Shown: piece by piece, positions 1-37,062 of the stretch | Layout: each line of letters begins with the position of its first letter | Numbering within the stretch: the stretch's first letter is position 1 | Assembly: GCA_013151775.1 (NCBI GenBank) | Contig: JAADHO010000164.1 | Span: 1-37,062 of the forward strand | Direction of reading: 5' to 3' | DNA from: Deltaproteobacteria bacterium | GTDB taxonomy: Bacteria; Myxococcota_A; Polyangia; Polyangiales; Houyiibacteriaceae | DNA: 37,062 bases | Position numbers and translations under genes: made by a program | Notes under the pieces: generated by a model | What the model saw: only the letters and a program-made list of their open reading frames with translations | The model's database searches: none | Told to the model about the DNA's origin: nothing

Positions 1-1740
1 GTCGACGACGGCAAGTCGACCCTGATCGGCCGCCTGCTGCACGACACGGGCATGGTCTATCAAGACCAACTCGACGCTGCGCAGCGCGCGAGCAAGCTCG
101 AGGGCGGCAAGCTCGACTTCTCGCTGCTCACCGACGGCCTCAAGGCTGAGCGCGAGCAGGGCATCACCATCGACGTCGCCTACCGCTACTTCGCGACGGA
201 GAAGCGCAAGTTCATCATCGCGGATACGCCCGGACACATTCAGTACACGCGCAACATGGTCACGGGCGCCTCCACCGCGAACGTGGCCTTGATCCTGATC
301 GACGCGCGCCTCGGTGTGCTCTCACAGTCGCGGCGACACGCCTACATCGCCAAGCTCCTGAGCATCCCGCACCTCGCCGTGTGCGTGAACAAGATGGATC
401 TCGTCGGCTACGATCAGCAGGTCTTCGAGCGCATCGCCAAGGAGTTCGGCGAGTTCGGTCGCGAGCTCGGCATCAAGGACGTGACCTTCTTCCCGGTGAG
501 CGCCCTCGAGGGCGACAATATCGTCAAGAACTCGCCCAAGACGCCTTGGTACGACGGGCCCCATGTGCTCGAGTATCTGGAGAGCGTGCCCGTCGCTGCC
601 GAGCGTGACCACGAGCACCTGCGCTTCCCCGTGCAGTACGTGATCCGTCCCGACCTCGACTACCGCGGCTTCGCGGGCGAGGTCGCCTCGGGCGTCATCA
701 AGCAGGGCGACGAGATCCTCGCGCTGCCCTCGGGCAAGCGCTCGAAGGTGCTCAGCATCGACACCTACGACGGTGCGCTCGAAGAGGCCTACACGCCCCA
801 AGCCGCCGTGATCCGCCTCGAAGACGAGATCGACGTCAGCCGCGGCGACATGCTCGTGCACCCGGACGACCTCCCGCGCGTGACCCGTGCCTTCGAGGCA
901 CATCTGGTGTGGATGAGCGAGGATCCGGCCGATCTCGAGAAGACCTATCTGCTCAAGCACACGTCGCAGACCGTGCGCGCGCAGCTCGACTCCATCACCT
1001 GGAAGAAGGACATGGACACGCTCGAGGAGCTGCCCGCCACGGGCCTCGAGCTGAACGACATCGCCCGGGTCCACGTGAGCTGTCAGCGCGCCCTCTACTG
1101 CGACGGCTACGAAGAGAACCGCAGCACCGGCGCCTTCATCGTGGTCGACTCACTGACCAACGACACGGTCGCCGCGGGCATGATCATCGAAGAAGATCGC
1201 TGTGAGCAGGATCTCGAGCACGTGCTCGGGGAGCTGCGTGCGGGCTCGGCCCTGACGCCCAAGACACAGGTCAGCGCCAAGGAGCGCGCCCACCGCATGG
1301 GTCAACGCGGCGCCACCGTCTGGCTCACGGGCCTGCCCGGCTCGGGCCGTTGGTCCCTCGCCTACATGCTGGAGCGGCGCCTCTTCGACCAAGGTCGCGC
1401 GGCCACGGTGGTGGACCCGACGGGTGAAGACCTGCGCTCGATGATCTCCGCCGCCAAGGCCTGTACCGAGGCGGGCCTGGTGACCATCTGCGCCTTCCCG
1501 AGCTACGGCAAGCAAGACCGCGCCGAGCTGCGCGAGCGCGTCGGTGGGGAGCGCGTGATCCAAGTCTACGTCAACACGGATCCGCAGCTCTGTCGTGAGC
1601 GACGACCCAACGCCGACTTCGAGGGCTTCGAGCCGCCGGACCACCCGGAGCTGACCATCGCCCTCGACAAGGTGCGAGTCGAGGCCGCCGCCAAGCTGAT
1701 CCTCAGCGCGCTGGCCGAACGCGGTCAGTTCGAGGCGTGA
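1..1740 (+). CDS. cysN: Sulfate adenylyltransferase large subunit (CysN GTPase) with degenerate C-terminal APS-kinase domain, 5'-truncated by window
   Basis: CysN is the GTPase subunit that powers ATP sulfurylase (with CysD) to make APS in sulfate assimilation. The frame is open from base 1, which falls inside the G1 P-loop (VDDGKST, residues 1-7 here), so roughly 20-30 residues lie upstream. Switch I is GITID (about 54-58), G3 is DTPGH (75-79) and G4 is NKMD (130-133). EF-Tu-like beta-barrel domains follow, to about residue 420. From about 437 the sequence resembles CysC (VWLTGLPGSG), but the P-loop reads GSGRWS instead of GSGKST. The DGDNxRxxL and FSxxDRxENxRR segments are missing, and the domain is only about 140 residues against about 200 normally. 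Sulfurylase activity looks intact; APS kinase activity looks lost. The next gene starts 16 bp downstream. Confidence 0.93.
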   Translation, partial: VDDGKSTLIGRLLHDTGMVYQDQLDAAQRASKLEGGKLDFSLLTDGLKAEREQGITIDVAYRYFATEKRKFIIADTPGHIQYTRNMVTGASTANVALILIDARLGVLSQSRRHAYIAKLLSIPHLAVCVNKMDLVGYDQQVFERIAKEFGEFGRELGIKDVTFFPVSALEGDNIVKNSPKTPWYDGPHVLEYLESVPVAAERDHEHLRFPVQYVIRPDLDYRGFAGEVASGVIKQGDEILALPSGKRSKVLSIDTYDGALEEAYTPQAAVIRLEDEIDVSRGDMLVHPDDLPRVTRAFEAHLVWMSEDPADLEKTYLLKHTSQTVRAQLDSITWKKDMDTLEELPATGLELNDIARVHVSCQRALYCDGYEENRSTGAFIVVDSLTNDTVAAGMIIEEDRCEQDLEHVLGELRAGSALTPKTQVSAKERAHRMGQRGATVWLTGLPGSGRWSLAYMLERRLFDQGRAATVVDPTGEDLRSMISAAKACTEAGLVTICAFPSYGKQDRAELRERVGGERVIQVYVNTDPQLCRERRPNADFEGFEPPDHPELTIALDKVRVEAAAKLILSALAERGQFEA

Positions 1741-1756
1741 GCAAGGCGCCGCTGCC

Positions 1757-2660
1757 GTGACCACCCGAGCCTCGTCCGCCGACCGCGCTGATGAGGCGAG
1801 CATCGGTGACGTCAGCCCGGCGGAGCGCGAGAAGCGCCGCTGGATGCTGGGCTCCACCTTCGTGAACTTGGCGCTCGCCCTCGGCAAGCTCGCCTGGGGT
1901 CTCGAGGTCGGCAGCCACGTCGTGCTGGCCGATGCCGTGCACAGCGCCTCGGACGTCTTCGGCGCCTTCCTCGTCTACCTCGCCGTGCGCTTCGCGCCCC
2001 ATCGCTCACGGCGCTTCCCGGACGGACTCTTCAAGCTCGAGGACATGGCGGCGCTGCTAGGCGGCGTCGGCGTGATCTTCGCAGGCTGGGAGATCATCCG
2101 CTCCGTCTTCCTCGCCGGAGCCGAGTCCGAGGCGCGCATGCCGCTTCAGACCTTGGCCTTCATGGGCGTCGTGCTGCTCGTGCAGATGATCTTCTATCGC
2201 TACGAGGATCGCGCCGCCAAGCGCCTCTCGTCGCCGGGGCTCGCCGCCGACGTGGTGAACTGGCTCGGCGACATCGGCGCGGGTGTGGTCGTCGTGGCGC
2301 AGCATGCTGCACGTACCCCACGCCCAAGAAGCCGCCGTCGCGGTGATCGTGCTGCTCGTCTTCCACGGCGCCTACGAGGTGATCAAGGGCGCGCTGCTCT
2401 CACTGCTCGACGCCGCCACCGCCGAGCAGGAGACGGCCACGGCGAGGGAGCTGCTCGAGCGCCACGCACGCGTGAATCACATCCACGATCTGAGGCTCAG
2501 ACGAGCGGGAGGCGCGCTGTTCCTGAACGCGACCCTGATCGTCGACGCCGCCGACTTCGAGACCGCCCACGAGGTCGTGGATGCGCTCGAACTCGCGCTG
2601 CGCGAGCGCATCCCACGCCTCGAAGGCGTCATGCTGCACTATGAACCCTCGCAGAGCTGA
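1757..2660 (+). pseudogene. Cation diffusion facilitator (CDF) metal transporter, frameshifted
   Basis: CDF proteins export divalent metals such as Zn2+, Mn2+ or Fe2+ in exchange for protons across the inner membrane. The first part (GTG start at 1757) shows the family signature: a membrane helix with ADAVHSASD, then FPDGLFKLED, further helices, and the second metal-site helix ADVVNWLGD. Near 2295-2312 the frame shifts: the conserved sequence continues in the frame two bases further on (MLHVPHAQEAA onward), giving the last membrane helix and the cytoplasmic metallochaperone-like domain, and ends at 2660. Removing one base in the gcgcagc stretch near 2298-2304 would restore one protein of about 300 residues, the usual CDF length. 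The break is therefore either a recent pseudogenising mutation or a sequence error. The close spacing to cysN suggests cotranscription. Confidence 0.82.
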
Positions 2661-2677
2661 TGCTCGAAGAGCGTTGA

Positions 2678-2692
2678 AAGGTCGGTGACCTT
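2678..2692. terminator. Short hairpin after the CDF gene, possible terminator
   Basis: A perfect 6-bp inverted repeat AAGGTC-ggt-GACCTT lies 17 bp after the CDF stop. There is no convincing T-tract, only ttccttc, so its role as a terminator is weakly supported. Confidence 0.25.
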
Positions 2693-2777
2693 CCTTCGGC
2701 CCGCCGCTTTGGCCGCGAAGCCGCTGCCGGTGGAAGACTTGGATCGAATTTCCGGACGGACGTACTAGGATGCGCTG

Positions 2778-3779
2778 ATGCCCGCCTATGTAGTTGTCGG
2801 AGGCTTCTTCCTGGCCTGCGGCGCGTTGGTTTGGAGTTCCTTGACTGACCGGCGGAAACGCCGGCGGCGTATGGGTCGCTGGGGTGAGCTGGCGCGCTCG
2901 CACGGAGGGCGCTACCAGCCGCCGCGTCTGCTCGATTCGGGCGTCTCGGCCGAGTTCGTGGTGGGCCTGACCGTGGTGACGCTGGACACCGTGCGCAGAC
3001 GCGACGGCCGCAACCACAGCACGTTCACCCGCGTGCGCGCGCGCTTCGCCTACGCCGAAGGACCTGTGTTCGGAACGAAGCGGACGAACGACCTGCTCCC
3101 GCGTCTGGGCTCGGGCTGGCATGAGCTGACTCTCGAGAATGACGCTGGAGGCATTGCGCTCCAGTGCCGGGACATCGCCGCCACACGCCACGCCTGGACC
3201 GCGCGCGCGAGGCAGCTCTTCCAAGAGCGCACGGTCGTGACGTCCACGGACCAAGAGGTCCGCCTGGAGCGCCTTGGGGTGCTGGATGTCGGAGCGAAGC
3301 TCGACGCGATGCTCGAGTTGGCCGCGGAGCTCGCCAGCTTCGGCGCGCGTGACGTCACGTCCTACGCCCGCCTGCCCGACGTAGAGCTGCACCCGCCCAC
3401 GGTAGACCCGCCCACTCCCTTTCGCTGCGTACTTCCCACCAAGGTCGGCGAGATCGAATTCCGTGCGCGCGCCGGTGGTGGTGGTGGTGGAGAGCCTCGC
3501 TTGGTGATCGTGCTGCATCACGAGCGAAAGCTCGGGTCATTTGAAGCCACGCTCGGCGACACCAGCGAGGCGAACATCCCTGCCGAGCTGCGCGGCGCCG
3601 AGTTCATGCCGCGCTTCGCCAAGCTGGCCGGCGCGTCGCTCAGCAACGCGGCCGGCGATGGCGAGGGCACGCTGACTCTGGAGTGGCCGACGATGCCCGA
3701 AGAAGAGGCCGTAACGCGAGGCGTGGAGCTGCTGATCTCCATCCTGGCCCCGCCAGCGTCCGCTGGCGCGTTTCGTTGA
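2778..3779 (+). CDS. Hypothetical protein with N-terminal membrane anchor
   Basis: A protein of 333 residues that I do not recognise. It begins with a hydrophobic helix (about residues 2-21, AYVVVGGFFLACGALVW) followed by a very basic stretch (DRRKRRRR), which fits an inner-membrane anchor with a cytoplasmic body. The remainder is a mixed alpha/beta soluble region without recognisable catalytic motifs. A run of GGT/GGA codons at about 3475-3490 encodes six glycines and divides the body into two parts, suggesting a linker between two related or stacked domains. Codon use is typical of the window. It stands alone: the CDF gene ends 117 bp upstream and the PIN gene downstream converges on it. 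The start ATG was chosen because the hydrophobic segment begins immediately after it. Confidence 0.65.
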   Translation: MPAYVVVGGFFLACGALVWSSLTDRRKRRRRMGRWGELARSHGGRYQPPRLLDSGVSAEFVVGLTVVTLDTVRRRDGRNHSTFTRVRARFAYAEGPVFGTKRTNDLLPRLGSGWHELTLENDAGGIALQCRDIAATRHAWTARARQLFQERTVVTSTDQEVRLERLGVLDVGAKLDAMLELAAELASFGARDVTSYARLPDVELHPPTVDPPTPFRCVLPTKVGEIEFRARAGGGGGGEPRLVIVLHHERKLGSFEATLGDTSEANIPAELRGAEFMPRFAKLAGASLSNAAGDGEGTLTLEWPTMPEEEAVTRGVELLISILAPPASAGAFR

Positions 3780-3807
3780 CGGGCTGTGTGTGCGTTGGCA
3801 AGGCTCG

Positions 3808-4186
3808 TCACACGGGAACGAGATCGACGTGCACGCCCGCGGAGCGCGCGAGGGGCGCGAGATCCCTCGTGTCCGAGGTCAAGACCGTGTCGCCATCGGC
3901 GGCGAGCAGCACGACGGCGGCGTCGATCACATCCGCCCGCCGGCTGCGCGAGCAGGGCGCCCGCGCGGCGACCGAGGGCGTCATCTAGCGGCCGAATGTC
4001 GAGCCCCGGGAGCAGTCGCGCCAGACTCGCCTGACGACCAGCGCCGCCGCGCCACACCTGGCCGACGACTCCGCCGTGGGTCAGGGGCACGCGCCCCGCG
4101 ACAAGCTCGCACTTGAGCAGCGCGACGGTGTCGCGGTCGCCCCGCTCCACGGCGATCAAGGCGCCCGCGTCGAGCACGAGGGTCAC
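3808..4186 (-). pseudogene. PIN-domain (VapC-like) ribonuclease, frameshifted
   Basis: PIN domains are metal-dependent endoribonucleases, most often toxins of VapBC modules. Reading leftwards from a GTG at 4186, the protein begins MTLVLDAGALIAVERGD, with the first catalytic Asp and an acidic residue as in the family. It continues to about RRAGALLAQPAG, near 3945-3950. The frame is then lost to an Arg-rich shadow. In another frame the expected C-terminus continues: ADVIDAAVVLLAADGD, then TVLTSDTRDL with the remaining acidic residues, ending VDLVPV and a stop at 3808-3810. A one-base indel near 3940-3955 explains the break. The restored length of about 126 residues is normal. No antitoxin gene is visible upstream; the gap to the preceding lipoprotein gene is only 53 bp. 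It converges with the gene ending at 3779. Confidence 0.72.
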
Positions 4187-4239
4187 GGCACCTCGGGTTC
4201 GCTTGGTCCCGGGGCACCGCGGGTTCGCTTGGTGCAGGG

Positions 4240-5037
4240 CTACGAACGGGTCGCGCTCGAATGCGCGGTTGGCGCAGGTGCGGTTGGCGCAGGTGCGGTT
4301 GGCGCAGGCATCGGTTGGCGGACCTGGAGGCCCTGACGTATGTCATGTGCTGCCGCCGCCAAGAGACCACGCGCCATCTCGTCCGCCATCTCTCGGGCGA
4401 ATTCAACAGTCTCCGACGGATCCATGGGCGCTAGCCCAGCCTCGACTCGGATCTCGTATCGGCCGATCTTGACGGGTGCGAGCATCGATGTGTCATAGGA
4501 CATGACCATTTCATCATCCTGTTGCGAGCGAACGGGAGTCGGCTGCAGGTCAGTCACATCGTAGATCCGCATCTGCCACTGCATGGTCACGTATTCTTTG
4601 GTGACCGGTCCGCGGATAAAGAAGCACGCCGGAAAGAGCACGATTGAAGCGCACATGATGAGGGCCGCGGCTCGACCTCGATTCAACTCGCGAACGTCCG
4701 CAAAGTCGATTGCTCGAAACCTCACAACGTGCCGTGTCCCGCGCGGCGGGCTCGCAGAGTCTCGCTCCTCGAGGACGCGGCGCGCGACATTCATCCGAGG
4801 CAGGTTCGACTGCACGCCACGCTGCACCGCCGCGAAGAACGGCTCGAAATCCTCGGTGAGGATGTCGTTGTTTCTGGTCAAGTCCGCCATCACCAGGTCG
4901 CCACCTGAGTTCCGGGCACTCGGTACCAAAGACGTCGTGCGATAGATCTTCGATGTGTAACAGCCTGAAATGGACGCGACACAGAACAACACAAGTGCAC
5001 TGATGAACACATGTGCGAAATTCCCGCTCTTCGACAT
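4240..5037 (-). CDS. Putative lipoprotein of unknown function, lower-GC gene
   Basis: A protein of 265 residues with a classic lipoprotein signal peptide: basic N-terminus, hydrophobic core, and lipobox ISGC at about residues 23-26. The mature part is predicted periplasmic or outer-membrane-attached. A second hydrophobic stretch (about 130-147, ALIMCASIVLFPACFFI) may be a membrane segment. The C-terminus is a Pro/Ala/Thr tail made of five-residue repeats (PAPTA). A good Shine-Dalgarno (AGGAG, about 5043-5047) supports the ATG at 5037. The gene is clearly less GC-rich than its neighbours and uses A/T-ending codons freely, which suggests horizontal acquisition or relaxed selection. I recognise no family. 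Confidence 0.72.
   Translation of the reverse strand: MSKSGNFAHVFISALVLFCVASISGCYTSKIYRTTSLVPSARNSGGDLVMADLTRNNDILTEDFEPFFAAVQRGVQSNLPRMNVARRVLEERDSASPPRGTRHVVRFRAIDFADVRELNRGRAAALIMCASIVLFPACFFIRGPVTKEYVTMQWQMRIYDVTDLQPTPVRSQQDDEMVMSYDTSMLAPVKIGRYEIRVEAGLAPMDPSETVEFAREMADEMARGLLAAAAHDIRQGLQVRQPMPAPTAPAPTAPAPTAHSSATRS
4266..4310 (-). repeat. Three tandem 15-bp units in the lipoprotein 3' end
   Basis: Three head-to-tail copies of cggttggcgcaggtg (plus-strand reading) at 4266-4280, 4281-4295 and 4296-4310. The third differs only in its last two bases. On the coding strand they encode the PAPTA tail repeats of the lipoprotein ending at 4240. Near-identity at DNA level suggests recent expansion by slippage. 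Confidence 0.9.
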
Positions 5038-5406
5038 CTGCCTCTCCTATGCCATCCCCGTGGCCGAGGTTGGAACTCGTCTATCCACAACAGTAACCGT
5101 GGTGGCCGCTCCAGGCGTCACGTCAAGGACATCTGATCGCAACCTCGTGCCCTCCCGAAGTGAGAGTATGAGCCCTGACTCCGACGAGCCGCACGTATAC
5201 CACACGGCGCGCCGAGGGTCGCAAGCTTTTTGGGTCGACCGCGCGCCTGGGTATCTCGTACCAGGTCGACTGCGTGAAGGTGCTCGAGGAGAATTGAGAA
5301 CGCCGTTGGAATTTTGCAAGCGGCCGAGCGAGGAGACGACAGATCGAGGAGGCATCGACCATCCGAGGAGGCGTCCCCCATCGACCGCTCGATTCAGAAT
5401 ACACAC
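5038..5406. other. 369-bp intergenic region between cvfB-like gene and lipoprotein gene
   Basis: No gene is supported here. Short open frames exist on both strands but none has family resemblance, a good ribosome site or typical codon use. The region has lower GC than the surroundings. It holds the Shine-Dalgarno of the lipoprotein gene at its left edge, a short imperfect hairpin around 5247-5266 (ctgggta/taccag), two copies of GGTCGAC nearby, and a 19-bp tandem duplication at 5346-5383. A promoter for the lipoprotein gene is expected within it, but I cannot point to convincing boxes. Confidence 0.6.
5346..5383. repeat. 19-bp imperfect tandem duplication
   Basis: Two adjacent 19-bp units, 5346-5364 and 5365-5383, both beginning GAGGAGGC and sharing about 15 of 19 positions. 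They lie just downstream of the cvfB-like stop codon. No function is apparent. Confidence 0.6.
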
Positions 5407-6246
5407 TCAGCCCTCGTCCCGGAGCTTCACGCCGTCCGGGCGCAGCTCGACCCGGCGCGCCTTGTAGAGCCCGCCGAGGGCGCGCTTGAAGGCCTTCTTG
5501 CTGAGCGAGAGGCGCGCGCGAATCTCCTCGGGCGGGCTCTTGTCGTGCAGCGGCAGAAAGCCGCCCGCTTCACGCAGCGCGTCGAGCAGCGCCTGCGTGG
5601 CGTCGTCGATGGCGTCGCGGCCCGTGCGTTGGAGCCGGATGTCGAGCTTGTTGTCGGGGCGCACGAGCTTCACGTAGCCGGACAGCTCGTCACCGACACG
5701 CAGCTCGCGCGACGCCTCGCCGCGATACACCAGCCCCGTGTGCCTGCCGTCCACCACGACCAAGGCTCCCAGCTCGTTGTGGTCGTAGACCAGGAGCTCG
5801 ACCTCGTCGTCTGCCTGCACCTCGCTGACGTCGTAGTCGAAGAAGGTGCGCAGCTGACTCGAGGCGATCACACGGTCCGTGCGCTCGTCGAGGGAGACGG
5901 CGAAGACGAGTCTCTCACCGAGCACGAGGCGGCGGTGCTGCTCTTTGAAAGGCGCGAAGAGGTCTTTGTCGAGACCCCAGTCGAGGAAGGCGCCGTGCGG
6001 ACTCAGGTCGACGACCTCGAGCAGGGCGAAGTCGCCGACCACCGCCTTGGGCTCCTTCGTGGTCGCGATGGGGCGATCCTCCGAGTCCTTGTAGACGAAG
6101 ACGCGCAGCGTCTGGCCCAGCTCGATGCCTTCGGGCACGACGCGATTCGGCAGCAGCAGCTCCTCGCCGTCGCGCCCCAGGTAGACGCCCGCCTCGGCCT
6201 CGCGCATGACCTCGAGCGTGCTGTAGCGGCCGATGGGGATGCTCAT
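5407..6246 (-). CDS. cvfB: CvfB-like S1 RNA-binding domain protein
   Basis: CvfB/YitL-family proteins contain several S1-type OB folds and a C-terminal winged helix. They bind RNA and in Staphylococcus influence virulence gene expression. Here 279 residues read IPIGRYSTLEV, then GVYLG.DGEELLLPNRVVP, GFALLEV-type strands with SPHGAFLDWGLDKDLFAPF (the most conserved S1 segment), a second S1-like unit (GLVYRGEASRELRVGDELSGYV), and the C-terminal helix-turn-helix region (LSLSKKAFKRALGGLYKARRVEL). The length matches the family (about 280-300). An in-frame ATG six codons upstream (6264) exists, but family proteins start just before the IGxxxTLEV motif, so 6246 is preferred; neither start has a clear ribosome site. 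It is probably a cytosolic RNA-binding regulator with an unknown target here. Confidence 0.85.
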   Translation of the reverse strand: MSIPIGRYSTLEVMREAEAGVYLGRDGEELLLPNRVVPEGIELGQTLRVFVYKDSEDRPIATTKEPKAVVGDFALLEVVDLSPHGAFLDWGLDKDLFAPFKEQHRRLVLGERLVFAVSLDERTDRVIASSQLRTFFDYDVSEVQADDEVELLVYDHNELGALVVVDGRHTGLVYRGEASRELRVGDELSGYVKLVRPDNKLDIRLQRTGRDAIDDATQALLDALREAGGFLPLHDKSPPEEIRARLSLSKKAFKRALGGLYKARRVELRPDGVKLRDEG

Positions 6247-6309
6247 GCAGCGGGCATAGTCCATTTGGGCGCGGGCGTCGCGCGGGCGAGGCTCACGCGA
6301 CCGGCCAAC

Positions 6310-7827
6310 TCAGAGGGCCGAGGTCCACCAGCCGTCGCAGAGACGCGCGCGGTAGAGTTCGAGGTTCGAGGCGCCGTCCCAGTTGCTGCCCCAGTAGACA
6401 TAGCCCGCGCCGAAGTCCACGGAGGCGAAGGCCTCGGTCCAATAGCCGTCGTCGCGGGTGATGGTGGGCGCGATGCGCAAGAGACGAGGTCCAGCGCTCG
6501 CGGGCGCGATGCGCACCATCATCAGCTGATGCGACCAGGCGTTGCCTCCGTCGCCATAGGTCGAGAGCAAGAGCCAGCCGCGCACGCGAGGATCGCGGAT
6601 GCGCCCGATGTGGGTGCTATTTCCCCAGCCCAGGTCGCCTTGATACAGGATGCCGACGCGGTTATCCCAGCCCGCGGCGTCGTTCACGTCCACGGCCATC
6701 AGGTTGTCGCAGGTGCGCGTCACCTCCTCGTTTCCCGCGCCGCAGCTGTCGTAGGAGACGTACAGCTCCTCGCCCGCGTCGCCCCAGGCCCAGCCCGAGT
6801 GGCTGCAGTTGGTGCCGAGGCGCACGCGCGTGCTGAAGTCGAGAGACCAGGCGTAGGGTCCGTTCCAGGGCGCTGGCGTGCTGCCGTTCTCCTTGCAGCT
6901 GCCGACCACGATGCGTGAGCCCGAGGGCGAGATGTCGACGAAGTTCGGTGTGGGGATGCTGGCTTCGCGATCCGAGAGGCGGCCCGTGAGCGTGTCGGTC
7001 TCGAGGTCGTAGACGACGATGTCCTGAAGCCCCGTGCACTGACCTCCGCTGGTCATGCCAGCGCAGATCTGGAACGCCCAGTAGCGCATGTCGTTGGAGG
7101 CGGCGCCCTCCGCGCCGTTGATGGCCACGTTCGCGCTCGGGTACTCGACGCTGAAGTCGTGCACCAGCTCGTCCGTGCCAGTCAGCGCGTCCACTCGCCG
7201 CAGGGCCGCGCCCCGCCGGTAGTAGAGCCGCGTGGCCGTGCCGCCTGTGCCGCTGCCATCCCAGCGCAGCTCGTTGGCCTCACCCACGTCCAAGTTGCGC
7301 ACGATGCTTCGATCCGCGAGGCGATAGATGGCCGTGCTGCCGTCCGTGCCGAAGGCCGCGACGTATTCGCCCGTGATGTTGGCGGGGCTGAAGCGGCTGT
7401 AGCCGTTGGTGTAGTCGCTCGCCGTGGCGGAGGGATCCGACACGTCGGAGATCCTCGTCAGCTCCACGCCCGTCTCGGCGATGGTGAAGGGCGCGCCCGC
7501 AGAAGGCACGCCCGAAGCCGGCGAGGGCACGTCCGTGGGGCTGTCGAGGGAGTCCACGAGCAGACCTCGACATGGAGTCACAGGGGCGTCCGCGGAGGCG
7601 TCCCTGATGGTCGCGTCCGGTCTCGACGAGTCGGTGACGCGGGCGTCCCTCGAGACGGATCCGTCTCTGGGAGACGCGTCTCCCGGAGACGCGTCCCGCC
7701 CACCAGCGTCCGGCGGCGAGCCGCTGTCGACGCCCCCGGCGTCATCGCCACAGCCTGCGGTGCAAGCCAACAACAGCAGACTGGACAAGGCCCAACTCAG
7801 CTGCGCTCCGGTCGATCGATGACCCAT
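6310..7827 (-). CDS. Large lipoprotein with Asp/Ser-rich stalk and beta-propeller-like body
   Basis: A protein of about 505 residues. Start 7827 is preferred over an upstream ATG (7878) because GGAGGAG lies a few bases before it. The signal peptide (hydrophobic LSSLLLLA) ends at Cys residues in LLACTAGC. A stalk of repeated D-A-S, D-G-S and R-D-A motifs (about residues 28-80) follows. The body contains recurring blade-like patterns such as YSRFSPANITGEYVAAF, DIVVYDLETDTLTGRLSD and FVDISPSGSRIVVGSC, resembling TolB/WD-like beta-propeller repeats, and several Cys that could form disulfides. It is likely surface-exposed or periplasmic; no catalytic motif is evident. It lies downstream of an MFS gene on the same strand, separated by a palindrome and a possible promoter. 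Confidence 0.75.
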   Translation of the reverse strand: MGHRSTGAQLSWALSSLLLLACTAGCGDDAGGVDSGSPPDAGGRDASPGDASPRDGSVSRDARVTDSSRPDATIRDASADAPVTPCRGLLVDSLDSPTDVPSPASGVPSAGAPFTIAETGVELTRISDVSDPSATASDYTNGYSRFSPANITGEYVAAFGTDGSTAIYRLADRSIVRNLDVGEANELRWDGSGTGGTATRLYYRRGAALRRVDALTGTDELVHDFSVEYPSANVAINGAEGAASNDMRYWAFQICAGMTSGGQCTGLQDIVVYDLETDTLTGRLSDREASIPTPNFVDISPSGSRIVVGSCKENGSTPAPWNGPYAWSLDFSTRVRLGTNCSHSGWAWGDAGEELYVSYDSCGAGNEEVTRTCDNLMAVDVNDAAGWDNRVGILYQGDLGWGNSTHIGRIRDPRVRGWLLLSTYGDGGNAWSHQLMMVRIAPASAGPRLLRIAPTITRDDGYWTEAFASVDFGAGYVYWGSNWDGASNLELYRARLCDGWWTSAL

Positions 7828-7901
7828 CCTCACTCCTCCAACGCCAGCAAGGGTGGCGCCGCGCGGGAGCCACGTCAACGTCGACCCCCTGGTGGCCCCT
7901 C

Positions 7902-7927
7902 ATTGTACGCGCTCGGCGCCGAGCGCG
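7902..7927 (-). promoter_or_regulatory. 20-bp perfect palindrome next to a TACAAT box
   Basis: Bases 7908-7927 form a perfect palindrome (CGCGCTCGGC followed by its complement). On the minus strand it is followed immediately by TACAAT (7907-7902), one base from the -10 consensus. The lipoprotein start at 7827 is 75 bp further on. This could be an operator overlapping the spacer of the lipoprotein promoter. A terminator for the MFS gene is less likely because no T-run follows. Confidence 0.4.
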
Positions 7928-7943
7928 AACCCTGAGTTCGAGA

Positions 7944-9248
7944 TCAGCGGGCGGCCTGCGTCGATGCGCCGAGGTCGCCGCGAGCTCCCAGCAGCCAGAA
8001 GCTGAAGGCGAGGGCGAAGCCGATGGCCGGCACGGGCCAGAAGGGGCCGGCGTCACCCGAAGCGCGGACGTGGTCGACCAGGGCGCCCAGCAGTGGCGCC
8101 AAGGCCAAGGTGAAGAGGCTGCGCGCCTGGCTCTCGATGGAGAGGATGGTCGCGCCCTCGGCGCCGTCGCTGACGCGATCGAGGCGGCTGAGCAGCACGG
8201 GGCGCCACAGGTTCTGCACGACGTAGAGGGCGATGAAGCCGGCGATGGCGACGCTCGCGAGTTCGACGCGCAGGGCCCAGAGGAGCACGCCGAAGACGAT
8301 GGCCAAGGCGGCCCAGAGCTCGCGACTGGCGCGCTCGTAGGAGCCGCCGAGGGCACGCACGACGCGATGGGCGTGACGACTCGCGAGCGCGGAGAGCAGG
8401 AAGAGGGTCACGTAGACCGGGCCGAGCAGGACGACCGAGCGCTGCGCTTCGTTCAGGCCGGCGTGGGCGAAGAGGCGCGCGCTCAAGGGCAAGGCCGCCG
8501 CGAAGAGCACGGGCTGCAGGTAGTCCTTGCTGGCCTTGAAGAAGCCGTCGAAGCCCATGGCCTCGATCACGAGCCTGCGCAGCGGGCGACGCTTGACGGC
8601 GCACTTCAGGCTCTGCCACAAGGCGCGACTGAGAGAGCCGAGGGTCTCCTTCTCAGCGCGGATCTCGTCGACCTCAGCCGGGTAGGTGGCGAGGTTCAGC
8701 ATGTTCAAGAGGTAGGGCGCGATGGCGAAGAAGAAGACGAGGATGAAGTCGCCTGTCCACCAGATGATTCCGCAGGCGATCAGCACCGACAGCGCGGAGC
8801 CGAGCTTGCTCCAGGAGCGCGTGTAGCCGTAGACGGCCGTGCGCTCGTCCTCGCGTCCTTGGTTGCGCAGCCAGCTGAAGATCATCGCCTTGTGCGTTCC
8901 GCTGCGGAAGGCGTCGCCAACGGCGAAGAGCAACATGGCCAGCATCAGAAGCCCGACCAAGGGCAGCCCCGCGATCTGTCCGGCCTCGGCCAAGAGCCCC
9001 GCGCTACCGAAGAGCGCGAAGCTGAGGATGTAGCCACCCAAGCTCACCAACATGGCGCGTCGGCGCCCCGTCCTGTCGGCGAGCACGCCGCTCGGGATCT
9101 CGAGCAGCGCCGCGGCGCCCTCTCGCACGCCCACCAAGAGCCCGATGGTGGCGTAGTCGAGCTGCATCGCGAGCAGCGCTAGCACCAGCGAGTAGTCGTA
9201 GTACTGCTGGTTCTTCAAGAACCCATAGAGGCTGAAGCGTCGGAGCAT
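7944..9248 (-). CDS. MFS-family transporter
   Basis: A 434-residue major facilitator with about 12 hydrophobic segments. The signature between helices 2 and 3 is present as GVLADRTGRRRAM (motif A), preceded by GVREGAAALLEIPSG, a pattern of drug/solute MFS members. The central cytoplasmic loop (about residues 175-225) is charged. The frame extends upstream to 9428, but that extension lacks membrane character and overlaps the divergent sigma factor; the ATG at 9248 places the first helix (SLYGFLKNQQYYDYSLVLALLA) properly. The substrate cannot be predicted. It is divergent from the ECF sigma gene, with 136 bp between the starts. Confidence 0.85.
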   Translation of the reverse strand: MLRRFSLYGFLKNQQYYDYSLVLALLAMQLDYATIGLLVGVREGAAALLEIPSGVLADRTGRRRAMLVSLGGYILSFALFGSAGLLAEAGQIAGLPLVGLLMLAMLLFAVGDAFRSGTHKAMIFSWLRNQGREDERTAVYGYTRSWSKLGSALSVLIACGIIWWTGDFILVFFFAIAPYLLNMLNLATYPAEVDEIRAEKETLGSLSRALWQSLKCAVKRRPLRRLVIEAMGFDGFFKASKDYLQPVLFAAALPLSARLFAHAGLNEAQRSVVLLGPVYVTLFLLSALASRHAHRVVRALGGSYERASRELWAALAIVFGVLLWALRVELASVAIAGFIALYVVQNLWRPVLLSRLDRVSDGAEGATILSIESQARSLFTLALAPLLGALVDHVRASGDAGPFWPVPAIGFALAFSFWLLGARGDLGASTQAAR

Positions 9249-9384
9249 CGGGGAGCAGTCTACGCCCCGGACGCCGCCACGGGCACACTTCTGCCGGCCG
9301 GATTCGTCGATCCCGGACGCAGGCTTCACCCCGTAGTGAGCTGCTGAGCTTGCGCAGCTGACCGACTCCGGCAACGCTGACCAC

Positions 9385-9933
9385 GTGAGCCCCGAAGCGA
9401 ACACTGACGTCAGCGACCTGCGGGCCATCGCGCGCGGAGATCGAGACGCCCTTGGACGCCTCTACGACCGATACGCGCCGCGCATGCTCGCCCTCGGTCT
9501 GGCCATCCTGCGCGATCGGCGCGAGGCCGAAGACATCCTGCACGACGTCTTCGTGCAAGTGTGGGAGCGCGCTGGCGACTACGATCCGCGGCGCGGGCGA
9601 GTGAAGACCTGGCTCTATCTGCGCATGCGATCGCGCGCCATCGATCGCGTGCGCTCGCCGGCCTACTCCAAGCGCCGCGCCTTGCCGACCAGCGCGACCT
9701 GGCTCACGGGCACCACGACCATGGAGGAACGCGGCGACCACGCGCGGCTGGAGGCGGCGCTCTCGGACTTGCCCACACCCCAGCGCGAGGTGCTGGTGCT
9801 CGGCTACTTCGAAGGGCTCAGCAACTCGGAGATCGCCAGCCGCCTCTCGGTGCCCCTGGGGACCGTGAAGTCACGCACCTCGGCGGCCATGGCGAAGCTG
9901 CGAGCACATCTTGGCACGGAGCTAGCGCTATGA
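9385..9933 (+). CDS. ECF-type RNA polymerase sigma factor
   Basis: A sigma-70 family protein of 182 residues with only regions 2 and 4, the ECF architecture. Region 2 spans about residues 18-85: LYDRYAPRMLALGLAILRDRREAEDILHDVF, then RGRVKTWLYLRMRSRAIDRVR. Region 4 spans about 118-178: LPTPQREVLVLGYFEGLSNSEIASRLSVPLGTVKSR, with the DNA-binding helix-turn-helix. It starts with GTG at 9385 directly before MSPEANTDVSD. The stop overlaps the next start (ATGA), so it is translationally coupled to a ChrR-type cupin, the arrangement of cupin-controlled ECF sigma factors such as RpoE-ChrR. Predicted targets are the DUF4331 genes downstream. Confidence 0.93.
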   Translation: MSPEANTDVSDLRAIARGDRDALGRLYDRYAPRMLALGLAILRDRREAEDILHDVFVQVWERAGDYDPRRGRVKTWLYLRMRSRAIDRVRSPAYSKRRALPTSATWLTGTTTMEERGDHARLEAALSDLPTPQREVLVLGYFEGLSNSEIASRLSVPLGTVKSRTSAAMAKLRAHLGTELAL

Positions 9934-10481
9934 ACTCAGGCACGGACGAGCTCAGCTCGGAGGCCGCCGCGGCGCTGACCTTCGCCGTCGACGACCTCGC
10001 GCCCGCGACGCCGCCCGCGCTGACCGATCTGCTGGCGGGGCTACCCACTCGTCGCCACGCGCGCTTCGTCGACGATGTCGCTCGACTGCTCGACGTGGAC
10101 TCCAGCTGCGCCGATCGGCTGCTCGGCGAGATCGACGACGCTGCGCGCTGGGAGCCCGGCTTCCTGCCGAACATGGAGCTTCTCCACGTCGACGGCGGCG
10201 CGAAGGTCACCGACGCCATCACCGGCTTCGTGCGCCTGCCCGCCGGCGCACACTTCCCGACGCATCGCCACCTCGGAGACGAGCAGGTGCTGATCCTGCA
10301 GGGCTACTGCCGCGAAGGCGACACGACGCTCGGGCCGGGCAGCATCATCACCAGGCCCGCAGGAAGTGAGCACAGCTTCGACGTGATCGAAGGCGGCTGC
10401 GACCTGCTCTACCTCGCCATCGTGCACGTGGGGCTCGAGCTCGGAGAGCTCGTCCTGCGCGCAGACGATCCCCGCGCCTGA
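9930..10481 (+). CDS. ChrR-type cupin, probable anti-sigma partner
   Basis: A 183-residue protein starting at the ATG that overlaps the sigma factor stop. The C-terminal half is a cupin: PAGAHFPTHRHLGDEQVLILQG gives the HxH and Glu metal ligands, and GSIITRPAGSEHSF gives the last His. In RpoE-ChrR systems the cupin domain holds a metal and senses singlet oxygen or peroxides, while an N-terminal zinc anti-sigma domain (HxxxCxxC) binds sigma. Here the N-terminal about 90 residues are helical but contain no HxxxCxxC; only a single Cys is seen (DSSCADR). Binding to the sigma factor is inferred from gene coupling, and the mechanism is probably zinc-independent in the N-domain. Confidence 0.8.
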   Translation: MNSGTDELSSEAAAALTFAVDDLAPATPPALTDLLAGLPTRRHARFVDDVARLLDVDSSCADRLLGEIDDAARWEPGFLPNMELLHVDGGAKVTDAITGFVRLPAGAHFPTHRHLGDEQVLILQGYCREGDTTLGPGSIITRPAGSEHSFDVIEGGCDLLYLAIVHVGLELGELVLRADDPRA

Positions 10482-10504
10482 GCGCTCTGGGCGAAAATAC
10501 TTTC

Positions 10505-10529
10505 GAACCGCTCACGAGGCTCACTCGTA
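10505..10529 (+). promoter_or_regulatory. Candidate ECF sigma promoter
   Basis: GAACC at 10505-10509 and CGTA at 10526-10529 are separated by 16 bp. GAAC at -35 and CGT at -10 with this spacing are typical of ECF-sigma promoters. It lies about 60 bp before the first DUF4331 gene and after the sigma-cupin pair, so it is a natural target of that sigma factor. Assigned by eye. Confidence 0.45.
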
Positions 10530-10540
10530 GAGAGGTGATG

Positions 10541-10580
10541 GAGGTCTCACGACCTCTGCACCCCATTTCCCCGTCAGGGG
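10541..10580 (+). promoter_or_regulatory. Two hairpins in the DUF4331 leader
   Basis: A perfect 6-4-6 inverted repeat GAGGTC-tcac-GACCTC (10541-10556) is followed by CCCC-gtca-GGGG (10569-10580). The second ends two bases before the purine-rich ribosome site (GAGGAG, about 10583-10588) of the gene at 10591. They could control transcript stability or translation, or form an operator. Confidence 0.4.
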
Positions 10581-10590
10581 ACGAGGAGCG

Positions 10591-11277
10591 ATGATGAGAG
10601 AGAAGACCTATCGCCGACGCGCAGCGGGCATGGCCCTGCTGCTCGCGGCTGTAACTTGGCTTGGATGGACACCTCCCGACGCGCGCGCCGCGGACCACGG
10701 CGAGGCGCCCGGTGCGGCCGCGGATCAGCCGGCGGATATCGCGGACTACTTCGCCTGGCACAAGGAGGACGGCGGCATGGTCGTGGTGCTGAGCTTCGCG
10801 GGCAACGTGACGCCCGCAGCAGGGCAGACGGGCACGTACGACGCCGATGTGCTCTACGGCATCCACTTCAGCGACAGCGGCTCCGCGGGCACGCCGGCCT
10901 ACGGCTCGACGCACGACATCTGGGTGCGCTTCGGTCAGAACGAAGCGGGCGAGTGGGGCCTCGAGGTGACGGGGCTGCCCGGCGAAGACGCGCCGGTGAT
11001 GGGCGCCGTCGGTACGGCCAACACCAGCGCCAGCGGCGCGCAGTTCTACGCAGGCCTGGCGGACGATCCCTTCTTCTTCGACCTTCAGGGCTTCGGAGAG
11101 CTGGTCTCCAGCGGCGACGCGACCTCCTTCGACAGCCTGCCCGGTCTGACAAGCACGCGTGACACGCTGGCGGGACAGAACTCCACGGTGATCGTGCTCG
11201 AGTTTCCTGCCGCGATGGTCACGAGCACAGCGGGAATGGTCCACACCTGGGCCACCAGCAGCCGGATCGGAAGCTGA
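10591..11277 (+). CDS. DUF4331 family protein, N-terminal half type, exported
   Basis: A 228-residue protein with a Sec signal peptide (basic MMREKTYRRR, hydrophobic core, Ala-rich cleavage region about ARAADHGEAP). The mature sequence follows the first half of DUF4331 proteins: DHGEAPGAAADQPADIADYFAW, VVVLSFAGNVTP, DADVLYGIHFSD, FFDLQGFGELV and a final VIVLEFPAAMV...TWATSSR. Full DUF4331 proteins are about twice as long; here the second half is encoded by the next gene with its own signal sequence. A strong purine-rich site (GAGGAGCG) precedes the ATG. Function is unknown; the family is periplasmic or secreted and often lies beside ECF sigma genes and TPR proteins. Confidence 0.82.
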   Translation: MMREKTYRRRAAGMALLLAAVTWLGWTPPDARAADHGEAPGAAADQPADIADYFAWHKEDGGMVVVLSFAGNVTPAAGQTGTYDADVLYGIHFSDSGSAGTPAYGSTHDIWVRFGQNEAGEWGLEVTGLPGEDAPVMGAVGTANTSASGAQFYAGLADDPFFFDLQGFGELVSSGDATSFDSLPGLTSTRDTLAGQNSTVIVLEFPAAMVTSTAGMVHTWATSSRIGS

Positions 11278-11280
11278 GAC

Positions 11281-12093
11281 ATGAACCAACTACTACGATT
11301 GAGCGTGATCTTGAGTCTCGTCTCGGCCCTCGGCTGTGGCGACGACTCGGCACCCATGGACTCGGGCACGGACACGTCCATGCCGGACACCGACTCGGGC
11401 GCGGACTCGTCCATGCCTCCCAGTGACTCGGGCACGGATTCGTCCATGCCGGACAGCGACTCGGGCATGGACGCCAGCGCGGATGGCGGCATGACCGGCT
11501 TCAGTTTCCGCAGCGACCTGCCCAGCGCCTACGCTCGTGTCGACCGCATGGGCATGCCAGCCGTGGCGACGGCGCTGATTCCGTCGGCAAAGAAAGACGC
11601 ATACAACGGCGTCGATCCCAGCGACGACTTCACCACAGCAGCGGGCGGCGCCTGCGCCGACCTAGTGAGCTGTCGTTGGGCCGGTGACTACGTCGCCAGC
11701 ATCACGGCCATCCATGGGCTGACCAACGCGGGCGGCATGACGCTGAATCAGCAGCTGCTTGGCCTCGGCCTCACAGCCTGCACCGACGGCGGCGCCTGCG
11801 CGACCCAGTTCATCTCGGGGACGAGCGGACCGGTGGTCGCGAACCTGGTGATCCCCGACGTGCTCAGCATCGACACCACGGTCGCCGCGGGCTTCCCCAA
11901 CGGTCGCAAGCTCAGCGACCCGGCCATGGACGTCACCCTCGCCGTGCTGCTCCTCGACATGAGCGTTCACAACCCGGGCACCTTCACCGACCTGAACGGT
12001 GACGGCACGCCTGGACCTTCTCTCAACCCGCTGGCCAACGACGTCGCCTTCGGCACGAGCTTCCCCTACGTGGCCGACCCGCACACTCCCTGA
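11281..12093 (+). CDS. DUF4331 family lipoprotein, C-terminal half type, with Asp/Ser-rich stalk
   Basis: A 270-residue lipoprotein beginning 3 bp after the previous stop. The signal peptide ends in the lipobox SALGC (Cys about residue 19). A stalk of imperfect repeats (about residues 24-66: DSGTDTSMPD, DSGADSSMPP and so on) links it to the body. The body matches the second half of DUF4331: AYARVDRMGMPAVATALIP, KKDAYNGVDPSDD, LVIPDVLSIDTTVAAGFPNGRKL, DPAMDVTLAVLLLDMSVH, and the terminal NDVAFGTSFPYVA. The mature protein is probably outer-membrane-anchored. It may assemble with the preceding half-length protein into one functional unit (inference). Confidence 0.82.
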   Translation: MNQLLRLSVILSLVSALGCGDDSAPMDSGTDTSMPDTDSGADSSMPPSDSGTDSSMPDSDSGMDASADGGMTGFSFRSDLPSAYARVDRMGMPAVATALIPSAKKDAYNGVDPSDDFTTAAGGACADLVSCRWAGDYVASITAIHGLTNAGGMTLNQQLLGLGLTACTDGGACATQFISGTSGPVVANLVIPDVLSIDTTVAAGFPNGRKLSDPAMDVTLAVLLLDMSVHNPGTFTDLNGDGTPGPSLNPLANDVAFGTSFPYVADPHTP

Positions 12094-12171
12094 CCGATCT
12101 CATCGCCTCGGGCGTCGCGCTTCTTCTCCTGGGGCGCGGCGTTCGAGGCGACCTCCTCTCCCGGTGACAGC

Positions 12172-13497
12172 ATGTCCAAGTACGCGAGCGTCTCGGCTCT
12201 CATCGCGCTCTTGCTCTTGATCGGGCTGGGCGTCCATACGCGCAGCCTCGCCTCCTCGAGGAGCGCCCCGGCGCCAGCGATCAGCACCGCGACCGACGCC
12301 TCACGCGCCGTCGCGCGTCTCGACTCGCAGATCGGGGTGGCGACGAGACAAGCCGAAGCTCACGCACGCTCGGCGGCGCCGCTGACTCGCCTCGCCGCCT
12401 TCCACGTGGCACGCGCTCGGCTCACGGGTCACTACGCGGACTACCTGTCCGCGGAGCGGGCGCTGGATCAGGCCTTCGAGCGTTCGGGTCCCGCGGGAGG
12501 GCCACACCTCGCGAGGGCGCGGCTACATTTCACGCTGCATCGCCTCGACGACGCGAGGCGTGAGCTGGAGCTCGCCACACCTGGTCTGGACATCAATTTT
12601 CACGTCGCCAAGCTCGACGCGCTGCGCGGAGAGATCGCCTTGGCCTCGGGCGAGTACGCTGACGCGCGCCAAGCGCTGCTGCGCTCGGAAGCCGTCCACG
12701 CGACCTCTGAGAGCGCCTTCCGCTTGGGACTCCTGGCAGAGCAGACTGGCGCCATGGGCGAAGCGGACCGGCTCTACGCTCAGGCCTTCGAGCGCACGCC
12801 CGCCAGCGCGCGACAGCCACGCGCGGCGATCCTGCGCAGGCGTGGACTGCTGAGCCTGAAGCGCGGACGCTACGACGACGCGGAGACGCTCTATCGGCAG
12901 TCGGACGAGCTCTTCAGTGGCGACTTTCGCACGCTCTCACGACGAGCCGAGCTCTTGGCCCTGCGAGGACATGTGCAGGAGGCCTTGGGGATCCTCCGCA
13001 GACTCGCGGAGGAGACGGACGAGCCCGAGCTGATGGACGCTGTGGCAGATATCTATCGCGCGCGCGGCAATCGTCGCGCCGCCGAGCCCTGGTTCGTGCG
13101 TGCTAGCGCACGCTACGAAGAGCGCATGGCGCTGCTGCCCGAGGCGACCTTGGGTCACGCTCTGCGGCACACCCTAGCGGGTGAAGACGCAGGCGAAGCA
13201 CTCGAGCTCGCTCGGCGCAACGTCGCGCTCAGACCCGGGGGCGAGGAGCGGATCTTGCTAGCTCAGGCGCTGGCCAAGGTGGGGCAGCTGGAGCAAGCGC
13301 GAAGCGTGCTCGTGGAGGTCGCCGCCTCGCCCTTTCAGAGTGCCGAACTCTTCGCGACACAGGCTGTCGTGCTGCGCGCGCTGGGGGAAGGTCGGGCTGC
13401 AAGCGCGGCCCAAGCTCGGGCGGAGGCGCTGCGTCCAGACGCGATGGATCAGCTCGCGTGGCTGGAGCAGGCGTCGGGAGCGAACTCTGGGCATTGA
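12172..13497 (+). CDS. TPR-repeat protein with N-terminal signal/anchor
   Basis: A 441-residue protein. Residues about 6-25 (ASVSALIALLLLIGLGVHT) form a signal anchor or uncleaved signal. The remainder is alpha-helical with tetratricopeptide-like pairs: HYADYLSAERALDQAFERSG, RLDDARRELELATPG, EYADARQALLRSEAV, GAMGEADRLYAQAFERTP, GRYDDAETLYRQSDELF, GHVQEALGILRRLAEE and GQLEQARSVLVEVAASP. Such proteins scaffold complexes. Genes of this type commonly follow DUF4331 genes, so it is probably part of the same ECF-controlled operon. It starts 78 bp after the DUF4331 lipoprotein and converges with the radical SAM gene, with 20 bp between stops. Confidence 0.8.
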   Translation: MSKYASVSALIALLLLIGLGVHTRSLASSRSAPAPAISTATDASRAVARLDSQIGVATRQAEAHARSAAPLTRLAAFHVARARLTGHYADYLSAERALDQAFERSGPAGGPHLARARLHFTLHRLDDARRELELATPGLDINFHVAKLDALRGEIALASGEYADARQALLRSEAVHATSESAFRLGLLAEQTGAMGEADRLYAQAFERTPASARQPRAAILRRRGLLSLKRGRYDDAETLYRQSDELFSGDFRTLSRRAELLALRGHVQEALGILRRLAEETDEPELMDAVADIYRARGNRRAAEPWFVRASARYEERMALLPEATLGHALRHTLAGEDAGEALELARRNVALRPGGEERILLAQALAKVGQLEQARSVLVEVAASPFQSAELFATQAVVLRALGEGRAASAAQARAEALRPDAMDQLAWLEQASGANSGH

Positions 13498-13517
13498 CCG
13501 ATCGAGCGCCGAGTCGC

Positions 13518-14630
13518 TCAGGCTCCCTTTGGCTGATAGGTGCAGAGCGGATCCTCGGCCATCACGTCGCCGGTGGCGGCGTAGGCGCGACCTCGTGATC
13601 CACCACAGATGCGACGATGTTCGCAGCGACCGCAACGACCGCCGAAGGCATCGACGTCGCGCAAGCGCGTGAAGAGCTCCGAGCGCTGGTAGATGGCGAT
13701 GGGATCTTGCTCGCGCACGTTGCCGGCGACCATGGGCAAGAAGCCCGAGGGCATCACCTCGCCCTTGTAGGAGAGGAACATGATGCCGTTGCCGTCGCGC
13801 ATGCCGGCGCCGGCCACGCGCGGGCGGCCTCCCGCGGCGGCCTTCTTCTCGAGCACCAGACGCCGAGCGAAGGGCGCCTCCGTGGTGGCGATCACGTAGG
13901 GGCGGCGATCCGTCTCCTCGAGCGTCCAGGCCAGCAACTCATCCGTCTGCTCGGGCGTGATCTGCGGCAGCGTGGCGCCGCGACCCGTGGTCACGAGGAA
14001 GAAGAGGCTCCAGCGGCGCGCCTTCATCTGCTCCGCCACGCCGGCGATGGCGGCCATCTCGGGCAGCGTGTCGGCCGTGACCAAGGTGTTCACCTGCAGG
14101 GGGATGCCCGCGTCGGCGATGTCCTTCGCGGACGCCATGGTGCGCTCGAAGCAGCCATCGATACCGCGCAGCGCGTCGTGCGTCTCGGCCGTCGCGCCGT
14201 CGAGGCTCAGAGACATGGCGCCGACGCCCGCCTCCTTCAGACGCATGACGGCCTCGCGCGTGAGCTTGGGTGTGGCGCTCGGGGCGACGTCCGTGTGCAG
14301 ACCGAGCTCACGCGCGTGAGCGAGGATCTCCCAGAAATCAGGCCGCTCGAGCGGGTCGCCTCCGGTGAGGATCACGACGGGCTTGGGCGTCGCCGCCGCC
14401 AGCGCGTCGAGCACGGCGAAGGACTCCTCGCGGGTCAGCTCGTCGGGCAGGCGATGGTGCAGCGCCTCGGCGCGACAGTGCGCGCAGGCGAGCCCGCAGG
14501 CGCGGGTCAGCTCCCAATACACACGCCTCGGATGCTCGTAGACGTAGTCGGCGTTGGGCGCGAAGGCAGCGTGTGGGTGACCGCCGGCTGCGTGGGGATG
14601 ACCTGCGGCGTGCGGATGAGAATCAGCCAT
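13518..14630 (-). CDS. Radical SAM/SPASM enzyme (TIGR04053-like) with His-rich N-terminus
   Basis: A 370-residue radical SAM protein. The 4Fe-4S/SAM motif CxxxCxxC is TRACGLACAHCRAE (about residues 40-53). Further radical-SAM features are VVILTGGDPLERPDF, PSATPKLTREAVMRLKEAGV and LSLDGATAETHDALRG. The C-terminal SPASM-type cysteines (CGRCEHRRICGG and the final DPLCTY) bind auxiliary iron-sulfur clusters. The pattern, including GEVMPSGFLPMVAGNVR and RGRAYAATGDVMAEDPLC, matches the TIGR04053 group related to heme-d1/AhbC-type enzymes; the substrate is unknown. The frame extends to 15182, but the ATG at 14630 begins the plausible protein. The N-terminus repeats HPHAAG three times. It is divergent from the gene at 14727. 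Confidence 0.85.
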   Translation of the reverse strand: MADSHPHAAGHPHAAGGHPHAAFAPNADYVYEHPRRVYWELTRACGLACAHCRAEALHHRLPDELTREESFAVLDALAAATPKPVVILTGGDPLERPDFWEILAHARELGLHTDVAPSATPKLTREAVMRLKEAGVGAMSLSLDGATAETHDALRGIDGCFERTMASAKDIADAGIPLQVNTLVTADTLPEMAAIAGVAEQMKARRWSLFFLVTTGRGATLPQITPEQTDELLAWTLEETDRRPYVIATTEAPFARRLVLEKKAAAGGRPRVAGAGMRDGNGIMFLSYKGEVMPSGFLPMVAGNVREQDPIAIYQRSELFTRLRDVDAFGGRCGRCEHRRICGGSRGRAYAATGDVMAEDPLCTYQPKGA

Positions 14631-14726
14631 GGCCGGAGAATGCCACGAATGGCGCACGAGGCGAGGCGAGGCCGGACGAGCTGCCGTGGTTGCGGATCTG
14701 GCCGAGGAGAGCATGCTAAGCACGCG

Positions 14727-15293
14727 ATGATTCCCCTCGAGAAGGTGATGGTGCGCGGGACAGCGTTGACGCCTCTGGAGCCCTTCGTGCGAGGGCGGTT
14801 GGGGGACGAGGCCTGGGAGACGCTGCTCGCGAGCATGCCGACGGAACACGCGGAGATCCTCCGAAGCAAGCCCTTGGCCATGAGCTGGTACCCCTTCGCG
14901 ATGGCGTGGGAATTCTTGCCGCAGCTCCTGCGCTTGGCCGATGGCGACGAGTCGATCCTGCGCGAGCTCGCTCACGCGGGTTTGGAGTACTCGATCAGGC
15001 ATATCTTCAAGGCGATCTTCAAGATCGGCAGCCCCGGTTTCATGGTGGCGCGCTCGGATATGATCTGGCGGCGTTACTACTCGACGGGCAGCATGACAGC
15101 GACGGTCGAAGGGAACGCCGCGCGCGTCGCGGTCCACGATTTTCCGCACCTGCCGCCGCTCTACGACAAGGTGATCCTGCACTCGGTGGAGGCCACGATC
15201 ATCAAGGCGGGGGGAGAGATCACGCGCGCGCGGCGAGTGCCAAGCTCGACTGACGCGAGCGCGAGCTGCGCCTTCGAGTATGAGTGGCGCTGA
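14727..15293 (+). CDS. DUF2378-like protein (V4R/HNOB-like fold)
   Basis: A 188-residue protein. It shares the pattern of the DUF2378/TIGR02265 family that is expanded in myxobacteria: an N-terminal helix with GTALTPLEPFVRGRLG, a Ser/Trp-Tyr motif (MSWYPFAMAWEFLPQLLRLA), RRYYSTGSMTATVEGNAARVAVHDFP in the central strands, and a C-terminal CAFEYEW strand. The family resembles V4R and heme-NO-binding folds, but no axial His assignment can be made safely. The ATG at 14727 gives a standard-length protein; the same frame extends far upstream without family resemblance. It is divergent from the radical SAM gene (96 bp) and its stop is 6 bp from the convergent MATE stop. The role is unknown, probably sensory or regulatory. 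Confidence 0.6.
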   Translation: MIPLEKVMVRGTALTPLEPFVRGRLGDEAWETLLASMPTEHAEILRSKPLAMSWYPFAMAWEFLPQLLRLADGDESILRELAHAGLEYSIRHIFKAIFKIGSPGFMVARSDMIWRRYYSTGSMTATVEGNAARVAVHDFPHLPPLYDKVILHSVEATIIKAGGEITRARRVPSSTDASASCAFEYEWR

Positions 15294-15299
15294 GAGACC

Positions 15300-16652
15300 T
15301 CAGACGCGCTGAATGTGCCTCGCGGAGACGCGCGTGAAGCGGTGAACGAGCAAGATCGCCACGGCGAAGAGGCCTGCGCTGAGGCCGACCCAGATGCCGC
15401 GCGCGCCCCAGCCCAGGCCGAAGGCGAGCCCGAGGGATAGGGGCAGACCGACGACGTAGTGACCGACGACGTTGGCGACGAAGGGGAAGCGTGTGTCGCC
15501 GGCGCCGCGCAGAGCGCCCGCGGCGACGACCTGTGCGCCGTCCGCGAGCTGAAAGACGGCCGCCACGGCGAGCAGCGGGAGCACGGCGCGTATCACGACG
15601 GGATCGGGCGTGAAGATGCGCGCGAGAGTCGTGGGAAAAAAGACGAAGAGCGCAGCGGTGGTGGTCATGAACGCCGTCGCCAAGCCGAGGGCGAGGAAGC
15701 CTGCCTTGCGCGCGCCGGGTGTGTCTTCGCGGCCGATGGCATGACCCACGCGGACGCTCGCGGCGATGCCGATGCCGAGGGGAACCTGAAAAGTGGTGGA
15801 CGCCAACATCAAGGCCACGTTGTGGGCGGCGAGGGGCTGTTGCCCCAGCAGCCCGGCGAAATAGCTGGAGAGTCCGAACACGCCCACCTCGGCCAGCAGC
15901 GTGCCCGCGACGGGTAGCCCGAGGCGCACGCCGCGCTTCATCAGCTCGGGTTCGAAGTGGCGAGGGGCCGCGCGGCCAGGGAGAGTGCGGAGCGCATAGA
16001 CGGCCACAGCGCACTGAATGATCGTGGAGATGGTGCTGGCCCATCCGGCTCCGGCGATGCCCAGGCGCGGGATGCCCAACGCCGGCAAACCGAGACGGAC
16101 GAGGCCCGCGTCGCCGAAGACCAGGGCCCAGCTCACGGGCAGGTTCACTAGGTTCGCGAGCACGACGCCGATGATCAGCGGGCGCGTCACGCCATGGGCC
16201 GAGAGCAGGCCGCGGGCGGCGACCAGGACGAGGAAGAAGCCGAGGCCGGGCAACCTCGTCAACACGTAGATGCGCGTGGCCTCTGCGCTGTCTGCGGCGA
16301 TGCCCGCGTGAGGTAGAATGTAGACCACCGCGGCGATCAGGATGGACAGCGGTACGGTGGCCAGCAGCGCGACGCGTGCGGCGTGCCGGTAGGAGCGGCG
16401 AGCCACGTCACTTTCGCCAGATCCGAGGGCCTGCGCGACCAACGGGTCGAAGCCCACGACGAGACCCAAACCGACCACGGCGAGGGTGAAGTAGATGCCG
16501 CTGCCGAGCCCCACGGCGCCTAGCTCGACCTCTCCGAGTCGGCCGACGACCGCGGCGTCCACGGTACCCAGGAGCTGATTGCCGAGATGCGTCAGCGCCA
16601 GCGGAGCGGCCAGGGCGAAGAGCGTACGCAGCTCACGTAGAGTGGAAGCCAT
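15300..16652 (-). CDS. MATE-family efflux transporter
   Basis: A multidrug and toxin extrusion protein of 450 residues from the ATG at 16652; an in-frame ATG at 16673 would add seven residues, and neither has an obvious ribosome site. Twelve hydrophobic segments are visible. Family hallmarks include LAAPLALTHLGNQLLGTVDAAVVGRLG in helix 1, IYFTLAVVGLGLVVGFDPLVAQALGSG, PLGIGIAASVRVGHAIGR in helix 7/8 and GALRGAGDTRFPFVANVVGHYVVGLPLSLGLAF near the C-terminus. MATE pumps exchange cationic drugs or metabolites for Na+ or H+ in the inner membrane. The upstream lipoprotein gene ends 49 bp before the start on the same strand, so the two may be cotranscribed. Confidence 0.9.
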   Translation of the reverse strand: MASTLRELRTLFALAAPLALTHLGNQLLGTVDAAVVGRLGEVELGAVGLGSGIYFTLAVVGLGLVVGFDPLVAQALGSGESDVARRSYRHAARVALLATVPLSILIAAVVYILPHAGIAADSAEATRIYVLTRLPGLGFFLVLVAARGLLSAHGVTRPLIIGVVLANLVNLPVSWALVFGDAGLVRLGLPALGIPRLGIAGAGWASTISTIIQCAVAVYALRTLPGRAAPRHFEPELMKRGVRLGLPVAGTLLAEVGVFGLSSYFAGLLGQQPLAAHNVALMLASTTFQVPLGIGIAASVRVGHAIGREDTPGARKAGFLALGLATAFMTTTAALFVFFPTTLARIFTPDPVVIRAVLPLLAVAAVFQLADGAQVVAAGALRGAGDTRFPFVANVVGHYVVGLPLSLGLAFGLGWGARGIWVGLSAGLFAVAILLVHRFTRVSARHIQRV

Positions 16653-16701
16653 GCGCGCCGGAGCGTGCGCCATGGAGCCGTCGTTGCAAGCCGTGTGTCG
16701 C

Positions 16702-17310
16702 TCAGCGGCAGTGAAGAGCCGAGGCTTCGGATTCGAGCTGAGTCCAGATGGCGTCGTCGAAGTCGAGGGGCGAGATCTTGAAGAGCAGCGCCCGATGTGC
16801 CGCGCCCTCGCATGTGCGTGACGACCACTCGATGTTCAGATCGATCGGGGCCCCGGTCTCCCATGGGTCGAAGGCGCGGACGCGAACGCGGTGCCAGTCG
16901 TCGTGATCGACGAGGCGCCGAACTTCGATGGCGGACGCCGGGAGGTCGCTCCGCGCGTGGGATCCCAAGCCGGACCCGAGACCGCGAAAATACTCGACGA
17001 GCTGCGCTTCCACGTGGACGGGTGTGACGTCGGCGTCGCGCTCGAGCAGGAAGACGAAGGCGTAGGTCCAGAAATCGCTGGCGTCTTGGTCGTAGTAGCC
17101 GGGGGAGAATCGCAGCACTTCGCGACCGCGGAAGGCGAGCCCGGGGGCGAAGGCCGGGGGAATGGTGAAGCTGCCACCTCGCCACCCTCGAGGGCTCTGC
17201 CACTCATAGGTCGGGGAGGTCGCGCTGGGAGTGGCGGCGCGAGAGCCAGCCCCACCGCAAGCGAGACAGCCGAATGCGAGACAGAGAAGTCGAAATGCTG
17301 GTGAAACCAT
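16702..17310 (-). CDS. Putative small lipoprotein of unknown function
   Basis: About 202 residues from the ATG at 17310, chosen over 17331 because AAGGAG sits 7-12 bases upstream of it. The N-terminus MVSPAFRLLCLAFGCLACGG is a lipoprotein-type signal with alternative Cys acceptors (AFGC or CLAC). The mature part has WQSPRGWRGGSFTIPPAFAPGL, an aromatic-rich segment FSPGYYDQDASDFWTYAFVFLLE, and a C-terminal Cys pair. No family is recognised. It is divergent from lysR, with a shared 71-bp promoter region, so it could be under LysR control. Confidence 0.65.
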   Translation of the reverse strand: MVSPAFRLLCLAFGCLACGGAGSRAATPSATSPTYEWQSPRGWRGGSFTIPPAFAPGLAFRGREVLRFSPGYYDQDASDFWTYAFVFLLERDADVTPVHVEAQLVEYFRGLGSGLGSHARSDLPASAIEVRRLVDHDDWHRVRVRAFDPWETGAPIDLNIEWSSRTCEGAAHRALLFKISPLDFDDAIWTQLESEASALHCR

Positions 17311-17360
17311 CGGAGTGCTCCTTCGGCACACAATCTCCCAGACCCAAGAAATCTGTCCAA

Positions 17361-17386
17361 TGCATGTTATACAGTGTTGTCATGCA
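17361..17386. promoter_or_regulatory. Tandem degenerate TGCAT-N3-ATGCA sites over the lysR start
   Basis: TGCAT-GTT-ATACA (17361-17373) is immediately followed by GTGTT-GTC-ATGCA (17374-17386). Each is a partly degenerate copy of the perfect palindromes at 18322 and 18411. The first keeps the T-N11-A form of LysR boxes. Site two covers the probable lysR start codon (17382), and TATACA (17368-17373) resembles a -10 box, so binding here could block lysR expression. Confidence 0.5.
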
Positions 17387-18290
17387 CGGCATTCATCTTC
17401 GAAACGCTGACCTCAACCTGCTGGTCGTGCTTCGAGCGCTGCTCGAGACGCGCAGCGTCACGCAGGCGGCGGCGCAGCTTGGTGTCAGCCAGTCCGCGAC
17501 CAGCCACGCTCTGTCTCGCCTGCGCGTGCTCTTCGCAGATCCTCTGCTGGTGCGGAGCGGCCGAGGCATGACCACGACGCCGCGAGCCGACGCCCTGGAG
17601 CAGCCCCTCGGCCTGCACCTCGATGGCCTGGAGTTGCTGCTGCGACCGCAAGATGACTTCGACGTCTCCACGGTGCAGCGCACGTTTCGCATTGCGGGTG
17701 AGGACTACTTCTCGACCGTCGTGCTCCCGAACCTGCTGGCTCGCGTCGCCCCTCGAGCCCCCGGCGTCGTGGTGGAGATGCTGCCCAGGTCGCCGACTCC
17801 AGAGCGCGGGTTGGCGAATCGGGACTTCGACCTGCACGTGGGCGTGGTGAAAGCGAACGCCGCCGAAGCGTCGCGACGGCAGGTGCTGTTTACTGATGAC
17901 ATGGTCTGCGTGCTCCGCCACGGCCACCCAGCGGCGGGCGTGGAGCTGGATGTGAAGACCTACGCCGAGCTGGATCACGTGATGGTCGGGGTCGGCCCAC
18001 GAGGTCCAACGGGCGTCGACGACGAGCTCGCGAGACGCGGCCTCGAGCGCCGAATCGGCTGCCGCGTAGGGCATTTCGTGGCGGCACCGGCGGTCGTCGC
18101 GGAGACCGACATGGTGCTCACCTTGCCTCGGCGTCTGGCCCAGCGGTTCTGCGCCGGACATGGGCTGACCATCTTGGAGACCCCGTTGCCGCGTCTCCCC
18201 TTCCAGTACGCGCAATTCTGGCACGCGGCCATGCAACAAGACCCAGGCCATCGCTGGTTCCGTACCCAGGTGCGCCTAGCTGCAGCCTGA
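17382..18290 (+). CDS. LysR-family transcriptional regulator (NahR/NodD-like)
   Basis: A 302-residue regulator from ATG 17382; ATG 17364 would add six residues. The N-terminal winged helix is canonical: LRNADLNLLVVLRALLETRSVTQAAAQLGVSQSATSHALSRLR, then DPLLVRSGRGMTTTPRA, the pattern of the NahR/NodD branch. A two-lobed periplasmic-binding-type effector domain follows (about residues 90-300), with VVEMLPRSPTPERGLANRDFDLHVGV in the first lobe. It is divergent from the lipoprotein gene ending at 16702 and upstream of the 339-bp regulatory region. T-N11-A palindromes occur both at its own start and downstream, consistent with autoregulation and control of the DUF2339 operon. The effector is unknown. 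Confidence 0.9.
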   Translation: MHGIHLRNADLNLLVVLRALLETRSVTQAAAQLGVSQSATSHALSRLRVLFADPLLVRSGRGMTTTPRADALEQPLGLHLDGLELLLRPQDDFDVSTVQRTFRIAGEDYFSTVVLPNLLARVAPRAPGVVVEMLPRSPTPERGLANRDFDLHVGVVKANAAEASRRQVLFTDDMVCVLRHGHPAAGVELDVKTYAELDHVMVGVGPRGPTGVDDELARRGLERRIGCRVGHFVAAPAVVAETDMVLTLPRRLAQRFCAGHGLTILETPLPRLPFQYAQFWHAAMQQDPGHRWFRTQVRLAAA

Positions 18291-18321
18291 GTCGAAGAAT
18301 ACATTTTCTGCACAGCGCGCA

Positions 18322-18334
18322 TGCATGTCATGCA
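18322..18334. promoter_or_regulatory. Perfect palindrome, site A (T-N11-A LysR-type box)
   Basis: TGCATG-T-CATGCA is a perfect 6-1-6 inverted repeat, equivalent to TGCAT-GTC-ATGCA. It ends about 158 bp upstream of the sigma-54 -24 element at 18492. The T-N11-A form with dyad symmetry is the LysR-type recognition pattern, and the position also suits an upstream activating site for a sigma-54 activator. Confidence 0.65.
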
Positions 18335-18410
18335 CACATCCGACGCATCCCTGAAAGTATCCTGGAAGCTTTCGGAGGAAGCTTTCGGATCTGCTGCTGA
18401 AATGCGCTCT

Positions 18411-18429
18411 GCATGCATATCATGCATGC
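18411..18429. promoter_or_regulatory. Perfect palindrome, site B (T-N11-A LysR-type box)
   Basis: GCATGCAT-ATC-ATGCATGC is a perfect 8-3-8 inverted repeat containing the core TGCAT-ATC-ATGCA (18414-18426), the same core as site A with one spacer base changed. Its centre is 92 bp from that of site A and it ends 63 bp before the sigma-54 -24 element. Confidence 0.65.
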
Positions 18430-18491
18430 GTTTAATGAACACATTGCTCGAAGCATCCCAATTCATCCTGGAAGCTTTGGGGAGAAGCTGT

Positions 18492-18507
18492 TGGCACGAG
18501 TTTCGCT
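18492..18507 (+). promoter_or_regulatory. Candidate sigma-54 promoter (-24/-12)
   Basis: TGGCAC-gagtt-TCGCT matches the consensus TGGCAC-N5-TTGCW with a single change in the -12 block. The invariant GG (18493-18494) and GC (18505-18506) are exactly 10 bp apart. Transcription would start near 18518, about 110 bp before the DUF2339 gene. Confidence 0.5.
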
Positions 18508-18629
18508 GAAGCTTGGCGCATGCTCGCTCTTCTTCACCGCCGTGAGACTTCGAGCGCCATGGGCGCATTGCACGTACGCTCCGGCGAACGGGTCTGGGGT
18601 AGGCACGGTTCAGGACTGGGAGTCCACGC

Positions 18630-21600
18630 ATGAGTGACGGCGTCGCGGTGATGGTTGGCCTGATGGCCTGCTTCGTGCCCCTGGGCATGCTGGTGGCGTG
18701 GGTGGTCTACATCGCGCGCGTGTCAGGGCTCACGCAGCGGGTGCAGGAGCTGGAGGCCGAGGTCGCGCGCCTCGGTGGCGAGCAGCTCCAGACGACGCGC
18801 TACCTTCAGAGTCTCCACGCGAGGCTCGAAGCGGATGCGCTGACGACGCCTGCCGAGCCGGTCGAGCAATTCGCAGCGGCCACCGAAGAGCTGGAGGAGA
18901 CCGCGGCCCAGGCACAGATCGCGACACCGACCGACGCGCCAGCGGAGACGAAGCCCCCGCTCGAGTCCGACTCGGGCGAGCCCGTGCCCGAGACGCGAGC
19001 GCCAGTCCAGACGACGCGCCAAGCGCCCGACGAGGCGCAGGCGAGCCCAGCGCCTTCGGCCGACGCCCCGGTCGAGTCTACGGCTCCGGTCGAGTCTATG
19101 GCTCCCGTCGAGTCTACGCTCGAGTCTACGCCTCCGCTCGATCCCCAGCCCGAGGACGCGCCGAACCGAGCCACGCCCAGCAAACCGAGCATGGGTCTGG
19201 AGCAATGGATCGGCGTGCGCGGTGCCGCCGCTGCCGGTGCGATCCTGCTCGTGCTCTCCGCGCTCTACTTCTTCCAGTACTCCATCGAGCATGGGTTCGT
19301 GACGCCCGCGATGCGCATCCTCATCGGAGCCGTGCTGGGCCTCGGCTGCCTGCTCGCCGGCGAGCTACGCCTGCGCAAGACCCACATCACCCTGGCCAAC
19401 TGGCTGGACGGCGCGGGCATCGCCATCCTCTACATCACCATCTGGGCTGGGCGCAGCCTCTACGAACTCTATCCCCACTGGGCCGCCAGCCTCGGCATGC
19501 TGGCCATCACCGGCACCTGCGTCGCGCTCTCATCCAGAAGACGCTCGACGGTGATCGCCGCCCTCGGACTCTTCGGCGGATTCATCACTCCCCTCGCCCT
19601 CTCCACGGGCACCGATCGCCCCATTCCGCTCTTCGGCTATCTGCTGCTCTTGGACATCGCCATGCTCACGCTGGCACGCGCGCGACGTTGGTCCTGGCTC
19701 GCGCTGCTCAGCCTCGGCGGCACCTTCCTGTATCAGTTCGCGTGGCTCTCTTTCCGCCTGGACGAAGAGCGCCTCGTGCTCGGAGTCGGCATCTCCCTGG
19801 TCTTCGCGCTCGTCTTCAGTGCCTGGCCACGTCCTCGAGCGCGCGAGCAGAGCGAGACGCCAGGCCTCGGCTGGCAGCTGATGCGCACTGCGGGCCTCGT
19901 CCTACCCATGCTCTTCGCCTTCATCTTGGCCGTGCGCTCGGATCTCGGCGCACACTTCTGGCCTACGGCGGTGCAACTCGGCGTGCTCGCCCTGGCCGGC
20001 TCCGTGCTCTCCGCGCGGCAGAAGAACCCGCTCACGGGCATCACCATCGCGTGCTCCACGGCGGCGGTCCTGCTCGGCTGGGCGGTCGCGCATCCGCTGG
20101 TGAACCAAGCGCTGATGGCTCGCTGGGTGGGTCTGGTCGCAGCCCTCGGGGTGCTCATGCACATCGCCGGTGAGCTCGATCGCAGCGAGCTAGGCGCCGC
20201 GCGCATGGTGGCGTCGGTCGCACACGCGGCGTTCGCTGTGCTGATGGCGATCGTCACCATCACCAACGCCAGCGACTCTCCGTGGCCACAGCTCGCCTTC
20301 TTCGGACTGGCGACGCTGCTGGCCGCTCGAGCGGCCGCCTTCCCTCGAAGCCGACAGCTCCCCGTCGCCGTGGGCGGCCTGGGCGCCTTCGCCTTGGGCA
20401 GCGCCTTCGTGGTGAACGTGGGCGAGAGCTGGAGCACGTCTCCGACGCTGCTCGCCTCACTCTGGGTGGCCTTGGCGGCGCTCACACAGGTGGGCGGCGT
20501 GTGGCCTCGAGCACGACGGCTGCGGCACGCCTCGGATCACGCGGCGGTGGTCATTGCGGCCTTCTTCATCATCATCCTGCCGAGCGCCGAAGGTGTCTTG
20601 GGCGTGGCACCGGTCTACGCCTCCACGCTCGCGCTGGTGGTCCTGGGTCTCCTGGCTGCCACCCGACTCCGCAAGGGCCTGTGGATGGCGCCGATCCTCG
20701 GAGCGGCTCTGCTCGGTCACTTCAACGACCTGCAGGTCCACACGTCATCCTCGACCGCGACTCTGCAGCTCGCGGGCATGATGCTCAGCGTCGCCCTCTT
20801 CAGCGTCTGGCCGCTGCTCCTCGGACGACGCCGCGACGCCAACCATTTCCGCGTGGCCTCCTTGGCGGCCCCGCTCTACTTCCTGCTCATGCGCAGCGCC
20901 TGGCTGCGCGCCTTCGGTCCCGAAGCCCAAGGTCTCTTGCCCGTCGGCCTCGCGGTCGTCTCCCTCGGGCTCGCTGTCCTCGCGCGACGATCCCTGCGCG
21001 ACGAGAGCACCCTCGACGATCGAGCGACAAACCGCAGCGGGCTGATCTGGTCCTTGGTCGCCGCCACGTCGTTTCTCACCGTGGCCATCCCACTTCAGCT
21101 GGAGAACGAGTGGATCACCATCGGCTGGTCCCTCGAGGCGCTCGCGCTGCTCTTGCTCTTCCGGCGCTTCAGACACGCCGGACTCAAGTATCTCGCCGTG
21201 GCGCTCGCCTCCGCCGTGTTCATCCGCCTGGTCTTCAACCCCTACCTGCTCGAGTACCACCTGCGCGGCAGCCTGCGCGTCCTGAACTGGCTCTCCTACA
21301 CCTACCTCGTGCCCGTCGTCTGCTTGTTCGGCATGTGGCGCGTGCTGGCCAAGAGCGAGATCCCCCTGCGGCAATCCTGGGAGCACCCGATCTTCCCCAA
21401 GCGCGTCGCCGTGCTCGCTGCGCTGATGGCCTCGGCAGGCATCGTCGTGCTCTTCGCCTGGGTGAACCTCACGATCTTCGACGTCTTCGCCCCGGCCCGT
21501 GAGCTGACCATTCCCCTCGACCGCATGCCCGCCCGCGACCTCAGCCTCTCGCTCTCCTGGGCCGTCTTCGCCCTGGGCATGCTGGCCGTGGGGCTGTGGC

Positions 21601-21803
21601 GCCGGAGCATGCCCCTGCGCGTGGCGAGCCTGCTCTTGATCCTGCTGACCGCCGGCAAGACCTTCCTCTACGACCTCGGACACCTGTCCGATCTATATCG
21701 CGTGGCGTCGCTGGCCGGTCTCGCCGTCTCCCTGATCGTCATCTCACTGGTCTACCAACGCTTCGTCTTCCGCACTGAGAAGACCGAGGAGGAGTCCGCA
21801 TGA
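18630..21803 (+). CDS. DUF2339 family polytopic membrane protein
   Basis: A protein of 1057 residues. An N-terminal membrane helix (about 8-30) is followed by a short coiled coil (RVQELEAEVARLGGEQLQT). Next comes a long acidic Pro/Ala/Thr/Glu linker (about 65-185) that includes repeats of the type (A)PVES(T/M). The conserved entry motif LEQWIGVRGAAAAGAILLVLSALYFFQYSIEHGF begins the DUF2339 core, which runs to the C-terminus as more than 20 hydrophobic helices. The function of DUF2339 proteins is not established; they often sit beside DUF3999, as here. The ATG at 18630 has GGGAG seven bases upstream. The stop overlaps the next start (ATGA), so the two proteins are translationally coupled. Likely an inner-membrane envelope component. 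Confidence 0.88.
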   Translation: MSDGVAVMVGLMACFVPLGMLVAWVVYIARVSGLTQRVQELEAEVARLGGEQLQTTRYLQSLHARLEADALTTPAEPVEQFAAATEELEETAAQAQIATPTDAPAETKPPLESDSGEPVPETRAPVQTTRQAPDEAQASPAPSADAPVESTAPVESMAPVESTLESTPPLDPQPEDAPNRATPSKPSMGLEQWIGVRGAAAAGAILLVLSALYFFQYSIEHGFVTPAMRILIGAVLGLGCLLAGELRLRKTHITLANWLDGAGIAILYITIWAGRSLYELYPHWAASLGMLAITGTCVALSSRRRSTVIAALGLFGGFITPLALSTGTDRPIPLFGYLLLLDIAMLTLARARRWSWLALLSLGGTFLYQFAWLSFRLDEERLVLGVGISLVFALVFSAWPRPRAREQSETPGLGWQLMRTAGLVLPMLFAFILAVRSDLGAHFWPTAVQLGVLALAGSVLSARQKNPLTGITIACSTAAVLLGWAVAHPLVNQALMARWVGLVAALGVLMHIAGELDRSELGAARMVASVAHAAFAVLMAIVTITNASDSPWPQLAFFGLATLLAARAAAFPRSRQLPVAVGGLGAFALGSAFVVNVGESWSTSPTLLASLWVALAALTQVGGVWPRARRLRHASDHAAVVIAAFFIIILPSAEGVLGVAPVYASTLALVVLGLLAATRLRKGLWMAPILGAALLGHFNDLQVHTSSSTATLQLAGMMLSVALFSVWPLLLGRRRDANHFRVASLAAPLYFLLMRSAWLRAFGPEAQGLLPVGLAVVSLGLAVLARRSLRDESTLDDRATNRSGLIWSLVAATSFLTVAIPLQLENEWITIGWSLEALALLLLFRRFRHAGLKYLAVALASAVFIRLVFNPYLLEYHLRGSLRVLNWLSYTYLVPVVCLFGMWRVLAKSEIPLRQSWEHPIFPKRVAVLAALMASAGIVVLFAWVNLTIFDVFAPARELTIPLDRMPARDLSLSLSWAVFALGMLAVGLWRRSMPLRVASLLLILLTAGKTFLYDLGHLSDLYRVASLAGLAVSLIVISLVYQRFVFRTEKTEEESA

Positions 21804-23992
21804 GTTCCAAGATCCACCGCGCCGCCCTGGCGCTCCTGCTCGGGCTGCTCGCGCTGCCTTCGACCCAGGCTCAGCCAGCCACCTCGGATCCAGCGGACGC
21901 ATCTCGGGTCTTCCCCTACGAAGCACCAATTCGGGACATGACTGCGGGCGGCGTGGCGCGCCTACCCATCCCAGCGGCCGTGCTCGCCGAGGCCGCACCG
22001 AACCTCGCCGACGTGCGCATCCACGACGCGAACGGGGAAGAGCTGCCCTATTTGATCGACAGCGACGCGCGGCCGGCCCGCGGAGAGCCGACGCCGCGCG
22101 AGCTCGATGCCACCATCCTGAACACCAGCCGGCGCATCGAGGGAGCGGAATCTCAGGCGCCGATCTACATCGAACGTTTCGAGCTGTCGCCGCCTCGCGT
22201 CGAGAGCGAGCTGGCAGACGGATCGTGGTCGAGGCGTCGTTGGGCGCTGGTCTTCGCCACTCCTCGCGACCGCTTCGTGGCCCAGGTCGTGGTGACGTGG
22301 GCCGCCATGGAGCGCCAGATGCCCCTGGCCGAAGGCTCGATCTATCGCTTCCCCTCACCCGAACGCAGTGGGCTCACGCTGCCCCTCGAATTCGCGCCCG
22401 AGCAGCCCGAGGAGGACGCTCGCGTCGTGGTCGAGATTCGCGGTGGGGACGGCTACCTCGAACCCACGCTGCGCTTCCGCAGCCACACCTCCCAAGACTC
22501 TCCGCCAACGTTGACGATCCCCCTCGAAGAGTCGCTGCGAACTTCGGAGAACGGAAAGACGACGATCCATCTCATCCGTCCGCAAGGGATCGTGCCGGAT
22601 CGACTCCAGATCAGCACGACCACAGCGAACTTCCATCGCGACGTCCGCGTGCTCGACGTGGCACAGGGCCAGGCCCCATCGACCATCGGTCACGGACTCG
22701 CCTATCGACTGCGGGAGGTCCGCGACGCCGAAGAGCTCAGCATCCCCCTGCTGCGCGCCTCGGGTCAGACGCTCACGGTCGAGATCGAAGACGAAGACAG
22801 CCCTCCGCTGGATGGGCTCCACTTCTCCGTGGAGGTGACGCAGCCGGTGTTGGTGTTCACGGGAGTCGAGCGCGCGATGTTGCGCTTCGGCGGTGGGCGT
22901 GTGCGCGCGCCGCGCTATGACCTGATGGGGATCCGTTCGAGCCTCACCGACGGATCGGGCGCTGAGCGTGCGCGGGTTCGGCTGGGCGAGATCCGCCCGA
23001 ACCCGAGCTTCGACGCCGGGCCAGCGCTCGCCTTCGCGCTGACCGCCGGACGGCCCGTGGCTCTGCGTGACTTCGCCTATCGCGCCAAGATTCGCGTCAC
23101 GGGCGCAAGCGAAGGACTCTCCCGGGTGGACCTCAGCCCGGAGGTGTTGGCGGGCGCCAACGACGCGTTGCACGACCTGCGCGTGGTCGACGCAGACGGT
23201 CGACAGCGCCCCTACGTGTTGGGCGCCGAAGAATCACAGACGCTCGAGCTGCGAGTGCCGAGCGCCGAGGTGCAAGGCGAGAACTCCGTCTACGAGCTGA
23301 CACTTCCCGCGTCACCGCTGCGCGTGAGCCGACTTACGCTCGACACAGACGCGAGCTTCCTGGCGCGCCGTCTTCGGGTCACGGGCACCTTGGAGAACGG
23401 ACGCGTGGCGACGCTGATGAACACCTTCCTCGCGCGCCCGCCCGACACCCACGAGCCGCTGGTGGTCGAGCTCAACACGGCACGCGTGCGCGACCTCCGA
23501 CTCGAGTTCGACGACGGTGGAGACGCACCCATCGAGCTCTCGCGCGTCAGCCTGGAGGTCGTCGGCTCACCGCTCTTCCTCGTCGCGCCCGACGGAGACT
23601 ACACGCTCTACTTCGGCGACCCGGGGCTTCAGGCGCCCGTATACGAGCTGAGCCGAGCCCGCGCCTTGGTGCTCTCCCTGCCCGCCGCGACGACCGAACT
23701 CGGAGCGCTCGAGCGCAACCCGGCGCACGTGCCACCTGCCTGGTACGAGGGCGCGGACGGTCAGGCGTGGTTGGTCTGGAGCGTGCTGATCTTGGCGCTC
23801 TTGGTGCTCGTCGTGTTGACCTTACGCGTGGTCCGAAGCGAGCCCGAGGAGGAGCCCGACGATCCACGAACGACCGAGACGACCAAGACGACGACCTCGT
23901 CCACAGATCCCGCGAGCGACCCGGCGCAGACCAAAGGCGAAACCGAGGGAGAGCACGACAAACACGATGGACACACGGAGTCCGACGGGTGA
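21800..23992 (+). CDS. DUF3999 family membrane-anchored periplasmic protein
   Basis: A 730-residue protein coupled to the DUF2339 gene. A signal peptide (about 1-24, ALALLLGLLALPSTQAQP) leads to a large beta-rich periplasmic region. Its opening FPYEAPIRDMTAGGVARLPIPAAVLAEAAPNLADVRIHDANGEELPY is the typical DUF3999 beginning. Internal beta-sandwich-like segments include LRVSRLTLDTDASFLARRLRV and RDLRLEFDDGG. A single C-terminal membrane helix (about 655-678, LVWSVLILALLVLVVLTLRVV) ends in a short cytoplasmic tail rich in Glu, Asp and Thr with a few His. The topology fits a periplasmic partner of the DUF2339 membrane protein; the molecular role is unknown. Confidence 0.86.
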   Translation: MSSKIHRAALALLLGLLALPSTQAQPATSDPADASRVFPYEAPIRDMTAGGVARLPIPAAVLAEAAPNLADVRIHDANGEELPYLIDSDARPARGEPTPRELDATILNTSRRIEGAESQAPIYIERFELSPPRVESELADGSWSRRRWALVFATPRDRFVAQVVVTWAAMERQMPLAEGSIYRFPSPERSGLTLPLEFAPEQPEEDARVVVEIRGGDGYLEPTLRFRSHTSQDSPPTLTIPLEESLRTSENGKTTIHLIRPQGIVPDRLQISTTTANFHRDVRVLDVAQGQAPSTIGHGLAYRLREVRDAEELSIPLLRASGQTLTVEIEDEDSPPLDGLHFSVEVTQPVLVFTGVERAMLRFGGGRVRAPRYDLMGIRSSLTDGSGAERARVRLGEIRPNPSFDAGPALAFALTAGRPVALRDFAYRAKIRVTGASEGLSRVDLSPEVLAGANDALHDLRVVDADGRQRPYVLGAEESQTLELRVPSAEVQGENSVYELTLPASPLRVSRLTLDTDASFLARRLRVTGTLENGRVATLMNTFLARPPDTHEPLVVELNTARVRDLRLEFDDGGDAPIELSRVSLEVVGSPLFLVAPDGDYTLYFGDPGLQAPVYELSRARALVLSLPAATTELGALERNPAHVPPAWYEGADGQAWLVWSVLILALLVLVVLTLRVVRSEPEEEPDDPRTTETTKTTTSSTDPASDPAQTKGETEGEHDKHDGHTESDG

Positions 23993-24041
23993 GGCTCGGA
24001 CATCACGGCCCAGGACGCGCGCAGACGCGCCAGGAGAGACG

Positions 24042-25214
24042 ATGCAGAAGACCCGCACCCAACCTCGACTCAGAGACATGAGTCGCGCCGCCACACGCCA
24101 CGCCCTGCTGTTGGCCGGGATCAGCCTCTCGATCGCCTGTGGCGGCTCCGCGAGCTCGACCGGCGGGACCACCCCCGTGGCTCACGCAGAGGTCGCTCGG
24201 CGTCAGGCGGAGCCCATCGACTACCTGCCCGCCGACAGCTTCATCGTGGCGCAGCTCAACCTGAATCGCCTGCGTAGCTCTCCCTACATCAGCTTCGTAG
24301 ACCAATGGCTGGAGCTGCTCCGACGCAGCGCGGCGCAATCCGGGACGGACGCGCAGAGCACCTACGAGAGGATCCTCTCCATCTACCGCGGAGCCGACAG
24401 CGTGTTCGTGGGCGTGGCCGCATTCGAAGAGGGCGCCGGCTCACGCATCTCCCAAGGCGGCGAGCACGCACCACCGCGCATGGTGCTGGTGCTCCACGGA
24501 TCCTTCGCCGAGGGCGAACTCGAAGGCTTCTTGCGCGATCCCCCGGGACGCGACCACGAGAACAACCGCGTCGAGACCCGCGACGGGCATCTGGTCGTAC
24601 AGGCTGGGCGCCGGGACAACGTGCGTGTCCTGCTCGCCGACGCGAACACCGTCGTCCTGGCCGTCGACATGGGCATCGAAGAGGCGCTCGCCGTCGCCAA
24701 CGGCGCGGAACCGCAGCTGCGCCCCGACGGACCGATGCGCGCCTTGGCCAGCCAATCGGGCCTCGGAGAACACGTCCTCGACGTCTCGGTGCTCGCCACG
24801 CCCGAGGCTCGACGCGCGCTGGCAGAGCGGGCCGCGGGGAGTGGAGACAGCACACTGATGGCGGCCTTCGCGGAGACGCTGGAGCACGTCACGGCCTACG
24901 TCGCCCTCGCCGACGGAATCCAAATCGGAGCCCGGATTCAGACGAGCAACCGGCTGAGCGCCGTCGCCATTACGCAACAGATCAACCAAAAGCTCGAGCA
25001 GACCGCCAACCAGCCCGCGCTGATGCTGATGGGCCTCGCGGAGCCCGTGCGCTCGGCGCGAGCTCACGTCGACGGCACCGCCTCGGTGATCGAGCTCTCC
25101 ATGGACGACGGGCAAGCGCGCGCGCTCTTGGAGCGAATCGGCGGCCTGGTGAACATGCTCCTCGCGCCGTCGCAAAGCGATCCTCAGCCGATCAACACGC
25201 CTTCACAGTTTTGA
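24042..25214 (+). CDS. Putative lipoprotein, third gene of DUF2339 operon
   Basis: A 390-residue protein. AGGAGA lies just upstream of the ATG at 24042; an alternative ATG at 24078 is possible. The signal region LLLAGISLSIACGG ends in a lipobox-like SIAC. The mature part starts with a Gly/Ser/Thr spacer and then IDYLPADSFIVAQLNLNRLRSSPYI, a pattern seen in exported proteins of myxobacteria that begin with a 'Pxda..v..vd...l..s' strand-helix element. No catalytic motif is recognised. The 49-bp gap to the DUF3999 stop and the shared strand indicate one operon. Probably an outer-membrane or periplasmic partner of the DUF2339/DUF3999 proteins. Confidence 0.7.
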   Translation: MQKTRTQPRLRDMSRAATRHALLLAGISLSIACGGSASSTGGTTPVAHAEVARRQAEPIDYLPADSFIVAQLNLNRLRSSPYISFVDQWLELLRRSAAQSGTDAQSTYERILSIYRGADSVFVGVAAFEEGAGSRISQGGEHAPPRMVLVLHGSFAEGELEGFLRDPPGRDHENNRVETRDGHLVVQAGRRDNVRVLLADANTVVLAVDMGIEEALAVANGAEPQLRPDGPMRALASQSGLGEHVLDVSVLATPEARRALAERAAGSGDSTLMAAFAETLEHVTAYVALADGIQIGARIQTSNRLSAVAITQQINQKLEQTANQPALMLMGLAEPVRSARAHVDGTASVIELSMDDGQARALLERIGGLVNMLLAPSQSDPQPINTPSQF

Positions 25215-25301
25215 GTCTCAGACGCGACAGCCGCACACAGGGGCGAGCCGCTCGCTATCTGAGTCTGTAGCCGCCGGAGACTCGCCTCGCGCATCAGGCC
25301 G

Positions 25302-27092
<1,791 letters not shown>

Positions 27093-27192
27093 CCGCTGGC
27101 CGACACCGCGTCAAGGGCGGGTTCGGCCAGAGGTCTACGACCGGCCTCGCTCGCGAGGTGCTCCGACGCCTGTCTGCGACTACACTCGCTGC

Positions 27193-28926
27193 GTGGGCGA
27201 GGCGTCGCAAAAGATCGGGCAGGTGGTCGATCGCTATCGCATCGAGGCGCTGCTCGGCGAGGGCGGCTTCGGCGCGGTCTATCGCGCGAGCCACGTGCAC
27301 ATGCATCGCGCCGTGGCGCTGAAGATCCTGCACCCGCGCCACGCGCAGGTGCCCGGCGTGGTGGAGCGTTTCATGCGTGAAGCCCGAGCCGCCGCAGCAG
27401 CCGGATCGGAGCATATCGTCCAGGTCTACGACTGCGGGCTGACCGAATCGGGAGAAGCCTTCCTGGCCCTCGAGTTGCTCGAAGGCGAGGATCTCGACGC
27501 GCGCCTCGCTCGGGGAGCGTGCTCCATCGACGAGACGCTCGCGATCGTCGAGGAGGTGCTAGCCGGACTCGACTCGGCCCACGCCGCGGGGGTGATCCAC
27601 CGAGACCTCAAGCCCGCCAACATCTTCCTCGCTCAGACGCCACAGGGCCCTCGGGTGAAGCTTCTCGACTTCGGCATCAGCAAGATGCTCGAACCTGGCG
27701 GCGATCAACTCACGCGCGCGGGGACGACCTTGGGCACACCCCACTACATGGCCCTCGAGCAGTTCATGTCGGCCCGTGATGTGGACGCCCGGGCCGATCT
27801 CTACGCCTTGGGCGTGGTGATGTACGAGATGGTCTCGGGTGCGTTCCCCTTCGAGGCCGAGAGCTTCGAAGGCATGGCGGTGAAGCTCGCCACCGAGCCG
27901 CCGCGACCACTGCGGGAGGTCGCACCACACTGCCCCGAGCGTTTCATCCAGATCGTAGAGCGCGCCCTCGCGAGGGATCGGGATGGGCGCTTCGCGTCGG
28001 CCAAGGAGATGTCGCTGGCGCTAGCCTCCGTGCGAGGCGGCGGCGCGCTGCCGAGCTTCACGGGGACTCGTCCCGTCCCGCGCGCGACGCCCTCGGACGT
28101 AGCGGGCCCCGTAGCCGGGCGCGTCGATCCTTCGGGCGCGACCGAGATGGCGCCCTCGATCGCTCCGATGATCCCAGCGCAGCCGAGCGGGCGTCCCGCG
28201 GCGCCGACCCCCTACCCTGCGCAGCCGTCGCGCTCGACGGCGCCAACGACCCGGGACTTCCCGTGGCTGCGCGTCACGCTCGTGGGGCTCTTGGGCGCCG
28301 GAGCGGCGGCCTTGGGCATCGTGCTGCTGCTCGATGCGCTCAGCGGAGAGCCTGCGAGCGTCGCCCCGCTCGCGACGCCAGGACCCGTGCAGGCCGTGCC
28401 TGTTGTGGATAGCTCGGCGGAGGTGGCGGTCGGCGGAAGCGCGTCAGCCCCGATGCCTGCCAAGCCCGTGCTCCCGGGAGCGGGCGCGGACCCCGAAGAC
28501 GCTCCGAGGCCGCGGACGAGGCGACCTCCCAGGCGGAGACCACGCAGCAGCACAACCCCGGCGCCGCGCACCGAGTCACCCACTGAGTCCCCCACGCCCG
28601 AGCAGCAGTCCGCGCCAGACACGACCCGCGACTCACGCGTGCGCATCCACGCGCCGCGCATCGTCGGCGCGCCCAACCGCGCGGGGGTGGCCTCTCTGTT
28701 ACGCCGCGCCCGCTCCCAGCTCAGCCGCTGTCAGGAGCCCGGCGTGAGACGCCGCGTGCGCGTGCAGCTGATGACCGATGTGCGCGGAAGCATCACCCTC
28801 GCCCAGCAGATGCCGGGCACCACGGGGGACCGTCTGACCGCGAATTGTGTGGCCGACGTGCTGGGCAGATTCGGCCCGGTCGAAGGTGGCGGCGTGGGCA
28901 TCGTTCAGGTCAGCGTGGACCTCTGA
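27193..28926 (+). CDS. Hanks-type Ser/Thr protein kinase with membrane helix and AgmX/PglI-like C-terminus
   Basis: A 577-residue protein from GTG 27193; longer frames overlap the divergent activator. The kinase domain (about 13-290) shows the Gly loop LGEGGFGAVY, catalytic Lys44 (VALKIL), HRDLKPAN (136-143), DFG (159-161) and GTPHYMALEQ, where the usual APE/SPE motif is ALE. A Pro/Ala/Thr linker leads to one membrane helix (about 360-382). A basic Pro-rich spacer and a C-terminal domain (about 485-577) follow; TANCVADVLGRFGPVEGGGVGIVQV resembles the end of AgmX/PglI-type proteins. A sensor kinase spanning the membrane is predicted. Divergent from the FHA activator (100 bp), a plausible substrate-reader pair. 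Confidence 0.9.
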   Translation: MGEASQKIGQVVDRYRIEALLGEGGFGAVYRASHVHMHRAVALKILHPRHAQVPGVVERFMREARAAAAAGSEHIVQVYDCGLTESGEAFLALELLEGEDLDARLARGACSIDETLAIVEEVLAGLDSAHAAGVIHRDLKPANIFLAQTPQGPRVKLLDFGISKMLEPGGDQLTRAGTTLGTPHYMALEQFMSARDVDARADLYALGVVMYEMVSGAFPFEAESFEGMAVKLATEPPRPLREVAPHCPERFIQIVERALARDRDGRFASAKEMSLALASVRGGGALPSFTGTRPVPRATPSDVAGPVAGRVDPSGATEMAPSIAPMIPAQPSGRPAAPTPYPAQPSRSTAPTTRDFPWLRVTLVGLLGAGAAALGIVLLLDALSGEPASVAPLATPGPVQAVPVVDSSAEVAVGGSASAPMPAKPVLPGAGADPEDAPRPRTRRPPRRRPRSSTTPAPRTESPTESPTPEQQSAPDTTRDSRVRIHAPRIVGAPNRAGVASLLRRARSQLSRCQEPGVRRRVRVQLMTDVRGSITLAQQMPGTTGDRLTANCVADVLGRFGPVEGGGVGIVQVSVDL

Positions 28927-28944
28927 GAAGCCGCGACAGGCTCG

Positions 28945-29364
28945 TCACCACTCGCCGACGTTGGACATCGACGACCAAGGCTCCGCGGGCGCCAGCGCTT
29001 CGCCTCGTTGAAGCAGCTCGACGGAGATATCGTCTGGCGAGCGCACGAAGGCCATGCGACCGTCCCGCGGTGGGCGACAGATGGTCACGCCCGCGTCGAG
29101 CAGGCGCTGACACGAGGCGTAGATGTCTTCGACCGCGTAGGCCAGGTGACCGAAGTTACGACCGCCAGCGTAGGGCTGTGGATCCCAGTTGTAGGTGAGC
29201 TCGAGCTGCGCCTGCTGATCGCCCGGAGCCGCCAAGAAGACGAGGGTGAAGCGCCCCTCTGCGTGCTCCCGGCGACGGACCTCCTCGAGACCGAGGAGCT
29301 CGCCATAGAATCGGAGCGAGGCGTCCAGATCGGAGACGCGGACCATGGTGTGTAGGTACTTCAT
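28945..29364 (-). CDS. gloA: Glyoxalase I (lactoylglutathione lyase)
   Basis: GloA isomerises the hemithioacetal of methylglyoxal and glutathione to S-lactoylglutathione. The 139-residue protein from ATG 29364 (GGAG six bases upstream) has the two-module fold with the four metal ligands: His in KYLHTMVRV, Glu in LELTYNW, His in FGHLAYAV and Glu in ISVELLQ. Other conserved segments are SLRFYGELLGLEEVRRR and DGRMAFVRSPDD. An in-frame ATG four codons earlier (29376) lies 3 bp from the kinase stop. It sits 15 bp downstream of the membrane kinase gene on the same strand, so it is likely cotranscribed with it. The C-terminal extension (about 15 residues) lacks family motifs. Confidence 0.9.
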   Translation of the reverse strand: MKYLHTMVRVSDLDASLRFYGELLGLEEVRRREHAEGRFTLVFLAAPGDQQAQLELTYNWDPQPYAGGRNFGHLAYAVEDIYASCQRLLDAGVTICRPPRDGRMAFVRSPDDISVELLQRGEALAPAEPWSSMSNVGEW

Positions 29365-29379
29365 CGACTGCTCCATGCT

Positions 29380-31251
29380 CTAACGGGTGCGCTTGGGAAA
29401 GTATCCCTCTGCGGGGCGCCAAACGTAGACGGCGTTCAGCGTGAGCACGAGGTTGCTCACGCTCATGTACCAGTGCACATGCGCGGGGTTGTGGGCAGCC
29501 AGCAAAAAGCCCAACAGAAAGCCTGCGGCGGCAGGCCACAGGTGGATGTCCACGGTGATCGCGAGCACCGAGGCCACCGCCGCCCAGGAGAAGAGCAGGA
29601 GCGTGTGGTAGACCAAGGGCGGCACGTCGAGCATGTAGCAGCCGGCGCCGAGCACCATGTTGGCGACGAAGGTGAAGATCAGCGCGGCAAAGATCCGGCG
29701 ATTCGGCAAGGTGCGGCTCAGGCTGTCACGCGCCCAGTAGCCGAAGCCGAGCACCAGCGAGAGCAGGCCGATCGATGAGCCGATGCCCACCCAGCCGTAG
29801 ACCGTGACCGGCGGGAAGAGGTCCTTGACCAGAGGCATCACGGTCCAGATCACCCCCAGGGCTGCCGCCAACAAGGCGCGCGTACGCTGCCCCGTGGACA
29901 TATCGAGGTCAGCATCCAACGCCGCGAAGCGGGCGCGCTTCGCAGCGGCCTCCTGACGCGTCCGCGCGATCCTCTCGAGCAGGTTCGGTGACGGCGCGCT
30001 GAGGTCCACGAGCAAGCGCTCGGCGGCCTCTCCGTCTCCATGACTGAGCTCGAGCTCGATCATCAACTCCGTCGCTTCTCGGCTTCCCTCCTGGGCGCCC
30101 GCGTTCTCCGGCCACGCTGCCAGCGCCTCACGGAAACCGAAGCGGCACTCCGCGTAGAGCGCGTAGAGGCGCTCCTCTTCGCGGCACTCCGCGCCCTGCG
30201 CTTCGATCAACAGCCGCAGCTCGCGCAGGCTCTCCTCGGCCCGCGCCTCGAGGCAACGCGAGCCTCGGTGGCGTAGGTAGTCGTCCAGGGCCAGACCGAG
30301 CTGCTCCGCGCTCTCGTAGCGAGCGCTCGGCTTGGCGTGCATGGCTCGGCTCAAGATCTGCGAGAGCTCCTCGGAGGCGTGCTGTGTCTCGGGAGGCGTC
30401 GTCAGGATGCTGCTGACGATCTCCGCGAGGTGGCTGCCGCTGTGCGGAGGTCGACCTTCGGAGATCTCGAAGAGGATGCCGCCGAGCAGATAGACGTCCG
30501 TGAGCGTGCTGAGCTGCGACTCGACTCCGCCCAACATCTCCGGCGCCATGTAGCAGGGTGTGCCCGCCATCTCCGTCGCGTCCTTGGCCAGCCGGATGCG
30601 TCCGGACGGGTCGTCCTTCACGCTGACCGCGATGCCCCAGTCGACCAGGTAGACCTCTCCGAAGGAGCCGATCATCACGTTCTCGGGCTTGAGATCCCGA
30701 TGGATGATCCCGCGGCTGTGAGCGAAGTGCACCGCGCGCGTGACCTGACGGAAGATCCGCAGGTTCCACTCGAGCAGGTTGTCCGCTCCGTGCCTCTCCT
30801 TCACCAACGCGGCGTCGTGCATCAGGTCGCCCCAATGCTCTCCCTCGATGCGCTTGAGCACGACCTCGGGGCGCCCGAGCGCGTCCAGGCTCACGTCGTG
30901 GATGGGCACGATATTGGGGTGCTCCAGGCTGCCCGTCACCCAGGCCTCGCGCAGCAAGCTGAGGATGGCCGCGTCGGTCGTGAACTCGGGCCTGAGGCTC
31001 TTCACCGCGACGTCGCGGCCCAACGCGACCTGCTCCGCGAGCTTCACGATGCCCATGCCCCCTTGACCCAGAGTAACGCCGGGTCGCAGCCGCTCGAACT
31101 CCGCTCCCCGCAGCTTGCGCAGCACCTCGAGGGCCTGACGCCCCGCCGTGTCCGCACCCACGACGGGCTCGATGGTACTCGACGGAGCTTGCTCGATGGT
31201 CTCGGCCAAGGCGCCGAGCGTCTGCATCACCGCCTCTGTCGTTCGCGCCAT
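29380..31251 (-). CDS. Hanks-type Ser/Thr protein kinase with polytopic membrane C-terminus
   Basis: A 623-residue kinase from ATG 31251; the frame extends to 31494 but the extra residues are not kinase-like and overlap the divergent promoter region. The kinase domain (about 56-330) has LGQGGMGIVKLAE, Lys84 (VAVKSL), HRDLKPEN (184-191), DWG instead of DFG (204-206) and GTPCYMAPE. The DWG substitution occurs in many active bacterial kinases. A helical middle region (about 335-490) resembles a degenerate TPR segment. About five or six hydrophobic helices follow (about 500-615), including LGVIWTVMPLV, IFAALIFTFVANMVLGAG and LLFSWAAVASVLAITV. Membrane-embedded sensing is likely. gloA follows 15 bp downstream. 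Confidence 0.88.
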   Translation of the reverse strand: MARTTEAVMQTLGALAETIEQAPSSTIEPVVGADTAGRQALEVLRKLRGAEFERLRPGVTLGQGGMGIVKLAEQVALGRDVAVKSLRPEFTTDAAILSLLREAWVTGSLEHPNIVPIHDVSLDALGRPEVVLKRIEGEHWGDLMHDAALVKERHGADNLLEWNLRIFRQVTRAVHFAHSRGIIHRDLKPENVMIGSFGEVYLVDWGIAVSVKDDPSGRIRLAKDATEMAGTPCYMAPEMLGGVESQLSTLTDVYLLGGILFEISEGRPPHSGSHLAEIVSSILTTPPETQHASEELSQILSRAMHAKPSARYESAEQLGLALDDYLRHRGSRCLEARAEESLRELRLLIEAQGAECREEERLYALYAECRFGFREALAAWPENAGAQEGSREATELMIELELSHGDGEAAERLLVDLSAPSPNLLERIARTRQEAAAKRARFAALDADLDMSTGQRTRALLAAALGVIWTVMPLVKDLFPPVTVYGWVGIGSSIGLLSLVLGFGYWARDSLSRTLPNRRIFAALIFTFVANMVLGAGCYMLDVPPLVYHTLLLFSWAAVASVLAITVDIHLWPAAAGFLLGFLLAAHNPAHVHWYMSVSNLVLTLNAVYVWRPAEGYFPKRTR

Positions 31252-31373
31252 TCGGGGATCATGCGACACCAAAAGGCCCCGCGTCGAGGCAAAGCCGTCG
31301 CGGGCGTACCTGCGGTTCATCCACAGCCGGATGCACCATTCCCTGGATTTGGGTGTATTGTGTCGATGAATCG

Positions 31374-31389
31374 GATTCCGTGTGGAATC
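31374..31389. promoter_or_regulatory. Inverted repeat upstream of the repeat-stalk lipoprotein
   Basis: GATTCC-gtgt-GGAATC is a perfect 6-4-6 inverted repeat. It lies between the divergent kinase (31251) and lipoprotein (31408) genes, 18 bp before the lipoprotein ATG and next to its strong ribosome site (AGGGAGG, about 31396-31402). It may be an operator or a leader hairpin. Confidence 0.4.
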
Positions 31390-31407
31390 GAGAAAAGGGA
31401 GGCTCCG

Positions 31408-32523
31408 ATGCAGATCAGGCACTTGGCTCACTCGCACGCCTCGAGAGGTGGTCTCGTGCTCATGGCGCTGATGTCCGCTTGTGGACAAAGTCATGCCCTG
31501 CCGCCCGTGGACGCGGGCGTCGACGCCACGCTGGCGATGGACAGCTCTCCTCCGCCGCTGCCGGACGCGGCCATCGACAGCTCTCCTCCGCCGCTGCCAG
31601 ACGCAGCGATCGACAGCTCTCCGCCGCCGCTGCCAGACGCGGCCATCGACAGCTCTCCGCCGCCGCCGGTGGACGCAGCGATCGACAGCTCACCGCCGCC
31701 TTCGTGCGATACGCTGGAGCCCTCGAGGACCTTCGTGATCGATCGAATGGACGTCGGCCGAGAGGATCCCGTCGGCGTCTCGTCGGGCTACGACCTCGAC
31801 ACGCGGGTGAGTGACGACACGGACCCGGCAGGTTGCTATCAGCCGGACTTCACCTCCCCCAGCGGCACACCGGGCATCGACAACCAATTCGCCGTACTGG
31901 CACCCTCGCTCGAGAGCGCCGCTGGCGTAGACCTGGCCGCCAGCATCGCGAGCAGCATCGCGGACGGCTCGCTCCTGATCCTTCCCGTACTCGAGAACCT
32001 CGACGACAATTTCAACGACGACTGCGTCAACCTCACGCTCTTGCTCGGGAGGGTGCCTGGCGGCGGTGCACCCATACTGGGCACGACAGGCACGCTGGCG
32101 GAAGATCAGACCTTCGACATCGACCCCAACTCCTTCGACGCCTCGGGAGCACCGCTCATGCACGCAGCGGGCGCGACCCTCGTCGACGGCCATCTACAGG
32201 CGGGTCCGCTGGAGATCGCCCTGGTACTGCCCGTCGGCGCCAGCGCGCTGAGCCTCAACATCCATCAGGCGATCATCAGCTTCGATCTCGCGCCCGATGG
32301 CTCAGCCTTCCGCAACGGTGTGCTCGGTGGCGACATCGTCGTCGAGGAGCTGGTCGCCTCCGTCGTCGCCTTCGGCGGAGGCCTTCCGGTAGGCCTGGTA
32401 CGGAACGCGCTGTTCAGCACGGCAGACCTCGCGCCGGACGCCGCGGGCGACTGCCAATCCGTCTCGGTGACGCTGGTCTTGAGCGCCATCCCCGCCAGAC
32501 AAGGCGTCATCGCGGCGCCCTGA
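31408..32523 (+). CDS. Putative lipoprotein with DSSPPPLPDAAI-repeat stalk
   Basis: A 371-residue protein from ATG 31408, six bases after AGGGAGG; the same frame upstream is spurious. The signal peptide ends in LMSAC (Cys about residue 25). A stalk made of four tandem 12-residue units and a partial fifth (about residues 45-97) follows, Pro/Asp/Ser rich. The body (about 105-371) is beta-rich with FVIDRMDVG, GIDNQFAVLAPSLES, NLTLLLGR, a Gly-rich VVAFGGGLPVGL and a final VTLVLSAIPA. A cysteine pair may be disulfide-bonded. No family is recognised; the design matches the surface lipoproteins at 6310 and 11281. It is divergent from the membrane kinase and convergent with preA. Confidence 0.75.
   Translation: MQIRHLAHSHASRGGLVLMALMSACGQSHALPPVDAGVDATLAMDSSPPPLPDAAIDSSPPPLPDAAIDSSPPPLPDAAIDSSPPPPVDAAIDSSPPPSCDTLEPSRTFVIDRMDVGREDPVGVSSGYDLDTRVSDDTDPAGCYQPDFTSPSGTPGIDNQFAVLAPSLESAAGVDLAASIASSIADGSLLILPVLENLDDNFNDDCVNLTLLLGRVPGGGAPILGTTGTLAEDQTFDIDPNSFDASGAPLMHAAGATLVDGHLQAGPLEIALVLPVGASALSLNIHQAIISFDLAPDGSAFRNGVLGGDIVVEELVASVVAFGGGLPVGLVRNALFSTADLAPDAAGDCQSVSVTLVLSAIPARQGVIAAP
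31540..31704 (+). repeat. Tandem 36-bp repeats encoding the lipoprotein stalk
   Basis: Units of 36 bp begin at 31540, 31576, 31612 and 31648, with a partial fifth from 31684. Units 1-3 differ from each other at only a few synonymous positions; unit 4 changes LPDAAI to PVDAAI. High DNA identity suggests recent expansion or ongoing length variation. Confidence 0.92.
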
Positions 32524-32601
32524 GCCCACCATCGACGTCGCGGGCCATCGGCTAGCCAAGCCGTACGTTGATCTTGCCTTCGGGTCCGAGGACGCCTGTC
32601 G

Positions 32602-33984
32602 CTACTCCGCGTCGAGGCCGCGCGCCTTGCGGGTCGCGTCGAGTCCGCCGGGCACCACGTCTGTGCCATTCATGACGCGCTCGTTCCAGCTGATGGACTC
32701 GGGCGCCTTGCGCTTCTCGCGCATGCTGATGGTGCCCTCCACGGGGCACACGAGCTGACAGAGGTTGCAGCCGACGCACTCTTCTTCGTGCACCCACGGC
32801 ACGCGCGCGCCGGCCTTGGCGCCTTCTGCGGTGGCGGCGATGTCGGGCACGTCCGTCGGGAAGACGACGTGACCGCGACGCTTCTTCTCGTCGTCGTCCA
32901 TGCCGGGGATGTGGATGCATTGATGCGATCCATCCATGCAGGACACGACGCAGAGCTGGCAGCCGATGCACTTCGCGGGATCGATGTCCGCGACGACATG
33001 ATAATTCATGTCGAGCTGACCCCACTCCTTGTACTGCGGCACGGCTTTGCCCACGAGGTCCATCGCGGACGCCATGCCCTTGTCGTCGAGGAAGTCGTTC
33101 AGGCCCTCGATCATGTCTTCGACGATGCGGTAGCCGTAGTGCATCACCGCGGTGCAGACCTGCACGCTGGTGGCGCCGAGGACCATGAACTCCGCCGCGT
33201 CGCGCCAATTGCTGATGCCGCCGATGCCGCTGATGGGCTTCGGGAAGACGCGCGCCACCTGACCGAGCATGTGCAGGGCGATGGGCTTCACGGCCGGCCC
33301 GCAGTAGCCCCCATTGCTCGAGGCGTCGCCCACCACGGGGTAGGGGATCATGCGGTCGAGGTCGACTCCGACGATGGACTTCACCGTGTTGATCAGGCTG
33401 ACGGCGTCCGCGCCCGCCTCGAGGGCGGCCAACGCCGGCACCGTGATGTCGCCCACGTTGGGCGTGAGCTTGATGATCACCGGCACCTTGGCGACCTCCA
33501 TCACCCAACCGACGATGGTCTTGAGCACCTCGGGCTCGGCGCCCACAGCGGAGCCCATGCCGCGCTCGCACATGCCGTGCGGGCAGCCGAAGTTCAGCTC
33601 GAGCATGTCGGCGCCGGCGTCCTGCACCTTCTTCACGATCTCGTGCCACTCCTCCTTGGTGTCGACCATCAAGGAGGCGACGACGACGTGGTCGGCATAG
33701 TGCTTCTTCACGTCCTCCATCTCGCGCAGGTTCACCTCGAGGGGGCGATCCGTGATCAGCTCGATGTTGTTCAGACCCATCATGCGCGTGGAGCCGTAGT
33801 TGACGGCGCCGAAGCGGCTCGAGGTGTTGATGATCGGGTTGCCGAGCGTCTTCCACACGGCTCCGCCCCAGCCGGCGTCGAAGGCGCGCTTGATCTGCGC
33901 GCCCGTATTCGTCGGCGGCGCCGAGGCGAGCCAGAAGGGGTTCGGGCTCTTCACGCCGCAGAATTCGATGCTCAAATCAGCCAT
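32602..33984 (-). CDS. preA: NAD-dependent dihydropyrimidine dehydrogenase subunit PreA
   Basis: PreA is the FMN- and iron-sulfur-containing catalytic subunit that interconverts uracil/thymine and their 5,6-dihydro forms. It is 460 residues long. The N-terminal TIM barrel is dihydroorotate-dehydrogenase-like: NPFWLASAPPTNTGAQIKRAFDAGWGGAVWKT, ELNFGCPHGMCERGMG (catalytic Cys region), VIIKLTPNVGDI, and SGIGGISNWRDAAEFMVLGATSVQVCTAVM (FMN phosphate site). The C-terminal ferredoxin domain has two 4Fe-4S motifs, CIGCQLCVVSC and CVGCNLCQLVC. The protein is longer than the E. coli enzyme (about 411), with extra residues between the clusters and a tail of about 45 residues. Its ATG overlaps the preT stop (TAATG), with GGAG eight bases upstream. 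Confidence 0.95.
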   Translation of the reverse strand: MADLSIEFCGVKSPNPFWLASAPPTNTGAQIKRAFDAGWGGAVWKTLGNPIINTSSRFGAVNYGSTRMMGLNNIELITDRPLEVNLREMEDVKKHYADHVVVASLMVDTKEEWHEIVKKVQDAGADMLELNFGCPHGMCERGMGSAVGAEPEVLKTIVGWVMEVAKVPVIIKLTPNVGDITVPALAALEAGADAVSLINTVKSIVGVDLDRMIPYPVVGDASSNGGYCGPAVKPIALHMLGQVARVFPKPISGIGGISNWRDAAEFMVLGATSVQVCTAVMHYGYRIVEDMIEGLNDFLDDKGMASAMDLVGKAVPQYKEWGQLDMNYHVVADIDPAKCIGCQLCVVSCMDGSHQCIHIPGMDDDEKKRRGHVVFPTDVPDIAATAEGAKAGARVPWVHEEECVGCNLCQLVCPVEGTISMREKRKAPESISWNERVMNGTDVVPGGLDATRKARGLDAE

Positions 33985-35282
33985 TACTGGGCTCCAAAAC
34001 TTGCCGAGATTGCAGCAGCCGCGAGCTTGCCATGTTGGGCCGCGTTCACGACCTCCTTGCCCCCGTTGACGCAGTCGCCGCCGGCGTAGACCTTGGCGTG
34101 GCCCGTGCGACACGTCGCCTCGTCGACCACGACGCGCCCCTTGTCGTCGAGTGCGACGCCATCGAAGGCGCGGGCGAGACCCGTGAGGCGACTCTGGCCG
34201 ACGGCCATGATCACCATGTCTCCGGCGAAGACCTCTTCGCCTTCGCCGTCCATGCACTGCGTGCGCAGGCCGACGAGTTTCTCGCCTTCGCGCTCGATGG
34301 CGAGGGGGCTTCGATGCTCGATCAGGCGGACACCATCTTTGCGCGCCGTCGCCATCTCGTGGGCGTAGCCCGTCATTACGGCTTCCGTCTTGCGGTAGAT
34401 CATGCTCACGTGGGGCACGCCGAGCAGCGCGAGCTCGTGGGCGATGTCCACGGCCGTGTTGCCGCCGCCCACCACCAGTGCCGTCTCGACACCCTCGAGG
34501 GTGAGTGAAGCATCCAGCTTCAGGCGCTCGATCAGGGCCGTGGCGCCGACCACGCCCTCGCCCTCGAAGCCGAGCATGCTGTCGGGGCCGAGGCCGATGC
34601 CCACGAAGACGGCGTCGTAGTCGTCGAGCAGCTTCTTGGCTGCGGCGTCATCGATTTCTGCGCCCGTCTCGAGCGTGATGTCACCGAGGCCGAGGATGAA
34701 CTCCACCTCGCGCAGCGCGCCCTCGGCGAAGAGCTTGTAGGGCGCGACGCCCGTGGTGTTGAGGCCACCGGGCACGTCGCGTTTCTCGAAGATGGTCACG
34801 CTGTGTCCGTCGAGGGCGAGCTGACCGGCCGCCGCGAGGGACGCGGGACCGGCGCCGATGCAGGCGACCTTCTTGCCCGTCTTCGGCTTGGCGTTGCGCG
34901 AGAGCAGCGCCGGATCCTTCTCCAGGCCCGCCGTGGTCGCGTAGCGCTGCAGGCGGCCGATCTGAATCGCCTGCCGCCCCCAGGTTTCGTAGACGCAGCT
35001 GCCCGCGCACAGAACCTCGACGGGACAGACCTGAGCGCAGGACGCTCCGAGCAGGTTCTGCGCGAAGATGGTGCGCGCCGATCCGCGCACGTTGTCCGTG
35101 GCGATTTTGTGGATGAAGGTGGGGATGTCGATACCCGTCGGGCACGCCTCCACGCAGGGCGCATCGGCGCAGTAGATGCAGCGGTTGGCCTCGGTGACGG
35201 CTTCGCCGTGGGTGAAGAGCGGCGCCTTGTCCGCCAGCTTCTGTTCGAGGCGTCCGTCAGGCAACTCGGGAAATCCGCTCAT
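33984..35282 (-). CDS. preT: NAD(P)-dependent oxidoreductase subunit PreT of dihydropyrimidine dehydrogenase
   Basis: PreT passes electrons between NAD(P)H and PreA through FAD and iron-sulfur clusters. It is 432 residues long. N-terminal cluster cysteines (about 35-100) are CIYCADAPCVEACPTGIDIP and CAQVCPVEVLCAGSC. The FAD dinucleotide fold is VACIGAGPASLAAA, followed by EKRDVPGGLNTTGVAPYK. The NAD(P) fold is VVGGGNTAVDIAHELALLG, and the C-terminal FAD motif is VYAGGDCVNGG. Architecture and length match PreT and the glutamate-synthase small-subunit-like family. The start overlaps the aminotransferase stop (ATGA), and its own stop overlaps the preA start. The physiological direction (catabolic or anabolic) is not settled by sequence; the neighbours favour catabolism. 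Confidence 0.94.
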   Translation of the reverse strand: MSGFPELPDGRLEQKLADKAPLFTHGEAVTEANRCIYCADAPCVEACPTGIDIPTFIHKIATDNVRGSARTIFAQNLLGASCAQVCPVEVLCAGSCVYETWGRQAIQIGRLQRYATTAGLEKDPALLSRNAKPKTGKKVACIGAGPASLAAAGQLALDGHSVTIFEKRDVPGGLNTTGVAPYKLFAEGALREVEFILGLGDITLETGAEIDDAAAKKLLDDYDAVFVGIGLGPDSMLGFEGEGVVGATALIERLKLDASLTLEGVETALVVGGGNTAVDIAHELALLGVPHVSMIYRKTEAVMTGYAHEMATARKDGVRLIEHRSPLAIEREGEKLVGLRTQCMDGEGEEVFAGDMVIMAVGQSRLTGLARAFDGVALDDKGRVVVDEATCRTGHAKVYAGGDCVNGGKEVVNAAQHGKLAAAAISASFGAQ

Positions 35283-36592
35283 GCTTGCTCCATGGCCGCG
35301 AAGCTCTCGCCCAGGATGCGCAGACCTTCGCGGATCTCGTCTTCGCCGATGTTCAGTGCCGGCGCGATGCGCACGATGTTTCCGTGGAGCCCGCCCTTGC
35401 CGATCAAGAGGCCGCGCTCCTTGGTCGCCTCGAAGAGCGCGCCCGTGGCGGCGGCGTTCGGAGTGCGATCACCGGCCTCTTCGTTTGCCACCAGCTCGAT
35501 GGCCTGCATCAGACCCATGCCGCGCACGTCGCCGATGATGCGCGGATGCTTCTTCTGCAGCGCCTCGAGGCCTTCGCGCAGGATGGCGCCCATGGCCTCA
35601 GCGTTGGCCAAGAGGTCATCGCGCGCGATGATGTCGAGCACTGTGCTCGCCGCCGTGCAGCTCACGGGGTTGCCGCCGAAGGTGCTGATGGAGCCCTTCT
35701 TCAAGCTGTCTGCGATGGGCGTGGTCGCCACCAGGGCGCCGAGGGGGAAGCCGTTGGCGATGCCCTTGGCCATGGTCATCATGTCGGGCTCGACGTCGTA
35801 CTGCTCGATGCCCCACATCTTGCCCGTGCGGCCGAAGCCCGTCTGCACCTCGTCGGCGATGAACACGCCTCCGTACTTCTTCACGATCTCCTGTGCGATC
35901 TGGAAGTACTCCTTGGGCGGAGTCACGAAGCCGCCGACACCTTGAATCGGCTCGACGATCATGCCCGCGATTCGGCCCGTGGTAGTCGTCTGGATCAGCT
36001 CGTCCAGATCCTTTGCGCAGGCGACGCCGCAGCTCGGATAGGTCTGCTTGAAGGGGCAGCGATAGCAGTAGGGCGCGTGCGCGTGCTTGATGGCCGCGAC
36101 CTGTGTGGGGATGGCGCGATAGGTGTTGTGCGCCGTCAGGCTCTGGGCCAAGAGCGAGCGCCCGGCGTAGCCGTAACGCAGGGCGATGAGCTCCATGTTG
36201 CCCGTGTAGACCTGCGCCATCATCACGGCGGTCTCGTCCGCTTCCGTCCCGGATGCGGTGAAGAAGCATTTGTCGAGCGCGCCCGGAGTGACGCTCGTGA
36301 GCTTCTCCGCCAGCTCCACGATGGGCACGGTGGGGTAGAGCGTGCTGACGTGTGTCAGGCGCTTGATCTGCGCGATCACCGCGTTGTTGATCTCCTCGTT
36401 GCTGTGTCCGAGGGAGACCGTGAGGATGCCGCCGAAGAAGTCGAGGTAGTCGTTGCCGTCGAGGTCCGTGAGCTTCGTGCCATGACCCTCCACGAGCACG
36501 GCCGGCTCTTTGTAGAAGTTGGTGACGGCGGGGAAGAGGTGCTTCTTGTGACCTTCGCGGATCTGCGCGCTGGTCTTTTTCTCGCTCGTCAT
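35279..36592 (-). CDS. Class III PLP aminotransferase, probable beta-alanine/3-aminoisobutyrate transaminase
   Basis: A 437-residue fold-type I aminotransferase. Features include GNDYLDFFGGILTVSLGHSN, SGTEADETAVMMAQ (phosphate-binding turn), IVEPIQGVGGFVTPPKEYF, FIADEVQTGFGRTG (the Asp that contacts the pyridine nitrogen), the PLP Lys in MAKGIANGFPLGA, and STFGGNPVSCTAA. It belongs to the AGXT2-like group that acts on beta-alanine, 3-aminoisobutyrate or alanine-glyoxylate. The setting among pyrimidine-degradation genes points to beta-alanine or 3-aminoisobutyrate as amino donor. An internal segment CYRCPFKQTYPSCGVAC carries four cysteines, characteristic of this group. The true start is ATG 36592, overlapping the dihydropyrimidinase stop (ATGA). 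Confidence 0.9.
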   Translation of the reverse strand: MTSEKKTSAQIREGHKKHLFPAVTNFYKEPAVLVEGHGTKLTDLDGNDYLDFFGGILTVSLGHSNEEINNAVIAQIKRLTHVSTLYPTVPIVELAEKLTSVTPGALDKCFFTASGTEADETAVMMAQVYTGNMELIALRYGYAGRSLLAQSLTAHNTYRAIPTQVAAIKHAHAPYCYRCPFKQTYPSCGVACAKDLDELIQTTTTGRIAGMIVEPIQGVGGFVTPPKEYFQIAQEIVKKYGGVFIADEVQTGFGRTGKMWGIEQYDVEPDMMTMAKGIANGFPLGALVATTPIADSLKKGSISTFGGNPVSCTAASTVLDIIARDDLLANAEAMGAILREGLEALQKKHPRIIGDVRGMGLMQAIELVANEEAGDRTPNAAATGALFEATKERGLLIGKGGLHGNIVRIAPALNIGEDEIREGLRILGESFAAMEQA

Positions 36593-37062
36593 CGCAGGAG
36601 CTCTCCGGCGCCCGCGCGCTTGATGAAGTTTCCGCCGCCCTTGGTCTCGAGCTTGCCCTTGCGCACGATCACTCGTCCGCGCGAGAGCACGGTGTCGGTC
36701 CAGCCTTGGACCTCGCGCCCTTCGTAAGCGGAGTAGTCGACGTTCATGTGGTGCGTGCACTCGTTGTCCACGCTGATCGTCTCCTTGCGATCGGGATCGA
36801 AGATCACGATGTCCGCGTCGGAGCCCACGGCGATGGTGCCCTTCTTGGGGAAGAGGCCGAAGGCCTTGGCCGCCGCCGTGCTCGTGAGCTCGACGAAGCG
36901 GTTGAGGCTGATGCGACCCTTCACCACGCCCGCGTCGTAGACCACGCTCATGCGGTTCTCGAGGCCGGGCGCGCCGTTGGGGATCTTGGTGAAGCTCTCA
37001 AGGCCGAGCTCTTTTTGCTCCTTGAAGCAGAAGGGGCAGTGATCCGTGCCGATGGTCTCGAG
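36589..37062 (-). CDS. hydA: Dihydropyrimidinase (D-hydantoinase), C-terminal part, cut by window edge
   Basis: Dihydropyrimidinase opens the ring of dihydrouracil or dihydrothymine to N-carbamoyl-beta-amino acids, the step after PreTA. The last 157 codons are present and the frame stays open to the window end. The visible part starts LETIGTDHCPFCFKEQKEL, with the catalytic Asp of the TDHCPF motif, then FTKIPNGAPGLENRMSV (substrate loop), SLNRFVELTSTAAAKAFGLFPKKGTIAVGSDADIVIFDP (the conserved amidohydrolase C-terminal beta-sandwich) and TVLSRGRVIVRKGK. These match the family closely. The stop overlaps the aminotransferase start. It is the first gene seen of the four-gene coupled operon; the expected beta-ureidopropionase gene may lie upstream. 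Confidence 0.93.
   Translation of the reverse strand, partial: LETIGTDHCPFCFKEQKELGLESFTKIPNGAPGLENRMSVVYDAGVVKGRISLNRFVELTSTAAAKAFGLFPKKGTIAVGSDADIVIFDPDRKETISVDNECTHHMNVDYSAYEGREVQGWTDTVLSRGRVIVRKGKLETKGGGNFIKRAGAGELLR

Follow-up and report, generated by a model that had tools for sequence, protein, structure and literature searches.

The window, as we call the whole stretch of 37,062 nucleotides analysed here, belongs to a draft genome in 460 contigs and carries two consecutive ORFs with matches to DUF4331 (PF14224) on its forward strand (Table 1). The original prediction was that these ORFs are the two halves of a normally single-chain protein, and that both are exported, the N-half by a Sec signal and the C-half as a lipoprotein with a stalk of its own. 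The Pfam search agrees with this view. The N-half (59.2 bits) covers positions 2-236 of the model in two stretches and the C-half (55.4 bits) covers positions 250-421, both above the curated cut-off of 27 and without overlap, and thus the pair as such belongs to the family, while neither chain alone spans the 421-position model. An alignment of either half across the full domain was looked for with Pfam and was not found. A Pfam profile search of the source genome gave no further DUF4331 match, and no NCBIfam model matched the N-half or the C-half.

Table 1. Features of the split DUF4331 locus and its neighbours in the window
Feature	Position	Strand	Description or basis
ECF sigma factor	9385..9933	+	Pfam Sigma70_r2 and r4_2
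ChrR-type cupin, probable anti-sigma factor	9930..10481	+	Pfam Cupin_7, 36.4 bits (cut-off 27)
DUF4331 N-half ORF	10591-11277	+	228 aa; Sec-type signal, soluble beta-sandwich domain
N-half Sec-type signal	about 10591-10689	+	judged by eye
N-half TGA stop (11275-11277) and one codon before the C-half ATG	11275..11280	+	same frame; sequence
DUF4331 C-half ORF	11281-12093	+	270 aa; lipoprotein
C-half signal peptide and lipobox Cys19 (codon 11335-11337)	11281..11337	+	sequence
C-half low-complexity linker (stalk), residues 20-72	11338..11496	+	sequence; mostly pLDDT <50 in the joint model
DUF4331 C-half domain	11497..12090	+	Pfam PF14224 model 250-421, 55.4 bits
C-half segment GFSFRSDLPSAYARVDRM...	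11497..11556	+	confident only with the N-half present
Two cysteines around a loop	codons 11779-11781, 11797-11799	+	permutation site in alphaproteobacterial relatives
Strand segment, PDVLSID region of the C-half	11857..11886	+	in alignments, forms the last part of an Ig-like sandwich of N-half strands
C-half C-terminal end, adjoining the conserved FPY motif	12067..12090	+	confident in the joint model only
TPR-repeat protein; N-terminal membrane/signal segment judged by eye	12172..13497	+	Pfam TPR families; third gene of the cassette

The signal region of the N-half, judged by eye, reads ...TPPDARA/ADHGEAP. That of the C-half, also judged by eye, is MNQLLRLSVILSLVSALGC; roughly the next 50 residues have a high content of D, S, G, T, M and P. 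Its lipobox (SALGC) ends at residue 19 and is followed by Gly, which marks the C-half as a probable lipoprotein. Since both ORFs lie in one common frame, with only the TGA and one codon between them, a frameshift origin was rejected, as had been claimed from the start. A nonsense change is also excluded, because the stop, the signal and the lipobox are conserved across relatives.

The split is not peculiar to the source genome. DUF4331 is present in 12 of the 33 genomes of the window's family and in 67 of the 144 genomes of the order, where the genes are of two kinds, both common: full matches to positions 1-421 (best up to 445 bits) and paired, weak partial matches. We compiled 121 loci, namely the window, 40 regions from genomes of the order and 80 named loci, which are the best 80 of at least 366 confirmed relatives from a scan of GTDB genomes with an N-half alignment. 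Adjoining N-half and C-half genes on the same strand were found in 114 of these 121 loci, where at least eight records occur twice, leaving about 106 distinct pairs. Of the other seven loci, five run into a contig end, L069 lacks a complete N-half and L095 encodes a single chain. Pairs of a soluble N-half and a lipoprotein C-half occur in Myxococcota, Planctomycetota, Gemmatimonadota, Gammaproteobacteria and Alphaproteobacteria. The rule of a signal with a lipobox Cys is satisfied by 71 of the 76 C-halves from the named loci (among the best 80 of at least 366), and in the remaining five the signal and lipobox are visible by eye. The junctions between the two genes are tight and often overlapping, including ATGA.

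Some loci depart from this layout. At L069 (4551-6278), the C-half and the TPR gene are kept with a short remnant of the N-half (an open frame of 111 residues). Two Phenylobacterium genomes carry a second, divergent N-half/C-half/TPR cassette convergent to the first (L143:8692-11572 and L148:5969-9246). A Cys-rich domain lies between the linker and the C-half domain in L064, L072, L084, L085, L087-L090, L122, L174, L177 and L179, several of which belong to the sister group of the permuted clade described below.

The C-half of Alphaproteobacteria is circularly permuted. With a C-half model built from the loci of the order only, the colinear C-halves of the named loci matched as one segment in order (34/34), whereas all 42 alphaproteobacterial ones (36 Sphingomonadales and six Caulobacterales, among the best 80 of at least 366 relatives) matched as two segments in exchanged order, the first running from model position 99-147 to the end and the second ending at position 92-140. 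The worst E-values of the two segments over the 42 loci were 8e-16 and 1e-10. BLASTP between a myxobacterial C-half (L121) and that of a Sphingopyxis (L139) also gave two swapped alignments (63% identity over 87 columns and 54% over 82), and whole-genome Pfam matches agree with the swapped order (G392, G523). The N-halves are in order in all 42 alphaproteobacterial and all 34 other named loci. The two cysteines of GLTPC...CLAQ (window 11779-11799) flank the cut, and a disulfide may clasp the new ends there. In a tree of N-halves only, the permuted group forms a single clade (SH-aLRT 95) whose sister group consists of myxobacterial pairs, the majority of them with the Cys-rich insert. Judging from these sequences, the permutation of the lipoprotein half probably arose once, perhaps after transfer to Alphaproteobacteria. 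The permuted pairs keep the lipobox, the N-half neighbour and mostly the TPR neighbour, suggesting that the assembled shape matters and chain order does not. An already split protein is an unusual setting for a circular permutation.

To see how the halves may fit together, we compared one joint AlphaFold model of the window's read-through chain (468 residues, starting at the mature N-half) with one model of the C-half alone made with the same C-half rows. The joint model (mean pLDDT 75.7) places both halves together, with a nine-stranded sandwich in the N-half and a disordered linker. Its pTM of 0.79 is near the attainable maximum because of this linker, and we estimate that two unplaced halves would give a far lower value; the C-half alone reached a mean pLDDT of 62.8 and a pTM of 0.48. 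The gain is found in three places: the GFSFRSDLPSAYARVDRM segment (block pLDDT 94 and 82 in the joint model versus about 51-62 alone), the PDVLSID block (84 versus about 41-50) and the last block at the C-terminal end (90 versus 48). The placement of the halves rests on fold and not on coevolution between them, since few rows of the joint alignment are paired, with 4 of 53 extending over both halves.

Comparison by VIA gave V-type Ig domains with Z reaching 7.1 across about 120 residues, which is too low to indicate kinship. The rows listed are mostly antibody V domains with Z of about 7, which may mean only a common arrangement, and other families may lie beyond the listing. The VIA alignments, given by first and last residue only, extend from about residue 6 to about residue 398-405 of the joint model; the sandwich thus aligned has N-half strands except at its end, which corresponds to a C-half segment. 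Foldseek gave no match at E 0.001, and three sequence searches for a solved relative gave best E-values of 0.76 and 0.23 and no match, respectively. The models suggest that the C-half completes the N-half sandwich, and they are compatible with the earlier idea that the lipoprotein half may tether the soluble half.

With regard to the neighbourhood, an ECF sigma gene and then a ChrR-type cupin gene lie directly upstream of the split cassette, as in the known pairs of ECF sigma factor and ChrR cupin, such as RpoE-ChrR for singlet oxygen (according to the available text of PMC6852236 and PMC11832516). Unlike ChrR, the cupin of the window scores only 20.9 bits against the whole-protein model (NCBIfam anti_sig_ChrR, TIGR02451; cut-off 124.5), and it may be a different kind of cupin anti-sigma factor. 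An ECF sigma gene was found in 32 of the 114 split loci (21 of the 42 alphaproteobacterial ones) and an RskA-type anti-sigma gene in 21 loci, the alphaproteobacterial relatives having the RskA type in place of the ChrR cupin.

Of the 113 pairs that could be tested, 93 have the TPR gene directly beside the C-half. Among the 20 others, L099 has the C-half and the TPR protein in one ORF and L115, L129, L130, L136 and L141 have a TPR gene elsewhere in the locus, while the stretch read has none in the remaining cases. The ORF of L099 (4298-6286, 662 aa, in a one-contig genome) is a natural fusion of the lipoprotein C-half with the TPR protein. Single-chain DUF4331 genes of the order have HupE/UreJ_2 nearby in 13 of 15 regions and a TPR-like gene in 14, one of which belongs to a neighbouring split pair (L219); HupE is the more telling of the two, as the TPR model can match any TPR protein. 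At L219 (2849-10817), a split pair, a TPR gene, a full-length DUF4331 gene and a HupE gene stand side by side on one strand. The corresponding numbers for 11 single-chain regions of Pseudomonadota, with the split locus L298 set aside, are 7 for HupE and 6 for TPR-like genes, and the single chains L300 and L301 have neither nearby. HupE-type genes occur in small numbers per genome in 30 of the 33 genomes of the family. They are near the split pair in 31 of 114 loci (27/42 alphaproteobacterial, 3/38 in the order set and 1/34 other named loci), and both copies in the source genome are on contigs other than that of the split pair. Because single-chain genes are often near TPR and HupE/UreJ-type genes, the split pair probably occupies the slot of the single-chain protein. 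On the other hand, the sparse HupE and ECF sigma genes, the 20 pairs lacking an adjoining TPR gene and the bare single chains L300 and L301 count against a module.

The original prediction also spoke of a true gene fission. The part concerning separate and conserved genes stands, though the direction of the change is not proven. In a tree of joined halves and full-length chains, a branch (100) separates the full-length chains from the rest, and the permuted forms make up one clade (99). Nested inside the split clade are L282 (434 aa) and L283 (411 aa), two single-chain open frames of Alphaproteobacteria in which one half runs straight into the other. L281, a compact single chain, and L249 branch at the base of the split clade, the other side being all single-chain. 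Thus, the halves exist as one chain both inside and outside the split clade. This extended tree has no outgroup and its base is open, four of its branches are long and some are poorly supported, permuted rows were thinned by choice (42 to 14) and single-chain rows at random (44 to 24), and some records occur twice in the trees (L063/L121 and L064/L144 are identical). From these sequences, fission followed by some re-fusion appears to be the simplest story. The reverse, in which the two-gene form is ancestral and single chains arose by fusion, is doubtful but deserves serious mention: the unrooted tree of joined halves, in which a single branch divides single chains from split forms, would allow it, and L282 and L283 resemble fusions within the split clade, but the basal position of L281 and L249 opposite an all single-chain side speaks against it as far as those long branches can be trusted.

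Whatever the direction, the two genes might still not make a two-chain protein. That they are independent envelope proteins, sharing an operon by descent and not binding each other, is unlikely in our view. Each half is exported separately, the C-half of Alphaproteobacteria was rearranged and the N-half was not, and the fold scores of Foldseek and VIA are middling, all of which would suit independence; yet the model of the C-half alone is poor, with confidence dropping in precisely those segments that the joint model places well, single chains are nested in the split clade, and the pair is kept adjoining in nearly all loci. Read-through or suppression of the TGA, giving a single chain as well, seems very improbable despite the single stop between ORFs sharing one frame in the window: only 14 of the 114 pairs are in frame and 100 are out of frame, so read-through was rejected as the rule, and in the pairs read a second signal peptide and lipobox would sit in mid-chain. 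As for sequencing or assembly error or a decaying gene, a source genome in so many contigs might raise the suspicion, but the same layout with lipobox and ATGA junctions recurs in named strains and many unrelated genomes, and this conservation refutes it almost beyond doubt.

We therefore favour, with moderate confidence, an envelope protein of two obligate chains, in which the soluble half is completed and tethered by the lipoprotein half, within an ECF-sigma-linked module of TPR and HupE proteins. The N-half would be exported as a soluble beta-sandwich without some of its edge segments. The C-half would be exported as a lipoprotein, with a linker flexible enough to bring it to the N-half. 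The FSFRSD...RVDRM, PDVLSID and C-terminal segments of the C-half are predicted to dock on the N-half sandwich and complete it, and the lipid would hold the whole pair at a membrane. In an envelope module shared with the TPR protein and, in many relatives, a HupE/UreJ-type membrane protein, the pair would stand in for single-chain DUF4331. The module may be switched on by the ECF sigma factor under a ChrR-cupin (here) or an RskA-type (Alphaproteobacteria) anti-sigma factor. Tethering as the purpose, joint work with the TPR and HupE proteins and control by the sigma factor are what we infer.

Donor-strand assembly of beta-sandwiches is the principle of chaperone-usher pili. By analogy, one DUF4331 chain appears to supply edge segments to the sandwich of the other; unlike in the pili, both chains descend from one protein, and the likeness does not come from sequence comparison. 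The pair resembles single-chain DUF4331 in that both halves exceed the family cut-off, the order of parts is the same in Myxococcota and the slot is shared, the single-chain loci read having HupE and often TPR neighbours. It differs in being two polypeptides, with a second signal, lipobox and linker between the halves and with the permuted C-half in Alphaproteobacteria. Both gene fission and circular permutation have ample precedent, the latter in saposin/swaposin and transhydrogenases (as far as the available text of PMC3320104 goes). The alphaproteobacterial C-half is likewise the colinear one with two parts exchanged, but here the permutation affects just one chain of two, and that chain retains its lipid anchor at the N-terminus. 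A lipid-anchored split over several phyla with a later permutation of one chain is unusual. Searches for papers with DUF4331, PF14224 or HupE UreJ phrases found none, most subscription journals lying outside the search.

Finally, what looked like a curiosity of one genome emerges from these results as a two-chain envelope protein that is widespread and apparently unstudied. Our wider proposal, which we regard as evenly balanced between right and wrong, is that chain order is free in DUF4331: single, split and anchored, split and permuted (at the cysteine-clasped loop) and re-fused chains would arrive at one and the same sandwich, since an incomplete N-half receives edge segments from the C-half. 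The lipoprotein half would then act as a clasp bound to the membrane, and its TPR and HupE-type partners would form an ECF-controlled envelope complex with it. The series of split, permuted, re-fused and single-chain forms offers a natural test of how far a fold depends on chain order. Moreover, the split offers a practical handle on DUF4331, a family for which the searches made found neither a paper nor a solved structure.

Follow-up and report, generated by a model that had tools for sequence, protein, structure and literature searches.

Structure of the duplicated block

In the window analysed here, i.e. the whole stretch of 37,062 nucleotides of contig JAADHO010000164.1 (assembly GCA_013151775.1; C48 in our numbering), two neighboring palindromes are each followed by the same short module. 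This raises the question of what the two units are and whether the retained order of their parts points to a function. The block is intergenic: the upstream gene, encoding a LysR-type regulator (17382..18290, plus strand), ends at 18290, and the downstream gene, encoding a predicted DUF2339 membrane protein (18630..21803, plus strand), starts at 18630 and is followed by the gene of a DUF3999 protein (21800-23992). Palindromes (P) and modules carrying a 14-bp core (H) alternate in the order P1-H1-P2-H2 at 18318-18483. P1 (CGCATGCATGTCATGCAC) is located at 18318..18335 and P2 (GCATGCATATCATGCATGC) at 18411..18429. The modules lie on the plus strand, H1 (CCCTGAAAGTATCCTGGAAGCTTTCGGAGG) at 18349..18378 and H2 (TCCCAATTCATCCTGGAAGCTTTGGGGA) at 18456..18483. 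The final 13 bases of H1 are tandemly repeated, reaching 18389.

A first-pass annotation of this DNA had described a duplicated palindrome-plus-module unit in which each palindrome precedes identical ordered blocks including an exact 14-bp match. This description was borne out. Each palindrome is followed by ACACAT, CGA(C/A)GCATCCC and the 14-mer ATCCTGGAAGCTTT, which is exact in both units (18359-18372 and 18465-18478). The alignment of unit 1 with unit 2 scored 67, whereas 1000 dinucleotide shuffles gave 18 +/- 3.3 with a maximum of 33. The 17-mer module matched twice in the window with 0.03 matches expected, and the palindrome pattern (≤3 mismatches) nine times with 2.0 expected, a number equalled in 0 of 100 shuffles. 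The constant offset of 106–109 bp claimed earlier holds for the blocks past the palindromes (105–108 bp) but not for the palindromes themselves, which are offset by 92 bp; unit 2 has about 14 additional bases between P and H relative to unit 1.

Furthermore we noticed features absent from the earlier annotation. The unit runs on into a -24/-12-type promoter at 18492-18507, and a third, weaker palindrome-like site (P0, ATACATTTTCTGCACAG) is located at 18299-18315. An additional palindrome cluster without H spans the LysR gene start (17356..17396). Among other candidate signals, no intrinsic terminator was found at the site, and the sole sigma-70-like match, on the minus strand at 18331-18303, faces away from the DUF2339 gene. 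Elsewhere in the window a 36-bp tandem repeat (31528-31700; 4.8 copies, 88% matches) overlaps long predicted frames. Overall the duplication is genuine and partly regulatory, and it combines known kinds of component in an unusual way.

A putative sigma-54 promoter and its proposed activator sites

The proposed sigma-54 promoter (TGGCACGAGTTTCGCT, 18492..18507, plus strand) shows the -24 GG and -12 GC at the expected spacing and has one mismatch to TGGCACGNNNNTTGC: its -12 element reads TCGC, not TTGC. TCGC is also found in the relatives G004, G008 and G032. Only one other such promoter match occurs in the window. The predicted transcription start lies at about 18518. P2 is located about 65–80 bp and P1 about 160–175 bp from the -24 element, both in the range of about 65–200 bp upstream in which dyad sites of sigma-54 activators are looked for. 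Sigma-54 activators are present in this genome. One of them, with an FHA domain, is encoded within the window itself (25302-27092, minus strand).

The activator of interest, P0004, is encoded on another contig, C250 (L054:3685-5148, minus strand), divergently from a gene for an LplT-like MFS/acyltransferase protein. It matches Sigma54_activat with E 4e-43 and contains the GAFTGA motif and a conserved HTH; its N-terminal region of about 160 residues is conserved and has no Pfam match. Among 179 genomes of the order, 42 contain relatives of P0004 at E ≤ 1e-60. Upstream of activator orthologues, the palindrome motif RTGYAYNNNRTGYAY seen in P1 recurs: of 27 relatives, 13 have P (≤1 mismatch) together with a -24/-12 promoter (≤2 mismatches). 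The promoter, counted by itself, is present in 16 of the 27 upstream regions, where background would give about 0.75. P is a short, degenerate motif and is absent upstream of several orthologues (G034, G180, G174, G178, G003, G007). Two MAGs show the same arrangement, one of Sandaracinus, which in our data looks the same as G004, and one labelled Methylococcaceae. The weaker P0 resembles TGTACATTCTATGTAC upstream of the G059 orthologue and is a possible third activator site. Targets beside the orthologues encode LplT-like, YiaAB or weakly PspA-like proteins, the PspA_IM30-like ones scoring 24.7 and 32.3 bits, below the Pfam cut-off of 33.9.

H did not follow this pattern. It was detected in 0 of the 25 activator upstream regions of relatives that were checked, and matches to CCTGGAAG in three relatives' regions fall within the target gene. 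Conservation in relatives, which the first-pass annotation had named as a check, thus extends to P and the promoter at the activator's locus and not to H. From these data we infer that P1 and P2 are upstream activating sites and that 18492-18507 is a promoter. The claim that the block is regulatory rather than coding is supported by the palindromes, which precede a sigma-54 promoter and match activator sites conserved in relatives.

The neighboring LysR-type regulator is a rival candidate for binding the palindromes, which would then be operators controlling its own gene and the DUF2339 genes. LysR-type regulators bind sites following a T-N11-A rule. The 13-bp TGYA-N5-TGYA form of the palindromes agrees with it, one palindrome cluster covers the LysR start and two further palindromes lie just downstream of the gene. 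However, the examined flanks of the P loci on C250, C290, C236, C76 and C345 contain no LysR gene, the motif is located upstream of only one of 19 LysR homologues, and it is conserved beside the sigma-54 activator instead. We therefore regard operators of the LysR-type regulator as quite improbable and assign the palindromes provisionally to P0004.

Paralogy with the activator locus

About 260 bp of the window are paralogous to the promoter region of the activator and lplT-like genes on C250 (score 121 compared with 27 +/- 4). The similarity takes in P, H1, P2, H2, TGGCACGANTTTCGCT and GCATGCT, and P0 aligns with ATACATTTTTCGTACAT of the C250 paralogue. H1 and H2 hold their places in both promoters. 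Downstream of the predicted start, a leader frame of 37 aa beginning MLALLHRRE (18520..18632, plus strand) resembles MLALLRSRRFAPLF at the lplT-like gene starts of relatives, which suggests that the promoter was copied along with first codons; the frame would be a probable remnant of them. Its stop overlaps the DUF2339 start (ATGA), which is weak evidence because 36% of shuffles stay open.

The window thus probably holds a duplicated promoter region including the first codons of an lplT-like gene, now in front of an unrelated DUF2339 gene, with copying presumably directed from the activator locus to the window. The first-pass annotation had taken the retained order of the blocks to imply function. 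Since the whole region of about 260 bp is paralogous to another promoter region, we attribute this order to descent.

Module H is a dispersed REP-like hairpin

The unit had been described as not being a known element. For the module this could not be upheld: H is a dispersed, transposase-linked REP-like hairpin. Genome-wide counts are based on a genome search plus about 0.8 Mb of DNA read directly. The genome contains ten exact matches to the core CCTGGAAGCTTT, and the covariance model yielded about 18–20 copies, the weakest with E near 0.02–0.3 (H1: E 7e-7; H2: E 2e-8). Most copies are intergenic. In 33 other genomes of the family neither the exact core nor the covariance model revealed a convincing copy; the one extra exact match, in G022, was judged to be chance from the count. 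Units resembling H, repeating every 27 bp and apparently located within a reading frame, were also noticed (L062 ~5023-5080; G000:C201:24022-24076).

H is a short, imperfectly palindromic sequence that can fold into a hairpin. The copies have in common a loop around YCCTGGAAG; their stems differ in sequence, partly with compensation (AAT/ATT at C236, AAGG/CCTT at C194 and C152). Across the copies 81% of stem cells are paired and some changes are compensatory; the covariation statistics are moderate and not decisive. Single copies fold weakly to moderately, several of them only weakly (H1: -10.2 kcal/mol, z -2.2). The tetranucleotide GT[AG]G at the hairpin foot is absent from the aligned copies, and we therefore call H REP-like and not a canonical REP.

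It had further been proposed that several blocks are functional, possibly as co-factor sites or an RNA structure. Some of our observations are compatible with a leader RNA structure or small RNA made up of H and P together: the plus strand at 18300-18520 folds better than shuffles (z -2.67), and there is the covariation in the stems, but palindromes by themselves would raise the folding score. Rfam gave no match up to E 1. Some copies of H have a palindrome nearby and others do not, and H can point either way with respect to genes, which leaves a role of the module as co-factor site or RNA structure without support. Because of this mixed orientation and of a predicted transcription start downstream of all blocks we reject the leader RNA, which we consider highly unlikely, and retain the reading of H as a dispersed repeat.

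H is linked to Y1 transposases

H adjoins all five 3’ ends of transposase genes (REP-associated, Y1 type) found in this genome. A Pfam Y1_Tnp search of the genome gave two matches above the cut-off. The transposase on C203, P0002, comprises 356 aa and scores 27.1 bits for Y1_Tnp (cut-off 23). It carries the HUH motif as HMH at 122-124, W160, and Y181 within YTLRNP (YxxxNP). Against NCBIfam REP_Tyr_transpos it reached E 7e-20, its 71.4 bits being below the curated cut-off of 80. Copies of H flank this gene on both sides in inverted orientation, as is typical of RAYT genes, and AATTCATCCTGGAAGC is common to H2 and the copies adjoining it. The end of a related gene is located at C194 (67% identity over 72 residues). 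The ends of contigs C37, C152 and C380 carry the same last 14 residues, and the gene end is recognised there by these 14 residues only. At C37, C152, C194 and C380, H is located about 150–200 bp past the 3’ end of the transposase gene; counted from the stop, the distance is about 175–200 bp. A scan of the genome contigs with P0002 alone gave no matches. The second Y1 transposase (L162, G000:C439; gene 778-1911, minus strand) is different, and the inverted repeat that flanks it, TTGGGGACGGTCCTAAGCAGTTAAGTT, bears no relation to H.

Relatives of P0002 in other genera (39–49% identity) are flanked by their own repeats, and in most of these the core reads YTGG[AC]A: G034 has GTGTTGGAAGCTTTTGG, G059 has GCGGCCTGGCAGG, GCGGCCTGGAAGC and ACGTCCCTGGCATG, and G008 (36%), among others, has ACGGTGGCACGTTCC. 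The pattern agrees with a published rule by which each TnpA_REP has a single repeat family (PMC6006769, PMC2817692). The related repeat of G034 is restricted to the transposase locus of that genome. G059 has ten matches to the P0002 family, and each one read has a different flanking repeat family (e.g. L167, L187, L196, L197). TGGCAC, the letters of the sigma-54 -24 element, occurs inside several relatives' repeat cores (G008, G058, G059; L172, L168, L187), probably by coincidence. Taken together, H is a dispersed, non-autonomous hairpin-type repeat linked to the Y1 transposases of this genome, and its distribution suggests that it is, or was, mobile.

Co-occurrence of P and H

The palindrome pattern TGYAYNNNATGYAY has 22 matches in 6.05 Mb (reversed control: 10). 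At six loci a match is close to an H: C48 (18321 and 18413), C250, C290, C236, C76 and C345, the last found via its palindrome and having a degenerate H beside it. About 1 kb separates the match at the LysR start (17360) from an H. Most other matches look coding; two stray ones, at C124 and C250:12565, were judged by eye to be operators, the former probably of an antitoxin gene and the latter of ArsR type, and do not explain the window. In the DNA 3’ of H at P loci likeness is mostly at motif level only. No good sigma-54 promoter was found at the P-H loci on C290, C236, C76 and C345.

Hairpins of the H-P(-H) type carrying activator sites to these six loci would explain why P and H occur together there. 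We consider such a mobile enhancer a doubtful but not negligible proposition. If this is so, genes would come under an envelope-stress regulon by way of a REP-like element, and bacterial enhancers would be spreading on a mobile repeat. The same co-occurrence, together with the retained positions of H1 and H2 in both paralogous promoters, could be read differently, with H as a functional protein-binding site of the regulon instead of a passenger and its transposase-side copies secondary. We think this unlikely: relatives' activator promoters have P and the -24/-12 elements without H, H occurs without P at C203, C37, C194, C152 and C380, and all transposase 3’ ends found carry it.

The interpretation we favor, and consider likely, is a composite, a duplicated sigma-54 regulatory region with H1 and H2 embedded in it as copies of the REP-like family. 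Judged from sequence, the window copy would derive by duplication from the DNA that separates the activator gene from its divergent lplT/acyltransferase-like target. P0004 would bind P1, P2 and perhaps the weaker P0 as upstream activating sites and, by looping of the DNA, contact sigma-54 polymerase at 18492-18507. It would thereby turn on the genes of the DUF2339 and DUF3999 membrane proteins, probably as part of a phage-shock-like response to envelope stress. For a family of sigma-54 activators that occurs in much of the order, the analysis proposes a candidate regulon consisting of activator site, promoter and targets. In the window a promoter region has apparently been copied before an unrelated membrane-protein gene. 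The REP-like family described here has the loop as its constant part, and other genomes contain related transposases and repeats.

Comparison with known systems

The proposed regulatory part resembles the E. coli psp system (pspF||pspA / pspG), in which the activator gene is likewise divergent from its target, the shared region contains more than one UAS and a -24/-12 promoter, a second target promoter is located remotely, and the target genes are of the membrane-stress type (PMC3709507, PMC11237479). Unlike the E. coli system, P0004 has the N-terminal region of about 160 residues without Pfam match, the target in this genome is LplT/acyltransferase-like with PspA-like or YiaAB targets only in relatives, and REP-like hairpins lie between the activator sites.

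REP/RAYT (TnpA_REP) systems, or REPtrons, consist of short, mainly intergenic hairpins, inverted copies of which flank the transposase gene, with one family per transposase (PMC2817692, PMC6006769). H shares the dispersed hairpins and the inverted copies flanking a transposase gene. In contrast to REPs it has no GT[AG]G foot, its loop region is constant, it exists in about 20 copies and not in the more than 100, up to hundreds, usual for REPs, and its pair in the window is in direct instead of inverted orientation. Flanking structures without the GT[AG]G foot and with copies elsewhere in the genome are also known from the atypical TnpA_Y1 subclass 2.6 and class 3; P0002 (356 aa, SHMH / WA / YTLRNP) fits none of the tabulated TnpA_Y1 subclasses exactly (PMC6006769). 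Classical REPINs (inverted REP doublets) likewise consist of two hairpins about 100 bp apart (PMC3116915); unlike in REPINs, H1 and H2 are oriented alike, and an activator site lies between them.
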